Program-made: the position numbers and the translations under genes
Shown: piece after piece, positions 1 through 64,000 of the stretch
Layout: the number at the start of each line of letters is the position of its first letter
Numbering within the stretch: position 1 is the stretch's first letter
DNA from: Rhodovulum sp. 12E13
GTDB lineage: Bacteria > Pseudomonadota > Alphaproteobacteria > Rhodobacterales > Rhodobacteraceae
Assembly: GCF_003340565.1 (NCBI RefSeq)
Contig: NZ_QPLK01000008.1
Location: 124,001 to 188,000, forward strand
DNA: 64,000 nt
Direction of reading: 5' to 3'
Notes under the pieces: model-generated
What the model was told of the DNA's origin: nothing
What the model saw: only the letters and a program-made list of their open reading frames with translations
The model's database searches: none

Positions 1-1
1 T

Positions 2-1798
2 GCCCCGAGCCCTTTCGACCCGAGCGCAGGACAGGGTGCCACCCGGGATCCGCGCGGCCCGATACCCGGTCTGCTCTTGGCGGAGCGAGCGCTGCAGGCC
101 CGGATCGCCCATGCCCCGGAAGTCGCGGCGAGCTGGTCGCGCTATCTCGATTATCTTGCGCGCACCAACCAGCCGCGCAAGCGCGCCGCGGTCGCCGCGC
201 TGTCGCGCCGCGCGCGCGATCTGTCGATGCCGCATGTTGTGGGCTCCGGCCCCAACTCCCCCGACGCCGACGCCCCTGACGCACCAGAGCCTGATGTGCT
301 CGCGGATGTGACCTCCGGTGTCACCGCGGTGCCGCCCCAGGCGCAGGACGGGCATCGCGCGTCGGCAAGCGCCGCCCACGACGTCCCCGATGCCGCGGCG
401 GCGGGCGCCTCGCGGTGCGCGCCCCCCGCCTCACCGCCCGCGTCCGACTCGACGGGGCCCTCGGCGGCCCCCGCAGAACGCGGCCCCTCAAGGGGCGCCG
501 CCCCCACGCCCGCGCAAGACTCGTCGGCAAAGACCCTGGCCGCATTGCCGGCGCCCTGGCACGGCGTCACCGTCATCGTGCCCGTATACGGAGATCCGCG
601 CAGCCTCGCCGCGTGCCTCGACGCCCTCGCGCAGACGAGCGGGCGCCGACCCTGGCGCGCTCTGCTCATCGACGACGCCTCGCCGGATCCGGCCATCGCC
701 GAGCTGCTCGCCGATCGGTCCGGCGACGGACCGTTTCACCTCAGACGGCTCACGCACAACCGCGGATACATCGGAGCCGTCACGGCCGCGCTCGAACTGG
801 CGACCGAGGGAGATGTCGTGCTGCTCAACAGCGACTGCGTCGTTCCGGGCGGCGACTGGATAGACCGGCTCGCCGCCCATGCCGGCGACGGAGTCGGAAC
901 GGTGACCCCCCTGGCGAGCGACGGACAATGCTTCGGCTTTCCGCTCCCGTTCCGCTCCGCGCCGGCCTTTCTCGGCGACCGACTCGCACGGATCGACGCG
1001 GCGGCGCGCCACGCCAATGCCGGGCGTTCGGTCAGGATGCTCACGAGCGTCGGCTTCTGCACCTACGTGACGCGCGCCTGCCTCGACGCCACCGGCGGAC
1101 TCCGCGCCGAGGGCCTGACCGCGGGCTACGGAGAGGAGGTCGATTTCTGCCTGCGCGCGAGCGATGCCGGCCTCGGGCATGTCGCCGCGACAGACTGCTT
1201 CGTCACCCATCTCGGCTCGGCCTCTTTCCGAGCGGCCAAGCGCGCCCTCGTTCGCCGCAACGAGGCGGTGCTCGAACGCAGGTTCCCCAGCTATTTCGCC
1301 CGCTTCGCCGTCCAGTGCGCGGCCGATCCCCTGCGCCCGGCCCGGGCTCGGATCGAGCGCGCGCTGCTCGAAACCGACGCACGCAAGGGCGGCGTGGCGC
1401 TGATCGGCCGCGACGCGGCCGCCCTCGCCGAAAGCCACGCGGCCTGGCAGGCCCTGCAGGCGGGCGAGCCGGTGCGCGTGATCGAGGTCGACGCGCTCGC
1501 CGCCCCCGACACGATCGCTCGCCTCAGCTCGCCGGGCCTGCTCTGGCCGCAGAACATCTCCTGGCGCCTGCCCGAGGATGTGCCGCTGCTCACCGCCGAT
1601 CTGGCCGCGCTCGGCCATCCCCGGCTCCTGGTCGAGCGGGACCTCGCCCCCCTCGCGGCAGGATGGCTCGGGCCGCAGGCGTTCGATCTTCTGCCCGAGC
1701 AGCCGGGCGAGACGAGCGCCGCGGCAGGGCCATCGCACCTTCCCGCCGAACTGCGCGCCGCCTGCGACGCAGACGCCTATGCGGGGCTCTACCTGTGA
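2..1798 (+). CDS. GT2 family glycosyltransferase, 5' end outside window
   Basis: Inverting-type family 2 glycosyltransferase, probably building a surface polysaccharide or glycoconjugate. The frame is open to the left edge, so the N-terminus is probably missing; the first usable codon inside is TTG at 77. Counting from there, residues 1-55 are helical, 56-155 are low-complexity Ala/Pro/Asp, and the GT-A domain begins near 163 (VTVIVPVYGD) with the nucleotide-binding LIDDASPD at 197-204 and the DXD-like NSD at 251-253. The remainder (about 400-573) resembles no domain I can name. The stop overlaps the GTG start of the next gene by four bases, so the two are translationally coupled. The acceptor and sugar cannot be read from sequence. 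Confidence 0.85.
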   Translation, partial: APSPFDPSAGQGATRDPRGPIPGLLLAERALQARIAHAPEVAASWSRYLDYLARTNQPRKRAAVAALSRRARDLSMPHVVGSGPNSPDADAPDAPEPDVLADVTSGVTAVPPQAQDGHRASASAAHDVPDAAAAGASRCAPPASPPASDSTGPSAAPAERGPSRGAAPTPAQDSSAKTLAALPAPWHGVTVIVPVYGDPRSLAACLDALAQTSGRRPWRALLIDDASPDPAIAELLADRSGDGPFHLRRLTHNRGYIGAVTAALELATEGDVVLLNSDCVVPGGDWIDRLAAHAGDGVGTVTPLASDGQCFGFPLPFRSAPAFLGDRLARIDAAARHANAGRSVRMLTSVGFCTYVTRACLDATGGLRAEGLTAGYGEEVDFCLRASDAGLGHVAATDCFVTHLGSASFRAAKRALVRRNEAVLERRFPSYFARFAVQCAADPLRPARARIERALLETDARKGGVALIGRDAAALAESHAAWQALQAGEPVRVIEVDALAAPDTIARLSSPGLLWPQNISWRLPEDVPLLTADLAALGHPRLLVERDLAPLAAGWLGPQAFDLLPEQPGETSAAAGPSHLPAELRAACDADAYAGLYL

Positions 1799-3867
1799 CC
1801 GAGGCAGGCGAAATCCTGGCCCTCGACACGGGCTACCTCTACGGCTGGGCGACCCTGCCCGGGTCGACCGCTCCGCCCGTGATCGAGGTGCTCGTCGACG
1901 GGCTGAGCGCCGCGGTCGCGCCGGCCGATCTCGACGCGGCGGCGCTCGCCCCCCTGCGTTCGTGCAACGGCCTGCCCGCCGGCGCCTTCGCCTTCGCCAT
2001 CCCTCTGCCGGCCGACCTTGTCAAATGCGCCCGCCGGATCGAGGCGCGCCTGGCGAACACCGCGCTCTGGCTCGATGGCGCACTGACGGTCGGCCTCGCC
2101 CCCGCCCTGCGCTGGACGCATGGCCTGCTCGGTCACGTGGCGAGCGACGGCGGCGCCCGGATCACGGGCTGGGCGCTCGACCCGCGGCGGCCGCACGAGC
2201 CGCTCGCCCTCTCGGTGCATGTGGACGGGCTGCGAATGGCGACCGTCACCGCCGACCGGCACGACCCCTGGCTCGCCAAACGCGGCATCGGCTCGGGCTT
2301 TCACGGCTTCGAGATCGACCTGCCGACACGACTCCTCGACGGCACACCCCATCTCGTGATGCTGGAGGCTGAGGTGGACGGCGGCCCGCCCCTGCCCGTG
2401 CCCGGCTCGCCGGTCGAGATCTGCCACCTGCCCGCGCGGCTGGCCGATCTCGTGCCCGAGGGGCCGGCTCGAGCCATCGCGGACTGGTACGATCTCCGCT
2501 TCGCGCGCGAGTTGCCGGAGGCCGTCGCGGCCGAGCTCGCCTGCGTCCGTCCACCTGTCGCGCCGCCCGCCGAGGGGGCATTGCGGATCGCGGCGACCAC
2601 GCCGGGACGCGGCGATGTCGCACGACAGACATTCTCCGCCGAGGCAGACCCGGCAGAGGCCGACATCCTCGTTCGGCTCCACCCCGACCTGCGGCTGACC
2701 GACGACGCCTTCGCCGCCCTCGCGCAGGCCTTCGCCGCGCCGGAGACGTGCCTCGTGACGGCCGACCATCTTCGCGGGGAGCCGCCTGTCGTCCACGACG
2801 GCGGCGGCACCGATCCGCTCCGCTGGTGGGCGCAGGGTCTGCCGCCGCTCCTGGCGTGGCGGCACACGGCGCGAGGGGCTGCGGCGGACCCGGCCCGCTT
2901 CGCGCTCGAGCGTCCCGCGGCCTGCACGCACCTCTCCCTCGCGCTCGGCACGCTCGCGCCCGGCGTGGGCCCCGAGCCGGCAGAGACGCCCCCGCCTCCC
3001 TGCCTGGTGCGCCGCCCGTGCGCCGGCGCCGAGCCCCCGCGCCTCGCCCCCGCCGCGGGCGCGGGGGGGCTCGTCTCGATCGTCATACCCACCCGCGACA
3101 AGGCCGACCTGCTGGCCGCCTGCGTCGACAGCATCGTCGATGACGTCCAGTCGCACGAGATCGTCATCGTCGACAACGGGTCGGTCGAGCGGGCGACGGA
3201 GGCCCTCTACGATAGGCTCCGGGCCGATCCGCGGGTGCGCATCCTGCCCTGGGACAAGCCGTTCAACTTTGCCGACCTCTGCAATGCGGGCGCCAAGGCC
3301 GCCCGGGGCGAGACACTGCTCTTTCTCAACAATGACGTGGTCTTTCCCGAACCGGGCTGGATCGGCCCGCTCGCCGCTTGGCTGACGGTGCCGGGCATCG
3401 GGGCCGTCGGCACCAAGCTGGTCTGGCCCAACGAGATCGTGCAGCATGGTGGCGTGCGGATCGGCCCGCAGGGCCTGGCCGACCACATCGGCACGACCTG
3501 GTGGCGCGACGAGGCGGGGCCAGACGATCTCAACCGCATCCCCCGACTGGTCGACGCGGTAACGGCCGCCTGCCTCGCCATCCCCGCCCGCCTCTTCCAC
3601 GAGATCGGCGGGTTCGACGGCCACCGCTTTGCCGTCGCCTTCAACGACGTCGAGCTCTGCATCCGCGTGCAGGAGGCGGGGCGCCGCATCGTCTGGACGC
3701 CGGAGCCCTGGGCCTGGCACCACGAAAGCGCCTCGCGCGGCGACGACGACCTGCCCCACAAGCGCGCCCGGATGGAGCGGGAGGCGCGCTTCCTGCGGGC
3801 TCGGGTCGCCGAGTGGCAGGCCGCACGCCGCGCCGGCGCACCGGACGCATGGAAGGAAGCCGGATGA
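1795..3867 (+). CDS. GT2 family glycosyltransferase with N-terminal beta-rich domains
   Basis: A 690-residue protein starting at GTG 1795, inside the previous gene's stop (GTGA overlap). Residues 1-200 hold two copies of a beta-rich module (GWATLP near 18, GWALDP near 125, each with a V-DG strand) that often accompanies polysaccharide transferases. Residues 426-680 are a GT2 domain: VSIVIPTRDK, VIVDNGS at 457-463 and the DXD-like LNND at 511-514, then a histidine-rich WHHESASRG near the end. Two unrelated GT2 proteins in tandem with tight coupling suggest they act on the same glycan. A longer upstream frame exists, but it only shadows the preceding gene. Confidence 0.87.
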   Translation: MTEAGEILALDTGYLYGWATLPGSTAPPVIEVLVDGLSAAVAPADLDAAALAPLRSCNGLPAGAFAFAIPLPADLVKCARRIEARLANTALWLDGALTVGLAPALRWTHGLLGHVASDGGARITGWALDPRRPHEPLALSVHVDGLRMATVTADRHDPWLAKRGIGSGFHGFEIDLPTRLLDGTPHLVMLEAEVDGGPPLPVPGSPVEICHLPARLADLVPEGPARAIADWYDLRFARELPEAVAAELACVRPPVAPPAEGALRIAATTPGRGDVARQTFSAEADPAEADILVRLHPDLRLTDDAFAALAQAFAAPETCLVTADHLRGEPPVVHDGGGTDPLRWWAQGLPPLLAWRHTARGAAADPARFALERPAACTHLSLALGTLAPGVGPEPAETPPPPCLVRRPCAGAEPPRLAPAAGAGGLVSIVIPTRDKADLLAACVDSIVDDVQSHEIVIVDNGSVERATEALYDRLRADPRVRILPWDKPFNFADLCNAGAKAARGETLLFLNNDVVFPEPGWIGPLAAWLTVPGIGAVGTKLVWPNEIVQHGGVRIGPQGLADHIGTTWWRDEAGPDDLNRIPRLVDAVTAACLAIPARLFHEIGGFDGHRFAVAFNDVELCIRVQEAGRRIVWTPEPWAWHHESASRGDDDLPHKRARMEREARFLRARVAEWQAARRAGAPDAWKEAG

Positions 3868-4382
3868 CGATCGCGCTCCGTGATCCGCCCGACCTTGCCC
3901 GCCAGACGGCCCTGCGCATCCGCGCCTGGGGCTATTGCGGCAATGCCGGACGGGTCGAGGCGACTTTTCCCGCCACCCTCGCCTTCCCCCGCGCGATCCG
4001 CCCCTTGACCGGGATCCTCTGCCGCCCGGTTGCCGGCACCGGTGTCACTCTCTGCGCGCGCGCCGAGGTGCTCGACGTCGGCGTCTCGCCCGCCACCCCC
4101 TGGGGCGAGGTCTGGGGGACGCGCCTGCGCCGCCCGATCACGGGGCTCGCGCTGTGGCTGGAGGGCGCCGAGGCGGGGCGGTGGCGGCTCGACTGGGCGT
4201 GTTGCTTCCGCTTCCTCGGCCATTCCGACCCGGCCGGTCCGGGCGCATGGCGGACCGGCCTGCACGGGAAAGACCCCCTGATCGCCCTGCGGATCAGCCT
4301 GTCGCCGCTCGAGACCGACGGCCGAGCGGGCGACCCGGCAGCCCCGCCCCCCACCGCGACCCATCCGGAGGACGCCCGATGA
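3864..4382 (+). CDS. hypothetical protein in glycosyltransferase operon
   Basis: A 172-residue protein with no family I recognise. It starts at ATG 3864, overlapping the upstream stop as ATGA, and its own stop overlaps the next start the same way, so it is firmly embedded in the operon. It has no signal peptide or membrane segment. The centre is beta-strand-like and rich in Gly/Trp (WGEVWGTRLRRP, LALWLEGAE), and the last 30 residues are Pro/Ala-rich. Context suggests an accessory to the neighbouring transferases; the sequence itself does not show a function. Confidence 0.75.
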   Translation: MTIALRDPPDLARQTALRIRAWGYCGNAGRVEATFPATLAFPRAIRPLTGILCRPVAGTGVTLCARAEVLDVGVSPATPWGEVWGTRLRRPITGLALWLEGAEAGRWRLDWACCFRFLGHSDPAGPGAWRTGLHGKDPLIALRISLSPLETDGRAGDPAAPPPTATHPEDAR

Positions 4383-6535
4383 TCAGCCTCTTCGCCCATG
4401 CCACGCGGTGGCGGGCCGCGCGCGCGCTCGCCCGTGGCCGGAGCGACTCCGCGCTGCGGCTCTATCGACGGCTCGCCGGCCTCCGCGGCGCGCGCACCGC
4501 CGACCGCCTGCGCTGCGCCGGGCTGCTCGAAGAGCAGGGCGACCGCGGCGGTGCCATCCATCTGCTGCAGGTCTGGGTGACCGAGGCGGCCCGGCCTGAG
4601 CTGCGACAGCAGCTCGCCGAGATGCTGATGCGCGCGGGTCGCCATGCCGAAAGCGCCGAGCACTGGGCGGCACTCGTCCATGACGGCGCGCTGGCGCCGG
4701 AGACGCTGCTGCAGCTCGGCGCCGCCATCGCCGACCAGGGTGCCGTCGGGCGGGCCGAGGGCTTGTTCTCCGACAGCTTCCATGGCTCGGACGACCCCGG
4801 GCTGCGCTGCGCCGCTTGGCGCCACTACGCCGCGATGGCGGAGGCGGCGGGTCGCCACGACACCGCGCTCGAGCGCTGGAAGCTGCTTTCGGCCTTCGCG
4901 CCGCTGGAGGAGGGGGATTGGCGCCATGTCGGCACGCTCGCCGCGCGGCTCGGCGAGGCCGAGACGGTGCGCGAAGCGGCCGCGCAGCTGGCCGACCCAG
5001 ACGACCGCGCCGCCCTGCGTCAGCTGCTGGCCGACCGTCAGCAGGACTGGGCAGCGGCACGCCGGGCCACGGCCGACCGCCTCGCGCTGGCCGCGCCGGG
5101 CTCCGCCGATGAGGCCGAGCTCTGCCGCAGCCTCGTGCGCTACGCCGTCCGGGCCGGCGACGACCGGGGCGCGGTGCAGGCGTTCCTCGACTTCCGCCGA
5201 CGTGATCCCGAAGCGGTGGCCGTCGAGGCGACCGTCGTCGTGCAGGCCGCGCAAGCGCTCAGGCGGATGGGCCGGCCGGCCCGGGCCGAGGCCGTGCTGC
5301 GGGCCCATCTCGCGGCGCGCAGCGAGGGCGGAGAGGCCGCCGACCCGCGCGCCGACCTGTTGCACGCCGAGCTGCTCATGGCGCGCGGCGCCCGGCTCGA
5401 GGCGATTGCCGCCCTCGACCGCGCCGCGCTCGGTGTGCCCGACGCCGCGGCGCCCGCCCCCTCTCCGGCGCCCGCGCGGCCACCGTTGGAGCCGGTACTC
5501 GAGGCGCGGCGCATCCGGCTTTGGGCGCATATCGCCTCGGCAGAGGGGGCTCATCGCGAGGCGGCCGAGCTGTTCCGGGCGTCGAACGGCACGGGCCACG
5601 CCACCGAGGCGAGCGCGCTGCGCGAGGTCGAGGCCTGGGCCGCGCTCGGCGAGACGCGGGAGCGCTCGCTCGCCCTGCGCCAGGGGCTCGGCCGCTTCCC
5701 CGGCTCGCTGGAGCTGGCACGACACGCCGCCCTGTTTGCCGAAGAGGAAGGCGACTGGGAAAGCGCCGCGCAGGCCTGGGGCCATTGCGCCGAGCGCCAT
5801 CCCGACGAGATACGGGTCGCGCATCGGTTCGCCCTCGCCCTTCTCGAGGCGCGCAGACCCTACCATTTCCTGGCGGTGGTCGAGGCCCTGCCCGAGGCGC
5901 AACCTGTCGATGAGGGCCCGCAAGGGGGATCGAAACGCGGGGCACCCGAGGCGGCCGAGAGCGCCACTGGCGCGACCTTCGATGCGCGGCTCGTCGCGGC
6001 CTACCTGCGGCTCCTGCGTGAGCAGGGCGAGGGGCACGACGCCGATCTCGCGGCGCTCGCGCAACTGGCAAGCAGCCCGGAGGAACGCGCCGCCGTCGCC
6101 CGCTTCGCAGCGCGGGCGGCGCGCGCACCCGTGTCGACCGCGACTTCGCACGCGGCTGCAGGCGCGGCCATGGCGGCGGAAGCCGACGCTGAGACCGGAG
6201 CCGATGCGCCAACGGTCCTGGAAAGCGGGCACGAAACGTCCGCAGTATCGCCCGTGCCGGCCGCAGCCGAAGCGCGCCCGGCCACGTCCGGCCGGCTGAC
6301 GCCGGACCGGGCGCGGGGCGGCCGGGGCAGCGCCGTGCACGGCACGTCACGGTCCACGGCCCATGCCGCGCCGGAAGCGGCCGCTGGCGCTGCCGGACAG
6401 GCTGACGCCGCGCAGGCGCGACAGCGGCCAGACAGCCACGCGCGCCCCCGGATGCCGACAGACCGCGAATGGCCCGAAACGCCCCGTCCCCGGGCAGTGC
6501 GGGGCGTGCCCGGCACGACGCCCGGTGGCGCCTGA
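4379..6535 (+). CDS. TPR-like repeat protein of glycan operon
   Basis: A 718-residue, Ala/Arg/Glu-rich helical protein starting at ATG 4379 (ATGA overlap with the previous gene). Residues 10-500 form degenerate helix-turn-helix repeats of TPR style (for example ALRLYRRLAGL, AAELFRASNG and WESAAQAWGHCAERHP), the kind of scaffold often encoded beside polysaccharide transferases. From about 560 the sequence becomes low-complexity Ala/Thr/Glu/Pro and is probably disordered. There is no signal peptide, so it is cytoplasmic or membrane-associated through partners. I see no catalytic motif. Confidence 0.8.
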   Translation: MISLFAHATRWRAARALARGRSDSALRLYRRLAGLRGARTADRLRCAGLLEEQGDRGGAIHLLQVWVTEAARPELRQQLAEMLMRAGRHAESAEHWAALVHDGALAPETLLQLGAAIADQGAVGRAEGLFSDSFHGSDDPGLRCAAWRHYAAMAEAAGRHDTALERWKLLSAFAPLEEGDWRHVGTLAARLGEAETVREAAAQLADPDDRAALRQLLADRQQDWAAARRATADRLALAAPGSADEAELCRSLVRYAVRAGDDRGAVQAFLDFRRRDPEAVAVEATVVVQAAQALRRMGRPARAEAVLRAHLAARSEGGEAADPRADLLHAELLMARGARLEAIAALDRAALGVPDAAAPAPSPAPARPPLEPVLEARRIRLWAHIASAEGAHREAAELFRASNGTGHATEASALREVEAWAALGETRERSLALRQGLGRFPGSLELARHAALFAEEEGDWESAAQAWGHCAERHPDEIRVAHRFALALLEARRPYHFLAVVEALPEAQPVDEGPQGGSKRGAPEAAESATGATFDARLVAAYLRLLREQGEGHDADLAALAQLASSPEERAAVARFAARAARAPVSTATSHAAAGAAMAAEADAETGADAPTVLESGHETSAVSPVPAAAEARPATSGRLTPDRARGGRGSAVHGTSRSTAHAAPEAAAGAAGQADAAQARQRPDSHARPRMPTDREWPETPRPRAVRGVPGTTPGGA

Positions 6536-6547
6536 AGACCTCCCGCC

Positions 6548-7462
6548 ATGGCACGCTATCGCCTGACCCTGCATTGCGGCCTTCACAAGACGGGCACGAC
6601 GGCGCTGCAGAAGGTGCTGCACCGCAATCGCGGCGCCCTCGCCGCGCGCGGCGTCTTCTATCCCTCGCCTCCCGAGGGCGTCGGACACAACCGCTTCTTC
6701 CGAGCCGCGCTCGCGCACGAGTTGCAGCATGCGCTGGAGGCGTTTTTCGTCTCCGGCACCGAACGGCTGCTGCTCAGCGCCGAGGATCTCTCGCACCACC
6801 TCCTCGACCCTGAACGCACGCGGGCGATCCGCGATACCTTCGCGCGGCTGTTCGACATCGAGATCATCGTCTACCTGCGCCGGCAGGACAGGCTGAAGGA
6901 GTCGGTGTATGCCGAGATCGCCAAGCGCCGCTTCACCGGGCCGATCGCAGCCGACACCCACTACATGCTCGACTTCCGCGAACGGCTCGCGCGGCTCGAG
7001 GCCGCGTTCGGACGCGACGCGTTGAAGGTGCGCCTCTATCCCGAGGACGCCCCTTGCCCCACACTCCTCCTGGCCGACTTCTGTGCGGCGGCCGGGCTCG
7101 ACCCCGCAGCGATGGAAACCGACGGCATCCGGCACAACGCCGCCTTCCATCGCCGCAAGACGCTGCTTCTGTCGGAAATGCCGGTGGGCGGAGGGCCGTC
7201 AGGACGCGAATTCATCCGGTTCCTCGCGACCTCGGCGGTGCCTGACGACGACGGGATCCGGTTTCTCGGCGCGCCGGACACCCACCGGGCGATCCTCGAA
7301 ACCTACAGGGCAGGCAACGACGCGGTCGCCGCACGCTATCGCATGCCCGACCCGATACCCACGTTCGAAATGACGGAGGAACACGCGGCCTGGCGCCCCC
7401 CCGCCCCGATCACGGAGGCGGAACGCAAGGCCGTGCTGCATGCCTTCGTCGCCGCCGATTGA
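6548..7462 (+). CDS. sulfotransferase-like P-loop protein
   Basis: A 304-residue protein with the two PAPS-contacting elements of the sulfotransferase fold. The 5'-phosphosulfate loop is GLHKTGTTALQK near residues 11-22. A 3'-phosphate-binding-like strand and helix, IVYLRRQDRLKESVYAE, begins near residue 97. By family it would transfer sulfate from PAPS to a sugar or protein acceptor, here most likely the glycan made by the preceding transferases. It starts at ATG 6548, 12 bases after the TPR gene stop, so it is probably the last gene of the operon. Several GT-associated proteins of this shape are uncharacterised, so sulfonation is inferred. Confidence 0.75.
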   Translation: MARYRLTLHCGLHKTGTTALQKVLHRNRGALAARGVFYPSPPEGVGHNRFFRAALAHELQHALEAFFVSGTERLLLSAEDLSHHLLDPERTRAIRDTFARLFDIEIIVYLRRQDRLKESVYAEIAKRRFTGPIAADTHYMLDFRERLARLEAAFGRDALKVRLYPEDAPCPTLLLADFCAAAGLDPAAMETDGIRHNAAFHRRKTLLLSEMPVGGGPSGREFIRFLATSAVPDDDGIRFLGAPDTHRAILETYRAGNDAVAARYRMPDPIPTFEMTEEHAAWRPPAPITEAERKAVLHAFVAAD

Positions 7463-7488
7463 AGAGAAAGCCGTCGTCGACGCACCGC

Positions 7489-7533
7489 GCAAGGCTCTTG
7501 CAAGAGCCTTGCCACGCGCCTTGCAAGGCGCGT
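7489..7533. repeat. tandem palindrome pair (array locus 1)
   Basis: Two perfect palindromes stand one base apart. The first spans 7489-7512 (24 bp, half-site GCAAGGCTCTTG). The second spans 7514-7533 (20 bp, half-site ACGCGCCTTG). They differ in the arms but share the central CTTGCAAG. Transcribed from either strand each would form a hairpin, so termination or 3'-end protection of the glycan operon is likely. The same architecture recurs at 23405-23451 and 36386-36477. Confidence 0.85.
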
Positions 7534-7581
7534 CACCGCGCAGGCGGCGACCCCAGCGCGAGACTGATCCCCGAGAGAAGG

Positions 7582-7732
7582 AAAAGGAGCCCCGATCCCC
7601 CAGGAAACGCGCGAACAGGACGGGGGATCGGGGCGTGTGGTCCGGCACAAACGCCGAACCGCCAGGCTATGGCCGAACCGCGCCTCGCGGGAGGGGAACA
7701 GGAGACGACCCTGCCGCTGCCTTCGGTCCGTG
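7582..7732 (-). ncRNA. candidate FnrL-regulated small RNA
   Basis: A perfect FNR box (7767-7780) has no protein gene reading away from it. If it acts at the usual class II position (centre at -41.5) on the minus strand, transcription would begin near 7732, with a weak -10-like TAGCAC at 7744-7739. A 13-bp stem with a pyrimidine-rich tail at 7634-7582 would end the RNA after about 150 nt. The inferred RNA carries an unpaired CUCCUGUUCCCCUCCC stretch, of the anti-Shine-Dalgarno type found in several Rhodobacter sRNAs. No open reading frame in it looks coding. Promoter and RNA are inferred. Confidence 0.4.
7589..7634 (-). terminator. 13-bp hairpin with pyrimidine-rich tail
   Basis: The arms GCCCCGATCCCCC (7589-7601) and its complement (7622-7634) enclose a 20-nt loop. 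On the minus strand the stem is followed by TCCTTTTCCTTCT, a reasonable factor-independent terminator. Confidence 0.65.
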
Positions 7733-7766
7733 GTGTAAGTGCTAGCTGACAGAATCGCTGTAAGCC

Positions 7767-7780
7767 TTGATATGGATCAA
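7767..7780. promoter_or_regulatory. perfect FNR/FnrL box without adjacent gene
   Basis: TTGATATGGATCAA matches the TTGAT-N4-ATCAA FNR consensus in all ten positions, better than the two other boxes in this window. It lies between convergent genes, so it cannot serve a neighbouring start codon. Confidence 0.7.
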
Positions 7781-7813
7781 CAGCCCCGTCGCGATGCGCA
7801 GCCCAAAGCGAAA

Positions 7814-7841
7814 AGGGCTGCCCCGCATGCGGGGCAGCCCT
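7814..7841 (-). terminator. ccoNOQP operon terminator
   Basis: A perfect 28-bp palindrome (half-site AGGGCTGCCCCGCA), 27 bases downstream of the ccoP stop, is followed by TTTT on the minus strand. It is a clear intrinsic terminator for the oxidase operon. Confidence 0.85.
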
Positions 7842-7868
7842 CCACGGCCAGCCAAGTCCGGCCACGCG

Positions 7869-8780
7869 TTACTGCATCGTCTCGGCGCTTTCGACGCCGC
7901 CGCCGAGACCGTGGACGTACACCGAAACGGCGCGGATCTCTGCCTCGCTCAGGCGCTCCTGCCAGGAGGGCATCACGCCGAAGCGCGAGTTGTAGACCGT
8001 CTCGGTCAGGGTCTCCACGTCGCCGCCATAGAGCCAGATCGCGTCGGTCAGGTTCGGCGCACCCTGGAACGGGTCGCCGGTGCCGTCGTCCATGTGGCAC
8101 GCCGCGCACTGCATGAGGTAGACCTCCTCGCCCGCTGCCGCGAGCGTCTCGTCGTGCTCCTGGTCGGAGATCAGGCGCACATACTGAACCACCTGGGCGA
8201 TCTCGTCGTCGGTGAGCAGCTGGTCGCGCCCGAAGGCCGGCATCTGACTCCACCGGGCGTCGGGGTCTTCCTCGTTGCGGATACCGTGGGCGATCGTGAG
8301 GTGGATGTCCTCGATCGTGCCCCCCCAGAGCCACGCGTCGTCGAGCAGGTTGGGATAGCCCGCCGCCTGCACGCCCGCCGCGCCGGCGCCATGGCACTGG
8401 GCGCACCAGGTGCGGAAGACGGCCGCGCCCGCGTTCTGCGCGTAATCGACCAGGGCCGGGTCGGCCGCGATCTCGGTCAGGGGCGTCTCGACGAGCTGCG
8501 ACCGGATCTCCGTGTTGGCTTCCTCGAAGAGCGCGATGTCGCGCGCCACATCGAGGCGGGTGTCGCCCGCCGCGCGCTGCCCCAGGATGCCCTGCGTCGC
8601 CGACGAGACGAGCGGCCAGGCCGGGTAGGCGATGGTGTAGCCCACCGACCAGATGATCGTGGCGTAGAACACCCACAGCCACCAGCGCGGCAGGGGGTTG
8701 TTGTACTCCTCGATCCCGTCCCACGAGTGGCCGGTCGTCTCCGGCTCCTTGCGCTCCTGCTTCACGGGTCTCTTGCTCAT
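7869..8780 (-). CDS. ccoP: cbb3-type cytochrome c oxidase subunit III (CcoP)
   Basis: Membrane-anchored di-heme cytochrome c that passes electrons into the cbb3 oxidase. One membrane helix lies at residues 33-52 after a cytoplasmic N-terminus. Two periplasmic c-type domains follow, with heme motifs CAQCH (126-130) and CAACH (225-229) and candidate axial methionines in WSQMPAF (180) and FGVMPSW (270). At 303 residues it has normal length. It overlaps ccoQ by four bases and is the last gene of the operon. The assembly genes ccoGHIS are not downstream, because a terminator and a convergent operon follow. Confidence 0.97.
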
Positions 8781-8974
8781 GTCCGAGCCTCCTTCCGGCT
8801 CTCCTCGGCATCGGGGGCCGGGGCTTTCTCGTTGCGGAAGATAAGGTTGGCGCTGTCGCGGTGTTGTTTCGACGATCCAGGGCGCAAGGCCCAGAGGACC
8901 GCTCCGCAGAAGAACACGAACATGAACAGCAGCATCCAGCTTCCGGCGAATTCACGCACGGCTTCGTAGGTCAT
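8777..8974 (-). CDS. ccoQ: cbb3 oxidase small subunit (CcoQ/FixQ)
   Basis: A 65-residue single-span protein with a membrane helix at about 12-29 ([19 protein letters not shown]) and a charged tail. CcoQ helps stabilise the cbb3 complex and, in Rhodobacter, protects it in oxygen. It overlaps the ccoP start by four bases and follows ccoO by ten. Identity rests on size, topology and position, since the family is poorly conserved. Confidence 0.9.
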
Positions 8975-8984
8975 GACCGCCTCC

Positions 8985-9719
8985 TCACCGCGCCGGATCG
9001 GGCGTGAAGGTCGAGAAGTCGACCATCGTGCCGAGCACCTGGAGATAGGCCACCAGCGCGTCCATCTCGGTCACCTGCGGCTGCCCGTCGAAGTTGCGGG
9101 TCTGCGCGCCCGGATACCGCTCGACGAGGGCGTCGGTCGCGTCCCAGTCGGCCTCGGGGTTGGCCTGGGCCATGAAGTCGGCGCGGGCGGCCTCCATCAT
9201 CTCGTCGCTGTAGGGCACGCCGACCATCCGGTGGGTCTGCATCAGGTCGGTGATGTAGCGCCCGTCGAGCTCGCGGTTCATCAGGAAGGCGTAGGGCGGC
9301 ATGATCGACTCCGGCACCAGCGCCTGCGGGTTGATCAGGTGATCGACATGCCACTGGTCGGAATAGCGGCCGCCGACGCGGGCGAGGTCGGGCCCGGTGC
9401 GCTTCGACCCCCACTGGAACGGGTGATCGTACATCGATTCCGCCGCCAATGAGTAGTGCCCGTATCGTTCCACCTCGTCGCGCATGGGCCGCACCATCTG
9501 GCTGTGGCAGACGTAGCAGCCCTCGCGGACGTAGACGTCGCGCCCGGCGAGTTCGAGCGGCGAGTAGGGGCGCACCCCGTCGACCTCCTCGATGGTGTTC
9601 TCGATGTAGAAGAGCGGCGCGATCTCGACGATGCCGCCGACCGTCACCACCAGGAAGCTGAGCACCAGCAGAAGGGTGGCGTTGGTCTCGATGATCTTGT
9701 GCTTGTCGATAAGAGCCAT
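8985..9719 (-). CDS. ccoO: cbb3-type cytochrome c oxidase subunit II (CcoO)
   Basis: Mono-heme membrane cytochrome c of the cbb3 oxidase. It has an N-terminal anchor at about 15-35 ([20 protein letters not shown]), the heme site [12 protein letters not shown] near 72-83, and a distal methionine in PESIMPPY. The 244-residue length is typical. It lies 14 bases downstream of ccoN within the ccoNOQP transcription unit. Confidence 0.97.
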
Positions 9720-9733
9720 CTGTCAGACCCCCC

Positions 9734-11341
9734 TCATTCGGCCGGCGCGGCGGCAGGCGAAGCGGCGGCCCGCTTGCGCTCGCCCCGCGTCACGGTGAGC
9801 CACAGGTTCCAGCACATGATGAGCGCGCCGGTCAGATAGAGCACCCCGCCGAGCCCGCGCACCACGTACATCGGGAACTTGGCGGCGACGGTGTCGGCGA
9901 AGGAGTTGACGAGGTAGCCGTTCTCGTCGACCTCGCGCCACATGAGGCCCTCCATGATGCCGGTGACCCACATCGAGGCGGCGTAGAGCACGATGCCGAT
10001 GGTGGCGAGCCAGAAGTGCCAGTTGACGGCGGGCAGCGAGTAGAGCTGCGTGCGCCCCCAGAGCTTGGGCACGAGGAAGTAGAGCGCGCCGAAGGTGATC
10101 ATGCCGTTCCAGCCGAGCGCGCCCGAGTGCACGTGGCCGATCGTCCAGTCGGTGTAGTGCGACAGCGAGTTGACGGCCTTGATCGACATCATCGGGCCCT
10201 CGAACGTCGACATGCCGTAGAAGCCCACCGAGATCACCATCATCCGGATGATCGGGTCGGTGCGCAGCTTGTCCCACGCGCCCGAGAGCGTCATCAGGCC
10301 GTTGATCATGCCGCCCCAGGAGGGCATCCACAGCATGATCGAGAACACCATGCCGAGCGTCGAGGCCCAGTCGGGCAGCGCGGTGTAGTGCAGGTGGTGC
10401 GGACCGGCCCAGATGTAGAGGAAGATCAGCGCCCAGAAGTGGATGATCGACAGCTTGTAGCTGAAGACGGGCCGCTCGGCCTGCTTCGGGATGAAGTAGT
10501 ACATCATGCCGAGGAAGCCCGCGGTCAGGAAGAAGCCCACGGCGTTGTGGCCGTACCACCACTGCACCATCGCGTCCTGCACGCCGGCGAAGACCTGCAC
10601 CGACTTCGAGCCGAACATCGACACCGGGATCGAGAGGTTGTTGACGATGTGCAGCATCGCCACCGTCACGATGAAGCTCAGGTAGAACCAGTTCGCGACG
10701 TAGATGTGCTTTTCCTTGCGCCGCAGGATCGTGCCGAGGAACACCGCGAGATAGGCCACCCAGACGACGACGAGCCACCAGTCGATGTACCACTCGAACT
10801 CGGCGTATTCCTTCGACTGCGTGGCGCCCAGCAGGTAGCCGGTTGCCGCCAGCACGATCGTCAGCTGGTAGCCCCAGAATACGAACCACGCGAGGTTGCC
10901 GCCCCAGAGCCGCGCCGCCGAGGTGCGCTGCACCACGTAGAACGACGTCGCGATCAGGGCGTTGCCGCCGAAGGCGAAGATCACCGCCGAGGTGTGCAGC
11001 GGCCGCAGCCGGCCGAAATTCATGTAGCCCTGCGCCCACTCGAAGTTGAGCGCCGGAAACGCCAGCTGGAAGGCGATGAAGGTGCCCGCAAGGAAGCCCA
11101 CCACACCCCAGAAGGCGGTGGCGATGACCCCGTAGCGAATGACGTCGTCCATATAGGCAGTCTGGTCGACCGGCGCCTTGGGCTCGTCGGCCGTGCGCAC
11201 GGCCCAGAGCATGAGGCCGCCCGCCGTCGCCATCACGATCAGCGCATGGACGAGGTAGGCCGCGTCACGCGCATAATTTGCCGCGATCGCCGCGCAGATC
11301 GCGATCACCCCAAATATGCCGATCTTGGCATAATCCCACAT
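9734..11341 (-). CDS. ccoN: cbb3-type cytochrome c oxidase subunit I (CcoN)
   Basis: Catalytic heme-copper subunit, which reduces oxygen with high affinity while pumping protons. It has about twelve membrane helices. Visible ligands are LRPLHTS (low-spin heme), [11 protein letters not shown] (copper-B histidine with the cross-linked tyrosine region), GPHHLHYT (copper-B pair) and [13 protein letters not shown] (heme histidines). I start it at ATG 11341 (MWDYAKIG, 535 aa) behind AAGGGA; an in-frame extension to 11404 lacks family similarity. The FNR box at 11451-11464 would place the transcript start near 11416, so induction under low oxygen is expected. Confidence 0.97.
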
Positions 11342-11450
11342 GATGTGTCCCTTGTTCGTTTGTTCTCGGCGCCTCGAACCGGAAGGGACTCCTCCCGCCC
11401 GCACGCAACTCGACAGGTCGCGGTATGCGGTTGCGTGCCGGGCGGCTGCC

Positions 11451-11464
11451 TTGATCTAGGTCAA
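11451..11464. promoter_or_regulatory. FNR box, ccoN / usp divergent promoter
   Basis: TTGATCTAGGTCAA matches the FNR consensus except one base in the second half-site (GTCAA). It is centred 116 bases from ccoN and 101 from the usp start, which allows class II activation of either or both. Confidence 0.8.
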
Positions 11465-11558
11465 CGAAAGCGGGGCCGGCTCTTGCGGCATGTCAAGGCG
11501 AATTGACACACCTCGCCCTAGCGTGCGAGCCGGAGGAAAACGCAGGAAGGACCCTCAC

Positions 11559-12395
11559 ATGGCATACAAATCGATCCTGACCGTGGTGGTGGGTGGGACC
11601 GTCGAAGGGTCTGCGCTCGATGCCGCCGTGGCTATCGCCCAGGCACAGGACGCGCATCTCGAAGTGCTGGCAATGGGCGTCGATACCTCTGCGCCCGGCT
11701 ACTACTACGCCGGCGCCAACGCGATGGTCGAACAGCAGGCGATCGAGCGCGCCCGTGCCGAGGCGAAGCAGACCGAGGATGCGGTGCGCGAGGCCCTCAA
11801 GGGCGCCCCGGTGCGCTGGGCGGTCGTCTCGGGCGTCGCGCAGATCGGGACGATCCAGCAGCTGGTGGGCGGCCATTCCCGCTTCGCGGACCTGGTGGTG
11901 CTCGCCCGCCCCTACGGCGAGGGCAAGACCGCAGCCGACGAGGCGACCCTGGAGGCGGCGCTGTTCGCCGGTCACGTTCCGGTGCTCGTGGTCCCGGAGG
12001 GCAAGACCGTGACGACACCGGAAAAGATCGTGGTGGCGTGGAACATGTCGTCGGAGGCGATGGCCGCAATCCGGGCTGCGCTGCCGTTGCTGAAGGACGC
12101 GCAGTCGACCAACATCGTGATCGTGGACCCGCCGCGGCACTCGGCCGACCGGTCGGACCCCGGCGGCGAACTCAGCCAGATGCTCGCCCGCCACGGCGCC
12201 AAGCCCGAGGTCTCGGTCATCGCGCAAACCCTGCCCAAGACCTCTGCCGTGATCGCGCGGCACTGCGACGACCAGCAGGCCGACCTGCTGGTGATGGGGG
12301 CCTACGGGCACTCGCGCTTCCGCGAGGCCCTTCTGGGGGGCGCCACGCGCGACACCTTGGAATCGTGCGAGATTCCCGTGCTGATGCACCATTGA
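11559..12395 (+). CDS. universal stress protein, tandem Usp domains
   Basis: A 278-residue cytoplasmic protein with two Usp folds in tandem (about 1-145 and 146-278). The second keeps the ATP-binding signature GAYGHSRFREALLGG near the C-terminus; the first lacks the full G-2x-G-9x-G pattern. It starts at ATG 11559 after AGGAAGG, rather than the longer frame from 11490. Its place between ccoN and fnrL, sharing the FNR box at 11451-11464 with ccoN, is common in Rhodobacteraceae and suggests a role in low-oxygen or redox stress. Confidence 0.9.
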   Translation: MAYKSILTVVVGGTVEGSALDAAVAIAQAQDAHLEVLAMGVDTSAPGYYYAGANAMVEQQAIERARAEAKQTEDAVREALKGAPVRWAVVSGVAQIGTIQQLVGGHSRFADLVVLARPYGEGKTAADEATLEAALFAGHVPVLVVPEGKTVTTPEKIVVAWNMSSEAMAAIRAALPLLKDAQSTNIVIVDPPRHSADRSDPGGELSQMLARHGAKPEVSVIAQTLPKTSAVIARHCDDQQADLLVMGAYGHSRFREALLGGATRDTLESCEIPVLMHH

Positions 12396-12401
12396 CGGCG
12401 A

Positions 12402-12423
12402 CGGGCGGCCACGTGGCCGCCCG
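12402..12423. terminator. bidirectional terminator between usp and fnrL
   Basis: A perfect 22-bp palindrome (half-site CGGGCGGCCAC) lies seven bases after the usp stop and 28 bases downstream of the fnrL stop. It could end both converging transcripts. Neither side has a T-run. Confidence 0.55.
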
Positions 12424-12450
12424 CAACGCGCCCGGCATGGCGCCGAGGCA

Positions 12451-13197
12451 TCAGGCCAGCATGCCACCGTCGGTATCGTCGCCCGTCTCGTCGAGCAGAC
12501 GGTCGAAATCCGGCACCGAGATGTGCCGCTTCGACGCCAGTTCGATGACCCCGTCGCGCTTGAGCGCCGACATCTGCCGGCTGACCGTCTCGAGCGTCAG
12601 GCCCAGATAATCGGCCATCGCCTCGCGCGTGAGCGGCAGGTCGAATTCCAGCCGCCCGCCCGTCTTGGCGAGCTTCAGCGACGCGTCGCGACGGGCGATG
12701 ATCGACAGGAGCGAGGCGATCTTCTCGCGCGCCGTCTTGCGACCCAGCAGAAGCATCCACTCGCGCGCCGCGTCGAGCTCGTCGAGCGTCATCTCGAGCA
12801 GGCGCTGCGAGACGTGCGGCGTCTTTTCCATCATTTCTTCGAACGGCTTGCGGCGGAAGCAGCACATCGTGACATCGGTCGTCGCCGTCACGTCGTAGGC
12901 CGCCCGCTCGCGCCCCGGCCGCCCCATGAAGTCGGACGGCAGCAGCAGACCCACCATCTGGGTGCGCCCGTCCTCCAGCGTCTGGGTCAACGTGGCGATG
13001 CCGGTGACGACCGAGGCCACGAAATCCATTCGGTCGCCCGTCCAGGCGATTGTCTGGCCGGCCTGGAAGGATCGATAGAACTTCATCTCCTCGAGGCGGG
13101 CCAACTCGTCCGACTCGCACCGCGCACATACCGCGCGATGGCGGATCGGGCAGTTGGCGCACTCCATCTGGAAGGATTCGAGCTGCGTGGTGGGCAT
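12451..13197 (-). CDS. fnrL: FnrL, oxygen-sensing Crp/Fnr-family regulator
   Basis: A 248-residue activator that binds a [4Fe-4S] cluster without oxygen. Candidate cluster cysteines are C13, C16, C24 and C27 at the N-terminus plus C112/C113 in the cyclic-nucleotide-like domain; four of these would be used. The C-terminal helix-turn-helix contains ETVSRQ, the E-SR recognition triad that reads TTGAT. Its likely targets in this window are the three FNR boxes. The box at 13212-13225 is 15-28 bases upstream of its own start codon, where bound protein would block rather than activate, suggesting autorepression. That inference rests on spacing only. Confidence 0.95.
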   Translation of the reverse strand: MPTTQLESFQMECANCPIRHRAVCARCESDELARLEEMKFYRSFQAGQTIAWTGDRMDFVASVVTGIATLTQTLEDGRTQMVGLLLPSDFMGRPGRERAAYDVTATTDVTMCCFRRKPFEEMMEKTPHVSQRLLEMTLDELDAAREWMLLLGRKTAREKIASLLSIIARRDASLKLAKTGGRLEFDLPLTREAMADYLGLTLETVSRQMSALKRDGVIELASKRHISVPDFDRLLDETGDDTDGGMLA

Positions 13198-13211
13198 GGG
13201 CCTTTGCTTTC

Positions 13212-13225
13212 TTGATCCTGGTCAA
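13212..13225. promoter_or_regulatory. FNR box between fnrL and hemN
   Basis: TTGATCCTGGTCAA has the same single mismatch as the ccoN box. At class II spacing it would start hemN transcription at about 13260, one base before the hemN ATG. For fnrL it overlaps the expected core promoter. Confidence 0.8.
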
Positions 13226-13260
13226 AGCTGACCGTGTCAGGCTGGCTTAACGGTATGCCC

Positions 13261-14616
13261 ATGACACACCTCTCGCAACTCGCCCGGCTGGGCCTCTTTG
13301 ACGCGCGGGTGCCTCGATACACGAGTTACCCGACGGCACCACACTTCTCGTCGGATGTCGGCCCCGCCCAGTTCGGCGAGTGGACCGAGGCGATCCCCGA
13401 AGGGGCAGAGCTCTCGCTCTACGTGCATATCCCCTTCTGCAGAAGGCTTTGCTGGTTCTGCGCCTGCCGCACGCAGGGCACCTCCTCGGGGGCGCCGGTG
13501 GCTGCCTATCTCGAGGTGGTGAAACGCGAGCTGGCGCTCCTGGCCGAGCGCCTGCCGCCTCGGGTTACGTTGTCGCACCTGCACTGGGGCGGCGGCACGC
13601 CAACCCTGCTCGACCCGGACATGATCCGCGGCCTGACCGAGTCGATCTTCCGTGCCGTGCCGATGGCCCCGGGCGGCGAGTTCTCGGTCGAGATCGACCC
13701 CTCCGAAGTGGACGACGCCCGGCTCGACGCCCTGGCCGAGGCCGGCATGACCCGCGCCTCGATCGGCGTGCAGGATTTCGACCCCGAGATACAGAAGATC
13801 ATCGGTCGCGAGCAGAGCTTCGAGATCACCGAGGCCGCGGTGAACGGCATCCGCGCCCGCGGCATCCAGAGCCTGAATGCCGACATCCTCTACGGCCTGC
13901 CCGACCAGAGCCAGGCCCGCATCACGGATTCGGTGCAGAAGCTGCTGTCGCTCGATCCCGACCGCGTGGCCCTCTATGGCTACGCCCATGTGCCGTGGAT
14001 GGCGCGGCGGCAGACGCTGATCCCTTCCGACCGGCTGCCCACCCCGGAAGAGAGGCTGCAGCTCTTCGACACCGCACGCCGGCTCTTCATGTGGGACGAT
14101 TACGACGAGGTCGGAATCGACCATTTCGCCCGGAAGGGCGACTCGATGGCCGTCGCCGCCCGCGACGGCACGCTGCGCCGCAACTTCCAGGGCTACACGG
14201 TCGATACCGGCGTCGCGCTGGTGGGGCTCGGCGCCTCGGCGATCTCGCGCTTCCCGCAGGGCTATGCGCAGAACCGGCCCGGAACGGGCGATTACGCCAA
14301 GGCGGTCGAGGCCGGCAGCTTCGCCACCAAGCGCGGCCACGCCTTCACGCGAGACGATCTGATGCGCGGCCGGCTGATCGAGCAGATGATGTGCCGCTTC
14401 CGCACCGATCGGGTGGAGTTGCAGCGCGACTACGGCGCAGACCCGGCCCTGCTCGACCGGCTCTTTGCGCAGGCGGAGGCGGAATTCGGCGCCTACGTGC
14501 ACCGGGTGCCCGGCGGGCTCGAGATCCCGCAGGAGGGGCGACCGCTGACGCGCATGATCGCCAGGCTCTTCGATGCCTACGAGCTCGACCGTGCGGGCCA
14601 CAGCCCCGCGGTCTGA
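13261..14616 (+). CDS. hemN: oxygen-independent coproporphyrinogen III oxidase
   Basis: Radical-SAM enzyme that converts coproporphyrinogen III to protoporphyrinogen IX without oxygen, in heme and bacteriochlorophyll synthesis. The cluster motif is C60-x3-C64-x2-C67 inside HIPFCRRLCWFCAC, followed by the glycine-rich HWGGGTP. The 451-residue length is normal for true HemN rather than the shorter HemW. Three in-frame starts exist (GTG 13234, ATG 13255, ATG 13261). I prefer 13261 because the FNR box geometry puts the mRNA start next to it, and none has a Shine-Dalgarno sequence. Confidence 0.95.
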   Translation: MTHLSQLARLGLFDARVPRYTSYPTAPHFSSDVGPAQFGEWTEAIPEGAELSLYVHIPFCRRLCWFCACRTQGTSSGAPVAAYLEVVKRELALLAERLPPRVTLSHLHWGGGTPTLLDPDMIRGLTESIFRAVPMAPGGEFSVEIDPSEVDDARLDALAEAGMTRASIGVQDFDPEIQKIIGREQSFEITEAAVNGIRARGIQSLNADILYGLPDQSQARITDSVQKLLSLDPDRVALYGYAHVPWMARRQTLIPSDRLPTPEERLQLFDTARRLFMWDDYDEVGIDHFARKGDSMAVAARDGTLRRNFQGYTVDTGVALVGLGASAISRFPQGYAQNRPGTGDYAKAVEAGSFATKRGHAFTRDDLMRGRLIEQMMCRFRTDRVELQRDYGADPALLDRLFAQAEAEFGAYVHRVPGGLEIPQEGRPLTRMIARLFDAYELDRAGHSPAV

Positions 14617-14882
14617 ACGCCGGCGCCCCGACCGCCGCAGGCCGGCGGACCACAGGATGACCATGTGCGGCGCGCTGCCCCGGCGGCGCGCCGTGTCGTG
14701 CGAGCGCCGCACCGGCGGGTGGCCGTTCCACGTCGCGGAAAGAGGGGCCGCCCCTCTGGACCCCGCGGCGGATGGCCGCTACGAGGCATTCTCGCTATTT
14801 GTCGCGCTTTCGGCATGGACATGCGCCGTGCGCGACCGATGTTTCGGCAGGTTTGGCACGGGTCTCCCCGCAGGAGGATAGA

Positions 14883-15725
14883 GTGGACAGAACTAGCGCA
14901 GTGATCCTCGGCTTCGGTCTGCCGGCGATCTTCATCTTCGTCGTGTGGGCGACGGCCGGCTCGATCTACCAGACGACGTCGGTGCCGCCGCCGCGCCCCG
15001 CCGCCGAGCAGGTCGATGAGGCGCCGGACGAGATGGCTGCTGCCGGGGCCCCGGCCGAAGAGGCCCCCGCCGAGGACGAAACGGCCGCCGCCGAGGCCCC
15101 GGCCGAAGACGCCCCCGCAGAGGAAGAAACGGCCGCTGCCGAGGCCCCGGCCGAAGACGCACCCGCCGAGGAAGAAGCGGCCGCTGCCGAGGCCCCGGCC
15201 GAAGAGGCACCCGCAGAGGAAGAAACGGCCGCCGCCGAGGCCCCGGCCGAAGAGGCACCCGCAGAGGAAGAAACGGCCGCCGCCGAGGCCCCGGCCGAAG
15301 AGGCACCCGCAGAGGAAGAAATGGCCGCTGCCGAGGCGACCCCTGCCACCGAATCGACGGAGGCGCCCGCCGAGGCCAGCATCGACCTCGCAGCACTGGT
15401 CGAAGCGGGCGACGTGCGGGCGGGCTCGCGGGTCTGGCGGCAATGTTCGGCCTGCCACGTGGCCGACCAGGCGCAGAACCGCGTCGGCCCCCATCTCGTC
15501 GGCGTGATCGGGCGCGACCGGTCGTCCATCGAAGGGTTCAACTATTCCGACGCGCTGCAGGCGCTGGAGGGCGTCTGGACGCCGGAGGAGATCTCGGCCT
15601 ACATCACCGACCCGGCCGAATACGCCCCCGGCAACCGGATGAGCTTCCGCGGTCTCGACGATCCCGAGGACCGGGCGAACGTCATCGCCTACCTCGCCGA
15701 CGTCCAGTTGCAGAACGAGGACTGA
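14883..15725 (+). CDS. membrane-anchored cytochrome c (c552/CycM-like) with acidic repeat linker
   Basis: A 280-residue protein in three parts. An N-terminal membrane anchor (about 6-25, VILGFGLPAIFIFVVWATAG) leads into a Glu/Ala/Pro linker of six 16-residue repeats (56-151). A class I cytochrome c domain follows, with CSACH (188-192) and distal Met253. This is the layout of Paracoccus c552 and Rhodobacter cy, electron carriers tethered to the membrane that link the bc1 complex to terminal oxidases. It starts at GTG 14883 behind AGGAGG. Its position after the cbb3/FnrL/HemN block fits service to that respiratory chain. Confidence 0.85.
   Translation: MDRTSAVILGFGLPAIFIFVVWATAGSIYQTTSVPPPRPAAEQVDEAPDEMAAAGAPAEEAPAEDETAAAEAPAEDAPAEEETAAAEAPAEDAPAEEEAAAAEAPAEEAPAEEETAAAEAPAEEAPAEEETAAAEAPAEEAPAEEEMAAAEATPATESTEAPAEASIDLAALVEAGDVRAGSRVWRQCSACHVADQAQNRVGPHLVGVIGRDRSSIEGFNYSDALQALEGVWTPEEISAYITDPAEYAPGNRMSFRGLDDPEDRANVIAYLADVQLQNED
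15048..15335 (+). repeat. six tandem 48-bp repeats encoding acidic linker
   Basis: Exactly six units of 48 bp start at 15048, 15096, 15144, 15192, 15240 and 15288. Each encodes a variant of APAEEAPAEEETAAAE. Units 4-6 are nearly identical at the DNA level, which suggests recent copy-number change; the length divides by three, so the frame always survives. Confidence 0.95.
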
Positions 15726-15727
15726 CC

Positions 15728-15754
15728 GGCACGCCGCCGGCCCGGCGGCGTGCC
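15728..15754 (+). terminator. hairpin after membrane cytochrome c gene
   Basis: An 11-bp perfect stem (GGCACGCCGCC and complement) with a five-base loop begins three bases after the stop codon. There is no T-run, so termination strength is uncertain. Confidence 0.55.
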
Positions 15755-16112
15755 CCATCCCGCCCGCCTTCCCCCTCAGTCGACCCGCGGAAGGCGGGTG
15801 CGCCCGGCGAGGATGGCGCCGCCGCTTCCCTGCGCTCCCCGCCGGATCTGTCGCGTCTCGCCGCCCATCTGCCGGCCCTAGACCGGAGCAGCGCTTGCCC
15901 TGGCCGACCGCCCTGGAACGGGGCGAGGGGCGGGCAGCCATCACGGTGCAGACATGCCCAGGTCGCGGCCGCCGGGCCATGCCCCGCCCCTCCGGCCGAC
16001 GGGGGCCGGCACATAGGCAGCTGCGGCCGTTCTCCCGAGCACGACGCGGAGCAAGGGGCGCCGCAGGATGCCGGCGCCCGTGGTAGGCGAACGTGGCCGG
16101 CGAACGTGCGCA

Positions 16113-16141
16113 GGAGGCCCCGGGCGATGCACGGGGCCTCC
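16113..16141 (-). terminator. hairpin after phytase-like gene
   Basis: A 10-bp stem (GGAGGCCCCG and complement) with a nine-base loop lies about 10 bases downstream of the stop of the minus-strand gene. No clear U-tract follows. Confidence 0.5.
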
Positions 16142-16151
16142 CCCCGCAGCG

Positions 16152-18326
16152 TCAGTCGAGCGTGCCGATCGTGAAGAGCAGCGTTTCGCCCGAGTGGTCG
16201 TCAACCCCGTCATTGTCGGTCGAGACCCAGGCCGTACCGTCCGCGAAGATCGCCAACCCCTCGACCTTGTCCTGCACGTAGCCGTTCGTGCGGCGCAGGT
16301 CTGGGATCAGGTCGCGCACGTCCTCCGGCTCGAGCACGGGCACGTCATCAGAGCCCACCGGCACCGGCTGCATCGCGGCGGCGGGCACGCGGGTGATCTT
16401 CTTCACCGCGGCGCGATCGGCGATCTGGTTGTCGCGCTCGATGAAATACACCCAGTCGCCATGCGCCACGATTTCCGACAGGCCGATCCAGCCGCTCTCG
16501 GGCGCAGCCTTGCGATAGTGCAGCACGCCCCATTCCTCCGACGACAGATCGTAGGACAGGATCTTGACGTGGTTCTCCGGGTCGTCGTCGAACTCGCGCT
16601 GGATCGCCACCCACAGGATGTCGCCCGTGCGCGTGATCCCCTCGGCCGCCCAGCGGCGCTGCACCGCCAGCACCTCGTTGGGGAAAGGGATGGTGGCCGC
16701 GATCTCGCCCTCGGGCGTGATGTGGTAGATCGCGTGGCCGATGCCGCGCTCGAGCCGCCCCTCGGAGGCGACGTAGAAATTGCCCTCACCGTCGAGCGTG
16801 ATGCCCTCGAGGTCCATCATCTGCGCGGGTGCCCCGCCGCGGGTGATGCGGGTAACGCCGGTGATCCGGGCGGGCTGCTGCGACAGGTCCACCTCGAAGA
16901 TCGAGGGCTGCATGGCGTAGAAGCTGTCGTTGACGAAATACAGCGTCTCGCCCTCGCCCGCGACCATGCCAGAGACGGCGCCCCAGCCGACGGGCCTGCC
17001 GTCTTCCTCCAGCCCCTCGGAGGTGAGCATCGGGTAGGCGGGCGCGCCCTCGCCCAGCTCGAAGATCATCACGTGGGAGCGGGTGCCGCCGTCCTCGATC
17101 AGGTCTTCCTCGTTCGCCACGGCGAGGAGGCCGCGCGACGGGATCGCCACCGCGCCCTCAGGCCCGATACCCGACGGCAGGAGCTGCGCAAGCTGGGGCG
17201 AAGCCGGGTCGGTCATGTCATAGACGCCCACGACCGAACCCCGCTCGGACAGCAGGAACAGGATCGGCGTTCCGTCGAAGACACCGAACTCCATCCCCTC
17301 GGGCTCGACACCCTTGTTGCCCGAGCGCTCTTCCGGGTAGTGGCCGATCTGCGCGACGGCGTACTCGAAGGACAGGCCCGATTCGTGGACGACGGTGCCG
17401 TCCTTGCGGAACACGGTGAACCCGCGCGAGCCCCCGTCCATATCGCCCTCGTTGGCGATCACGAAATGGTCGTTGTCGATCCATTGCAGCGCGTCGGGCT
17501 CGCGCGGCACGTCTTCAAGCGTGTCGGTAAAGCGGATCGCGCCCTCCTCCTGCGTGTCGACGCCCTCGAGCGTGACGGCCCCGGCCGAGAAATGGCTCAG
17601 CACCTCGCCGGCCGCGTTCAGCACCACGATGTGGTTGTTCTCCTGCAGCGTGACCGCGATCTCGCCCGCGGGCGAGACGTCGACGAATTCGGGCTCGGGG
17701 TCTTCGGGGGCCACCTCGGCCAGACCGGTGATGTCGGCGCGCACCTGTTCGTCGCAGCGCATCATGCCTGCATCGTCGAGCGGGATGATCGAGACGTGGC
17801 CGCCGGGCACTTGCCCCACGCGGCCGTCGCCCAGATCCTCGTCGCGCTCGTTCTCGACGGCAACGACCACGAACGCGCCGTCGGGCGCCACCGCGGTCGA
17901 ATCCGGTTGACCGCCGAGATCGCAATCGCCCGCCAGCTCGCCCGTCTCGAGCAAGTAGTGGGCGAGGTGCCCCGAGGGCTCGGTGAAGCTTTCGGAGGTA
18001 TTGATGCCGACGAACACCGTGCCGCCGAGCACCGAGACGGCCGTCGGCTCGCCATCGAGTTCGATCAAGCCGCCCGGCTGCGGGTTCGCGGGGTCGGAGA
18101 TGTCGATCATGCCGACCACCTCGAGCGGGCTGTCGGAATAGACGAGCATCATCCCGTCCTCGGTGGCGTCGATGATCTCCGACGAGGTGGTGATGGTGCG
18201 GTCTTCGCCCTCGGGGATGTTCATCCAGGTCGGGAACGAGGCGATGCGGTTGAAGCTCGTCTCCTGGGCCAGCGCCCCGCCCGCGGCCAGCGCGAGGATC
18301 GAGGTGGCGAGAAGCGTTCGTGTCAT
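16152..18326 (-). CDS. exported esterase-like / phytase-like beta-propeller protein
   Basis: A 724-residue exported protein. The Sec signal peptide is residues 1-20 (MTRTLLATSILALAAGGALA, cut before QE). Residues 30-440 are beta-propeller-like strands (MIDISDPANP, VYDMTDPASPQ). The C-terminal half resembles the esterase-like-activity-of-phytase family (MDLEGITLDGEGNFYVASE, GLSEIVAHGDWVYFIERDN). Such proteins are periplasmic or secreted and may release phosphate or hydrolyse esters; the substrate is unproven. I begin it at ATG 18326 behind GGGGGA, discarding a 16-residue upstream extension that would bury the signal peptide. Confidence 0.82.
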   Translation of the reverse strand: MTRTLLATSILALAAGGALAQETSFNRIASFPTWMNIPEGEDRTITTSSEIIDATEDGMMLVYSDSPLEVVGMIDISDPANPQPGGLIELDGEPTAVSVLGGTVFVGINTSESFTEPSGHLAHYLLETGELAGDCDLGGQPDSTAVAPDGAFVVVAVENERDEDLGDGRVGQVPGGHVSIIPLDDAGMMRCDEQVRADITGLAEVAPEDPEPEFVDVSPAGEIAVTLQENNHIVVLNAAGEVLSHFSAGAVTLEGVDTQEEGAIRFTDTLEDVPREPDALQWIDNDHFVIANEGDMDGGSRGFTVFRKDGTVVHESGLSFEYAVAQIGHYPEERSGNKGVEPEGMEFGVFDGTPILFLLSERGSVVGVYDMTDPASPQLAQLLPSGIGPEGAVAIPSRGLLAVANEEDLIEDGGTRSHVMIFELGEGAPAYPMLTSEGLEEDGRPVGWGAVSGMVAGEGETLYFVNDSFYAMQPSIFEVDLSQQPARITGVTRITRGGAPAQMMDLEGITLDGEGNFYVASEGRLERGIGHAIYHITPEGEIAATIPFPNEVLAVQRRWAAEGITRTGDILWVAIQREFDDDPENHVKILSYDLSSEEWGVLHYRKAAPESGWIGLSEIVAHGDWVYFIERDNQIADRAAVKKITRVPAAAMQPVPVGSDDVPVLEPEDVRDLIPDLRRTNGYVQDKVEGLAIFADGTAWVSTDNDGVDDHSGETLLFTIGTLD

Positions 18327-18414
18327 GGGGTCCCCCTGTCGTGCATTTGCGCGCGACATGTGACGAGGCTCCACGACAGAAGCGTAACGGTTTTGAAACA
18401 GGCGTGTGAAACGC

Positions 18415-18452
18415 GACCGCCCCCGCCGCCCGGTCGGGCAACGGGGGCGGTC
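18415..18452 (-). terminator. hairpin after DUF1127 gene
   Basis: An 11-bp stem (GACCGCCCCCG and complement) with a 16-base loop lies 18 bases downstream of the DUF1127 stop. On the minus strand it is followed by CGCGTTTC, a weak U-tract. Confidence 0.55.
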
Positions 18453-18470
18453 AGGCCGTTTCGGGCAGAC

Positions 18471-18698
18471 TCAGCGGCGGTGCAGGGCGCGCGCGGCAGC
18501 CTCCTGCGACAGCGCGCCGATCTCGCTGCGGGCGATGCCAAGATCGGCAAGCTCGCGCTCGCTCAGCGCCGACAGCTCGCGCCAGGTCTGACGGTAGACA
18601 GCATTGTAGGCGCGGCGCTCGCGGAGCGCATCGAGAGTGGTGTGCAGCAGGCGGGCGAGGGCGCCGTCTCGCTTGCCGGCGGTGTTGATGAAGGCCAT
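18471..18698 (-). CDS. DUF1127 small Arg-rich protein
   Basis: A 75-residue protein with the DUF1127 core at about 30-62 (AYNAVYRQTWRELSALSERE and LADLGIARSEI) after a short N-terminal helix. In alphaproteobacteria such proteins are stress-induced and some bind RNA: CcaF1 of Rhodobacter acts on the CcsR small RNAs. It starts at ATG 18698 behind GGACAGG, rather than at a 39-residue upstream extension. No CcsR-like RNA array follows here; only 144 bases separate it from the phytase-like gene. Confidence 0.88.
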   Translation of the reverse strand: MAFINTAGKRDGALARLLHTTLDALRERRAYNAVYRQTWRELSALSERELADLGIARSEIGALSQEAAARALHRR

Positions 18699-18891
18699 GT
18701 CCTGTCCTTTCTCGAGGTCGGGCGGCGCACCGGGGCGCCGCGCGTTTGTCTCCCTGCCCCGAAAGGTGGACGGAATGCTGCGCCTGCACAATGGCCGGCA
18801 CGGAAATGCTGCCATGCAGCATTCGCAGGGCGGCGGTCACCGGGCCCTAACCTTTTCGTGGTTCGGCCCGGCGCCGGCCCGCGGATCGGCC

Positions 18892-20376
18892 TCAGACCGA
18901 CAGACAGACGTATTTCATCTCGAGATACTCCTCGATCCCGTGGCGCGAGCCCTCGCGGCCGAGGCCAGACTGCTTGACCCCGCCGAAGGGCGCGACCTCG
19001 GTCGAGATGATGCCGGTGTTGACGCCCACGATCCCGTATTCCAGCGCCTCCGAGACGCGGGTGACACGGCCGAGATCGGTGGCATAGAAATAGGCGGCGA
19101 GGCCGAAGATCGTGTCATTGGCCATCGCCACCGCCTCGTCCTCGGTCTCGAAGCGGAAGAGCGGCGCGAGGGGGCCGAACGTCTCTTCCGTGGCGAAGCG
19201 CATCTCCTGCGTCGCGCCGGCCACCACCGTCGGCAGGAAGAACCGCTCGCCGTTGCCGTGGCGCGCGCCGCCCGTGAGCACCTGCGCGCCCTTCTCCTGC
19301 GCGTCGGCAAGGTGCGCCTCGACCTTGGCCACCGCGTCGTCGTCGATAAGCGGGCCGATCTGGGTGCCCTCCGCCATCCCGTCGCCGACCTTCATGCCCT
19401 CCATGCGCTTCGCCAGCTTCTCGGCGAAGGCGTCGTGGATGCCGGCCTGCACGTAGATGCGGTTGGCGCAGACGCAGGTCTGGCCGGCGTTGCGCAGCTT
19501 GCACAGGATCGCGCCCTCGACGGCCGCATCGAGATCGGCATCGTCGAAGACGATGAACGGCGCGTTGCCGCCCAGCTCCATCGTCGCCTTCTTCACCGTG
19601 TCGGCGGACTGCTTCAGCAGGATGCGGCCGACCTCGGTGGAGCCGGTGAAGGTGATCTTGGCGATCTTCGGGTTCTCGCAGAACTCCTGTCCGATCCCGG
19701 GCGCGTTCGACAGGTCCGACGGCAGGATCGACAGCACACCCTCGGGGATGCCCGCCCGTGTGGCCAGCACGCCCAGCGCCAGCGCCGAGAGCGGCGTCTG
19801 CTCGGCCGGCCGCACGAGGAAGGCGCAGCCGGCGGCGAGCGCCGGAGCGGCCTTGCGCGTGATCATCGCGTTGGGGAAGTTCCACGGCGTGATCGCGGCA
19901 GCGATGCCGATGGGCTGGCGCAGCACGTGAATGCGCTTGTCGGGCTGGTGGCCGGGGATGATCTCGCCGTAGACGCGCTTGGCCTCCTCGGCGAACCACT
20001 CGACAAACGAGGCGCCATAGGCGATCTCGCCCTTCGCCTCGGCCAGCGGCTTGCCCTGCTCGGCCGTGAGGATCACCGCAAGATCGTCGGCCGCCTCGGT
20101 GATCAGGTCGAACCAGCGGCGCAGCACGGTCGCGCGCTCCTTGGCGGTACGTGCGGCCCACTGCTTCTGAGCCGGGACCGCGGCATCGACCGCGCGGGCC
20201 ACGTCGGCGCGCGACAGGTGCGCCACCTCGGCGATGCGCGCGCCGTTGGCGGGGTTGGTCACGGCGAAGGTCGCGCCGTCGGCGGCATCCTCCCACCTCC
20301 CGGCACTGTAGGCTTTCGTGGCGAGGAGGTCGGGGTCGGAGAGGCGGGCCCTGAGATCGTCGAACGTGTCGAGCAT
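18892..20376 (-). CDS. gabD: NADP-dependent succinate-semialdehyde dehydrogenase
   Basis: Aldehyde dehydrogenase family enzyme that oxidises succinate semialdehyde to succinate, the last step of the GABA shunt. It shows the NAD(P)-binding segment TPWNFPNAM, the catalytic glutamate in MELGGNAPF, the catalytic cysteine in NAGQTCVCANR with the second cysteine two residues on, as in GabD, and the C-terminal SRHGIEEYLEMKYVC. I start it at ATG 20376 (494 aa, normal length). It is divergent from the hydrolase at 20498, with a perfect 12-bp palindrome between them. No transaminase gene is adjacent. Confidence 0.92.
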   Translation of the reverse strand: MLDTFDDLRARLSDPDLLATKAYSAGRWEDAADGATFAVTNPANGARIAEVAHLSRADVARAVDAAVPAQKQWAARTAKERATVLRRWFDLITEAADDLAVILTAEQGKPLAEAKGEIAYGASFVEWFAEEAKRVYGEIIPGHQPDKRIHVLRQPIGIAAAITPWNFPNAMITRKAAPALAAGCAFLVRPAEQTPLSALALGVLATRAGIPEGVLSILPSDLSNAPGIGQEFCENPKIAKITFTGSTEVGRILLKQSADTVKKATMELGGNAPFIVFDDADLDAAVEGAILCKLRNAGQTCVCANRIYVQAGIHDAFAEKLAKRMEGMKVGDGMAEGTQIGPLIDDDAVAKVEAHLADAQEKGAQVLTGGARHGNGERFFLPTVVAGATQEMRFATEETFGPLAPLFRFETEDEAVAMANDTIFGLAAYFYATDLGRVTRVSEALEYGIVGVNTGIISTEVAPFGGVKQSGLGREGSRHGIEEYLEMKYVCLSV

Positions 20377-20468
20377 GGTGTGTCTCCCTGGTTCTGGCGG
20401 TCCGGGCGGCGGCGTCGGGTCGCGCGCGGGCCTCGCGCCCTCTGGCGCCCGGTCTCGCACCCTGCTTA

Positions 20469-20480
20469 TCTGACGTCAGA
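20469..20480. promoter_or_regulatory. 12-bp palindrome in gabD/hydrolase divergent promoter
   Basis: TCTGACGTCAGA is a perfect palindrome 18 bases upstream of the hydrolase ATG and 93 bases upstream of gabD. It is a plausible operator for a dimeric regulator; no regulator gene adjoins it. Confidence 0.35.
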
Positions 20481-20497
20481 CAGGCATGCGAGGGGCG

Positions 20498-21283
20498 ATG
20501 GCCGACCCGACCGACTACGACAACGCGGATTTCATCCCCGACGGGCCGGGCTATTTCGCACGATGGGAGGCGGCGGCCGCCGCCTTCCGCGCAGGGCACC
20601 CGGAGGCCCGGCTGAGCCTGCCCTACGGCGCCCATGCGCGCGAGCGGTTCGACCTGTTCATGCCCGCAAGGGCGCCATCGGGGCTCGTCGTGTTCGTGCA
20701 TGGCGGCTTCTGGCGCATGGGCGACCGCTCGATGTGGTCGCATCTCTGCGCCGGGCCGCTCGCCCGCGGCTGGGCCTGCGCCCTGCCCTCCTACCCGCTC
20801 TGCCCCGAGGCCCGGATCGCCGACATCACCCGCGCGATCGCCCGCGCCGTGCCCGCGATGGCGGCCGAGGTGGGGGGGCCGATCCTGCTCGCAGGCCATT
20901 CGGCCGGCGGACATCTCGTGCTGCGCATGGTCTGCCCCGACGCCGGCCTGCCGCTGCATGTCGCGCAGCGCATCGCGGGGGTGCTGGCGATCTCGCCACT
21001 GAGCGATCTCGCGCCCCTCATCGAGATGCCGATGAACGCCGACCTGCGGATCGACGCGGCCGAGGCGGCGGCCGAGAGCCCCCTGCACCAGCCCGCGCCG
21101 GGCCTGCCGGTCGAGGTGCTGGTGGGCGCGGCCGAGCGCCCCGCCTTCATCGACCAGGCGCTCTGGATGGGAGATGCCTGGCCCATGGCCGAGGTGACCC
21201 TCGCCCCCCGCCGCCACCATTTCGACGTGATCGAGGCGCTCGAAGACGGCGACAGCCCCCTCCTGCGCCGCTGGCTGCCCTAG
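20498..21283 (+). CDS. alpha/beta hydrolase, kynurenine-formamidase-like
   Basis: A 261-residue cytoplasmic alpha/beta hydrolase with the oxyanion motif HGGFWR near residue 67 and the nucleophile elbow GHSAGGH near 130. A late histidine in RRHHFDVIEAL completes the expected triad. Proteins of this shape include arylformamidases and small esterases; no kyn genes adjoin, so the substrate is open. ATG 20498 has AGGGG upstream and is preferred to 20486. Its stop shares the tetramer CTAG with the stop of the convergent peptidase gene. Confidence 0.82.
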   Translation: MADPTDYDNADFIPDGPGYFARWEAAAAAFRAGHPEARLSLPYGAHARERFDLFMPARAPSGLVVFVHGGFWRMGDRSMWSHLCAGPLARGWACALPSYPLCPEARIADITRAIARAVPAMAAEVGGPILLAGHSAGGHLVLRMVCPDAGLPLHVAQRIAGVLAISPLSDLAPLIEMPMNADLRIDAAEAAAESPLHQPAPGLPVEVLVGAAERPAFIDQALWMGDAWPMAEVTLAPRRHHFDVIEALEDGDSPLLRRWLP

Positions 21284-22299
21284 CCCGGGCCGAAGCGCTC
21301 CGACCATGTGGGCTTCGTGTCGCCCGTCGCGGGCGTGGCAGCGTAAACGCCTCGGGCGACGGCGCGGGCGAGGCAGCACGCGGCCGCGTGCCCGATCAAC
21401 AGCGGTTCTGCCACGGGGTCGGCCAGCGGGCGCGCGCCGGTGGCGACGGCGAAGACGAGGTCGCCGTCGAAGGGCGTGTGCGCGGGCACGATGGAGCGGG
21501 CGAGCCCGTCATGGGCAGCCACCGCCATGCGCGCGGCCTGGGCCTTGGTCAGCGCGGCATCGGTTGCGACGATGGCCAGGGTGGTCGCCTCGCGGGCGCC
21601 GCCTCCTGTGCTGTCGGCGTCGAAGCCCTTGATCGCGGGGCGCCGCGACGGGTCGGGCGGCGCCCCGGGGCCCATCCCGCCGAACTCGTCGCCGAACTCG
21701 AACGGCGCGGCCCAGAAGCGGCCCGCCTCGTCGATCGTGACCGAGCCGACGCAGTTGACGGCCGCCAGCGCGCCGACGGTGACGCCGCTCTCCAGCACCG
21801 CGGAGGCCGAGCCGAGACCGCCCTTGAGCGTGGCGGTGACGCAGCCCGCCCCCGCCCCGGCGCTGCCCAGCGCGAAGTCGTCCGCCGCCGCGGAACAGGC
21901 CTCGCGCCCGAGCGCCGCATAGGGGCTCTCGCCCCAATCCTTGTCGCCGCCATTGGCGAGATCGAAGAGGATCGCCGCCGGCACGATCGGCACCCGCACC
22001 GGCCCGGCGGGAAAGCCCCGCCCCTCGGCACGAAGGGCGGCCGTCACGCCGCCGGCCGCGTCGAGCCCGAACGCCGAGCCGCCCGCGAGGACCAGCGCGT
22101 CGACCTTCTCCACCAGCCGGTCGGGCGCGAGCAGGTCGGTCTCGCGCGTGCCGGGGGCGCCGCCCATGACGTGCACGGCACCGGTGAAGGGCCTGTCGGC
22201 GGTGAGCACCGTCACCCCGGTCCTGATGCGGTCGTTCCCGGCATTGCCCACCCGCAGGCCGGCGACATCGGTGATCAGGTTGCGGGGGCCGGGCCTCAT
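21280..22299 (-). CDS. P1/S58 family peptidase (DmpA-like)
   Basis: A 339-residue N-terminal-nucleophile-type hydrolase related to DmpA aminopeptidases. Family features are the N-terminal NLITDVAGLRVGNA, the central VLAGGSAFGLDAAGG and the glycine-rich segment GAGAGCVTATLKGG. In DmpA the chain cleaves itself before a serine or threonine; the T-LKGGLGS region is the likely site. It has no signal peptide. It ends in a shared CTAG with the convergent hydrolase and sits eight bases downstream of the next gene on the same strand. Confidence 0.85.
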   Translation of the reverse strand: MRPGPRNLITDVAGLRVGNAGNDRIRTGVTVLTADRPFTGAVHVMGGAPGTRETDLLAPDRLVEKVDALVLAGGSAFGLDAAGGVTAALRAEGRGFPAGPVRVPIVPAAILFDLANGGDKDWGESPYAALGREACSAAADDFALGSAGAGAGCVTATLKGGLGSASAVLESGVTVGALAAVNCVGSVTIDEAGRFWAAPFEFGDEFGGMGPGAPPDPSRRPAIKGFDADSTGGGAREATTLAIVATDAALTKAQAARMAVAAHDGLARSIVPAHTPFDGDLVFAVATGARPLADPVAEPLLIGHAAACCLARAVARGVYAATPATGDTKPTWSERFGPG

Positions 22300-22306
22300 G
22301 CTGTCC

Positions 22307-22645
22307 TCATTCGGGGACGATCCCGCCCGGGCCGGGGCGGTGGCGGACGCCGCGATGCACGCCGAGCCCCGTCAGACGGTCGGACCGGTCGGGCAGCAGG
22401 CGCCCCTCGGGCACCGCCTCGGGGAAGATCAGAACGCAGGTGGTGTGCAGGCCCAGCGCATCCTCCAGCGCCTGCGCCAGATCGGTCTCGAAATGATGGG
22501 CGAGCCGGGCGCGCGGATCGCCCATGATGACCTCGACCTCGGCGAGATCGAGCCCCGGCATCGCATCCTCGAGATGGGCGAAAACCAGCGGCTGACTGTC
22601 GAACGTGCCGGCATAGACGGCGATGCGGGTGGCCTCGGTCGCCAT
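22307..22645 (-). CDS. hypothetical protein, 112 aa
   Basis: I do not recognise this protein. It starts at ATG 22645, overlapping the SDR stop by one base (TGATG), so it is translationally coupled to it, and ends eight bases before the peptidase start. It is probably the second gene of a three-gene unit. The fold looks alpha/beta (RIAVYAGTFD, LVFAHLEDAMPG, AEVEVIMGD, TTCVLIFPE) with no signal peptide or membrane span. Confidence 0.65.
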   Translation of the reverse strand: MATEATRIAVYAGTFDSQPLVFAHLEDAMPGLDLAEVEVIMGDPRARLAHHFETDLAQALEDALGLHTTCVLIFPEAVPEGRLLPDRSDRLTGLGVHRGVRHRPGPGGIVPE

Positions 22646-23382
22646 CAGATGCACCGCCCCCCGTCGACCTCGAGCACCGTCCCGGTGATCATCGACGCGC
22701 CGTCCGAGCACAGGAAGGTTGCCGCCGACCCCATGTCCTGCGGGGTGGAGAAGCGTCCCATCGGGATGGTCGCCAGGAACTTCGCCCGCATCTCCGGCGT
22801 GTCCTTGCCGAGAAAGGAGGCCAGCAGCGGCGTCTCTCCCGCGACGGGAGCGAGGGCGTTGACGCGAATTCCCGCCGGGGCAAGTTCCACCGCCATCGCC
22901 TTGGTCGCAGTGATCATCCAGCCCTTCGACGCGTTGTACCAGTTGAGTCGCGGCCGGGGGGAGAGGCCGGCCGTGGACGCGACGTTGAGGATCGCGCCCC
23001 GGCCCCGCGCCTTCATCGCCGGGACGACGGCACGGGCGGTCAGGTAGACCGACTTGGCGTTGACGGCGAAGACACGGTCGAACTCGTCCTCGCTCACGTC
23101 CTCGAGCGGGGCGGGCGCGTGGGTGATACCGGCATTGTTCACGAGGATGTCGAGCGCGCCGAGCGCCTCCTCGGCGGCGCGCAGCATCGCGTCGACAGAC
23201 GCGCCCTGCGAGACGTCGGCCTCGAGCCCGACGCCGCCGATCTCGCCCGCCACCTCCCGCGCCGCGCCGGCGCGGATATCGGCCACCGCGACGCGGGCGC
23301 CGGCCCCAGCGAAGGCGCGTGCGATCCCCGCGCCGAAGCCCGACCCGCCGCCGGTGACGAGGGCCACCTTGTTCTCCAGCAT
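22645..23382 (-). CDS. short-chain dehydrogenase/reductase
   Basis: A 245-residue classical SDR. The cofactor motif is TGGGSGFGAG (9-18); VADIRAG, with an acidic residue after the second strand, favours NAD(H). NNAG, the catalytic serine in NVASTAG and the YNASK tyrosine-lysine pair are all present. It ends with the family-typical GTVLEVDGGRCI. It resembles FabG-like or sugar/alcohol dehydrogenases; the substrate is unknown. ATG 23382 follows a strong GGAGG, and a 33-residue upstream extension would run through the palindrome array. Confidence 0.88.
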   Translation of the reverse strand: MLENKVALVTGGGSGFGAGIARAFAGAGARVAVADIRAGAAREVAGEIGGVGLEADVSQGASVDAMLRAAEEALGALDILVNNAGITHAPAPLEDVSEDEFDRVFAVNAKSVYLTARAVVPAMKARGRGAILNVASTAGLSPRPRLNWYNASKGWMITATKAMAVELAPAGIRVNALAPVAGETPLLASFLGKDTPEMRAKFLATIPMGRFSTPQDMGSAATFLCSDGASMITGTVLEVDGGRCI

Positions 23383-23404
23383 CCTCCATCCTCCTCGGAG
23401 GGGA

Positions 23405-23451
23405 GCAAATCCCTTGAGAAAGGGATTTGCAAATCCGTTTCCAACGGATTT
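23405..23451. repeat. tandem palindrome pair (array locus 2)
   Basis: Two hairpin units abut: GCAAATCCCTT with its complement (23405-23430, four-base loop), then AAATCCGTT with its complement (23431-23451, three-base loop). Their junction GGATTTGCAAATCC is itself palindromic, so the arms could exchange. The array is followed by TCTCCCGCGC. It lies between the DUF2062 gene and the SDR start. Confidence 0.85.
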
Positions 23452-23502
23452 CTCCCGCGCGGCTGCGTCGGTGGGGCGCAACCTCGACGGACGCGCGGCC
23501 GG

Positions 23503-24180
23503 TCAGCCGGCGCTGTCGGGGCGGGCCTTGGCCTGTGCCTTCTGTGCCTGGGCGGCCGCGCGCGCCTGACCGATCTCGGCCAGCTTGGCCTGGATGCGGC
23601 CGCGGCGGCGGTTCTGGTATGCGGTGATGACGGGCAGCGACAGCGAATAGATGATTGTGGCCGTGATCAGGCCGGGGATGAGCCCCCCCACCGTGTAAGG
23701 CAGGAACACGTCCCGGTAGAAATCGGCCAACCCGCCCCAATGCGCCACCTCGGGGGTGAAGAGCGCCTTGGCGTTGTGCCACAGATCCTCGAAGGCGCCC
23801 GAAAACTTCTCGCCCAGCCGCCCTTCGCCCGCCGCCGAGAACTCGCCGTAGAGCATCCAGTTGCCGAGCCGCAGGCTGACGGCGGCGATGACCGGAAAGG
23901 TGATCGGGTTACCGAAGAAGGTGGCCAGCAGCGCCGCCACCACGTTCCCCCGGATCAGCCAGGCGAGGCTGGCCGAGACGAGAAAGTGCAGCCCGTAGAG
24001 CGGCGTGAACGAGATGAACACGCCCGACCAGATGCCGCGGCCGATCCGCTGAGGGCTGTCGGGCAGTCGCCGCAGCCGGTGCTTGACATATTGTGCCGCG
24101 CGGCCCCAGCCGCCGCGCGGCCAGAACGTCTCTACCGTGGCTCGCGCCCAGCTTCGCCTCTTGCGCCGCTTGAAGACCAC
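23503..24180 (-). CDS. DUF2062 membrane protein
   Basis: A 225-residue inner-membrane protein with the DUF2062 signature IGRGIWSGVFISFTPLYGLH and a second block FFGNPITFPVIAAVSLRLGN. Three or four membrane segments are visible, with a final one near 165-190 and a basic Ala/Gln-rich tail. The function is unknown. It lies 11 bases downstream of the stringent-factor gene, so it probably shares its transcript. Confidence 0.88.
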   Translation of the reverse strand: MVFKRRKRRSWARATVETFWPRGGWGRAAQYVKHRLRRLPDSPQRIGRGIWSGVFISFTPLYGLHFLVSASLAWLIRGNVVAALLATFFGNPITFPVIAAVSLRLGNWMLYGEFSAAGEGRLGEKFSGAFEDLWHNAKALFTPEVAHWGGLADFYRDVFLPYTVGGLIPGLITATIIYSLSLPVITAYQNRRRGRIQAKLAEIGQARAAAQAQKAQAKARPDSAG

Positions 24181-24191
24181 ACGCGCCCCCT

Positions 24192-26294
24192 TCAGCCCGG
24201 CATCACCGGAGCCGCCGCGACAGGACCGACACCCGAGACGCCGCCAGCGGGCGCCGTGCCGGCGTCCTCGCGAGGCGCGGCCTCTGGCCCCGATCGGCGC
24301 AGGCGCGCCAGCTCGGCCACGTCGTTGTCGGCTTCAAGGGCCGTCATGACCATGTGCAGATGCTCCACATCCCGCAACTCAACATCCACACGAAGTCGGT
24401 AAAAATCCGGCTTCCTGTCGACGAACTCGAGATCGGAGATGTTGGCTTTCTGCTCGCCGATCAAGGTGCAGATGCGCCCCAGGACGCCGGCGTCGTTCGA
24501 CAGCACGATGCCCAGCGACACGGTGTAGACGGCCGGATGCAGGCCCGAATGCCAGTGCAGGTCGATCCAGCGGTCGGGCTGATCCTCGACGGCGACGAGC
24601 TGGGGGCAGTCGATGGCATGCACGACAACGCCCTGCCCGCGATAGGTGATGCCCACGATCCGCTCGCCCGGCAGCGGCTGGCAGCAGGTGCCGCGACGGG
24701 GGTGCTGCTCGGGCGCGAGGCCGAGCACGGCGCGCGAGGGCGCGACCTCTTCCCCCTTTCGGGAGAGGTCGGGGTAGAGCGTGTCGACCACGTCGCGCGC
24801 GCTCATCTCGGCGGAGCCGAGGCGGGCGAGCAACTCCCCGGCGTGGGGCAGGCCGAGCTGCCTGGCGGCCGTCGCCAGCGCCTTGTCGGTCGCCTTCTTG
24901 CCGACATGCTCGAAGGCGACGCGGGCAAGCTCGCGACCGAGCTTGATGTAGCGCTCGCGGTTTTCCTCGCGCAGCGACCTGCGGATCGCGGCCTTTGCGC
25001 GGCCCGTCACCACGATCTCGAGCCAGGTCGACTGGGGCCTTTGCCCCTCGGCGGTGATGATCTCCACCGACTGCCCGTTTTTCAGCCGGGTCCAGAGCGG
25101 CACGCGCACCCCGTCGACCTTGGCGCCGACGCAGGAATCGCCGATCCGGGTGTGGATGCCGTAGGCGTAGTCGAGCGGGGTGGCCCCCTTGGGCAGTTTC
25201 ACCACGTCGCCCTTGGGCGTGAAGCAGAACACCTGGTCGGAATACATCTCGAGCTTGACGTGCTCGAGAAACTCCTCGCCCTCTGCCTCGACGAACCGCT
25301 CCTTGAGCTGGCTGATCCACTGGGCCGGGTCGACGGCGAAGCGATTCTCGGCGCGCACCCCGTCTCGATACGACCAGTGGGCGGCGACGCCCGCCTCGGC
25401 CACCTCGTGCATCTCGCGGGTGCGGATCTGCACCTCCACCCGCTTGCCGTCGCGGCCCGAGACGGTTGTATGGATCGAACGGTAGCCGTTCGATTTGGGC
25501 TGGCTGATATAGTCCTTGAACCGGCCCGGCACGGCCTTCCAGCGCTGATGGATGGCACCGAGCACGCCGTAGCATTCCTGCTCGGTGCCCGTGATGACGC
25601 GGAAGCCGTAGATGTCGGACAGGCGGGAGAAGCTGAGCTGCTTTTCCTGCATCTTGCGCCAGATCGAGTAGGGCTTCTTGGCGCGGCCGAACACCTCGGC
25701 CTCGATCCCCACCTTGGCGAGTTCGTGGCGGATGTCGTTGGTGATCTTCTCGATCACGTCGCCCGTTTCGCGCTGGAGCGTGACGAAGCGGCGGATGATC
25801 GAGCGACGCCCGTCGGGGTTGAGCACCTGGAAGGCGAGATCCTCGAGCTCGTCGCGCATCCACTGCATGCCCATCCGGCCGGCGAGGGGCGCGTAGATGT
25901 CCATCGTCTCGCGGCTCTTCTGCTTCTGCTTCTCGGGCCGCTGCCAGCGGATCGTGCGCATGTTGTGCAGCCGGTCGGCCAGCTTGACCAGGATCACGCG
26001 AAGATCCTCGGACATGGCCATGAAGAGCTTGCGGAAGTTCTCGGCCTGCTTGCTCTCGGACGAGGTCAGCTGAAGATTGGTGAGCTTGGTCACCCCGTCG
26101 ACCAGCCGCGCGATCTCGTCGCCGAACTCGCGGGCGATGTCGGTGTAGCGGGCGCGCGTGTCCTCGACCGTGTCGTGCAGGAGGGCGGTGACGATGGTGT
26201 CGTCGTCGAGCCGCATGTCTGCAAGGATCGCGGCCACGGCGACCGGGTGCGTGAAATAGGGCTCGCCGGAGTGGCGGGTCTGGCCCTCGTGCAT
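24192..26294 (-). CDS. bifunctional (p)ppGpp synthetase/hydrolase (Rsh/SpoT)
   Basis: Single alphaproteobacterial stringent factor. From ATG 26294 (700 aa) it has the HD hydrolase domain (FTHPVAV, LLHDTVEDT at 39-47, HDxxED intact), a synthetase domain (ITGTEQECYGVLG, SNGYRSIHTTV), a TGS domain near 385-445 and a C-terminal ACT domain. Family homology continues upstream without a stop (AAYNPRSDGDLIRRAYAYGD) to about 26387, yet no ATG, GTG or TTG is in frame there. The true start may be CTG 26387, six residues before the conserved block. It lies downstream of rpoZ, the usual pairing. Confidence 0.93.
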   Translation of the reverse strand: MHEGQTRHSGEPYFTHPVAVAAILADMRLDDDTIVTALLHDTVEDTRARYTDIAREFGDEIARLVDGVTKLTNLQLTSSESKQAENFRKLFMAMSEDLRVILVKLADRLHNMRTIRWQRPEKQKQKSRETMDIYAPLAGRMGMQWMRDELEDLAFQVLNPDGRRSIIRRFVTLQRETGDVIEKITNDIRHELAKVGIEAEVFGRAKKPYSIWRKMQEKQLSFSRLSDIYGFRVITGTEQECYGVLGAIHQRWKAVPGRFKDYISQPKSNGYRSIHTTVSGRDGKRVEVQIRTREMHEVAEAGVAAHWSYRDGVRAENRFAVDPAQWISQLKERFVEAEGEEFLEHVKLEMYSDQVFCFTPKGDVVKLPKGATPLDYAYGIHTRIGDSCVGAKVDGVRVPLWTRLKNGQSVEIITAEGQRPQSTWLEIVVTGRAKAAIRRSLREENRERYIKLGRELARVAFEHVGKKATDKALATAARQLGLPHAGELLARLGSAEMSARDVVDTLYPDLSRKGEEVAPSRAVLGLAPEQHPRRGTCCQPLPGERIVGITYRGQGVVVHAIDCPQLVAVEDQPDRWIDLHWHSGLHPAVYTVSLGIVLSNDAGVLGRICTLIGEQKANISDLEFVDRKPDFYRLRVDVELRDVEHLHMVMTALEADNDVAELARLRRSGPEAAPREDAGTAPAGGVSGVGPVAAAPVMPG

Positions 26295-26437
26295 CCTGTC
26301 GCCGTAGGCATAGGCCCGGCGAATGAGGTCGCCGTCGCTGCGCGGGTTGTAGGCGGCGATGCGCGCGGCAAGATCGTCGGCAGACAGATGCGTCGTTGTC
26401 GCCGCCTCGGGGGCGCGGATTTCGGCCGAGTAGGGCG

Positions 26438-26794
26438 TTACTTCGGCTCCTGCGCTTCCATGAGTTGCCTCAGGAGCATCTCTTCCGACATGTCGTCGTC
26501 GTCCGGCTTGTCGGCGCTCTCGGACCCCATGAGCAGCGCCATCGAGTCTTCCTCCGGCTCGTCGACCTCGATCTGGGTCTGCAGGCTTTCGATCATGCGC
26601 TCGCGCATCGTGTCGGCCTGCTGCGTCTCTTCGGCTATCTCGCGCAGGGCGACGACGGGGTTCTTGTCATTGTCGCGGTCGACGGTGATCGGGCTGCCCG
26701 AGCTGATCTCGCGGGCGCGGTGGGCGGCGAGCATCACGAGCTCGAACCGGTTGGGAACCTTGTCGACGCAATCTTCGACGGTGACGCGGGCCAT
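26438..26794 (-). CDS. rpoZ: RNA polymerase omega subunit
   Basis: A 118-residue RpoZ. The N-terminal core [20 protein letters not shown] and the AAHRAREIS helix are strongly conserved; the acidic C-terminal tail is typical of alphaproteobacteria. It promotes assembly and stability of RNA polymerase and takes part in ppGpp binding. GGAGG lies six bases before the ATG. It is followed directly by the stringent-factor gene. Confidence 0.97.
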
Positions 26795-26824
26795 AGAATC
26801 CTCCGGAGGTGCGGAAACGGTGAC

Positions 26825-27463
26825 CTAGCGCGCCGCCCCCTGCTTTGCAAGGGCGCGCGGCGAGGCAAGCGGGCGGATCGCGGCGCGCTCGGCCTCCGGC
26901 AAGGCGTCACGCAGCGCCGCGGCCGTCTGGCCCGTCACCGGGTGGCGCCAGCCGGGCGAAATCTCGGCCAGCGGCACCAGCACGAAGGCACGCGCCTGCA
27001 GGCGCGGATGGGGCAGGATAAGCCGGTCGGGCGTGCGGATCCGCTGCTCTTCCGCCGGCAGCCCGGCCCAGAAGGCCCAGACCGAGCGGTCGGGCGCTAC
27101 AGCGCCGCCGTGGTCGAGCAGGTCGAGATCGAGGGTCCGCGCGCCCCAGCGCGCGCTCCGCTGACGCTCGTAGCGGCCCTCGAGAGCGTGAAGTTCCGCC
27201 ATGAGCGCGCGGGCCGAGAGCGGAGTGGCGAGCCGAACCACGGCATTGGCATAATCAGGGCCGGCGCCGGCGGGCACGCAGGGCGTGGCATAGACATGAC
27301 TCGCCGCCACGACCCGTGCGGGCAGCGCCGTCAGGGCGGTGATCGCCTCGGCCACCGTGTCTGCCGGTTCGCCGCCCGCGAGCGGCAGATTCGCGCCGAG
27401 AGCGACATGAGCCGAGGTCTCGGCCTCTGTAACGGCGTCATGACAACTTGCAGTTTCCCGCAC
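26825..27463 (-). CDS. folK: 2-amino-4-hydroxy-6-hydroxymethyldihydropteridine pyrophosphokinase
   Basis: HPPK of folate synthesis, which transfers pyrophosphate from ATP to the pterin. It shows HVALGANLP, LEGRYERQRSARWGARTLDLDLL (split by the usual insertion) and ILPHPRLQARAFVLVPL, the HPPK hallmarks. I chose GTG 27463 (212 aa), which has GGATGGGG upstream; a longer frame to 27511 would enter the divergent promoter. It lies downstream of no other fol gene and upstream of rpoZ on the same strand. Confidence 0.88.
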   Translation of the reverse strand: MRETASCHDAVTEAETSAHVALGANLPLAGGEPADTVAEAITALTALPARVVAASHVYATPCVPAGAGPDYANAVVRLATPLSARALMAELHALEGRYERQRSARWGARTLDLDLLDHGGAVAPDRSVWAFWAGLPAEEQRIRTPDRLILPHPRLQARAFVLVPLAEISPGWRHPVTGQTAAALRDALPEAERAAIRPLASPRALAKQGAAR

Positions 27464-27560
27464 GGCGCCCCATCCTTTGGCATGTCGCGAGGCCCCTGCC
27501 CCCGCCACCACTCATTTCGCACAAATGGGGCCCGCCGCGACTCAAGGAAAGGGGTTTTCC

Positions 27561-28163
27561 ATGTTTTACCGCGACGAGCGTCTCGCGCTCTTCATTGACG
27601 GGTCGAACCTCTACGCTGCCGCCAAGGCCCTGGGATTCGACATCGACTACAAGCTCTTGAGGCAGGAGTTCATGCGGCGAGGCAAGCTCCTGCGCGCCTT
27701 CTATTACACCGCCCTGCTGGAGAGCGAGGAATACTCGCCGATCCGGCCGCTGGTCGACTGGCTGCACTACAACGGCTTCGCCATGGTGACGAAGCCCGCG
27801 AAGGAATACACCGACAGCCAGGGGCGGCGGAAGGTGAAGGGCAACATGGACATCGAGCTGGCCGTCGACGCCATGGAACTCGCCCCCCGCCTCGATCACA
27901 TCGTGCTTTTCTCGGGCGATGGCGATTTCAAGCCGCTGGTGGAGAGCCTGCAGCGCCAGGGCGTGCGCGTGTCGATCTGCTCGACCATTCGCAGCCAGCC
28001 GCCGATGATCGCCGACGAGCTTCGCCGGCAGGCCGACAACTTCATCGAGCTCGACGACCTGCGCGAGGTGATCGGCCGCCCCCCGCGCGAACACCGGGAG
28101 CCGCGCGAGCACCGCGCTGAGGTCTCGGACCGCGTGGACGAGAAAGAGCAGGAAACGTCGTGA
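27561..28163 (+). CDS. NYN-domain protein (LabA/DUF88-like)
   Basis: A 200-residue PIN-like NYN nuclease-fold protein. Acidic active-site residues are visible in LFIDGSNLY (10-18), GNMDIELAVDAM and LFSGDGDFKPLVE. The C-terminal 40 residues are charged and repetitive (PREHREPREHR). Relatives are putative RNases or RNA-processing factors; activity is inferred. ATG 27561 has AAGGAAAGGGG upstream. It is divergent from folK, with about 97 bases between them. Confidence 0.88.
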   Translation: MFYRDERLALFIDGSNLYAAAKALGFDIDYKLLRQEFMRRGKLLRAFYYTALLESEEYSPIRPLVDWLHYNGFAMVTKPAKEYTDSQGRRKVKGNMDIELAVDAMELAPRLDHIVLFSGDGDFKPLVESLQRQGVRVSICSTIRSQPPMIADELRRQADNFIELDDLREVIGRPPREHREPREHRAEVSDRVDEKEQETS

Positions 28164-28199
28164 CCTGACGCAGCGGCCGCCTGCGCTAGCTGCCGCTCC

Positions 28200-28721
28200 G
28201 TGACGACCGGAAGTGCCGCCGCCGACCTGATCGTGCTCTTCGCCGCCGCCTTCGGCGCGGCGACCATCCTGCCGTTCCAGTCGGAGATCGTGTTCGGCGC
28301 GGTGCAGGCCGAGGGGGCGATCGCGCTCTGGCTGGTCGTGGTCGTGGCGAGCGTGGGCAATACGCTGGGCTCGGTCGTCAACTACCTGATGGGTCTCTGG
28401 GCCGAGCGCTTCCGCGACCGGCGGTGGTTTCCCGCCACCCCTGCCCAGCTCGACCGGGCGCAGCGCTGGTATGCAAGGTGGGGTGTCTGGTCGCTTCTGC
28501 TCTCATGGGCGCCCTTCGCCGATGCGCTGACCGTCGCCGCGGGCGTCATGCGCACGCCGTGGTGGCTGTTCCTCGCCCTGGTGAGCGTCGCCAAGACGGG
28601 GCGCTACCTGATCCTCGCGGGCCTGCTCTCCGGGGTGCTGCCCGGGCCCGAGGGGGCGCCCGTCGCGCCCGGAGGGCATGCGGCGCCCGAGGCGGCGCCC
28701 GCCGAGCGCCCGCCCGACTAG
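28200..28721 (+). CDS. small DedA/YqaA-like membrane protein
   Basis: A 173-residue inner-membrane protein with four predicted segments and the DedA-superfamily blocks FGAATILPFQSEIVFG and SWAPFADALTVAAGV. YqaA-type members are shorter than true DedA proteins, as here, and may act in lipid or ion transport. It starts at GTG 28200. Its stop shares CTAG (28718-28721) with the stop of the convergent cytochrome gene. The Pro/Ala-rich tail is probably disordered. Confidence 0.8.
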   Translation: MTTGSAAADLIVLFAAAFGAATILPFQSEIVFGAVQAEGAIALWLVVVVASVGNTLGSVVNYLMGLWAERFRDRRWFPATPAQLDRAQRWYARWGVWSLLLSWAPFADALTVAAGVMRTPWWLFLALVSVAKTGRYLILAGLLSGVLPGPEGAPVAPGGHAAPEAAPAERPPD

Positions 28722-29209
28722 TTCGAGAATGTTACCGAATCGGCATTGATCCTGTTGTGGATCTCGATCACCTCGTCGGGCCAGGTGCTCTTGATGAAGG
28801 CGAGCGCGGCGAGGATCTCGCTCTCGGTCAGCACGTCGGCGAAGCCCATCATGTTCGAACGGTAGCCGCGGCCCACCACCGCCTCTGTCCCGCGCTTGGT
28901 GATGTCGATCAGCAGCGCGTCGGCGTGGTGCCAGGTGTGGCCCGTCTCGTCATGCGGGGGGGCCGGCAGCAGGCCGGCCGCATCCCGGCTGCGCCAGTCG
29001 GGCACCTGCCCCTCGAGGTCGGCGCCGTGGCAGGCCGCGCAGTGGTCGGCATAGATCGTCTCGCCCAGGGCGACGGCCTGCGCATCCTCGTAGGGAATGA
29101 GCTGGCCGAGACGGCTCTCCTGCCCGTCGCTCACCGCCCAGGCGGCGAGGCCGGCAACCCCGGCGACCGCGACGACGGCGATGGTGGCGATGGTGGCGAT
29201 CCTGCGCAT
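28718..29209 (-). CDS. small membrane-anchored or exported cytochrome c
   Basis: A 163-residue class I cytochrome c. An N-terminal hydrophobic stretch (about 6-24, TIAIVAVVAVAGVAGLAAWA region) is an uncleaved anchor or signal. The heme site is CAACHGADLEG near 57-67 and the likely distal methionine is in SNMMGFAD. I start it at ATG 29209, dropping a 46-residue extension with no export features. It stands alone; the electron partner is not evident. Confidence 0.87.
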   Translation of the reverse strand: MRRIATIATIAVVAVAGVAGLAAWAVSDGQESRLGQLIPYEDAQAVALGETIYADHCAACHGADLEGQVPDWRSRDAAGLLPAPPHDETGHTWHHADALLIDITKRGTEAVVGRGYRSNMMGFADVLTESEILAALAFIKSTWPDEVIEIHNRINADSVTFSN

Positions 29210-29362
29210 GACGGCTCCTTCCGCAGTATCGCTTGATACGCCTGACCGACGGCGGATGGAGTCACGCTCGCGTGAGCGGGCCGCAGCGCCGCTCCGACGC
29301 AGCCCGCCCGGGTGGACGCGCCCGCGCGCCTTCTCTACCTTGCCCACAAAGGAGTTCGCCGC

Positions 29363-30319
29363 ATGTCAAAGCCGCCCCTCGCCCTCTACCTCGCTGCGCC
29401 GCGCGGCTTCTGCGCCGGCGTCGACCGCGCGATCAAGATCGTGGAGATGGCGCTCGAGAAGTGGGGCGCGCCGGTCTATGTCCGGCACGAGATCGTGCAT
29501 AACCGCTTCGTGGTCGACGGCCTGCGCGACCAGGGCGCGGTCTTCGTGGAAGAGCTCGACGAATGCCCGCCCGACCGGCCGGTGATCTTCTCTGCCCACG
29601 GGGTGCCCAAGGCGGTGCCGGCCGAGGCCGCGCGGCGCGAGATGATCTATGTCGATGCGACGTGCCCGCTGGTGTCGAAGGTGCATATCGAGGCCGCGCG
29701 GCACCACGAGAACGGCCTCCAGATCGTGATGATCGGCCATGCCGGCCACCCCGAGACGGTCGGCACGATGGGCCAGCTGCCCGAGGGCGAGGTGCTGCTG
29801 GTCGAGACCCCCGAGGACGTGGCGACGCTTCAGGTTCGCGACCCCGCGCGGCTCGCCTTCGTCACGCAGACGACGCTGTCGATCGACGACACGGGCGAGG
29901 TGGTCGAGGCGCTCTCGGCCCGCTTTCCCGACATCGTCGGCCCCCACAAGGAAGACATCTGCTACGCCACCACCAACCGGCAGGAGGCGGTCAAGGCGAT
30001 GGCCCCGAAGATCGACGCGATGCTTGTCGTGGGCGCGCCCAACTCGTCGAACTCGAAGCGGCTGGTGGAGGTGGGCGCGAAGGCCGGCTGCCGCTACGCC
30101 CAGCTCGTGCAACGGGCGTCCGACATCGACTGGCGCGCGCTCGAGGGGATCGCCTCGGTGGGCATCACCGCGGGCGCCTCGGCACCAGAGGTGCTCGTGA
30201 ACGAGGTGATCGACGCCTTCCGCGAGCGCTACGAGGTGACGGTCGAGATGGTCGAGACGGCGCAGGAGAACGTGGAGTTCAAGGTGCCGCGCGTGTTGCG
30301 CGACCCCGTGATCGCCTGA
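29363..30319 (+). CDS. ispH: 4-hydroxy-3-methylbut-2-enyl diphosphate reductase
   Basis: [4Fe-4S] enzyme of the last step of the MEP isoprenoid pathway, making IPP and DMAPP from HMBPP. The three cluster cysteines are C17 (PRGFCAGV), C101 ([11 protein letters not shown]) and C200 ([10 protein letters not shown]); the catalytic glutamate region and the SSNSKRLVE substrate loop are present. ATG 29363 follows GGAG; 318 residues is normal. Upstream genes face away, so it is probably monocistronic. Confidence 0.97.
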
Positions 30320-30706
30320 CCGGCCCCGGCGGCCGCACCCAAGCGCCGCCCCGTTTCGCCGCCCCCCTTACGCCGCCCCGCCCCCCGGCATCCGGGGCGC
30401 TCCCGCCTCCACTCGATGCCGTTTGGCATCTCGCTCCGTTGGGCCGGCGCCGCGCGCACGCGCGGCGTGCCCGCGCCCGTCGTCACCGTGCGCCTTCGCA
30501 CGGTCCGGGCGAACGGGGGGCAGCGGGGATCTCGCCCTCACCGGAACGCGCGTGCACCTCCTCGGCGCCTGCGACCCGGCGTGACGGCGTTCGGCGGGCC
30601 ACCCCTGCCCTGCAGGGCGGGCGAGACCGGGGCAACCTGCGGATGCAGGCGACCGCGGGGCGCGGCGCCCCTTCCCCTCGGCGCGGGAGGCGCTAGAACG
30701 CGGGCC
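30320..30706. other. gene-free region after ispH
   Basis: These 387 bases contain no convincing gene. A hairpin CCGTGCG-CCTT-CGCACGG lies near 30487-30504 and a shorter one, GATGCC-GTTT-GGCATC, near 30415-30430; either could end the ispH transcript. The promoter for the DUF3429 gene should lie in the right part, but I see no clear -35/-10 pair. Confidence 0.5.
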
Positions 30707-31168
30707 ATGCTGAAGGTCTCCGACGTCCCCCGCTCCGCCCTCTGGCTCGGCCTCGCCGGGCTGCTGCCCTTCCTGTGGGGCGTGGCGACCATCCATGTCG
30801 ACCTGCTCTACGGGTTCGGACAGCGCAATCTCGGCGGGCGCTACGTGGCACCCTTCGTGCTGCTGAATTACGGGCAGGTGATCCTCGCCTTCATGTCGGG
30901 CGTGATCTGGGGCTTCGCCGCACGGGCCGAGGGCGAGGTGCAGGCGCTGGGCTTCGGCCTGTCGGTGATCCCGGCGCTCTGGGCCTTCTTCTTCGTGGGG
31001 GGCGGGCCGGTCTCGGCGGCGATCTACCTGATCGCGGGCTTCATCGGCGTTCTCATGATCGACTGGTTCTTCTGGCGGAACGGCCTCGCGCCCGCGTGGT
31101 GGATGGCGCTGCGCATCCCTCTCACGGCGGTGGTGTGCCTCTGCCTCGCCGCGGTGGCCTTCGGATGA
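30707..31168 (+). CDS. DUF3429 membrane protein
   Basis: A 153-residue protein with four or five membrane spans and the DUF3429 pattern ALWLGLAGLLPFLWG, YGQVILAFMSGVIWGFA and IGVLMIDWFFWRNGLAP. The function is unknown; homologues (TMEM69-related) are widespread in alphaproteobacteria. It starts at ATG 30707 without a strong Shine-Dalgarno sequence. Its stop overlaps the methyltransferase start (ATGA). Confidence 0.85.
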   Translation: MLKVSDVPRSALWLGLAGLLPFLWGVATIHVDLLYGFGQRNLGGRYVAPFVLLNYGQVILAFMSGVIWGFAARAEGEVQALGFGLSVIPALWAFFFVGGGPVSAAIYLIAGFIGVLMIDWFFWRNGLAPAWWMALRIPLTAVVCLCLAAVAFG

Positions 31169-31761
31169 GCGGCGACCGCGAGACGCTCGCGATCTACGAC
31201 GGGCGCGCAGCGGAGTATGCCGACCGTGCCGGGGCGCCGGAGCCGTCGGCCCGGCTCTCCGCCTTCATCGCCGCACTGCCAGGGGGCGGGCGGGCCCTCG
31301 ATCTCGGCTGCGGGCCCGGCGCGGCCGCCGCGGCGATGGCCGGGGCCGGGCTCGAGGTCGATGCGCTCGACGCCTCCGCCGGCATGGTGGCGCTGGCCCG
31401 CGAGCGCCACGGCGTCGCCGCGCGGCTCGGCACGTTCGAGGAGGTCGACACCGCGCGCGCCTATCACGGCGTCTGGGCCAACTTCTCGCTCCTCCACGCA
31501 CCGCGCGGGGAGATGCCCCGCCACCTCGCGCGCCTGTCGGATGCGCTGGTGCCGGGGGGCCTTCTGCATGTCGGGCTGAAAACCGGTGAGGGCGAGAAGC
31601 GCGACAGCCTGGGGCGGCTCTATACCTATTACACTGAGGCAGAGATGGCGGGGCTGCTCGAGGCGGCAGGGTTCACGGTGGTCGATCGCGCGGCGGGGCG
31701 GGACCGCGGCTTCGACGGGGAAGAGGCCGACTGGTTCGTCCTCTGGGCGCGCACGGGCTGA
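31165..31761 (+). CDS. class I SAM-dependent methyltransferase
   Basis: A 198-residue methyltransferase-fold protein. Motif I is ALDLGCGPGAAAAAMA (about 44-59), the acidic residue that binds the SAM ribose is in VDALDAS, and GVWANFSLLHAP is the post-motif region. The substrate cannot be told; small-molecule methyltransferases of this size are common. It is coupled to the DUF3429 gene by an ATGA overlap. Confidence 0.88.
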   Translation: MSGDRETLAIYDGRAAEYADRAGAPEPSARLSAFIAALPGGGRALDLGCGPGAAAAAMAGAGLEVDALDASAGMVALARERHGVAARLGTFEEVDTARAYHGVWANFSLLHAPRGEMPRHLARLSDALVPGGLLHVGLKTGEGEKRDSLGRLYTYYTEAEMAGLLEAAGFTVVDRAAGRDRGFDGEEADWFVLWARTG

Positions 31762-31895
31762 GACGACTTGCCCCCGGACGCCCGCTCGCCTAACCGCCCG
31801 CGCATGGATCAGATGCACCCTCCCGACCGAGGCGCGCACCGCACGCCGCACCCGCGGGCCATGGCGGCCTGGCGCCCTGGCGTCGGGGCCCGCCC

Positions 31896-32345
31896 GTGAC
31901 CCGGCTCTACGCCTTCACCGACGGGGCGTGCTCGGGCAATCCCGGCCCGGGCGGCTGGGGCGCGCTCCTTCAGGCGAAGGACGGCGACCGGGTGGTGAGG
32001 GAGCGCGAACTGTCGGGCGGCGAAGCGGCGACAACGAACAACCGGATGGAGCTGCTGGCCGCGATCACCGCGCTGGAGAGTCTGACGCGGCCCTCGTCCA
32101 TCACCGTCGTCACCGACAGCGCCTACGTGAAGAACGGCGTCACCGCGTGGCTGCACGGCTGGAAGCGGAACGGCTGGAAGACCGCCGCGAAGAAGCCGGT
32201 GAAGAACGAGGACCTTTGGCGCCGGCTCGACGACGCGCAGGCCCGCCACGAGGTGACGTGGGAATGGGTCAAGGGCCATGCCGGCCACCCCGAGAACGAG
32301 CGGGCCGACGAACTCGCCCGCGCCGGAATGGCCCCGTTCAAGTAA
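31896..32345 (+). CDS. rnhA: ribonuclease HI
   Basis: Cleaves the RNA strand of RNA-DNA hybrids. It has the DEDD site: D9 in [14 protein letters not shown], the glutamate in [10 protein letters not shown], the aspartate in [10 protein letters not shown] and the last aspartate in [10 protein letters not shown]. The WKRNGWKT handle that binds the hybrid is present. It starts at GTG 31896 (149 aa), the standard length. Confidence 0.97.
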
Positions 32346-32500
32346 CGGCGCCACAGCGCGCTCCCGACACCGCTGCGTGGCTTGCGGCGCATCGCGCCGT
32401 TGGGGCCGGTTGCCCGCGTGCCTGCGGCGCCCCCGGAGTGCGCTGGCGGGAAAATGCCTCGGGCCAAGCAACGCCGGTCGCGGCACGCCCGGGTCGCGGC

Positions 32501-32555
32501 GTGGGGCGCGCCCGGGTGGCTCGCGTGGGCGGGGGGGCGGCCGGGCGCACCCCAC
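32501..32555. repeat. degenerate G-rich-loop hairpin near phaB (family copy 4)
   Basis: A 15-bp stem with one mismatch (GTGGGGCGCGCCCGG at 32501-32515 against 32541-32555) encloses a 25-base loop containing GTGGGCGGGGGGG. It resembles the three perfect stem/G-loop elements at 39450, 43549 and 59637 but is diverged. It lies 32 bases downstream of the phaB stop; an additional 11-bp inverted repeat (32537-32547 with 32566-32576) overlaps it. Confidence 0.5.
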
Positions 32556-32586
32556 CCGGCAAAGCCGCCCGGCCGCGCGTCGCCGC

Positions 32587-33309
32587 TCAGGCGAAGAACT
32601 GGGCGCCGTTGGCCGAGATGACCGAGCCGTTGATGAAGCTCGAGTCGTCCGAGGCGAGAAAGGACACGCAGCGAGCGATCTCGTCGGGCTCGCCGAGGCG
32701 GCCGGCAGGGATCATGCCGATGATCTTCTCGCGCACCGACTCGGGCACGGCCATCACCATCTCGGTGGCGATGTATCCCGGGCAGATCGCGTTGGCGGTG
32801 ATCCCCTTGGCCGCCCCCTCCTGCGCGAGCGAGCGCACGATCCCGAGATCGCCCGCCTTGGTCGCGGCGTAGTTCACCTGGCCGAACTGGCCCTTCTGCC
32901 CGTTGATCGACGAGATCACGATCACCCGCCCGAAGCCGCGCTCGCGCATGCCCGGCCAGACCGGGTGGATCGTGTTGAAGACGCCGGTCAGGTTGGTGTC
33001 GATCACCTCCTGCCACTGCTCGGGCGTCATCTTGTGGAACGGCGCGTCGCGGGTGATGCCGGCATTCGCCACGACCACGTCGATCGGCCCCATGTCGGCC
33101 TCGACCTGCGCGATCCCGTTCTTCGACGAGTCGTAATCGCCCACGTTCCACTTGTAGGTCTTGATGCCGGTGGCCTCGGTGAACGCCTTGGCCTTCTCGT
33201 CGTTGCCGGCATAGGTCGCCGCCACGTCGTAGCCCCCGGCCTTCAGCGCCTTCGAGATCGCCTCGCCGATGCCGCGGGTGCCGCCGGTGACCAGTGCAAC
33301 ACGTCCCAT
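32587..33309 (-). CDS. phaB: acetoacetyl-CoA reductase
   Basis: NADPH-dependent SDR that reduces acetoacetyl-CoA to (R)-3-hydroxybutyryl-CoA for polyhydroxybutyrate. It shows TGGTRGIGEA, ANAGITRDAPFHKM (the PhaB-specific form of NNAG), SSINGQKGQFGQVNY with YAATK, and CPGYIATEMV. 240 residues is typical. It lies downstream of phaA with a strong hairpin between. The polymerase gene phaC is not in this window. Confidence 0.96.
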   Translation of the reverse strand: MGRVALVTGGTRGIGEAISKALKAGGYDVAATYAGNDEKAKAFTEATGIKTYKWNVGDYDSSKNGIAQVEADMGPIDVVVANAGITRDAPFHKMTPEQWQEVIDTNLTGVFNTIHPVWPGMRERGFGRVIVISSINGQKGQFGQVNYAATKAGDLGIVRSLAQEGAAKGITANAICPGYIATEMVMAVPESVREKIIGMIPAGRLGEPDEIARCVSFLASDDSSFINGSVISANGAQFFA

Positions 33310-33355
33310 GTCTGTCCCTTTCTGGAGTTCGCTCGCGTTCGATCGCTATAGAAAC

Positions 33356-33392
33356 GCGAACGCCTGCGCAATTATCTTGCGCAGGCGTTCGC
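33356..33392 (-). terminator. 16-bp hairpin between phaA and phaB
   Basis: A perfect stem (GCGAACGCCTGCGCAA and complement) with loop TTATC lies 14 bases after the phaA stop. On the minus strand it is followed by GTTTCTATAG. It may be a partial terminator or a 3' stabiliser that lowers phaB relative to phaA. A competing shorter pairing (CGCGTT with AACGCG) lies on its promoter-distal side. Confidence 0.75.
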
Positions 33393-33406
33393 CCGTCCGT
33401 GTGGGC

Positions 33407-34582
33407 TCAGGGCCGTTCGACGCACATCGCCACGCCCATGCCCCCGCCGATGCACAGCGTGGCCAGCCCGCGCTTCGCGCCGCGGCGCTTCATCTCGAAC
33501 AGCAGGGTGTTGAGCACGCGCGCGCCCGAGGCGCCGATCGGGTGGCCGATGGCGATGGCGCCACCGTTCACGTTCACGCGGTCGGGATCCCAGCCCATGT
33601 CCTTGTTGACCGCACAGGCCTGCGCGGCAAAGGCCTCGTTGGCCTCGACCAGGTCGAGATCCTCGACCTTCCAGCCCGCCTTCTCCAGCGCCTTGCGGCT
33701 GGCGTGGATCGGACCCACACCCATGATCGCCGGGTCGAGGCCGGCCGTTGCGTAACTCGCGATGCGCGCGAGCGGCTCGATCCCGCGCTTCTCTGCCTCG
33801 TCGGCCGACATCAGCAGCGCACCGGCCGCGCCGTCGTTCAGGCCGCTCGCGTTGGCGGCCGTCACCGAACCATCCTTCGTGAAGGCGGGCCGCAGCTTCT
33901 GCATCCCCTCCATCGTGGCGCCGTGGCGGATGTACTCGTCCTTGTCGACCACGATGTCGCCCTTGCGGGTCTTGACGGTGAAGGGCACCACCTCGTCGTC
34001 GAACTTCCCGGCCTTCTGCGCGGCCTCGGCCTTGTTCTGGGAGGCCAGCGCGAACTCGTCCTGCTGCTCGCGGCTGATCTGCCACTTCTCGGCGACGTTC
34101 TCGGCCGTGTTGCCCATGTGATAGCCGTTGAAGGCATCCCACAGGCCGTCCCTGATCATGGTATCGACGTATTTCAGGTCGCCCATCTTCTGGCCCTGCC
34201 GGATGGTCGCCGCGTGGGGCGCCATCGACATGCTCTCCTGCCCGCCGGCGGCAACGATGTGGCTGTCGCCCAGCATGATGTGCTGGGCGCCGAGGGCGAC
34301 GGCGCGCAGGCCCGACCCGCAGACCTGGTTGATGCCCCAGGCCGCGCTCTCCTGCGGCAGGCCCGCGTTGATATGCGCCTGGCGCGCCGGGTTCTGGCCC
34401 TGCGCGGCGGTCAGCACCTGGCCAAGGATCGTCTCCGACACCTCGGCCTTGTCGATGCCCGCCCGCTCCACCAGGGCCTCCAGCATCGCGGCGCCGAGGT
34501 CGTGCGCGGGCGTATTCGCGAAGGAACCGAGAAAGCTGCCGACGGGCGTGCGCGCGGCAGAGGCGATGACGACGTTGGTCAT
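33407..34582 (-). CDS. phaA: acetyl-CoA C-acetyltransferase (beta-ketothiolase)
   Basis: Condenses two acetyl-CoA to acetoacetyl-CoA, the first step of PHB synthesis; reversible. The active-site cysteine is in [14 protein letters not shown] (about residue 89), the histidine in [14 protein letters not shown], and the second cysteine in [14 protein letters not shown] 34582 (391 aa) follows GGAGAGGAGC. It heads the phaA-phaB pair and is probably the promoter-proximal gene. Confidence 0.96.
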
Positions 34583-34853
34583 GGGTGCTCCTCTCCATGT
34601 GGCCCGGAGAGGGGGGCCCGGTGGCCCGGGGCGACCGGACGAGATCCGCCCCCACCGGATTCGGCACCCATGGGTAGGGGCGCGACCCGTGGGGCGCAAG
34701 GGATAGCATGTCCCACCCCGTCGGGGGCGCTTCGCCTGGTATGGCCGTCGGGGGTGGCCCGCAGTCCGGCGCGTCAGAAGGCGCGGCGCGGCACAGCGGC
34801 CCTGCCCGCCCCCGGGCGCGCACGCCAGTGGCGGACGGACGGTGGCGACCCGC

Positions 34854-35732
34854 TCAGCCCGCCGCGCGCGCGCGGCGGGCCGCGGCGGGGCGCAGCGCGG
34901 GGGCGCCGAGATGGTAGCCCTGCAGACAATCGACGCCGAGGGCGGCGATCACCTCCGCATCCGCGGGCCGCTCGACCCCCTCTGCCACAACCAGCATGTC
35001 GAAATGGCGGGCGATCGAGATCAGCGCCTGGCAGAGCACCCGGTTGTCGGGATTGTCGGCCACACCCAAGACGAACTCGGCAGCGATCTTGAGAATGTCG
35101 AAGTCGAGGTCGCGCAGATAGCGGAACGACGTGTAGCCCTGCCCGAAATCGTCCAGCGCGAAGGCCACACCCTTCATGTGGAGATCCGCCATGAAAGCCT
35201 GGGTGACTTCGGGGAGCAGGATGGCCGAGCTCTCCGTGATCTCGACGATCAGCCGCTCGAGAACGGTCGGGTGGGCCGCCTCGACCCTCTCGAGGATGCG
35301 CCGCCAGGGCGCGTAGCCGATCGACCGGGCCGACATGTTGACCGACAGCCGCATGTCGGGCGCCTCGACCAGCGCGGCGAGGCCCGTCTCGAGCGCGACG
35401 CAGTCGAGAAGACGGCCCGTCTCGTGCGCCTCGCAGGCGCCGATGAACTCGCGCGCGGGGATCACCCGGCCCGTATCGTCGATCACGCGCAGGAGCCCCT
35501 CGTGGAAGGCGACGCGCCCCGCATCCGGTGCGGCGACCACGGGCTGGAAGGCGAGCGCAACGTCGCGCCGCTCCAGCGCGCGGCGCACCATCGACAGGAT
35601 GTCGCCGTCGCGCAGGGCCAGCGCGGCATCCAGGGGGCTCGGGTCGGGCCATGTCGGGGCCGCCCCGTCCGCCAGCCAGTCATCGCCACGCATCGGCCCG
35701 CCCCGGGCCCCGGTCGGATCGCCTTGCCGCAT
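34854..35732 (-). CDS. EAL-domain cyclic-di-GMP phosphodiesterase
   Basis: A 292-residue stand-alone EAL protein, predicted to hydrolyse c-di-GMP. The signature motif is [35 protein letters not shown], the KI lysine in [16 protein letters not shown] and CLQGYHLG follow in order. The usual aspartate after KI (KID) is alanine here. There is no GGDEF, PAS or membrane segment. ATG 35732 has GGAGGG five bases upstream and is preferred to 35744. It is divergent from tag. Confidence 0.87.
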
Positions 35733-35810
35733 AGCGCCCTCCATGACTTGCGTGCAGGCTACGGCGCGGGCTTTAACCGTCGGTGAACTGCCGGAGGGGA
35801 GCGTCAGGGC

Positions 35811-36377
35811 GTGGCACGCTGCGGCTGGGTCGGACACGACCCGATCTACATCACCTACCATGACGAGGAATGGGGCGTGCCCGAGTCCGACGCGCGCGCC
35901 CTGTTCGAGAAGCTCGCGCTCGAAGGCTTCCAGGCCGGACTGTCGTGGATCACCATCCTGAGAAAGCGCGAGACCTTCCGCCACGCCTTCGCCGGTTTCG
36001 ACCCCGAGGTGCTTGCGGGCTGGGGCGAGGCCGAGGTGACCCGGCTGCTCGCCGACCCCGGCATCGTGCGTCACCGCGGCAAGATCGAGGCGACCCTCGG
36101 CAATGCCCGCGCATGGTGCGCAATCGAGGCGCGGGAAGGCTTTTCCACCTTCCTGTGGGAGCGGGTGGGCGGCACCCCGATCCGGAACGGCTGGCGCTCG
36201 GACGACGAGGTCCCGGCCGAGACGCCGCTGTCGCGCGCCATCTCGAAGGACCTGCGCGCCGAGGGCTTCCGCTTCGTCGGTCCGACCATCGTCTACGCCT
36301 TCATGCAGGCGGTGGGCATGGTCAACGACCACGTGGTGAGCTGCCCGCGCCATGCCGACCTGAGCGCGCCGGACTGA
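35811..36377 (+). CDS. tag: DNA-3-methyladenine glycosylase I
   Basis: Base-excision enzyme removing 3-methyladenine. Zinc ligands are at both ends: C4 (ARCGWVG), H17 (ITYHDEEWG), and the C-terminal SCPRH. FEKLALEGFQAGLSWITILR, which carries the substrate glutamate region, is conserved. It starts at GTG 35811 after GGAGGGGA; 188 residues is normal. The four-palindrome array follows directly. Confidence 0.96.
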   Translation: MARCGWVGHDPIYITYHDEEWGVPESDARALFEKLALEGFQAGLSWITILRKRETFRHAFAGFDPEVLAGWGEAEVTRLLADPGIVRHRGKIEATLGNARAWCAIEAREGFSTFLWERVGGTPIRNGWRSDDEVPAETPLSRAISKDLRAEGFRFVGPTIVYAFMQAVGMVNDHVVSCPRHADLSAPD

Positions 36378-36385
36378 TCGGCGAA

Positions 36386-36477
36386 AACGGCCTTCGAAGG
36401 CCGTTGCCCCAAGCCGCTTGGAAGCGGCTTGCCACGCGGCGGCGCCGCCGCGTGGCCACGGCGTTTCGAAACGCCGT
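36386..36477. repeat. array of four palindromes (array locus 3)
   Basis: Four inverted repeats stand almost end to end between convergent genes: 36386-36405 (half-site AACGGCCTTC), 36410-36431 (CAAGCCGCTT, two-base centre), 36432-36455 (24 bp, half-site CCACGCGGCGGC) and 36458-36477 (ACGGCGTTTC). The arms are unrelated, but three of the four units have TT..AA centres like those at 7489 and 23405. The array ends in CTCCGCGC, eight bases from the stop of the TlpA-like gene. Confidence 0.9.
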
Positions 36478-36485
36478 CTCCGCGC

Positions 36486-37052
36486 TCAGCTACCCACGTC
36501 CGACGCCAGTGCCTCGAGGATCGCCACCGCGCTCTCGCTGTCCCAGTGCGCGTCTCCCCGCAGCCGCGCCACTTCGCGCCCCTCCGGATCGACGATCACC
36601 GTGATCGGCAGTCCCAGCACCGCCATGGCGCGCGCGAGCTCCTGGCTGGGGTCGCGGTATTGCGGCAGCGTCTCCACGCCGATCTCGTCGAAGAACCGCG
36701 CGATGCCCTGCACGGAGTTCCGCCCCGTCGCCACCGTCACCACCTCGACGGGCTGCCCTGCCAACGCCGCCTGCAGGTTGGCGAGCGTCGGCATCTCGAC
36801 CCGGCAGGGCGCGCACCACGTCGCCCAGAAGTTCAGCACGACCCACTGGCCGCGGTAGGCGGCCAGCGACACCTCGGCCCCAGCCGCGTCGACCACGTCG
36901 ATGTCGGGCAGGGCCTGCGGCTCGGAAAAGACGAGCTTCTTCATGTCGCCCTCGCGCAGCGCCTCGACGCCCGACCAGTCCTGCGCCGCCGCCGGGGCGC
37001 TGGCCAAGCCCGCCATTGCCAGATAGATCGCTGCCGCCAGACCATGCTTCAT
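36486..37052 (-). CDS. TlpA-like thiol:disulfide oxidoreductase
   Basis: A 188-residue periplasmic thioredoxin-fold protein. A signal peptide covers about 1-22 ([18 protein letters not shown]). The redox motif is [15 protein letters not shown] near 73-87, and the cis-proline is in [11 protein letters not shown]. TlpA/ResA relatives reduce apocytochrome c or copper-site cysteines before cofactor insertion, which would suit a cell rich in c-type cytochromes. Start is ATG 37052. It is divergent from argH. Confidence 0.88.
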
Positions 37053-37085
37053 GCCGTCTCTCCCTCTGTCCAGCCGGAGCCGCCC

Positions 37086-38486
37086 ATGACCGACAATCCG
37101 GACCGCGCCGCCAATTCCATGTGGGGCGGCCGCTTCGCCGCCGGCCCCGACGCGATCATGGAGGCGATCAACGCCTCGATCGGCTTCGACCGCCGCCTCG
37201 CCCGCGAAGATGTCGAGGGCTCGCGCGCCCACGCCGCCATGCTCGCCGCGACAGGTATAATCACGGAAGAGGAGTCCGGCGCCATCCGCGAGGGCCTTCT
37301 CACGGTCTTGTCAGAAATCGAGCGCGGCGAGTTCGCCTTCTCCGCCGCGCTCGAGGACATCCACATGAACGTCGAGTCCCGCCTGCGCGAGTTGATCGGG
37401 CCGGCCGCCGGGCGGCTTCACACCGCCCGCTCGCGCAACGACCAGGTGGCGACCGACTTCCGCCTCTGGGTGCGCGACCGCTGCGACGCCGCCGTGCAGG
37501 GGCTCGCGGCGCTGCAGCGCGCGCTGCTGGCCCAGGCCGAGGCCGGCGCCGAGTGGCCGATGCCGGGCTTCACCCACCTCCAGGTCGCCCAGCCGGTCAC
37601 CTGGGGCCACCACATGCTCGCCTATGTCGAGATGCTCGGCCGCGATTCGGGCCGGTTCGCCGATGCCCGGCGGCGGATGAACGAATGCCCCCTCGGCGCC
37701 GCCGCTCTCGCCGGCACGTCCTTTCCCGTCGACCGGCAGATGACGGCTGAGGCGCTGGGGTTCGACCGCCCGGCCGCCAACTCGCTCGACGCGGTGTCCG
37801 ACCGCGACTTCGCGCTCGAATACCTCGCTGCCGCGACGATCTGCGCCATGCACCTGTCGCGGCTTGCCGAGGAACTGGTGGTCTGGTCCTCCGCCCAGTT
37901 CCGCTTCGTCACGATGTCCGACCGCTGGTCGACCGGCTCGTCGATCATGCCGCAGAAGAAGAACCCCGACGCCGCCGAGTTGATCCGCGCCAAGATCGGC
38001 CGCATCCTCGGCGCCAACATCGCCCTGCTGACCGTGATGAAGGGGCTGCCGCTGGCCTATTCCAAGGACATGCAGGAGGACAAGGAGCAGGTGTTCGACG
38101 CCGCCGATTCGCTCGACCTCGCGCTCGCGGCGATGACCGGCATGGTGGCCGACATGACCGCGAACCGCGCCGCGCTCGAGGCTGCTGCCGCCACCGGCTT
38201 TTCCACCGCGACCGACCTCGCCGACTGGCTGGTGCGGGTGGCGGGCCTGCCCTTCCGCGACGCGCACCACGTCACCGGCGCCCTCGTGGCGAAAGCCGAG
38301 GCGGCGGGCTGCGACCTGCCCGACCTGCCGCTGGCCGAGATGCAGGCCGCCCACCCCGCGATCACCGAAGACGTCTACAGCGTGCTCGGCGTCGCCAACT
38401 CCGTCGCCTCGCGCACCAGCTACGGCGGCACGGCGCCGGCGCGGGTGCGCGAGCAGATCGCCCGCTGGAAGGAGATCCTCGCATGA
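37086..38486 (+). CDS. argH: argininosuccinate lyase
   Basis: Last step of arginine synthesis, splitting argininosuccinate to arginine and fumarate. It has [34 protein letters not shown] and the mobile catalytic-serine loop [16 protein letters not shown] 37086 (466 aa) is the standard length; longer in-frame extensions overlap the divergent gene. Its stop overlaps the start of a tiny lipoprotein gene as ATGA. Confidence 0.97.
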
Positions 38487-38656
38487 CGCGACTCGCCGCC
38501 TTCGCCGCTCTCCTCGCCCTCCTCGCCGGCTGCGGGGTCGACGGCCCGCCGCGCCCGCCGGCCGACGACCCCGACCCCCGGCCGGAACCAGGCCTCGCGA
38601 TCTCGGGCACCGCAAGCTTCGGCGTCACCGGGGGCAGCACCCGCATCCGCAACTGA
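38483..38656 (+). CDS. small lipoprotein downstream of argH (LptM-like)
   Basis: A 57-residue lipoprotein. It begins [18 protein letters not shown] with a clear lipobox LAGC at 15-18, then a Pro/Asp-rich mature chain ending STRIRN. It starts by ATGA overlap with argH, so it is translationally coupled. A short lipoprotein behind argH is usual in alphaproteobacteria. The resemblance to LptM, which assists LptD maturation in E. coli, is by size and lipobox only. Confidence 0.8.
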
Positions 38657-38674
38657 CGGCGGGCGGCGCCCGCC

Positions 38675-39367
38675 TCAGCAGATCGGGCCCGCATGCCCCA
38701 TCCGCCGGTCGGCCGCCCCGGTCACCGCGTCGAGTTCGGCCTCGAGCCGCGCGCGCTCGGCCTGCAGCGTCACCTCCGTCGCACGCTTGTCCACGGTGCC
38801 GAAGCGGCGATAGAGCAGGCAGGCCCGCCCGCCGGCGCGGGGCACCACGAGCCTGTCCCAGCTGTCCATCTGCCAGAAGCGCGTGGCGGAGAAGCCAACC
38901 AGCCAGACAGGCGCGCCGGTCAGCCGCGCCCAGTCGAGCGGCACGGTCTTCGCCGTGCGCGCGGGGCCGAGCGGGCCGTCCACCGCCACCCCGATCGACA
39001 TGCCGCCCCGCATCTCGCGCGCGAGCGCCAGGCTCTCGCCCCGGTTCGGCCGGCGGTCGTGCATCGCCCGCGTCGCCAGCCCGAAGCGCCGCAGCGCCTG
39101 CCCGGCGAGCCGGCCGGGATATTGCTGCGAGGTGAGCGTGGTGAGCGGCCCCCACCCGGTGTCCCAGAACCGCGCCGCGCACATCAGCCGCCCGTGCCAG
39201 AGCGCGAGGATGACAGGCCCCGCCTTTGCCTCTTCCGCCAACGCCTCGCGGCCCTCGACCAGCCAGTCCGTCCGTCCGAAGGCGCGCCGCAGATGCGCGG
39301 CGATCAGGGCCGCCGGAAGGGCCTGGCCCGCGGGGCTCGCCGCAGCCGCTGCCACCTTCTTTCGCAT
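38675..39367 (-). CDS. DUF374 lysophospholipid acyltransferase-like protein
   Basis: A 230-residue DUF374 protein related to LpxL/PlsC acyltransferases. The family blocks ILALWHGRLMCAARFW, LTSQQYPGRLAGQALRRFG and VAVDGPLGPARTAK are present; the H in WHGR stands where acyltransferases have HxxxxD. It may acylate a lipid A or phospholipid precursor at the inner membrane. I start it at ATG 39367 rather than the in-frame GTG 39391. It lies downstream of smc with a perfect hairpin between. Confidence 0.87.
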   Translation of the reverse strand: MRKKVAAAAASPAGQALPAALIAAHLRRAFGRTDWLVEGREALAEEAKAGPVILALWHGRLMCAARFWDTGWGPLTTLTSQQYPGRLAGQALRRFGLATRAMHDRRPNRGESLALAREMRGGMSIGVAVDGPLGPARTAKTVPLDWARLTGAPVWLVGFSATRFWQMDSWDRLVVPRAGGRACLLYRRFGTVDKRATEVTLQAERARLEAELDAVTGAADRRMGHAGPIC

Positions 39368-39449
39368 TGCCGTCACCGCCCGCGCCACCACCCGTCCTGC
39401 CCTCTGGCGACCATGGTCCCTCTCCTAGAGCGACGTCGCCAGCGGCGAA

Positions 39450-39528
39450 AGGCCCGCCCGCCGCCCGGGCCGGGGCGCGCAAGGGTGGGCGGGTGGGGCG
39501 CGGCCCGGCCCGGGCGGCGGGCGGGCCT
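39450..39528. repeat. perfect 23-bp stem with G-quadruplex-type loop (family copy 1)
   Basis: The arms 39450-39472 and 39506-39528 are perfectly complementary (left arm begins AGGCCCGCCCGCC). Inside is a second 5-bp stem, then a terminal loop carrying GGGTGGGCGGGTGGGG (39483-39498). The right arm ends on the first base of the smc stop codon. The minus-strand RNA would show CCCACCCGCCCACCC at the tip. Sister elements are at 43549-43641 and 59637-59699. Confidence 0.9.
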
Positions 39529-42500
39529 CAGGCGACCATCTGCTCGGCGCGTTTCAGGTCGACCGACACGAGCTGGCTCACCCCCTGCTCCTGCATCGTC
39601 ACGCCGAAGAGGCGATCCATCCGGCTCATCGTGATCGCATGGTGGGTGATGATCAGGAAGCGCGTCTCGGTCCGCCGCGTCATCTCGTCGAGCAGGTCGC
39701 AGAACCGCGTCACGTTGGCGTCGTCGAGCGGCGCGTCGACCTCGTCGAGCACGCAGATCGGCGCGGGGTTGGCGAGGAACACGGCGAAGATCAGCGCCAG
39801 CGCCGTCAGTGTCTGCTCGCCCCCCGACAGGAGCGACAGCGACGACAGCTTCTTGCCCGGCGGCTGGCACATGATCTCGAGGCCCGCCTCGAGCGGGTCG
39901 TCGCTTTCCACCAGTTCCAGCCGGGCCGAGCCGCCGCCGAAGAGATGCGTGAACAGGTGGCGGAAATTCTCGTCGACCTGCTCGAAGGCGGTGAGCAGCC
40001 GCTCGCGCCCCTCGCGATTGAGGCTGGCGATGCCGGATCGCAGGGCGCGGATCGCCTCTTCCAGATCGGCCTTCTCGGCGGCGAGCGAGTCGCGCTCGGC
40101 CTCGACCTCGCGTGCGTCTTCCTCGGCGCGCAGGTTCACCGCGCCCAGCGCGTCGCGGGCGCGTCGCAGGCGCAGGATCTCGGCCTCGATCGCGTGGGTG
40201 TCGGGCAGCTGTTCGGGATCGGCGTCGAGCGTCTCGAGCAGCGCCTCGGGCGTTGTCTCGAGCTCCTCCCGGATCGCATCGGCAGCGGCCGCCAGCGCAG
40301 CCTCGGCCGCCTCGGCGCGGGCCTGGGCGGCCGCGCGCCCCTCGCGCGCCTCGCCCGCCGCACGCTCGGTCTCGCGCGCGGCGCGCTCGGCCTCTCGGAA
40401 CGCCGTCTCGCCGGCGGCGCGTGCATCTGCCGCCGTCTGTCGCCGCGCCTCGGCCTTGTCGATCTCGTCCGCAAGCCGCTCCAGCCGCTCTTCGATGGCG
40501 GCGGGGCGATCGCGCGCCTCGCGCAGCTCGTCCTCGGCCTGCGCCTCGCGGCGGGCGAAATCGGCGGCGCGCGTCTCGGCGTTCGACAGCCGCTCGCGCC
40601 ATTTGTCGATCTCGCGCCCAACCTCGGCCCGGCGGCGGGCGCGGGCCTCGCCCGTGCGCCGGATCTCTTCCTCGGCGGCGCGGGCGGCGACCATGTCGGC
40701 GCGGCATCCCTCGGCCGCCGCGCGCGCGTCCTCCGCCCGGGCGCGGGCCGCCCCCAGATCGGGGAGCTCTGCGCGGGCGGCCTCTGCCTCGGCCAGGCGT
40801 TCGGCGGCCTCCTCGGCCTCCTGCGCGTGGCGCGCGGTGGCGAGTTCGGCCGCCACGAGCTTCGTCTCGGCCATCGCGCGGGCGTTCTCGGCACGCGACA
40901 GCGCGCGCGAGGCGTCGGCCGCGCGTGCATCGGCCGCGCGGCGGGCCTCTCTCGCGGCCCGGTCGGCCTCGCCCGCCGCCGCGAGGGCCTGCGCGGCCTC
41001 TGCGTGGGCTGCCTCGGTCTCGGCCGCGCGCCCCTCGGCCGCGTCCAGATCGGCCCGCAGAGCGGCGAGCCGGTTGACCTGCTGGAGCCGGAGCGCCGCA
41101 GCCGTCGGCGCATCCTCGGCCGCGGCGCGGAACCCGTCCCACCGCCACAGGTCGCCCTCGCGGCTGACCAGCCTCTGGCCCGGCTTCAGCATGGGCTGCA
41201 GGCGCGCGCCGTCGTCGCACCTGACCAGCCCCACTTCGCCGATGCGGCGCAGCAGAACGTCGGGCACGTCGACATGGGCGGCAAGCGGCTCGGCGCCAGC
41301 GGGCAGCCCCTGCGGCGCGTCATAGGGCGGCAGGCCCGCCCAGCCCGAGCCGCCTTCGCCTGCGATCGGCGCGCGGAGATCGTCGGCGAGCGCCGCGCCC
41401 AGCGCCTGCTCGAAGCCCGGTGCGACCGTCACCGAATCGATCACCTGCGCGCCGTCCGAGGCCTCGCGCTCCACGAGCCGGGCCAGGGCTCCCGCCTCGG
41501 CGCGAATCGCCTGCGCCTCGCCCTCGGCGGCGGCATGGGCGGCGCGGGCCTCGGCCTCGCGCGCCGCGGCCTCCGCGCGGGCGGCGTCGGCCTCGGCCAG
41601 CCGCTCCTCTGCCGCCTCGGCCTGCGCCTGCGCCTCGTCCTGCCCGGCGGTCGCCTGCTCCGCCGCCTCCGCCGCCGAGTCGAGCGCGCGCCTTGCGTCC
41701 TCGCCAACGCCGCGCGCCCGGGCCGCCTCTCCGCGCGCCTTCTCGAGCGCCGCCCGGGCGTCGGACTCGGCCCGCTCGGCATTCTGATGCCAGGCGGCGA
41801 GGCGCGCGGCATCCTCGGTCTCGCGGCCCAGATCGGCCTCGCGGGCCGAGAGGTTCGCCGCCGCGATGCGCGCCGCCTCGGCCGCCGCCTCGGCCTTGTC
41901 CTCGTGGCCCTCGAGCGCCGCGTCGAGCTCTTCCCCCTCGGCCAGAAGCCGCTCGAGGCTCTCGCCCGCGTCGCGGTTGAGCCCCGCTTCGCGCTCGCGG
42001 TCATGCGCGAGCTGCGCGACTCGCTTTTCCAGCGCCGCGATGGCCGCCTCGGCGCGGCGCGCCTCGCCCTGCTGATCCTTGCGCTCGACCTCGAGGCGCT
42101 GCAGCACTGCGGCGGCGATCGCCTCCTCCTCGCGCAGCGCCGGCATCCGCCCGTCGGCCTCTTCCCGCGCCGCCTCGGCGGCGCGCGCGGCGCGCTCCGC
42201 CTCGGAGGCCCGGCGCACCAGATCGGCCAGCTCGGCCGCCGTTGTCGTCACCGCGTCGCGCGCCTCGGCCCAGCGGCGGTAGAGCAGCAGGCCCTCGGCC
42301 CGCCGCAGGTCGCCCCCGATGGCGCGGTAACGCTGCGCCTGCTTCGCCTGACGGGCCAGAGCCGCGAGCTGCGCGTTGAGCGAATCGAGCAGGTCGTCGA
42401 CGCGCGAGAGGTTCTGCTCGGCCCCGTTCAGCTTGAGCTCGGCCTCGTGGCGCCGGGCATAGAGGCCCGAGATGCCCGCCGCCTCCTCCAGGATGCGGCG

Positions 42501-42980
42501 GCGCGACTTCGGCTTGGCGTTGATCAACTCCGAGATCTGGCCCTGCCGCACCAGCGCCGGCGAATGCGCCCCCGTCGAGGCGTCGGCGAAGAGCATCTGC
42601 ACGTCGCGCGCCCGCACGTCGCGTGCGTTGGCCTTGTAGGCGCTGCCCGCGTCGCGGGTGATCCGGCGGACGATCTCGATCTGGTCGGCGTCGTTGAAGC
42701 CCTGCGGCGCGCGCCGCTCGGCGTTGTCGATGATCAGCGACACCTCGGCAAAGTTGCGCGCGGGCCGGCGGCCGGAGCCGGCGAAGATCACGTCTTCCAT
42801 GCCGCCGCCGCGCATGGCGGTGGGCCGGTTCTCGCCCATCACCCAGCGCAGCGCCTCCAGCAGGTTCGACTTGCCGCAGCCGTTGGGGCCGACCACGCCC
42901 GTCAGACCCTCGGCGATCACGAGGTCGGTGGGATCGACGAAGCTCTTGAAGCCGTTCAGCCGAAGCCGCGTGAAGCGCAT
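39528..42980 (-). CDS. smc: chromosome segregation ATPase SMC
   Basis: A 1150-residue SMC protein that condenses and organises the chromosome. The N-terminal head has GPNGCGKSNLLEALRW (Walker A near 32-40). Long Ala/Glu/Arg-rich coiled coils run about 165-490 and 650-970 around a hinge near 500-640. The C-terminal head holds SLLSGGEQTLTALALIFA and the Walker B CVLDEVDAPLDDAN. ATG 42980 begins MRFTRLRLNGFKSF, the canonical N-terminus; the very long upstream frame is a shadow. ScpA/ScpB are not in this window. Confidence 0.97.
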   Translation of the reverse strand: MRFTRLRLNGFKSFVDPTDLVIAEGLTGVVGPNGCGKSNLLEALRWVMGENRPTAMRGGGMEDVIFAGSGRRPARNFAEVSLIIDNAERRAPQGFNDADQIEIVRRITRDAGSAYKANARDVRARDVQMLFADASTGAHSPALVRQGQISELINAKPKSRRRILEEAAGISGLYARRHEAELKLNGAEQNLSRVDDLLDSLNAQLAALARQAKQAQRYRAIGGDLRRAEGLLLYRRWAEARDAVTTTAAELADLVRRASEAERAARAAEAAREEADGRMPALREEEAIAAAVLQRLEVERKDQQGEARRAEAAIAALEKRVAQLAHDREREAGLNRDAGESLERLLAEGEELDAALEGHEDKAEAAAEAARIAAANLSAREADLGRETEDAARLAAWHQNAERAESDARAALEKARGEAARARGVGEDARRALDSAAEAAEQATAGQDEAQAQAEAAEERLAEADAARAEAAAREAEARAAHAAAEGEAQAIRAEAGALARLVEREASDGAQVIDSVTVAPGFEQALGAALADDLRAPIAGEGGSGWAGLPPYDAPQGLPAGAEPLAAHVDVPDVLLRRIGEVGLVRCDDGARLQPMLKPGQRLVSREGDLWRWDGFRAAAEDAPTAAALRLQQVNRLAALRADLDAAEGRAAETEAAHAEAAQALAAAGEADRAAREARRAADARAADASRALSRAENARAMAETKLVAAELATARHAQEAEEAAERLAEAEAARAELPDLGAARARAEDARAAAEGCRADMVAARAAEEEIRRTGEARARRRAEVGREIDKWRERLSNAETRAADFARREAQAEDELREARDRPAAIEERLERLADEIDKAEARRQTAADARAAGETAFREAERAARETERAAGEAREGRAAAQARAEAAEAALAAAADAIREELETTPEALLETLDADPEQLPDTHAIEAEILRLRRARDALGAVNLRAEEDAREVEAERDSLAAEKADLEEAIRALRSGIASLNREGRERLLTAFEQVDENFRHLFTHLFGGGSARLELVESDDPLEAGLEIMCQPPGKKLSSLSLLSGGEQTLTALALIFAVFLANPAPICVLDEVDAPLDDANVTRFCDLLDEMTRRTETRFLIITHHAITMSRMDRLFGVTMQEQGVSQLVSVDLKRAEQMVA

Positions 42981-43186
42981 CCGCCGGTATCCCTGCCCAG
43001 GTCCGCCTGTCCGGGGCCCCGCCGGGGCCCGCCGTGCCATGCTGCCGCCTGCCTGCGGCGCCCGGGTGCGGATCACACCGCCCCGAGTCTCGTTGACCAC
43101 AGAGTGCGGGCGCAAGGCTGCCCGAGTCAAGCGGGCATCACCGGATATGCCTGTCAGGTCCGGGCTATCCACAAGATATGTCCCTC

Positions 43187-43498
43187 TCAGCAGGCGAGCC
43201 GCGCCTCTATCACGGACGAATCGCCCCTCAGCGAGCCGGGCACCACGCGGCATCCCGAGGCCCGCTCCATCGCGATCCCGGCGCGGGGCACGATCTCGCG
43301 CCCCCGGCTGCCTGCGCGCAGGTCGAAGTTCGTGCGCACCGCCTGCGCCTCGCGCCCCGCGACACGGACGGAGAAGGTCGAGCCCGCCACCTCGACGCGC
43401 GTGGCCGGAACACCGGCGAAAGACGACAGCGGCGAGGGGCTGTCGCACCCCGGCAGAAGCAGGGCGGCGACAGCGAGAGAGAGGACCACCGGGCGCAT
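43187..43498 (-). CDS. hypothetical lipoprotein, about 103 aa
   Basis: It begins MRPVVLSLAVAALLLPGCDS: a lipoprotein signal with cysteine at about 18 followed by Asp, the inner-membrane retention signal in enterobacteria. The mature part is beta-rich (VEVAGSTFSVRVAGREAQA) and ends with a second cysteine near SGCRVV and a final AC. No domain is recognised. Similar lipoproteins occur upstream of smc-type genes, but here it transcribes toward smc with 206 bases between. The start base is uncertain by a few residues. Confidence 0.7.
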   Translation of the reverse strand: MRPVVLSLAVAALLLPGCDSPSPLSSFAGVPATRVEVAGSTFSVRVAGREAQAVRTNFDLRAGSRGREIVPRAGIAMERASGCRVVPGSLRGDSSVIEARLAC

Positions 43499-43548
43499 GC
43501 CCCAGACTGGCAATGGCATGGTTAACGATTGGTGAACGCAGGCCCGTC

Positions 43549-43641
43549 GCCCTCGCCCGGGCGGCCCGCGCCGCGCGGGCGGCGCGCGGGTGGGCGGGTG
43601 GGGCGCGTCGGCCGCGCGGCGCGGGCCGCCCGGGCGAGGGC
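43549..43641. repeat. perfect 30-bp stem with G-quadruplex-type loop (family copy 2)
   Basis: The arms 43549-43578 and 43612-43641 pair without mismatch (left arm begins GCCTCGCCCGGGCGG). The 33-base interior repeats the copy-1 design: a 5-bp inner stem and a tip carrying GGGTGGGCGGGTGGG. The element lies four bases downstream of the stop of the minus-strand acyltransferase gene. The stem sequence is unrelated to copies 1 and 3. Confidence 0.9.
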
Positions 43642-43645
43642 CCGG

Positions 43646-44533
43646 TCAGGCCCCGCGCAGCCCCAGCGTGCGCTCGCGTAGCCACGCGACGAAGCCGCGC
43701 GGGTTCTGCGCCCAGGCCTCGACCTCGCCGCGCTCGATCGCGGGGCCCACGACGGGCGCCTGCGGCCGGTTCAGCGCGTGGACCACCTCGTAGAGCAGCA
43801 GCCCCTGCCGCAGCGTCGACGACACGCGGTTGGCCATCTGGTACCAGCGCGAATTCTGGCCGGGGAAGTAGACGGGCACCACCCGCGCGCCCGAGCGCTG
43901 GATCATCTTGGCGGTGAAGGGGTTCCACTCGCGCTCGACGGCCGCGCCGAACATCGTCTCCGACGCCGCCACCACGCCCGAGGGGAACAGCACGATGGCG
44001 CCGCCCTCGCGCAGATGATCCATCGCGCGCTTGCGCATCTCGAGGTTCTGCTGCAGCGCGTCTTCCTCGTGGGCGAAGGGCACCGGGATCATGAAGCGGT
44101 CGATCTCGGCCACCCCCGTCAGGAGCGAGCGGGTCAGGATCTTGTAATCCTGCCGCACCCGGCCCACCAGCTCGGCCAGCACCATCCCGTCGACCAGACC
44201 GTGCGGGTGGTTGGCGACCACGACCAGCGGCCCGCGTTCGGGGATGCGCGCGATCTGCTCGGGCGGGGTGTGAAGCTCGACTCCCATGACGTCGAGCGCC
44301 TGCTTCCAGAAGGCCTGGCCCTCGGGCACCCCCATCGCCTCGAATTTCCGGATCAGCCGCAGCAGCCGCATCTTGCCGGTGAGAAGCTCCATCGTCTGGA
44401 TGGTCCGCACCTGCCACGGATTGGTGAAGGTATGCGCGTAGGACAGCCGCCGGCGGTCGTAGGGCCTGTCCTTCAGGGTCGTGCCGTCGCCCTGCCCCTT
44501 CAGGGGCGCGGTCGACGCGCCATGCATCATCAT
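43646..44533 (-). CDS. PlsC-family lysophospholipid acyltransferase
   Basis: A 295-residue 1-acyl-glycerol-phosphate acyltransferase-like protein. The catalytic block is VVVANHPHGLVDGMVLAELVG, an NHPxGxxD variant of NHxxxxD. The substrate block IVLFPSGVVAASE replaces the usual FPEGTRS. Members are annotated as hemolysin-like acyltransferases; some make ornithine lipids. Three ATGs stand in a row at 44533-44525; GAGGG precedes them, so any could initiate. HPr is the upstream gene on the same strand. Confidence 0.82.
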   Translation of the reverse strand: MMMHGASTAPLKGQGDGTTLKDRPYDRRRLSYAHTFTNPWQVRTIQTMELLTGKMRLLRLIRKFEAMGVPEGQAFWKQALDVMGVELHTPPEQIARIPERGPLVVVANHPHGLVDGMVLAELVGRVRQDYKILTRSLLTGVAEIDRFMIPVPFAHEEDALQQNLEMRKRAMDHLREGGAIVLFPSGVVAASETMFGAAVEREWNPFTAKMIQRSGARVVPVYFPGQNSRWYQMANRVSSTLRQGLLLYEVVHALNRPQAPVVGPAIERGEVEAWAQNPRGFVAWLRERTLGLRGA

Positions 44534-44612
44534 CCCTCGGTGCTGGGTGCTTTCGACCAAACCGCAGCGCTCCCCGTCCGTCCTGCGCCCTCTGCTGCGC
44601 CCCTCGGCAGCC

Positions 44613-44900
44613 CTACATGTCCTCGCCGAAGCGAGCGGAGACGAGCGCGGCGAGCGCGTCGGCCAACGCGCCGGCCTCGCCCCCGCGGGTCTCGATCTCA
44701 ATAGTCGTTCCCTTCGAGGCTGCCAACATCAAAAGCCCCATGATGCTGTCGCCCGAGGCCTCCATGCCGTCGCGGCGGACGGTCGCGACGGCATCGAACC
44801 GCTCGACGGTCTCGACGAACTTCGCCGCCGCCCGGGCGTGCAGACCCTTCTCGTTGACGATCTCCACCTCGCGGCTTGCGCCCGGTGCCGGTCCGTCCAT
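44613..44900 (-). CDS. ptsH: phosphocarrier protein HPr
   Basis: A 95-residue HPr. The phosphorylated histidine is H21 in KGLHARAAAKFV; the regulatory serine is S52 in SGDSIMGLLML, the site HprK would modify. With EIIA, RapZ and HprK directly upstream and no sugar permease, it forms the regulatory PTS of alphaproteobacteria. It starts at ATG 44900, 12 bases after the EIIA stop. Confidence 0.95.
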   Translation of the reverse strand: MDGPAPGASREVEIVNEKGLHARAAAKFVETVERFDAVATVRRDGMEASGDSIMGLLMLAASKGTTIEIETRGGEAGALADALAALVSARFGEDM

Positions 44901-44912
44901 CCCTGCTTCTCC

Positions 44913-45314
44913 CTAGCCCGTCAGCCCGGCATCGCTCTCGAAGGCGTCGATATACTTCCGCCCCGCCGTGAGCGCCCCGTCCACCGCCTCGCGCACCGGC
45001 AGGTCACGAGACTTGGCGAGCTTTATGAGCATCGGCAGGTTGGCCCCGTAAAGGATCAGCCGGCCCGGATGCGCGCTCGCCCGCAGCGAGAGGTTCGACG
45101 GCGAGCCGCCGAACATGTCGGTCACCACCACCACGCCGTCGCCCTCGTCGACGGCGTCGGCCGCGGCGCAGATCTCGCTCTGCTTGGCGAGGCGGTCGTG
45201 ATCGGGCGCGATCGAGATGGCCTTCATGCCGGCCTGGCGGCCGACCACATGCTCGACCGCCGCGAGATATTCCCCTGCCAGACCGCCATGCGCGACGATC
45301 ACGATGCCGATCAC
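44913..45314 (-). CDS. PTS EIIA component, mannose family
   Basis: A 133-residue EIIA-Man domain. The phosphorylated histidine is H9 in [14 protein letters not shown], and [18 protein letters not shown] is the signature. In this cluster it acts as a phosphoryl acceptor from HPr for regulation, not sugar uptake, because no EIIB, C or D genes are near. It starts at GTG 45314, overlapping the rapZ stop as GTGA. Confidence 0.92.
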
Positions 45315-46306
45315 CCTGCACTCCCCCGGCCCGTCCGGACCGACCCAGTTCCATCGACGCCCCGGCGGACGGCCGCCCCGCCGCCGGCGCCGGCCAGAGC
45401 GCGACGCTCCAGTTCGCGATGCCGAATAGACACCCGCCACCCCGCGCCCGCAAGCGCCTTCGCCAGCCGCTCGGCCATGGCGACCGAACGGTGGCGCCCC
45501 CCCGTGCAGCCGAAGGCGACCGAAAGGTGCGCCTTGCCCTCCTCGACATGGGCCGGCAGCAGCAGGTCGGCGAGCTCGGCGACCTTGCCGAAGAAGGCGT
45601 CGAACCGCGGATCCTCTGCGATGTAGGCGGCGATCCGCGGGTCGCGGCCATCGAGGTCGCGCAGCGCGTCGTCCCAGTAGGGGTTCCGCAGGAACCGGCA
45701 GTCGAACACCATGTCCATCCCGCGCGGCAGCCCGCGCTTGTAGGAGAACGAGTGCAGCGAAACCGCGAGCCGCTGCGCCGTCGGGCCGCCGAACCAGCGG
45801 TCGATCTCGGCACGCAACTCGTGCAGCGTCAGTTCCGAGGTGTCGACCAGGATGTCGGCACGGTCGCGGATCGGCGCGAGCAGGTCGAACTCGCGCTCGA
45901 TGCCGGCGAGCGGGGTCTCGGCGGGGGCGAGCGGGTGACGGCGGCGCGTCTCTGAGAAGCGGCGCAGCAGGACGTCGGCCGAGCAGTCGAGGTAGAGCAC
46001 GTCGAAACCGGGCGGCGGCGCGCGGTCGATCAACTCGAGCAGGGCGGCGGTCGAGAAATCACGGTTGCGCGTGTCGATACCGAGGGCGAGCCGGTCGGGG
46101 CGCGGCGGGCCGTCGAGCAGGCGGGGGACGAGCGAGAGCGGCAGGTTGTCGATCGCCTCGAAGCCCAGATCCTCCAGCGCGCGGATCGCGGTGGAGCGGC
46201 CCGCGCCCGAGGGGCCGGTGACGAGCACCGGCCGAGGGCCCTCGGCGCGCGCCCGTTCGGCCGCGTCCGGCGGTGTCTGGGGAGCGGAGCGGTCCGGGGC
46301 GGTCAT
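45311..46306 (-). CDS. rapZ: RNase adapter / nucleotide-binding protein RapZ
   Basis: A 331-residue RapZ (YvcJ) protein. Walker A is [10 protein letters not shown] (31-40), with arginine in place of the usual lysine, as in many homologues. The C-terminal half holds [20 protein letters not shown] and the [14 protein letters not shown] loop. In E. coli it guides RNase E to GlmZ; in alphaproteobacteria its role is less clear. It overlaps hprK and the EIIA gene by four bases on either side. Confidence 0.95.
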
Positions 46307-46896
46307 GGCGTGGCCTGGAGCGGAGCGTCGGGATCGATCGGCGGGTGAGCGAGCGCCATCAGCAGCGCAGGCGCGAAATGTGCGTCCTCCACACGGCGAA
46401 ACAAGGCGACTTCGCGGCCGAGTAACACGGTCGTGCGCCGTGGCGGCAGGCGCTCGGTCTCTGCCTGCGACAGGTCGGCCACGGCCGCGACCGGCACGCC
46501 AGCCAGCCAGGGCAGGCGCAGCAGGCCGAGGCCGCGCGCCTCAATCAGGCCGGCGATGGAGGGCGGCGGGCTGGCGACGGGGCGGCCTGCCTCTAGGGTC
46601 AGAACGGTCCGGTCGTCGGCGACGAGGCAGGCGCCGCGGGCGAGCAGCTCGAGCGCCAGCGCCGACTTGCCCGACCCGGCCGGGCCCCGGATCAGCAGTG
46701 CCTGCCCCCCGTGGGCGACGGTCGTGGCATGCAGGGTGGCGGCGGCGACGCCCCCGACGCCCGCGCCCGTGTCACGATCGCACGTCGGCCCGCCCCCGGC
46801 CTCGCCCGCTGGCGCATTCCTGGTCGGCTGCGGCGCGCCTCCTGCCGCGCCTGCGGGCGGCAGGTGCGGGGCGGCGGGACGGGTGCCAGCCGCCAT
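46303..46896 (-). CDS. hprK: HPr kinase/phosphorylase, short alphaproteobacterial form
   Basis: A 197-residue HprK catalytic domain without the N-terminal domain of Firmicutes HprK, as usual in alphaproteobacteria. The P-loop is [16 protein letters not shown] (about 69-84), and LVADDRTVL holds the acidic residues. It phosphorylates or dephosphorylates HPr at Ser52. The first 45 residues are Pro/Ala/Gly-rich and may not all be translated; no better start is in frame. It lies five bases after chvG. Confidence 0.88.
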
Positions 46897-46901
46897 CGCG
46901 C

Positions 46902-48596
46902 TCAGACCGGCAGGCCCACGACGAAGCGGGCGCCGAGCGGCTCCGACGTGAGATCGGCGTCGGTGGGGCGGATGTTCTCGGCCCAGATCACGCCGCCATG
47001 CGCCTCGACGATCTGCTTGGAGATGGCGAGGCCGAGACCGGAATGGTCGCCGAACTGGCCCGGCGGCCGCTCGGAATAGAAGCGGTTGAAGATCTTGGTG
47101 AGCGCCTGCTCGGGAATGCCGGGGCCGGTATCCTCGACCACCACCAGTACCCGGTTCTCGCGCCTGCGCGCCCAGACGCGCACCGCGTCGCCTTCCTCGC
47201 AGAAGGACACCGCGTTGGTGACGAGGTTGACGAACACCTGAGCCAGCCGCGCCTCGAGACCGTAGATCATCATCGGCGCGCGCGGCATGTCGGTGATGAA
47301 CTCGACACCTTTCTCCCGCGCCGCCTGCGCATGGTGCTCGCAGACCGCGTTGAGCATGCGCACGAGGTCGAACGCCTCCTCCTCTTCCTTGACCAGCTCG
47401 CTGTCGAGCCGCGAGGCGTTGGAGATGTCGGACACGAGGCGGTCGAGGCGGCGCACGTCGTGCTCGATCACGTCGCAGAGCCGCGCGCGCTGGTCGTCGC
47501 GCTTGGCCAGTCGCAGCGTGCCGACGGCGGAGCGCAGCGAGGCGAGCGGGTTCTTGATCTCGTGGGCGACATCGGCGGCGAACTGTTCGTTGGCATCGAT
47601 CCGGTCGTAGAGCGCCGCGACCATGCCGCGCAAGGCGGCCGAGAGGCGACCGATCTCGTCGGGCCGGCCCGACAGATCAGGGATGCGCACGCGGCCGGGG
47701 CTGATGTTGCGGGTCTGGCGATCCCGGCCAAGCTCGGCGGCCGCCGCGAGGTCGGACAGCGGGTTGGCGATGGTCGAGGCGAGCACCAGCGACAGGCCGA
47801 TCGACACGAGGATGGCGATGACGAACATCTGCAGCACCTGCTCGCGCTCCGAGCGCACGAGCGCGTCTATCTCGCCCGAGGCCGAGACGAGCGCCACGGC
47901 GCCGAGCACCTCGTCGCCCCGCAGGATGGGCGTGGCGACGGCAAAGCTGGTGCCCCCTTCGGCATCGATACCGGTGCGGAGCACCGTCTCGCCGGTCAGC
48001 GCGTCGGACACGAGGGCGCGCGCCTGCTCCTCGGCTGGCAGCCGCTCGCCCCCGCGCGAGCCCGACCCCATGACGTAGGACAACCCGTCCCAGATGGCGT
48101 TGAGGAAGTCGGTGATCAGCGTCGAGCCCTCGGGGGCCTGAACCCGACCGGCGGCCGGACCCGCGGCGGCCGCGAGCAGGCCCTGATCGGCCCCGAAGAC
48201 GAAGGCCTCGGCCCCGCCCGAGATCGACACGCCCTCGAGGGTGCGCTGCGCATCGATGCCGGGGAGCGTGGCGTCGGGCGTCGCCACGGTCTCGCCGGCC
48301 GGCGCGATCTGGACCTCGAACACGTCGGCGACGAGTTCCGCCTCGGCGGCAAGGCCCGCCTCGCGCTGCACCACGAGGCTGTCGCGGAAGGGGTTGAGGT
48401 AGAACACCCCCGCGACGAGGATCAGCAGCCCGATCAGGTTGAACGTGATGATCTTGCGGGCGAGCGGCGAGCGGTTCAGCGCGAACAGGCCGCGCCGTTC
48501 GCGCGAACGGCGCACCTCGGCCTCGGCATGGTCGGGGCTGACCCAGTCCTCGCCCAGAACGACTTCGTCAGCAGGGGGACGGTCGGTGTCGCGCAC
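46902..48596 (-). CDS. chvG: sensor histidine kinase ChvG (ExoS/BvrS family)
   Basis: A 564-residue inner-membrane kinase. Membrane helices lie at 48-67 and 256-275 around a 190-residue periplasmic sensor. A HAMP domain (STIANPLSDLAAA) follows, then the H box ADVAHEIKNPLASL with H345, and the N and G boxes (NLVTNAVSF, VVEDTGPGIPE, GDHSGLGLAISKQIVEAHGG). With ChvI it controls acid and envelope response in rhizobia and Brucella. The ChvI gene is 92 bases upstream. Confidence 0.95.
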   Translation of the reverse strand: MRDTDRPPADEVVLGEDWVSPDHAEAEVRRSRERRGLFALNRSPLARKIITFNLIGLLILVAGVFYLNPFRDSLVVQREAGLAAEAELVADVFEVQIAPAGETVATPDATLPGIDAQRTLEGVSISGGAEAFVFGADQGLLAAAAGPAAGRVQAPEGSTLITDFLNAIWDGLSYVMGSGSRGGERLPAEEQARALVSDALTGETVLRTGIDAEGGTSFAVATPILRGDEVLGAVALVSASGEIDALVRSEREQVLQMFVIAILVSIGLSLVLASTIANPLSDLAAAAELGRDRQTRNISPGRVRIPDLSGRPDEIGRLSAALRGMVAALYDRIDANEQFAADVAHEIKNPLASLRSAVGTLRLAKRDDQRARLCDVIEHDVRRLDRLVSDISNASRLDSELVKEEEEAFDLVRMLNAVCEHHAQAAREKGVEFITDMPRAPMMIYGLEARLAQVFVNLVTNAVSFCEEGDAVRVWARRRENRVLVVVEDTGPGIPEQALTKIFNRFYSERPPGQFGDHSGLGLAISKQIVEAHGGVIWAENIRPTDADLTSEPLGARFVVGLPV

Positions 48597-48688
48597 GCCT
48601 CGCCTTTCTGGCCCTTCGGAGCAGACCGGGCGCGGCGCCGCCCGGCGCCGTCGTCAGCCCCTCCGCTCTGCGACCCCCTGACGGGGCC

Positions 48689-49390
48689 TCATTCCTCGTT
48701 ATACCGATACCCGATCCCGTAGAGCGTTTCGATGGCCGAGAACTCGTCGTCGACGCTGCGCATCTTCTTGCGCAGGCGCTTGATGTGGCTGTCGATCGTC
48801 CGGTCGTCGACATAGACCTGGTCGTCGTAGGCCACGTCCATCAGCTGGTCGCGGCTCTTGACGAAGCCGGGGCGCTGCGCGAGCGCCTGCAGCAGCAGGA
48901 ACTCGGTGACCGTCAGCGTCACGTCGCGGCCCTTCCAGGTGACGGCGTGGCGCAGCGGGTCCATCGTGAGGTTGCCGCGCACCATCACCTGGGCCTGCTC
49001 ATTCTCGCCGAGCTCGTCCTTGGCGATCACCTCCTGCCGGCGCAGGAGCGCGCGAATCCGCTCGACCAGCAGGCGCTGGCTGAACGGCTTCTTGACGTAG
49101 TCGTCGGCGCCCATACGCAGGCCCAGCACCTCGTCGATCTCGTCGTCCTTGGAGGTGAGGAAGATCACCGGCATCGACGTCTTCTGACGGAGACGCTGGA
49201 GCAGGTCCATCCCGTCCATGCGGGGCATCTTGATGTCGAGCACCGCCATGTCGGGCAGCTTGCGGTTGAACGCATCCAGCGCGGACTGCCCGTCGTTGTA
49301 CGTCTCCACCTCGAAGCCTTCGGCCTCCAGCGTCATGGACACGCTGGTGAGAATGTTCCGGTCGTCGTCCACGAGTGCGATCCGCGACAT
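48689..49390 (-). CDS. chvI: response regulator ChvI (OmpR family)
   Basis: A 233-residue regulator. The receiver has the acidic pocket VDDD (7-10), phospho-acceptor D52 in [10 protein letters not shown] and the KK pair in DDYVKKPFS. The C-terminal OmpR winged helix carries [16 protein letters not shown] and [17 protein letters not shown] start it at ATG 49390, discarding a 39-residue upstream extension. Two GANTC sites lie 63-86 bases upstream of the start. It is divergent from pckA, the ancestral arrangement in alphaproteobacteria. Confidence 0.96.
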
Positions 49391-49761
49391 GGCGCCTGAT
49401 CCTTTCTGCCCGATTATGCCGTTTTGCGGCAGTTTCGCGCCTGAGCCCCACCGAATCAACTGGAAGTTCCGAATCGACCGCTCCGTGCGGGGGCAGGCAA
49501 CCGCCATTTCGTCAAGGAATGGCTAATTTGCATCACAAGCGGCGGGCAAGGCACGGTAAGGGCGCGGTCGAGCCGCCGCGTCGGCCCCTATGGTTGCGCT
49601 AACTGCGGCTGATGGCGCTAACGCTTGCGCTCGCAGCGGTTTCCCGACCGGGGTGCCGTGGTATAGCGGGCGCAAATCGCGGTGCCGCGCTCCGGCGAAC
49701 GGCGTCTCCGCGTCTATCCGCCGGTGGCGCGGCCCGTCATCGCAGCCCCTGGGAGACATGC
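49391..49761. other. chvI-pckA divergent promoter region
   Basis: These 371 bases hold the promoters for both genes. They contain two CCGAATC motifs (GANTC at 49453-49457 and 49471-49475) on the chvI side, an AT-richer stretch around 49520-49540, and a direct repeat of GCGCTAAC at 49595-49602 and 49614-49621 on the pckA side (19 bases apart). No gene or RNA is supported. Confidence 0.6.
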
Positions 49762-51360
<1,599 letters not shown>

Positions 51361-51364
51361 GCCG

Positions 51365-52084
51365 GTGCGCGTCGCGGGGGCAGATGGCTGTCCGTCTGGC
51401 TGGTTGACGGTCGCGATGCCCATCGGCGCGCCCGAGCGGGCAGAGGCGCGGATCGTTCAGGCCGAGCGGTTGCCCGCGCTCGCCGAGGTCGTCGCGCTCG
51501 ACATCCCCATCGGGCTGATGGACGGCCCCGACGACGGCCCCCGCCCGGCGGACAAAGCGGCACGGCGGTTCCTCTCGGAACGCAACATCGACCGAATCGC
51601 GGGGGTCGGCTCGCGGGTCTTCCCTTCTCCGACCCGTGCCCATCTCGCCATCCTTGCGGCGGGCGGCACTTATGGCGACCTGCTCGGCCACTTCCGCAAG
51701 GGGCAGCACATCTCGAAACAGTGCTTCATGATCTGCCCCAGGATCATCGAGATCGACGCGCTGTGCCGCGCCGACCCCGACGCTCCGCTATGGGAGAGCC
51801 ACCCGGAGATCGGCTTTGCCCATCGCGCCGGCCGCACCCTGCCGAGCAAGCATCGCCCCGAGGGCCTCCGGGCGCGGCAAGACCTGCTGTCCGAAGCCGG
51901 CTTCGACCTTGCACGGCTCGCCGCCGCGCTGCCGGACGGACGCAGGCACTGGGCGCCCGACGACCTGCTCGACGCCTGCATGCTTGCGCTGACCGGCACC
52001 CGCATGGCCCGCGGTACCCATGCCGGTCTGCCGAACCTGACCGACCGCGACAGCCACGGTCTGCGCCGCGTCATCCACTTCTGA
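51365..52084 (+). CDS. DUF429 family protein
   Basis: A 239-residue protein with the DUF429 pattern: AGADGCPSGW at the N-terminus, DIPIGL near 48-53, ARRFLSER, GSRVFPSPTR and a late WESHPEIGFAH. The RNase-H-like fold and conserved aspartates suggest a nuclease or hydrolase; function is unproven. GTG 51365 lies four bases after the pckA stop, so it is likely co-transcribed. Confidence 0.87.
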   Translation: MRVAGADGCPSGWLTVAMPIGAPERAEARIVQAERLPALAEVVALDIPIGLMDGPDDGPRPADKAARRFLSERNIDRIAGVGSRVFPSPTRAHLAILAAGGTYGDLLGHFRKGQHISKQCFMICPRIIEIDALCRADPDAPLWESHPEIGFAHRAGRTLPSKHRPEGLRARQDLLSEAGFDLARLAAALPDGRRHWAPDDLLDACMLALTGTRMARGTHAGLPNLTDRDSHGLRRVIHF

Positions 52085-52101
52085 GGCCCCGACGCGCGGG
52101 C

Positions 52102-52869
52102 CTAGCCGGCGAGGGCGCGGCGCACGAGGTTGAGCCCCGCGATGACGAGGATCACCAGGGTCGCCCGGCGGAACAGCGCCTGGTCGAGCCGGTCGTGGAC
52201 GCGGAAGCCCGCCCACATGCCGAGCATTGCCGGCGCGATCAGCGCCACGGAAAGAGGCGCCGTCTGCGCGTTCATCACGCCCGATTGCAGGTGCGCGGAC
52301 AGCAGCATCAGGCCGCCGAGGCCGAAGGCCACGCCCTGCACCCGAACCTGCTCGGTCTTGGGCGTCTCGAGGGCGGTGAGATACATCACCATCGGCGGCC
52401 CCCATACGCCAGAGAGTCCCCCGAAGAATCCCGACACGACGCCGAAGCCCACCTCGGAGCGGCGCCGCGCCTCCGGGCCGATCACGGGGCGCCACCCGGC
52501 GAGCTGTGCGAGCCCGAAGAGCACGATCGGCCCGCCGATCAGCGCAAGGATCGCCCGCCCGTCGAGCAGCGGCACCAGCTGCGCCGCCAGGACGAGGATC
52601 ACGCCCGCGATCAGCAGGTAGCGGCGATGGGTGCGCAGCGCCTCCAGCGCCGCACGGCCGCCCTGCCGGAAGGCCTGCAAGCCGTTCGACACCACGGTCG
52701 GCCCGATCAGCGCGGCGACGGCCACCTCCGCCGGGAGGAAGCTGCCGAGGCCCGAGATCATCAGCATCGGCATGGCAAAGCCCACCGCCCCCTTCACCGC
52801 GCCGGCGACGAAGGCGACCGCGCAGGCGGCCAGGAAAAGCGGCAATGTCAGAAGGTCGAGCCCGAGCAT
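52102..52869 (-). CDS. TauE/SafE family anion exporter
   Basis: A 255-residue inner-membrane protein with about eight spans. The N-terminal AFVAGAVKGAVGFAMPMLMI and the central VSGFFGGLSGVWGPPMVMYL repeat blocks mark the TauE/SafE family, which exports sulfite or organosulfonates. No sulfur gene is adjacent, so the substrate is open. It is divergent from mcd across 245 bases. Confidence 0.92.
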   Translation of the reverse strand: MLGLDLLTLPLFLAACAVAFVAGAVKGAVGFAMPMLMISGLGSFLPAEVAVAALIGPTVVSNGLQAFRQGGRAALEALRTHRRYLLIAGVILVLAAQLVPLLDGRAILALIGGPIVLFGLAQLAGWRPVIGPEARRRSEVGFGVVSGFFGGLSGVWGPPMVMYLTALETPKTEQVRVQGVAFGLGGLMLLSAHLQSGVMNAQTAPLSVALIAPAMLGMWAGFRVHDRLDQALFRRATLVILVIAGLNLVRRALAG

Positions 52870-53114
52870 GGCCCCGCCTTACCCGATCCATGGCCGGATA
52901 CCAGATGGCCCGCGACGTTTCGCGCCGCCGCGGGGGTGGCCCCGGCGACGAACGGGCTAGGTCTGCGGCGAGGCCGCAAAGGTTCGGGACACATTCGTGC
53001 GCGCCCGACTGAAGACTTGAATAATTGTTGCGCTGCACCTGCGAAGGCCCTATGTGACCGGGCAATCCGGGGCCGCCGGGCCCGACGGCGGCGAGACGAA
53101 AGAGGAGAGGACAG

Positions 53115-54806
53115 ATGCCCCACGACGGACAGGATGTCGCGACCGCCGAAACCGAGGTGGCGCTGCTGCCCGACCTGCTCTCGCTCACCGGCGCCGCCGT
53201 GGGCCCGGCCGAGCACATCCTCGCCGCCGCCCGCGGGGCGGTGAAGGCGATGGTGACAGACGGCGATCGCGTCTCGGGCACGCTCGTCGAGGCGCACCAG
53301 ACCGCGGCCCACGGCTTCGCCTGGCTGGCCACCTATGTCGAATCGCTGCGCCAGATGCAGGGCTGGGCCGAGCGACTGCAGGCCGAGGGCGCTTTCGGCG
53401 AGATCGAGCAACTGATCCACCAGATCGCCTTCGGCGAGTATCTCTGGCAGATCTACGGCGGCATCCCGATGAGCCAGGGCGAGATCGTGCGCCTGCAGGA
53501 CATGGGACTGAGCCAGGACGACATGCGCGTGCTGATGTCGCCCGAGGTGATGACGCTCACCCAGTACGGCAACACCCAGGCCGCCCGCTCGCGGCTGGTC
53601 GAGCTGATGCGCGAGCAGTCGGCCAACGCCACCGTCGGCCATGCCGGGCTCGACGACGAGCTCGGCATGATCCGCGAGCAGTTCCGCCGCTACGCGGTCG
53701 ACCGGATCGAGCCCGTCGCCCACGAATGGCACCTCGCCGACGACCTGATCCCGATGGAGATCATCGAGGAGCTGTCGGAAATGGGCGTGTTCGGCCTGAC
53801 CATCCCCGAGGAGCACGGCGGTCTCGGCATGTCGAAGGCCGCGATGTGCGTCGTCTCGGAAGAGCTGTCGCGCGGCTATATCGGGGTGGGCTCGCTCGGC
53901 ACCCGGTCCGAGATCGCGGCCGAGCTCATCATCTGCGGCGGCACCGATGACCAGAAGGCGCGCTGGCTGCCGGGGTTGGCCTCCGGCGAGATCCTGCCCA
54001 CAGCGGTCTTCACCGAGCCGAACACCGGCTCCGACCTTGGCGCCCTGCGCACGAGGGCCGTGCGCGATGGCGACGACTGGGTTCTGAACGGCAACAAGAC
54101 ATGGATCACCCACGCCGCCCGGACCCACGTGATGACGGTGCTGGCCCGCACCGTGCCGGACACGTCCGACTACCGGGGCCTGTCGATGTTCCTGGCCGAG
54201 AAGACGCCGGGCACCGACGAGGCGCCGTTCCCCGACGCGGGGCTGTCGGGCGGCGAGATCGAGGTGCTCGGCTACCGCGGCATGAAGGAATACACCGTCA
54301 ACTTCGATGATTTCCGCGTGAAGGGCGAGAACCTGCTCGGCGGCGAGGAAGGCGAGGGGTTCAAGCAGCTCATGCAGACCTTCGAGAGCGCCCGCATCCA
54401 GACGGCGGCGCGGGCCATCGGGGTGGCGCAGTCGGCCCTCGACATCTCGATGCGCTACGCCGAGGAGCGCAAGCAGTTCGGCAAGGCGCTGATCGAGTTC
54501 CCCCGCGTGTCGGGCAAGCTGGCGATGATGGCGGTCGAGATCATGGTCGCGCGCCAGCTCACCTATTTCTCGGCCCGCGAGAAGGACGCCGAGCGGCGCT
54601 GCGACCTCGAGGCCGGCATGGCCAAGCTGCTCGGTGCCCGCGTGGCCTGGGCCTGCGCCGACAACGGCCTGCAGATCCACGGCGGCAACGGATTCGCGTT
54701 GGAATATCCGATCAGCCGCGTGCTGTGCGACGCCCGCATCCTCAACATCTTCGAGGGGGCCGCGGAGATCCAGGCGCAGGTGATCGCCCGCCGGCTTTTG
54801 TCCTGA
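53115..54806 (+). CDS. mcd: (2S)-methylsuccinyl-CoA dehydrogenase
   Basis: FAD enzyme of the ethylmalonyl-CoA pathway, oxidising (2S)-methylsuccinyl-CoA to mesaconyl-CoA during acetate or C1 assimilation. The 563-residue length, with about 170 N-terminal residues before the acyl-CoA dehydrogenase fold, distinguishes Mcd from ordinary acyl-CoA dehydrogenases. The ACAD core shows FTEPNTGSDLGAL, NGNKTWITHAA, EERKQFGKAL, IHGGNGFALEYP and EGAAEIQ. ATG 53115 follows AGAGGAGAGG. An AT-richer patch (53011-53030) may be the promoter. Other pathway genes (ccr, mch) are not in this window. Confidence 0.92.
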   Translation: MPHDGQDVATAETEVALLPDLLSLTGAAVGPAEHILAAARGAVKAMVTDGDRVSGTLVEAHQTAAHGFAWLATYVESLRQMQGWAERLQAEGAFGEIEQLIHQIAFGEYLWQIYGGIPMSQGEIVRLQDMGLSQDDMRVLMSPEVMTLTQYGNTQAARSRLVELMREQSANATVGHAGLDDELGMIREQFRRYAVDRIEPVAHEWHLADDLIPMEIIEELSEMGVFGLTIPEEHGGLGMSKAAMCVVSEELSRGYIGVGSLGTRSEIAAELIICGGTDDQKARWLPGLASGEILPTAVFTEPNTGSDLGALRTRAVRDGDDWVLNGNKTWITHAARTHVMTVLARTVPDTSDYRGLSMFLAEKTPGTDEAPFPDAGLSGGEIEVLGYRGMKEYTVNFDDFRVKGENLLGGEEGEGFKQLMQTFESARIQTAARAIGVAQSALDISMRYAEERKQFGKALIEFPRVSGKLAMMAVEIMVARQLTYFSAREKDAERRCDLEAGMAKLLGARVAWACADNGLQIHGGNGFALEYPISRVLCDARILNIFEGAAEIQAQVIARRLLS

Positions 54807-55260
54807 GCGACGGCGCGGGAATCGCGGGGACGATCCGCTGCGGCGGCGCGCGCAGATCGGCGCGCCGTCGATCGGCCGGCAGCATGTCCCCGCCGGCGAG
54901 CGTGAGTGGCGATCTCCGGGGGCGCTGCCCCCGGACCCCCGGAGTATTTCACCCAAGATGATGGAGGGGGCCGGGGTCATTGGGCCCCCTCCGGCCCGAG
55001 CGCGGCGCGGCGGCCCGAGGGAGCGGGAGACGGGGCCGGCGAGGTCGCTGATCCTGCCGATCATGGCCTCGCCCCGGCAGGGCCCGATCACCGGCGCCGT
55101 TGCGGGGGCGTCGGTTCCCCTGCTGCATGGTGCGCGCCGCACGGTGCGGGCAGTGATCGTTCCTGGCCGTTGCAAGCCGCGCCGCCTTGCGCCAGCGTCC
55201 GCCCATGACTGCAGCGGCATTCCTCAGACCCACGCGCCGGCCGGTCGCGCAGCGCCGGCC
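54807..55260. other. gene-free region after mcd
   Basis: These 454 bases hold the repeat element at 54914-54992 and otherwise no gene, tRNA or clear promoter. Open frames across it are shadows and lack homology. The 268 bases after the element lead into the first extended SDR gene. Confidence 0.6.
54914..54992. repeat. intergenic repeat: hairpin, GTATTT box, hairpin
   Basis: A stem TCCGGGGGC-GCT-GCCCCCGGA is followed by CCCCCGGAGTATTTCACCCA and AGATGATGG, then a 10-bp stem (GGAGGGGGCC at 54963-54972 with 54983-54992). The core CCCCGGAGTATTT-N-CAAGATGA is one I recall seeing repeatedly between genes of Rhodobacteraceae genomes. A related form lies at 58184. Confidence 0.65.
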
Positions 55261-56247
55261 ATGACCCGCCCGCTGCGCCTGCTCGTGACCGGCGCGGGCG
55301 GCTATGTCGGCCGCCACGTCACCGCCCGCGCGCTGGCCGAGGGCCATGCCGTGCGCGCCAGCATGCGTGACCCGGCCCGCGCGGCCGAGATCGCGGGCGC
55401 CGTGGGCGGCCCCGTCGAGCCGGCCGCGCTCGACCTCTTGCGCGACGCGGGGTGGGATGCGGCGATGGCGGACATCGACGCGGTGCTTCACACCGCCTCG
55501 CCCGTGCCTGTCGGTGCGCCGAAGCGCGACGACGACGTGATCCTCCCCGCGCTCGAGGGCACGCGCCGGGTGATGGAGGCGGCCGCCCGCGCCGGCATCT
55601 CGCGTGTCGTCGTCACCTCGTCCATAGCGGCGGTGCTGACCCCGCGCGGCAAGAACCCGGCCGACCTCTTCACCGCCGCCGACTGGACCGACGCCGGGAA
55701 CCCCGCCGTCCGCGCCTATGCGCGCGCCAAGACCCTGGCCGAGCGCGAGGCCCGCCGGATCGCCGCCGAGGCCGGCATCGCGCTGGCCACGATCAACCCC
55801 GGCGTCGTGTTCGGCCCGCCGCTGGGCGGCCCCGCGACAAGCTCGCTGGCCCTGATCGACCGGCTTATCCGCGGGCGCGACCCGCTCTTGCCCCGCCTGC
55901 ACATTCCCTGCGTCACGGTCGGCGACGTCGCGGAGGCGCACATGAAGGCGCTCGGCGCGGAGGATGGCGCGCGCATCCTGATGGTCGCCGACAGCGTGCC
56001 CCTGCAGGAGGTCGCCACCCTCGTCCGGCAGGCCGTCCCCCATGCCCGCGCCTCACGGCTGACCGCGCCCGACTGGGCGGTGCGGCTCGTCGCCCTCGTC
56101 TCGCCGTCAGTGCGTGCGGCGGCCGGCGGGCTGGGCCGCAGAGAGCGGGTTGAGACGGCCACGGCAGAGGCGCTGCTCGGCCGCAAGATGACCGACCCGC
56201 GCGCCGCCGTGACCGCCACCGCCCGGACGCTGGCCGGCCTCGCCTGA
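55261..56247 (+). CDS. NAD(P)-dependent extended SDR (epimerase/reductase)
   Basis: A 328-residue extended SDR. The cofactor motif is VTGAGGYVGRH (9-19), the catalytic serines are in VVVTSSIAAVL and the active pair is YARAK. INPGVVFGPPLG is typical of the dihydroflavonol-reductase and aldehyde-reductase group. The substrate is unknown. ATG 55261 puts the Rossmann motif at the right depth; the frame is open further upstream but without homology. A paralogue follows at 56324. Confidence 0.85.
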   Translation: MTRPLRLLVTGAGGYVGRHVTARALAEGHAVRASMRDPARAAEIAGAVGGPVEPAALDLLRDAGWDAAMADIDAVLHTASPVPVGAPKRDDDVILPALEGTRRVMEAAARAGISRVVVTSSIAAVLTPRGKNPADLFTAADWTDAGNPAVRAYARAKTLAEREARRIAAEAGIALATINPGVVFGPPLGGPATSSLALIDRLIRGRDPLLPRLHIPCVTVGDVAEAHMKALGAEDGARILMVADSVPLQEVATLVRQAVPHARASRLTAPDWAVRLVALVSPSVRAAAGGLGRRERVETATAEALLGRKMTDPRAAVTATARTLAGLA

Positions 56248-56323
56248 GCGCCGGTGACCGGGCACCTTGAAACCCTCCTGCCCCGACCCACGGTAAGCAG
56301 GGACGACATGAGAGGAGCCGTGC

Positions 56324-57379
56324 ATGTCCGACAGGCCCCGCGACCCCGATCCCGGGCCGGTCGTGCTGACCGGGATCACAGGCTTCATCGCCAAGCGCAT
56401 CGCGGCCGACCTGCTGAACGCGGGCTACGCGGTACGCGGCACGCTGCGATCGCCTGCCCGCACCGGCGAGGTGCGCGCCGCCCTCCGCCCGGTGCTGCGC
56501 GATCCGGCAGCGGCCGACGCCCGTCTTTCCTTTTCCGAGGCCGACCTCACGACGGATGCGGGCTGGCCCGAGGCGATGGACGGTGCACGGGCGCTTGTCC
56601 ACACCGCGTCGCCCTTCCCCCTCGCCCAGCCGAAGACCGATGCGGAGCTTACCCGCCCCGCCGTCGACGGCACGCTGCGCGCCCTGCGGGCCGCGCAGTC
56701 CGCCGGTGTCACGCGCGTCGTGCTCACGTCGTCGGTGGTGGCGATCCTGCACAACGAGCGGCCCCAGGGTCACGTCCATACCGAAGAGGACTGGACGGAG
56801 ACCGGTCACCCCACCGCCACGCCCTATGCCAGATCCAAGACGCTGGCCGAGCGCGCGGCATGGAACTTCGCGGCCGACCACCCCGAGATGCAGCTGACGG
56901 CGATCAACCCCGGCCTCGTCGTCGGTCGCCCGCTCGACGCGCGCTACGGCACGTCCCTGCAGGTGGTCGCGCGGTTCCTGTCCGGCAAGGACCCGATGGT
57001 GCCGGATTTCGGGCTCGCCGTGGTCGACGTGGCCGACGTCTCGGCGATGCATGTCGCCGCGCTCGAGCGGCCCGCAACGGCCGGGCGCCGCTACATCGCC
57101 GCCGAGCGGTTCGTCATGGCGCCCGAGATGACCCGGTGGCTCGCCGACGCTTTCCCCGGCCGGCGCATCCCCACCCGCATCGCGCCGAGATGGCTCCTGC
57201 GCGCGCTCGCGCTCGCCGATCCCGCGGTGCGCGCGATCCTGCCCGCGATCGGCGACGAGAAGCGCCTGTCGAACGCTCGCGCCCGGGAAGAGCTGGGCAT
57301 CACCTTCAGACCGGCGAAGGACGCGGTGCTCGCCTCGGCCGCCTTTCTCGACGAGGCGGGGCGCGCGACGCCCGCCTGA
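56324..57379 (+). CDS. NAD(P)-dependent extended SDR, paralogue
   Basis: A 351-residue extended SDR. It has VLTGITGFIAKRIA near 14-27 (GxxGFIA), VVLTSSVVAIL, YARSK and INPGLVVGRPLDARYG. It shares the same family as the gene at 55261 and probably arose by duplication, but with a different N-terminus. ATG 56324 follows AGAGGAG. It converges with recO, 11 bases away. Confidence 0.85.
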   Translation: MSDRPRDPDPGPVVLTGITGFIAKRIAADLLNAGYAVRGTLRSPARTGEVRAALRPVLRDPAAADARLSFSEADLTTDAGWPEAMDGARALVHTASPFPLAQPKTDAELTRPAVDGTLRALRAAQSAGVTRVVLTSSVVAILHNERPQGHVHTEEDWTETGHPTATPYARSKTLAERAAWNFAADHPEMQLTAINPGLVVGRPLDARYGTSLQVVARFLSGKDPMVPDFGLAVVDVADVSAMHVAALERPATAGRRYIAAERFVMAPEMTRWLADAFPGRRIPTRIAPRWLLRALALADPAVRAILPAIGDEKRLSNARAREELGITFRPAKDAVLASAAFLDEAGRATPA

Positions 57380-57390
57380 CCACGCCCGTC

Positions 57391-58137
57391 TCAGCCTGGC
57401 AGCCGCGCCAACGCCTCGACCAGCCGCCCGCGTGCCCCCGGCAACGGCCGGTTGCCAAGCGATGGCACGAGCCGCCGCTCAAGGAAATGGCCGGTGGTGA
57501 CCAGCCCGGTGCGCACCTCGGCGAGCGGCCCCTCCCCCTCGCCCCGGAGCGCCGGCGGCAGGGGCAGAAGCCGGTCGGCCCATGCCCCTGCGCCCGCCGC
57601 GCTCACGGCCCGGCCGGTGCGGGGCGAAACGTAGACGAGCCCCTCCGTCGCTCCGGTCGCCGCGCAGGTGGAAAGATCGAGGCCGAATCCCATCTCGGCC
57701 AGCAGAGCCGCCTCCCACCTCAGATAGGCATAAGGCCACACCGCGCTCTGGCCGATCAGGTCGAGCACGGCGACGGTCTGGTGGTAGAAGGCGGGGTAGG
57801 GCTGCCGCTCGGGCAGGGCGAAGGCGGCGAGCGCCGTGACCGCGGCGAGGCCAGCCAGCGCCGCCCGGTCGCCCATCAGCGCTGCCGCCCGCCCCCGCAC
57901 CGGCTCGACCGTGAAGCTGCCGAGGTGCTCCTCGAGCCGGGCGCGCCACGCCACGTCGAGCTGCGCGCCGGGCTGCAGGAGCGGCGCGAGCCGCCGCCCG
58001 CCTCCGCCGCGCACGAGGCCCGCATGGCGGCCGTGACCTTCGGTGAAGACCTCGGCCAACGCGCTGCCCTCGCCGTGCCGGCGCACCGCCAGCAGCACCC
58101 CGTCTTCGCGCCATTCGAGTGCCAGCGCCCCCTCCAT
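57391..58137 (-). CDS. recO: DNA repair protein RecO
   Basis: A 248-residue RecO that helps RecA load in the RecFOR pathway. It begins [26 protein letters not shown] split by strand, an OB fold with the helical C-terminal bundle [13 protein letters not shown] and [24 protein letters not shown]. Start at ATG 58137 gives normal length. It is the last gene of the lepB-rnc-era-DUF1491-recO unit, a common alphaproteobacterial order. Confidence 0.93.
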
Positions 58138-58183
58138 TCGCGGTGATCCGGCAGAGCGGCTTCGCCGCATGCCCCCACGTTTT

Positions 58184-58270
58184 GCGCGCCCGGCCGGGCG
58201 CGCGCCTGCGTATTTGGAACAGAAAGAAACCCCGCGGTCACGCCTGCCCGCTTCTTTCCGTGTTCAAACA
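58184..58270. repeat. palindrome plus GTATTT box (related to 54914 repeat)
   Basis: A perfect 20-bp palindrome (half-site GCGCGCCCGG, 58184-58203) is followed by TGCGTATTTGGAACAGAAAG, then an imperfect inverted repeat of GAACAGAAAGAA with TTCTTTCCGTGTTC near 58265. The GTATTT-N3-spacing and hairpin order resemble the element at 54914. It lies between DUF1491 and recO. Confidence 0.55.
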
Positions 58271-58311
58271 CGCATTGTGCGAGGATGAGAGGCCGCCGAC
58301 CGGTGGGGCGG

Positions 58312-58638
58312 CTAGTCCAGCCCCGGCGAGTCGAGCAGGTGGCGGCCCAGCCTGTCCTCGATCTCGACCACCCAGAGATCGGGGTCGAAGCGGCGCGCTC
58401 GGGCGATGGCGGCATCGACCTCGGGCTCGTCGCCCTCGGCCAGCACGTCCCAGGGCCGCGAGCCGTCGAGCGCGGTGATCCGCTGGAAGGCGCGCGCGCG
58501 GCCGTCGAGCGTGGCGAGCTTGACGAGGATCGCCCCGGCCGTGGCATCGCCCCGCGCGCCGATATAGACGGGGATGCCCTCGGCCTCGCAGCGCAGGCGG
58601 TAGGCATCGACCCAGAGGCCCGCGGCGAGGCGGCTCAT
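58312..58638 (-). CDS. DUF1491 family protein
   Basis: A 108-residue cytoplasmic protein with the DUF1491 pattern LAAGLWVDAYRLRCEAEGIP, ARGDATAGAILVKL and a C-terminal WVVEIEDRLGRHLLD. The function is unknown, but the gene constantly sits between era and recO in Rhodobacterales, as here. It starts at ATG 58638, 21 bases after the era stop. Confidence 0.88.
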   Translation of the reverse strand: MSRLAAGLWVDAYRLRCEAEGIPVYIGARGDATAGAILVKLATLDGRARAFQRITALDGSRPWDVLAEGDEPEVDAAIARARRFDPDLWVVEIEDRLGRHLLDSPGLD

Positions 58639-58659
58639 AACGGCTCCCTCATGCGCGCC

Positions 58660-59568
58660 TCACCCCTCGCCATCTCGGAAATCGAGCCCCATCTCGGAAT
58701 AGCGCTCGGCCTCGTCCAGCCAGCCGGGGCGCACCTTGACCTGGGTGAAGAGGTGCACCTTGCGGCCCAGAAACTCCTCGAGCTCCGCCCGGGCCGCCTG
58801 CCCGACCGCCTTGAGCGTCGCGCCGCCCTTGCCGAGCACGATCCCCTTGTGGCCGTCGCGGGCGACGTAGATCAGCTGGTCGATGCGGGTCGAGCCGTCC
58901 TTGCGATCCTCCCAGTTCTCGGTCTCGACCGTGAGCTGGTAGGGCAGCTCCTCGTGCAGGCGGAGGGTCAGCTTCTCGCGGGTGATCTCGGCGGCGATCA
59001 TGCGCAGGGGCAGGTCGGCGATCTGGTCCTCTGGGTAGAGCCAAGGGCCCTCGGGCATCTCGTCCGCGAGCCACCGGCGCAGGTCGTCCACGCCGTGGCC
59101 CCGGTCGGCCGAGATCATGAACGTGCGCACGAAATCGTGGGCCGCGTTCATCTCCTCGGCCAGCGACAGAAGCGCGGGCGGCTCCACCCGGTCGATCTTG
59201 TTGATGGCGAGCGCCACGGGGCGCCCCCTGGCCTGAGTGGCGAGCGCGTCGAGGATGGCGCGCACGCCCTCTGTCAGCCCGCGATGGGCCTCGACCAGAA
59301 GCACGACCATGTCGGCATCCGCCGCGCCGCCCCAGGCGGCGGCGACCATCGCCCGGTCGAGCCGGCGGCGGGGACGGAACAGTCCCGGCGTGTCGACGAA
59401 GACGAGCTGCGCGTCGCCCTCGATCGCGACGCCGCGAATGCGGGCGCGCGTCGTCTGCACCTTGTGGGTGACGATCGACACCTTGGCGCCGACCATCCGG
59501 TTGAGCAGCGTCGATTTGCCGGCGTTCGGCTCGCCGATGAGCGCGACGAAGCCGCAGCGTGTGGTCAT
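58660..59568 (-). CDS. era: GTPase Era
   Basis: A 302-residue essential GTPase that binds the 3' end of 16S rRNA in 30S maturation. It has G1 GEPNAGKSTLLN, G2 VQTTRARIRG, G3 VDTPGLF and G4 NKID, and a C-terminal KH domain with GKGGATLKAVGQ. ATG 59568 follows CGGAGGTGCCCC; longer frames cross the hairpin at 59637. It is separated from rnc by that perfect hairpin, which is unusual because the two are normally close-coupled. Confidence 0.96.
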   Translation of the reverse strand: MTTRCGFVALIGEPNAGKSTLLNRMVGAKVSIVTHKVQTTRARIRGVAIEGDAQLVFVDTPGLFRPRRRLDRAMVAAAWGGAADADMVVLLVEAHRGLTEGVRAILDALATQARGRPVALAINKIDRVEPPALLSLAEEMNAAHDFVRTFMISADRGHGVDDLRRWLADEMPEGPWLYPEDQIADLPLRMIAAEITREKLTLRLHEELPYQLTVETENWEDRKDGSTRIDQLIYVARDGHKGIVLGKGGATLKAVGQAARAELEEFLGRKVHLFTQVKVRPGWLDEAERYSEMGLDFRDGEG

Positions 59569-59636
59569 GGGGCACCTCCGATGCAAGGGGCCAGACATAG
59601 GCGAGACCGGCGCGCGCCGCCAGCGCTTCGGGACGT

Positions 59637-59699
59637 GGCCGGGCGGCGGCTGGCGGGCGGGGGTGGGCGGGTGGGTCGGCCGCCAGCCGCCGCCCGGCC
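59637..59699. repeat. perfect 20-bp stem with G-quadruplex-type loop (family copy 3)
   Basis: The arms 59637-59656 and 59680-59699 pair perfectly (left arm begins GGCCGGGCGGCGG). The 23-base loop holds GGGTGGGCGGGTGGG (59661-59675), the same 15 bases as copies 1 and 2, but without an inner stem. It abuts the rnc stop codon and precedes era. Double-stranded RNA of this length is a potential substrate for the RNase III encoded just upstream. Confidence 0.9.
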
Positions 59700-60386
59700 T
59701 CAGCCGCCCCGCTCGACCTCGGCCAGCAGGGCCTGCGCGGCCGCCTGTTCGGCGGCGCGCTTTGAGGGCGCGCGGGCCTCGGCGGCCGCCCCGCTCTCCA
59801 GCCGGGCGCGGATGGTGAATTCGGGCGCATGGTCGGGGCCGGAGCGGGCGACCTGCTCGTAGGCGGGCGGTTTCATGCCCCGCGCCTGCGCCCATTCCTG
59901 CAGCGCCGTCTTGGGGTCGCGCGCATCCTCGGCCACGCGGCCCACGCGGTCGCCCCAGAGGCGCAGCACAAGCGCGCGGGCGGCGTTGAACCCCGCGTCG
60001 AGGTAGACCGCGGCGATCACGGCCTCCATGCCATCGGCCAGCAGGGCCGCCTTGCGCCGCCCGCCGGTCATGGTCTCCGATCGGCCGAGCTTGAGCACGT
60101 CGCCCAGCCCGATCTCGCCCGCCACCTCGGCGCAGGTCTCGCGCCGCACCAGCGCGTTGTAGCGGGGAGCGAGCTGGCCTTCCTTCGCGTCGGCATCGGC
60201 CGCCAGCAGCGCCTCGGCCATGACGAGGCCCAGCACCCGGTCGCCGAGGAACTCCAGCCGCTGATTGTCGGGGCGGCTATCGGACGAGAGCGAGGAATGG
60301 GTCAGCGCCCGCACCAGCAGCTCCGGCCGGGCGAACGCGTGGCCCAGCCGGTGCTGGAAGTCGCGCAAGTCGGCCGAAAGCTTCAT
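59700..60386 (-). CDS. rnc: ribonuclease III
   Basis: A 228-residue endonuclease for double-stranded RNA. The catalytic signature is [16 protein letters not shown], the second acidic site is in [15 protein letters not shown], and the C-terminal dsRNA-binding domain is at about 155-226. It starts at ATG 60386, overlapping the lepB stop (ATGA). It is followed at once by a perfect 20-bp hairpin. Confidence 0.96.
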
Positions 60387-61162
60387 TCGATGCGATGGAA
60401 GAACCGGTCGGGCCGCCATGTCCAGACGAAGAAGAGCGAACGCCCCGCGGCAGAGAACATCACCCGGTCGGCCCGGCCGATCAGGTTTTCCTCGGGCACG
60501 AAGCCGACGCCGCGGGCGAGCGGGTTGACCCGGCTGTCGGTGGAGTTGTCGCGGTTGTCGCCCATGAAGAAATAGTGGCCCTCGGGCACGGTGTAGACGG
60601 GCGTGTTGTCGTTCGGCCCCGACCGCACGTCGAGAATGTTGTGCGCGGCCCCGTTCGGCAGCGTCTCGACGAAGCGCGCCTTCTCGCAGGTGCCGCCCTG
60701 TCCGACCGGTGCGTTGGCGCATTGCGGCGTCAGGCGCTGCGGGCCCTGCGGCGCGTAGACCTCCTCGAAGGTGCCGGCCGGCTCCATGCCCACCGCCTCG
60801 CCGTTGAGATGGAGCACGCCGTCGCGCATCTGCACCCGGTCGCCCGGAAGGCCGACGAGCCGCTTGATGAAGTCTTGCCCGTTGACGGGGTGGCGGAACA
60901 CCACGACGTCGCCCTGCGCAGGCTCGCGCGCCAGCCACCGCCCCTCGATGAAGCCGCACATCGAGAAGGGGCAGGAATGCTGCGAATAGCCGTAGGCCAT
61001 CTTGTTGACGAACAGGAAATCGCCGATCAGCAGCGTGTCCTTCATCGAGCCCGAGGGAATCCAGAACGGCTGGAAGAACAGGGTGCGAAAGACACCGGCG
61101 ATCAGCAGCGCGTAGACGACCGTCTTGACCGTCTCGGAGAGACCTTCCCGAATGCTCGCCAT
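60383..61162 (-). CDS. lepB: signal peptidase I
   Basis: A 259-residue inner-membrane peptidase that removes Sec signal peptides. The membrane anchor is at about 12-30. The Ser-Lys dyad is S39 ([14 protein letters not shown]) and K100 ([13 protein letters not shown]); box [12 protein letters not shown], is present. 259 residues is typical for alphaproteobacteria. It lies upstream of rnc with a four-base overlap. Confidence 0.96.
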
Positions 61163-61257
61163 CCTGCCCGCCTGTTCTTGTCGCCGAGGCGACTGCCCGC
61201 CCTCGCGCGGCTACATGCGGGCGGGGGAGGGGGGAGTCAAGCAAGGCACCGGGCCGC

Positions 61258-61776
61258 TCACGCCCCCTCGGGCGGCCCGCCCGGCCGTGCATCCTGCGGG
61301 GCGGCGGCCGGCAGGGTGCAGCCGCGCAGGCCCGCCGCCCAGAGCCCGGCCCGATCGACGCCCGCCGCCACAGCGCGGTCGACCAGCACGCCCGGGTCGG
61401 CGGCGACCGCGGCGAGCGCCCCGGCCACTTCGCCCGACACCGCATCGAGCCGCGCCTCGGCCTCGGCGAGGCGCTCTCCCAGGGTCGCGCCGAGGCGGGC
61501 GGCCCCCTCGTCGGCCCCCTCCCCGAGCTCGGCGAGATCGGCCCGGAGCCCGGCAATCTCGCCGCGGGTCAGGGCGATCTCGTCGGCAAGCGGGGCGAGG
61601 CGGGCCACCTGCACGGCGGCCGCCTCCGCCATGCGCACGCCGACCCGGTCGACTGTGGCCGTCACTTGCCAGGCGAGGAACAGGCAGGCCGCCAGGAGGA
61701 TCAGGGTGGCATTGACGAGGGACAGGGCGAGCGCCCGCAGCGCGCGGGCGAGGCGGGGGGCGACGGCGTCGGGCAT
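61258..61776 (-). CDS. hypothetical membrane-anchored coiled-coil protein
   Basis: A 172-residue protein with one membrane segment (about 20-37, [20 protein letters not shown]) and a long Ala/Glu/Arg helix (45-130) that would form a coiled coil. No family is recognised. It starts one base after the acpS stop, so it is translationally linked to it, and ends 95 bases before lepB. Its place between acpS and lepB, where alphaproteobacteria usually have nothing or an uncharacterised gene, gives no functional hint. Confidence 0.65.
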
Positions 61777-61777
61777 G

Positions 61778-62200
61778 TCAGGCTCTCTCCATGGCGGATT
61801 GCGGCAGCGGGCGCGCCTCGATCAGCACCACCGCCTGCGCCCAGGGGTGGTCGTCGGTCAGGGTGACATGAATGATCGCCTCATGCCCCGGCGGCGTCAT
61901 CTCGGCCAGCCTCTCGGCCGCCCAGCCGGTGACATGCATCACCGGCTGCCCGGTGGCGAGGTTGGTCACCGCCATGTCGCGCCAGGCGATTCCCATGCGC
62001 AGGCCGGTGCCGAGCGCCTTGGAGCAGGCTTCCTTCGCCGCCCATCGCTTGGCGTAGGTCGCCGCCGTCTCGCGCCGCCGCTCGGCCTTGCGCCGCTCGA
62101 CGGGCGTGAAGACCCGGTCGCGGAAGCGGTCGCCCCAGCGGTCGAGCACCCGCTCCATGCGCTCGATGTTCGCCAGATCGGTTCCGATACCGAGGATCAT
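61778..62200 (-). CDS. acpS: holo-[acyl-carrier-protein] synthase
   Basis: A 140-residue phosphopantetheinyl transferase that activates the acyl carrier protein. It has [18 protein letters not shown] (with D8), the magnesium-site [13 protein letters not shown] and a late [16 protein letters not shown] start it at ATG 62200; the upstream 31-residue extension lacks homology. pdxJ, its usual neighbour, is absent; a secreted coiled-coil gene lies upstream instead. Confidence 0.94.
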
Positions 62201-62314
62201 GCGCCGCTCCCGCCCCTTCCCCCGACGGCTTGCCGCATCCCGCCCGGCGACGCCAGCCCCGGCAAGAGGCCCCGTGCACGAGGATCTCCGCAATACGCGC
62301 CGGGCGCGTCCCCG

Positions 62315-63496
62315 TCAGCTGCCCGCGAGCGCCCGGGAGATGTCGAGGAAGCCCTCGAGGTCGTCGCCCTCGAGCGGGATGAGCGCCTCGTTCTCGATCG
62401 CCATCAGCGCCTCGAATTCCGCCTGCTGCCACGCGAACCGGTCGAAGAGCACCACCGCCTGGTTGAGCGTGCGCAGCGTGTTGACGGCGAGCGTCGCGTC
62501 GTCGGCCGCCGCGGCGAGCCGCTCCTCCAACAGCGCCTGCCGGCCGAGCAGCAGATCGCGATACCGATCCACGACGCCCGCAATCTCTTCCTGGATCTCG
62601 AGATTCGCCGCGTAGCGCGCGGCCGTCGCCGCGTCGGGCGCCTCCGCGAGCAGGGCGCGCGTCTCCTCGATGAGGGCGGCGTTGTCGGCCTCGAACTCCG
62701 CGAGGTTGGGCAGCCAGACCTCGCGGTAGTCGCGAAGGTGCAGCTCGTGCAGGCGCGCCGAGACGAGCCGCATGACCGCGGCCACCCCGTAGTAGCGCCG
62801 GAGCGTGTCGTTGCTGGTGACGGTCGTCCGGATCTCGCCGAGGCGCCGCTCGACCTGCTGGAGCACCGTGAAGGCGATGCTGGCCTCGACGATCGACCGG
62901 CCGTTGACCTGGTAGAGGATGGCGCGCGCCTGCTCCTGCGTAAGCTCGATGCCGTATTCGCCGGCCATCGCGCGCACGAAGTCGCGCTCGATCCCGGCGC
63001 GAGTGCGGCGCAGCTCGCCCAGCCTGTCGGCGCCGCGCTCGAGCCGTTGCTCGATATCCTCGAGCGAACCGGCCGCGTGCTCGCGCATGAGCACCGTGTC
63101 GAGCCGTGTCATCACCTCGTCGGAGGGGCGCGCGGTCAGCCGGTCGACGCGCAACTGATCCATCTCGGCCTCGATCTCGGCGATGCGCGCGTCGGCCCGC
63201 AGAAGGCGCTGCCGCGCCTCGGAATAGGTATCGCCCACGATCATCGCGATCAGATCGTCGAGATGGGCGTCGAGATCGGCCTCGACGTCGGCGCGCGAGC
63301 GCCCGAGCCAGCGATCGCGCTCCCCGACCTCCTGCATCTCGTCGATAAGCGCGCGCATCTCCGCCAGCTCGTCGACGGCGCGGTCGATGATCGGCGCGGC
63401 GTCATAGGCGCTCGGATCCTCGGCCGCCGCGCCACCCCGAGCAAGCGCAGGCTGCGCGAGCAGCACGGCGAGGCAGGCGGCTTTCAGCACTCTCAT
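62315..63496 (-). CDS. exported coiled-coil protein of unknown function
   Basis: A 393-residue protein with a Sec signal (MRVLKAACLAVLLAQPALA, 1-19). The mature chain is nearly all alpha-helix, rich in Glu/Arg/Ala, with heptad-like stretches (VDELAEMRALIDEMQEVGE, DARIAEIEAEMDQLR). It has no cysteines after the signal and no known domain. It is divergent from the NsrR-like gene, which might control it. I do not recognise a function. Confidence 0.7.
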   Translation of the reverse strand: MRVLKAACLAVLLAQPALARGGAAAEDPSAYDAAPIIDRAVDELAEMRALIDEMQEVGERDRWLGRSRADVEADLDAHLDDLIAMIVGDTYSEARQRLLRADARIAEIEAEMDQLRVDRLTARPSDEVMTRLDTVLMREHAAGSLEDIEQRLERGADRLGELRRTRAGIERDFVRAMAGEYGIELTQEQARAILYQVNGRSIVEASIAFTVLQQVERRLGEIRTTVTSNDTLRRYYGVAAVMRLVSARLHELHLRDYREVWLPNLAEFEADNAALIEETRALLAEAPDAATAARYAANLEIQEEIAGVVDRYRDLLLGRQALLEERLAAAADDATLAVNTLRTLNQAVVLFDRFAWQQAEFEALMAIENEALIPLEGDDLEGFLDISRALAGS

Positions 63497-63675
63497 CAAC
63501 GGTCTCCCTCGGCAGTTGGCGACGATCACGGCACTACCCGCCCATATAGGTCGGCGCGGCGCGTTCCGCAGACTAGCGCCGCCACACGGCGAAACTGCGG
63601 AACCGGCAGGACAATTGTGCCGCCGCCATGCGGCCTATATGTAGGGCATGTCGACGGGGGGAGCGCGACCCGCCC

Positions 63676-64000
63676 ATGAAACTGACGACCTACACCACCT
63701 ACGCCCTGCGCGTGCTGCAGCTCACGGCTCTGCGCGCGCCCGATCTCGTGCGCGTCGACGACGTGGTGGCAGTGCACGGGCTCGCGCGGCCGCACGTCGT
63801 CAAGATCGTGCACGCGCTCGGACGGGCCGGCTATCTCGAGACGAAGCGGGGCCGTGGTGGCGGCTTCCGCCTCGGCATGGCGCCCGGAAAGATCATCGTG
63901 GGCGACGTGGTGCGCCTGACCGAGGGCGAACCCGAACTGGTCGAATGCTTCGTCCCCGAATCGAACACCTGCCCGCTCATCGGGATCTGCCGCCTGTCGG
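63676..64000 (+). CDS. Rrf2-family regulator, NsrR-like, 3' end outside window
   Basis: The first 108 residues of an Rrf2 transcription factor. The N-terminal winged helix is YTTYALRVLQLTAL...ARPHVVKIVHALGRAG with the GRGGGFRLG wing. Cysteines C91, C99 and C105 (VECFVPESNTCPLIGICRLS) are placed for an iron-sulfur cluster and resemble NsrR more than IscR, suggesting nitric-oxide sensing. It starts at ATG 63676; the frame is open to the right edge. The neighbouring promoter region is shared with the secreted coiled-coil gene. Confidence 0.8.
   Translation, partial: MKLTTYTTYALRVLQLTALRAPDLVRVDDVVAVHGLARPHVVKIVHALGRAGYLETKRGRGGGFRLGMAPGKIIVGDVVRLTEGEPELVECFVPESNTCPLIGICRLS

Follow-up and report, generated by a model that had tools for sequence, protein, structure and literature searches.

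Dispersed hairpins with a four-tract quadruplex-type tip in Rhodobacteraceae as putative strand-polar barriers at gene ends

Several described systems share features with the hairpins reported here. Rho-independent (intrinsic) terminators likewise consist of a GC-rich hairpin just behind stop codons, with a free stem sequence, and are followed directly by a U-tract. REP/BIME palindromes, which are linked to RAYT transposases, are dispersed, extragenic and often located 3' of genes, and their palindrome is conserved. In Rhodobacteraceae, the family considered here, the CcsR/cuckoo RNAs expose C-rich loops with the motif CCUCCUCCC on stem-loops behind genes. KOPS are G-rich, replication-polar octamers (GGGNAGGG) on the leading strand. 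Finally, GGG runs separated by one-base spacers characterise the most stable parallel quadruplexes, and quadruplex folding is established for such sequences in general. The bacterial quadruplexes catalogued in Quadrupia also have four G runs and short loops, and are reported there to prefer the leading strand (PMC12581993). In our view, a good deal of the evidence on bacterial quadruplexes is motif counting.

We analysed a 64,000-nt stretch of Rhodovulum sp. 12E13 (the window; this genome is G000, other G numbers denote compared genomes and L numbers loci). The 15-mer GGGTGGGCGGGTGGG occurs three times in it as an exact copy, each time at the tip of a hairpin (Table 1), and the three tip-bearing hairpins are the longest perfect hairpins in the window. 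A preliminary description had reported the same 15-base tip at these sites, a few bases after minus-strand stop codons, and both statements were borne out: the stem-to-stop distance is 0–4 nt at all three copies. The smc-side stem (39450–39528) is perfect as described, over 25 bp rather than 23, and overlaps the smc stop codon by one base. Since the adjoining genes all read on the minus strand, their mRNAs would carry the C-rich loop. The rnc copy sits between rnc and a codirectional era-like gene and thus cannot be assumed to end every transcript. Tip matches with up to three mismatches numbered 15 in the window against a shuffle mean of 10, which is not unusual, so that loose matches carry no signal. 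Two other perfect hairpins, at 33356–33392 (16 bp, loop TTATC) and 23405–23430 (11 bp, loop GAGA), have an ordinary terminator-like shape.

Table 1 Tip-bearing hairpins of the window and the genes beside them
Feature	Position	Strand	Remarks
Left arm, smc-side hairpin	39450–39474		25-bp perfect stem
Four-GGG tip GGGTGGGCGGGTGGG, smc-side hairpin	39483–39497	+	G-rich strand on plus
Right arm, smc-side hairpin	39504–39528		last base is first base of smc stop codon in plus reading
smc	39528–42980	-	SMC_N, Pfam PF02463; gene end at hairpin
Left arm, second hairpin	43549–43578		30-bp perfect stem; whole hairpin 43549–43641
Four-GGG tip, second hairpin	43588–43602	+
Right arm, second hairpin	43612–43641		4 nt from gene end at 43646
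Acyltransferase-family (plsC-like) gene	43646–44533	-	Pfam; end at second hairpin
Left arm, third hairpin	59637–59656		20-bp perfect stem; whole hairpin 59637–59699
Four-GGG tip, third hairpin	59661–59675	+
Right arm, third hairpin	59680–59699		adjoins rnc gene end
rnc, RNase III	59700–60386	-	PF14622/PF00636 plus dsrm; end at third hairpin
era-like gene	58660–59568		MMR_HSR1 GTPase plus KH_2; next downstream of rnc, codirectional

The elements depart from each of the described systems. Compared with intrinsic terminators, they lack the U-tract, carry a conserved four-GGG loop on long stems and, in four genomes, have a loop strand that follows replication. Unlike REP/BIME, their stem is not conserved in most genomes and the conserved part is the loop; a conserved palindrome was found neither in G000 nor across genera and only in part in G037, where copies are paired with a second hairpin. 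A Y1 transposase (RAYT, PF01797) was found in none of seven genomes, and a REP/RAYT mobile element was rejected on this ground. In transcripts the loops read CCCnCCCnCCCnCCC, with four CCC runs and single-base spacers, and do not contain the CcsR motif CCUCCUCCC. Unlike KOPS-like motifs, the elements are hairpin-borne and far fewer in number; wherever the strand is callable in the four polar genomes, most of them occupy the other strand from GGGNAGGG. Against the leading-strand preference reported in Quadrupia (PMC12581993), they are found on the lagging strand and are borne by palindromic stems. Ordinary terminator palindromes within a species are reported to vary more in their spacers and less in their arms (PMC13155455), which is the reverse of what the elements do.

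Rfam gave no match at gathering cut-offs in the window and only sub-threshold matches for six loci at E values up to 1; sub-cut-off matches such as MIR8670 in L126 were taken for hairpin noise, and a known RNA family was rejected on these results. Neither the literal 15-mer nor any description of the element was found in the literature searched, subscription journals being mostly outside it. The shared orientation of most tips relative to replication in four of five genomes suggests that the quadruplex-tipped hairpins are an unrecognised structural DNA element.

Four GGG tracts on stems of free sequence

The G000 genome has nine exact copies of the 15-mer, all on perfect stems of 10–30 bp, and the unrelatedness of stem sequences claimed for the window copies holds for all nine. 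Allowing up to two mismatches yielded 72 places: all four GGG runs are intact at 19 of them, a run is broken at 48, and five resemble poly-G. The sequence was examined for 48 of these 72 places (all 19 intact, 27 of the 48 broken and two poly-G). A stem of at least 9 bp was present at 18 of the 19 intact motifs, the exception being the stemless L173, versus only one of the 27 broken-run near-matches (Fisher p = 1e-10); that single place, L056, looks like a decayed member. Neither of the two poly-G like places was on a stem, and stems of this length occurred at 5 of 3000 random positions. Spacer length is strict as well. In 853 kb of G000 and G037, one-base-spacer motifs were on stems in 24 of 30 cases and motifs with a 2–3 nt spacer in 0 of 7. 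The on-stem spacers are T or C, with A in 3 of 327, and their length is always one base. Conversely, 18 of 32 perfect stems of at least 12 bp in the G037 blocks bear a four-GGG tip.

Because the GGG runs are kept while the one-base spacers vary, the constraint is quadruplex-like, with four runs of at least three G, short spacers, conserved runs and variable spacers. Judged from the letters, the kept feature is the four-tract, short-loop quadruplex pattern together with stem pairing. The preliminary description had called the loop invariant, which is true only of the exact copies, by construction; other copies vary at the spacers, and the smc copy of the sister species has one GGG run broken while the stem is kept. 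An invariant 15-mer as a sequence signal is ruled out by this variation. The preliminary proposal of selection on structure plus loop gains support from the contrasts of 18/19 with 1/27 and of 24/30 with 0/7, in the form of a quadruplex-type constraint rather than mere sequence. Evolution here provides a built-in test, with pairing kept, stem letters free and the tip at the four-tract threshold at tens of places per genome. We also considered a G-rich antisense sRNA that pairs with the C-rich loop; L173 is the only stemless motif among the 19 intact ones of the genome, so that there is no obvious partner, which is a weak argument. Poly-G tracts of about 20–30 bases occur in G000 at C40:242425-242444 and, on both strands, at C44:16195-16301 and are possibly assembly artefacts.

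The exact 15-mer was found in 30 of 295 genomes of the same family, about one per genus. Among the first copies from the 29 genomes other than G000, 27 have a stem of at least 9 bp and the other two have stems of 8 and 5 bp. With any A/C/T spacers allowed, the motif turned up in 185 of 390 genomes taken from the order, each of them a member of the same family. A stem of at least 9 bp was present at just 9 of 29 first copies from this set, implying that the motif is something else in many low-copy genomes, and for 27 further copies from ten multi-copy genomes the figure was 20. In a sample of 240 genomes from the class, many of them small and three of the same family, the 15-mer was absent from the 237 other Alphaproteobacteria, and G000 was the only carrier. 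A 22-base core with flanking GCGC retrieved 16 stretches from an 84,980-species collection, eight from Rhodobacteraceae and eight from genera assigned by NCBI to Rhodobacterales (Roseobacteraceae or Paracoccaceae). A stem of at least 9 bp is present in 12 of the 16, and a contig end cuts one of the remaining four. G000, G018, G428 and G335 hold about 18–39 motifs each, and G037 has the most copies among the genomes looked at. The elements make up a family of extragenic DNA hairpins scattered over Rhodobacteraceae genomes, in which the stem sequence is free in most genomes and the pairing is kept.

Chance or an assembly artefact could be invoked since the genomes are G+C rich, loose tip matches are no commoner than in many shuffles and some copies lie at contig ends. 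We regard this as extremely improbable in view of the broken-run and random-position controls and because stem-borne copies, exact as well as variant, recur in independent genera and are also present on closed chromosomes.

A second arrangement was noticed at L131, L132, L138, L139, L147 and L148 and, in G335, near 2038500, 2435800 and 2691600. Here the four GGG tracts form one side of a G/C stem, with an A-run and a further hairpin next to it. In G335 this arrangement follows the same replication polarity as the main motifs. Loci of the L131/L138/L147 type were rejected as family members, because the G-rich run as a stem arm makes a different structure.

Position and orientation relative to genes and forks

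Genes were called with home-made codon models, trained on G000 and G037 jointly and separately on G335, G018 and G428; calls in other genera use the G000 and G037 model and are less reliable. The position set comprised 153 distinct intact motifs, 109 with stems and 44 without. Only one of the 109 stem-bearing copies lay inside a predicted gene, compared with nine of the 44 stemless motifs. For 74 genes read towards the C-rich side, the median distance from stop to stem was 11.5 nt, extending the position after stop codons beyond the window. Of the 95 copies in convergent or codirectional gaps, 37 were in convergent ones, against 30% of gene ends, a mild excess.

The preliminary description had envisaged a terminator or roadblock. 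TTTT was found within 12 nt after the stem at 0 of 80 copies, five T in the first eight positions at 1 of 80, and TTTT within 15 nt at 1 of 65, so that the U-tract directly after the hairpin that defines an intrinsic terminator is lacking. This gives no support to a canonical terminator and leaves room for a roadblock or a terminator role. Canonical U-tract terminators are rare in G000 in any case (at 10 of the 323 operon-end type 3' ends that lack the motif), and the elements may bear on how gene ends are closed in such a lineage. In the G037 blocks, with convergent gaps counted from both genes, the motif is in the gap at 34 of 217 operon-end type ends and a canonical terminator at 15 of 217. 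The terminator was about equally frequent at ends with (3/34) and without (12/183) the motif, giving no sign that the element replaces terminators.

We then compared the orientation of the elements with replication, calling the leading strand from GC skew and counting stem-bearing motifs in the fetched regions. The G-rich strand was lagging rather than leading in ratios of 33:4 in G018, 20:1 in G428, 8:0 in G335 and 10:5 in G000, a pooled bias of 71:10 (p = 2e-12). The five exceptions in G000 lie on contigs C40 and C73, where skew and GGGNAGGG are near balance and the strand is therefore uncallable; without these two contigs the ratio is 71:5. The first regions of G018, G428 and G335 had been chosen because they bear motifs, and adding the left-out G018 places and five more G000 contigs changed G018 from 26/27 to 33/37 and brought G000 to 10:5. 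The octamer GGGNAGGG is itself strongly leading-biased (139:32 in G018, for example, where the strand had itself been called with this octamer and the call agreed with the skew); one region, G428 C1:142-161k, has its motifs lagging by skew and not by GGGNAGGG. The regions of G335, G018, G428, G000 and G037 suggest that this KOPS-like octamer could serve to mark the strand in the family.

The polarity depends on the number of tracts. In the first regions pooled, the lagging share was 42, 34 and 33% for one, two and three GGG tracts and 97% (59/61) for four tracts on a stem. The leading bias of one to three tracts, as predicted by GC skew, serves as an internal control from the same regions. Four-tract motifs without a detected stem were also lagging (20/23), indicating that the polarity belongs to the four-tract motif and not to the stem alone. 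G335 has a closed chromosome with 18 four-tract motifs, roughly half of which have stems; the strand of all 18 changes at dnaA, as it does for 7/7 in G403 and 6/6 in G296 of the same genus, where four-tract motifs were counted irrespective of stems. The gene failed as a general origin marker, since on G018 C4 and G000 C106 both elements and skew keep one sign on either side of dnaA; 16S, found in only one of seven genomes, was of no use as a strand marker. The lagging-strand placement in four of five genomes is new and unexpected, and opposite to the published bacterial quadruplex bias (PMC12581993). The strand polarity, with its change of sign between three and four tracts, allows one to ask directly whether quadruplexes fold in living bacterial DNA and which process, the fork or RNA polymerase, selects on them.

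Relative to transcription, the picture differs between genomes. G037 shows no replication polarity (13:12 by strand), and in its codirectional gene pairs the C-rich loop is in the mRNA in 9 of 10 cases; in a mixture of other genera the count is 27 of 32. Overall, codirectional pairs have the C-rich loop in the mRNA ('<<') in 48 cases versus 10 with the opposite orientation ('>>'), and in 31 of 37 convergent gaps the element lies closer to the gene end on its C side. The ratio of C-rich to G-rich in the mRNA is, however, 11:8, 10:6 and 2:4 in G018, G428 and G335, respectively, near symmetry ('<<' 23, '>>' 18) at a nearly constant replication strand. This rules out transcript-sense orientation as a universal rule, despite the 48:10 total, and the earlier suggestion of a site read as CCCACCCGCCCACCC in the transcript gains no support as a general rule. 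Four '>>' copies in G335 are closer to the next start (38–86 nt) than to the last stop (78–220 nt).

The same counts bear on an RNA element, that is, a transcript hairpin whose C-rich loop is bound by a protein or Rho or which protects mRNA 3' ends. The orientation in G037 and in the mixed genera is what such an element would show. We nevertheless judge it quite unlikely, given the near symmetry in G018, G428 and G335, the strict one-base spacing without base identity and the lack of an Rfam match at gathering cut-offs in the window.

A replication element would fit better with G018, G428 and G335, where replication polarity exceeds transcription polarity. The C-rich-loop hairpin, exposed on the lagging template, might be a single-strand site for primase or a restart factor; alternatively, the quadruplex might act from the leading template as a programmed and polar pause site for the fork. 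Gene ends would then be merely the places where the element can be accommodated. The sharp switch between three and four tracts, the reversal at dnaA in G335, G403 and G296, and a polarity opposite in sign to the general bacterial bias (PMC12581993) all argue in its favour. The absence of polarity in G037, the richest in copies, the sparseness of the motifs in G000, G018, G428 and G335 and the failure to find a partner protein, in a search limited to Y1 transposases, make it unlikely all the same. In a related reading, which is possible although we lean against it, quadruplex-capped hairpins with free stems would sit on the leading-strand template as a replication-polar class that marks or protects gene ends where replication meets transcription, the fork dictating orientation and the gene only secondarily.

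Gene-end barriers and turnover

The reading we prefer, tentatively and at a probability of roughly 0.38, is that the elements are DNA-level, strand-polar quadruplex hairpins that act as putative barriers closing gene ends. The DNA level is indicated by the tract threshold and the strand polarity. The palindrome would let the G-rich strand form a quadruplex-capped hairpin in vivo, which, together with the RNA hairpin, could be a barrier to RNA polymerase at the gene end without the need for a U-tract; for genes with the C-rich loop in the mRNA, the quadruplex would be on the template strand. The G-rich strand may be harmful when exposed single-stranded, as lagging-strand template or as displaced non-template strand, and we propose that copies persist in the orientation in which this strand stays hidden. 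Such a limit on orientation would make four genomes polar with respect to replication and the fifth with respect to transcription.

Published experiments include both favourable and unfavourable precedents. In E. coli, having the G-rich strand of (G3T)8 as non-template increases its mutability about 350-fold, and deletions become 20–1000 times more frequent when a hairpin lies in the lagging template (PMC7023247). T7 RNA polymerase has a larger output when the non-template rather than the template strand bears the motif (PMC7341879). The leading/lagging difference is small for quadruplex repeats alone (PMC7023247), which counts against the barrier explanation. So do several of our own results: many copies, the rnc-era one among them, are flanked by codirectional genes, G037 lacks replication polarity, the convergent excess is mild, there is no sign of terminator replacement and turnover is fast. 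The near-symmetric gene orientation and the '>>' copies of G335 nearer to the next start are likewise not predicted by a pure gene-end barrier.

Assembly breaks at the motifs are as expected of a polymerase-blocking structure. In the draft genome G253, 2 of 15 motifs lie within 32 nt of a contig end, where 0.05 would be expected. The hairpins at contig ends and an N gap hint at stalling of the sequencing polymerase. L062, L079 and L240 are at contig ends, and L252, from the sister species, has the N gap inside the tip.

Turnover was followed in the sister species, whose flanks are about 90% identical to those of G000, at 18 of the 19 intact sites. The tip is intact at eight, has one broken run at three and is lost at seven; among the eight, one is partly Ns, one is at a contig end and one is in a fold-back contig. 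At smc, where one GGG run is broken, pairing in the stem is preserved by a compensating change from C-G to G-C. The acyltransferase copy and L045 have one broken run and decayed stems, and the losses include the rnc copy; L004 keeps one arm, and L043 keeps a 12-bp stem with another loop. Of 55 genomes with an smc match, 30 gave loci, and by eye the smc hairpin is present only in Rhodovulum sp. 12E13 and its sister species, with none in the 28 relatives outside the genus, where L192 and L202 show C-rich remnants at most. Thus, individual sites gain or lose the element quickly, the pattern as a whole being maintained, and the quick loss between sister species means that no single copy looks essential.

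These changes could also come about with no function at gene ends. Neutral or mildly selfish palindromes would arise by replication errors or copying, be tolerated between genes and soon disappear, and their orientation would be survivorship, since any copy whose G-rich strand falls on the lagging template would be deleted. Fast gain and loss between the sister species, a clean 57-bp presence/absence at the L041 site and the deletion-prone lagging-template hairpins of E. coli (PMC7023247) accord with this. Copying does occur in G037, where many copies have a near-identical stem (AGCGCCCCCGAGGCGCG...; for example L061, L104, L105, L113 and L120) and abut a second hairpin, whose stem varies and whose loop is short, so that the pair resembles a two-hairpin unit. 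We hold the neutral explanation to be doubtful because stems that differ within most genomes stay perfectly paired, the smc orthologue carries its compensating change, nearly every stem of G000 has its GGG runs intact, the distance behind stop codons is tight and the Y1 transposase of the REP kind is missing from all seven genomes.

The birth of arms by fold-back was considered from L041 and L250; a deletion in the sister species explains the difference equally well, and two species do not suffice to polarise it. In the sister species, around position 1501 of L167, a gene end is repeated in inverted form over about 58 nt across the tip, as either a real fold-back or a chimeric contig. Short tandem repeats are also seen there, beside the element at L076 and in place of it at L248.
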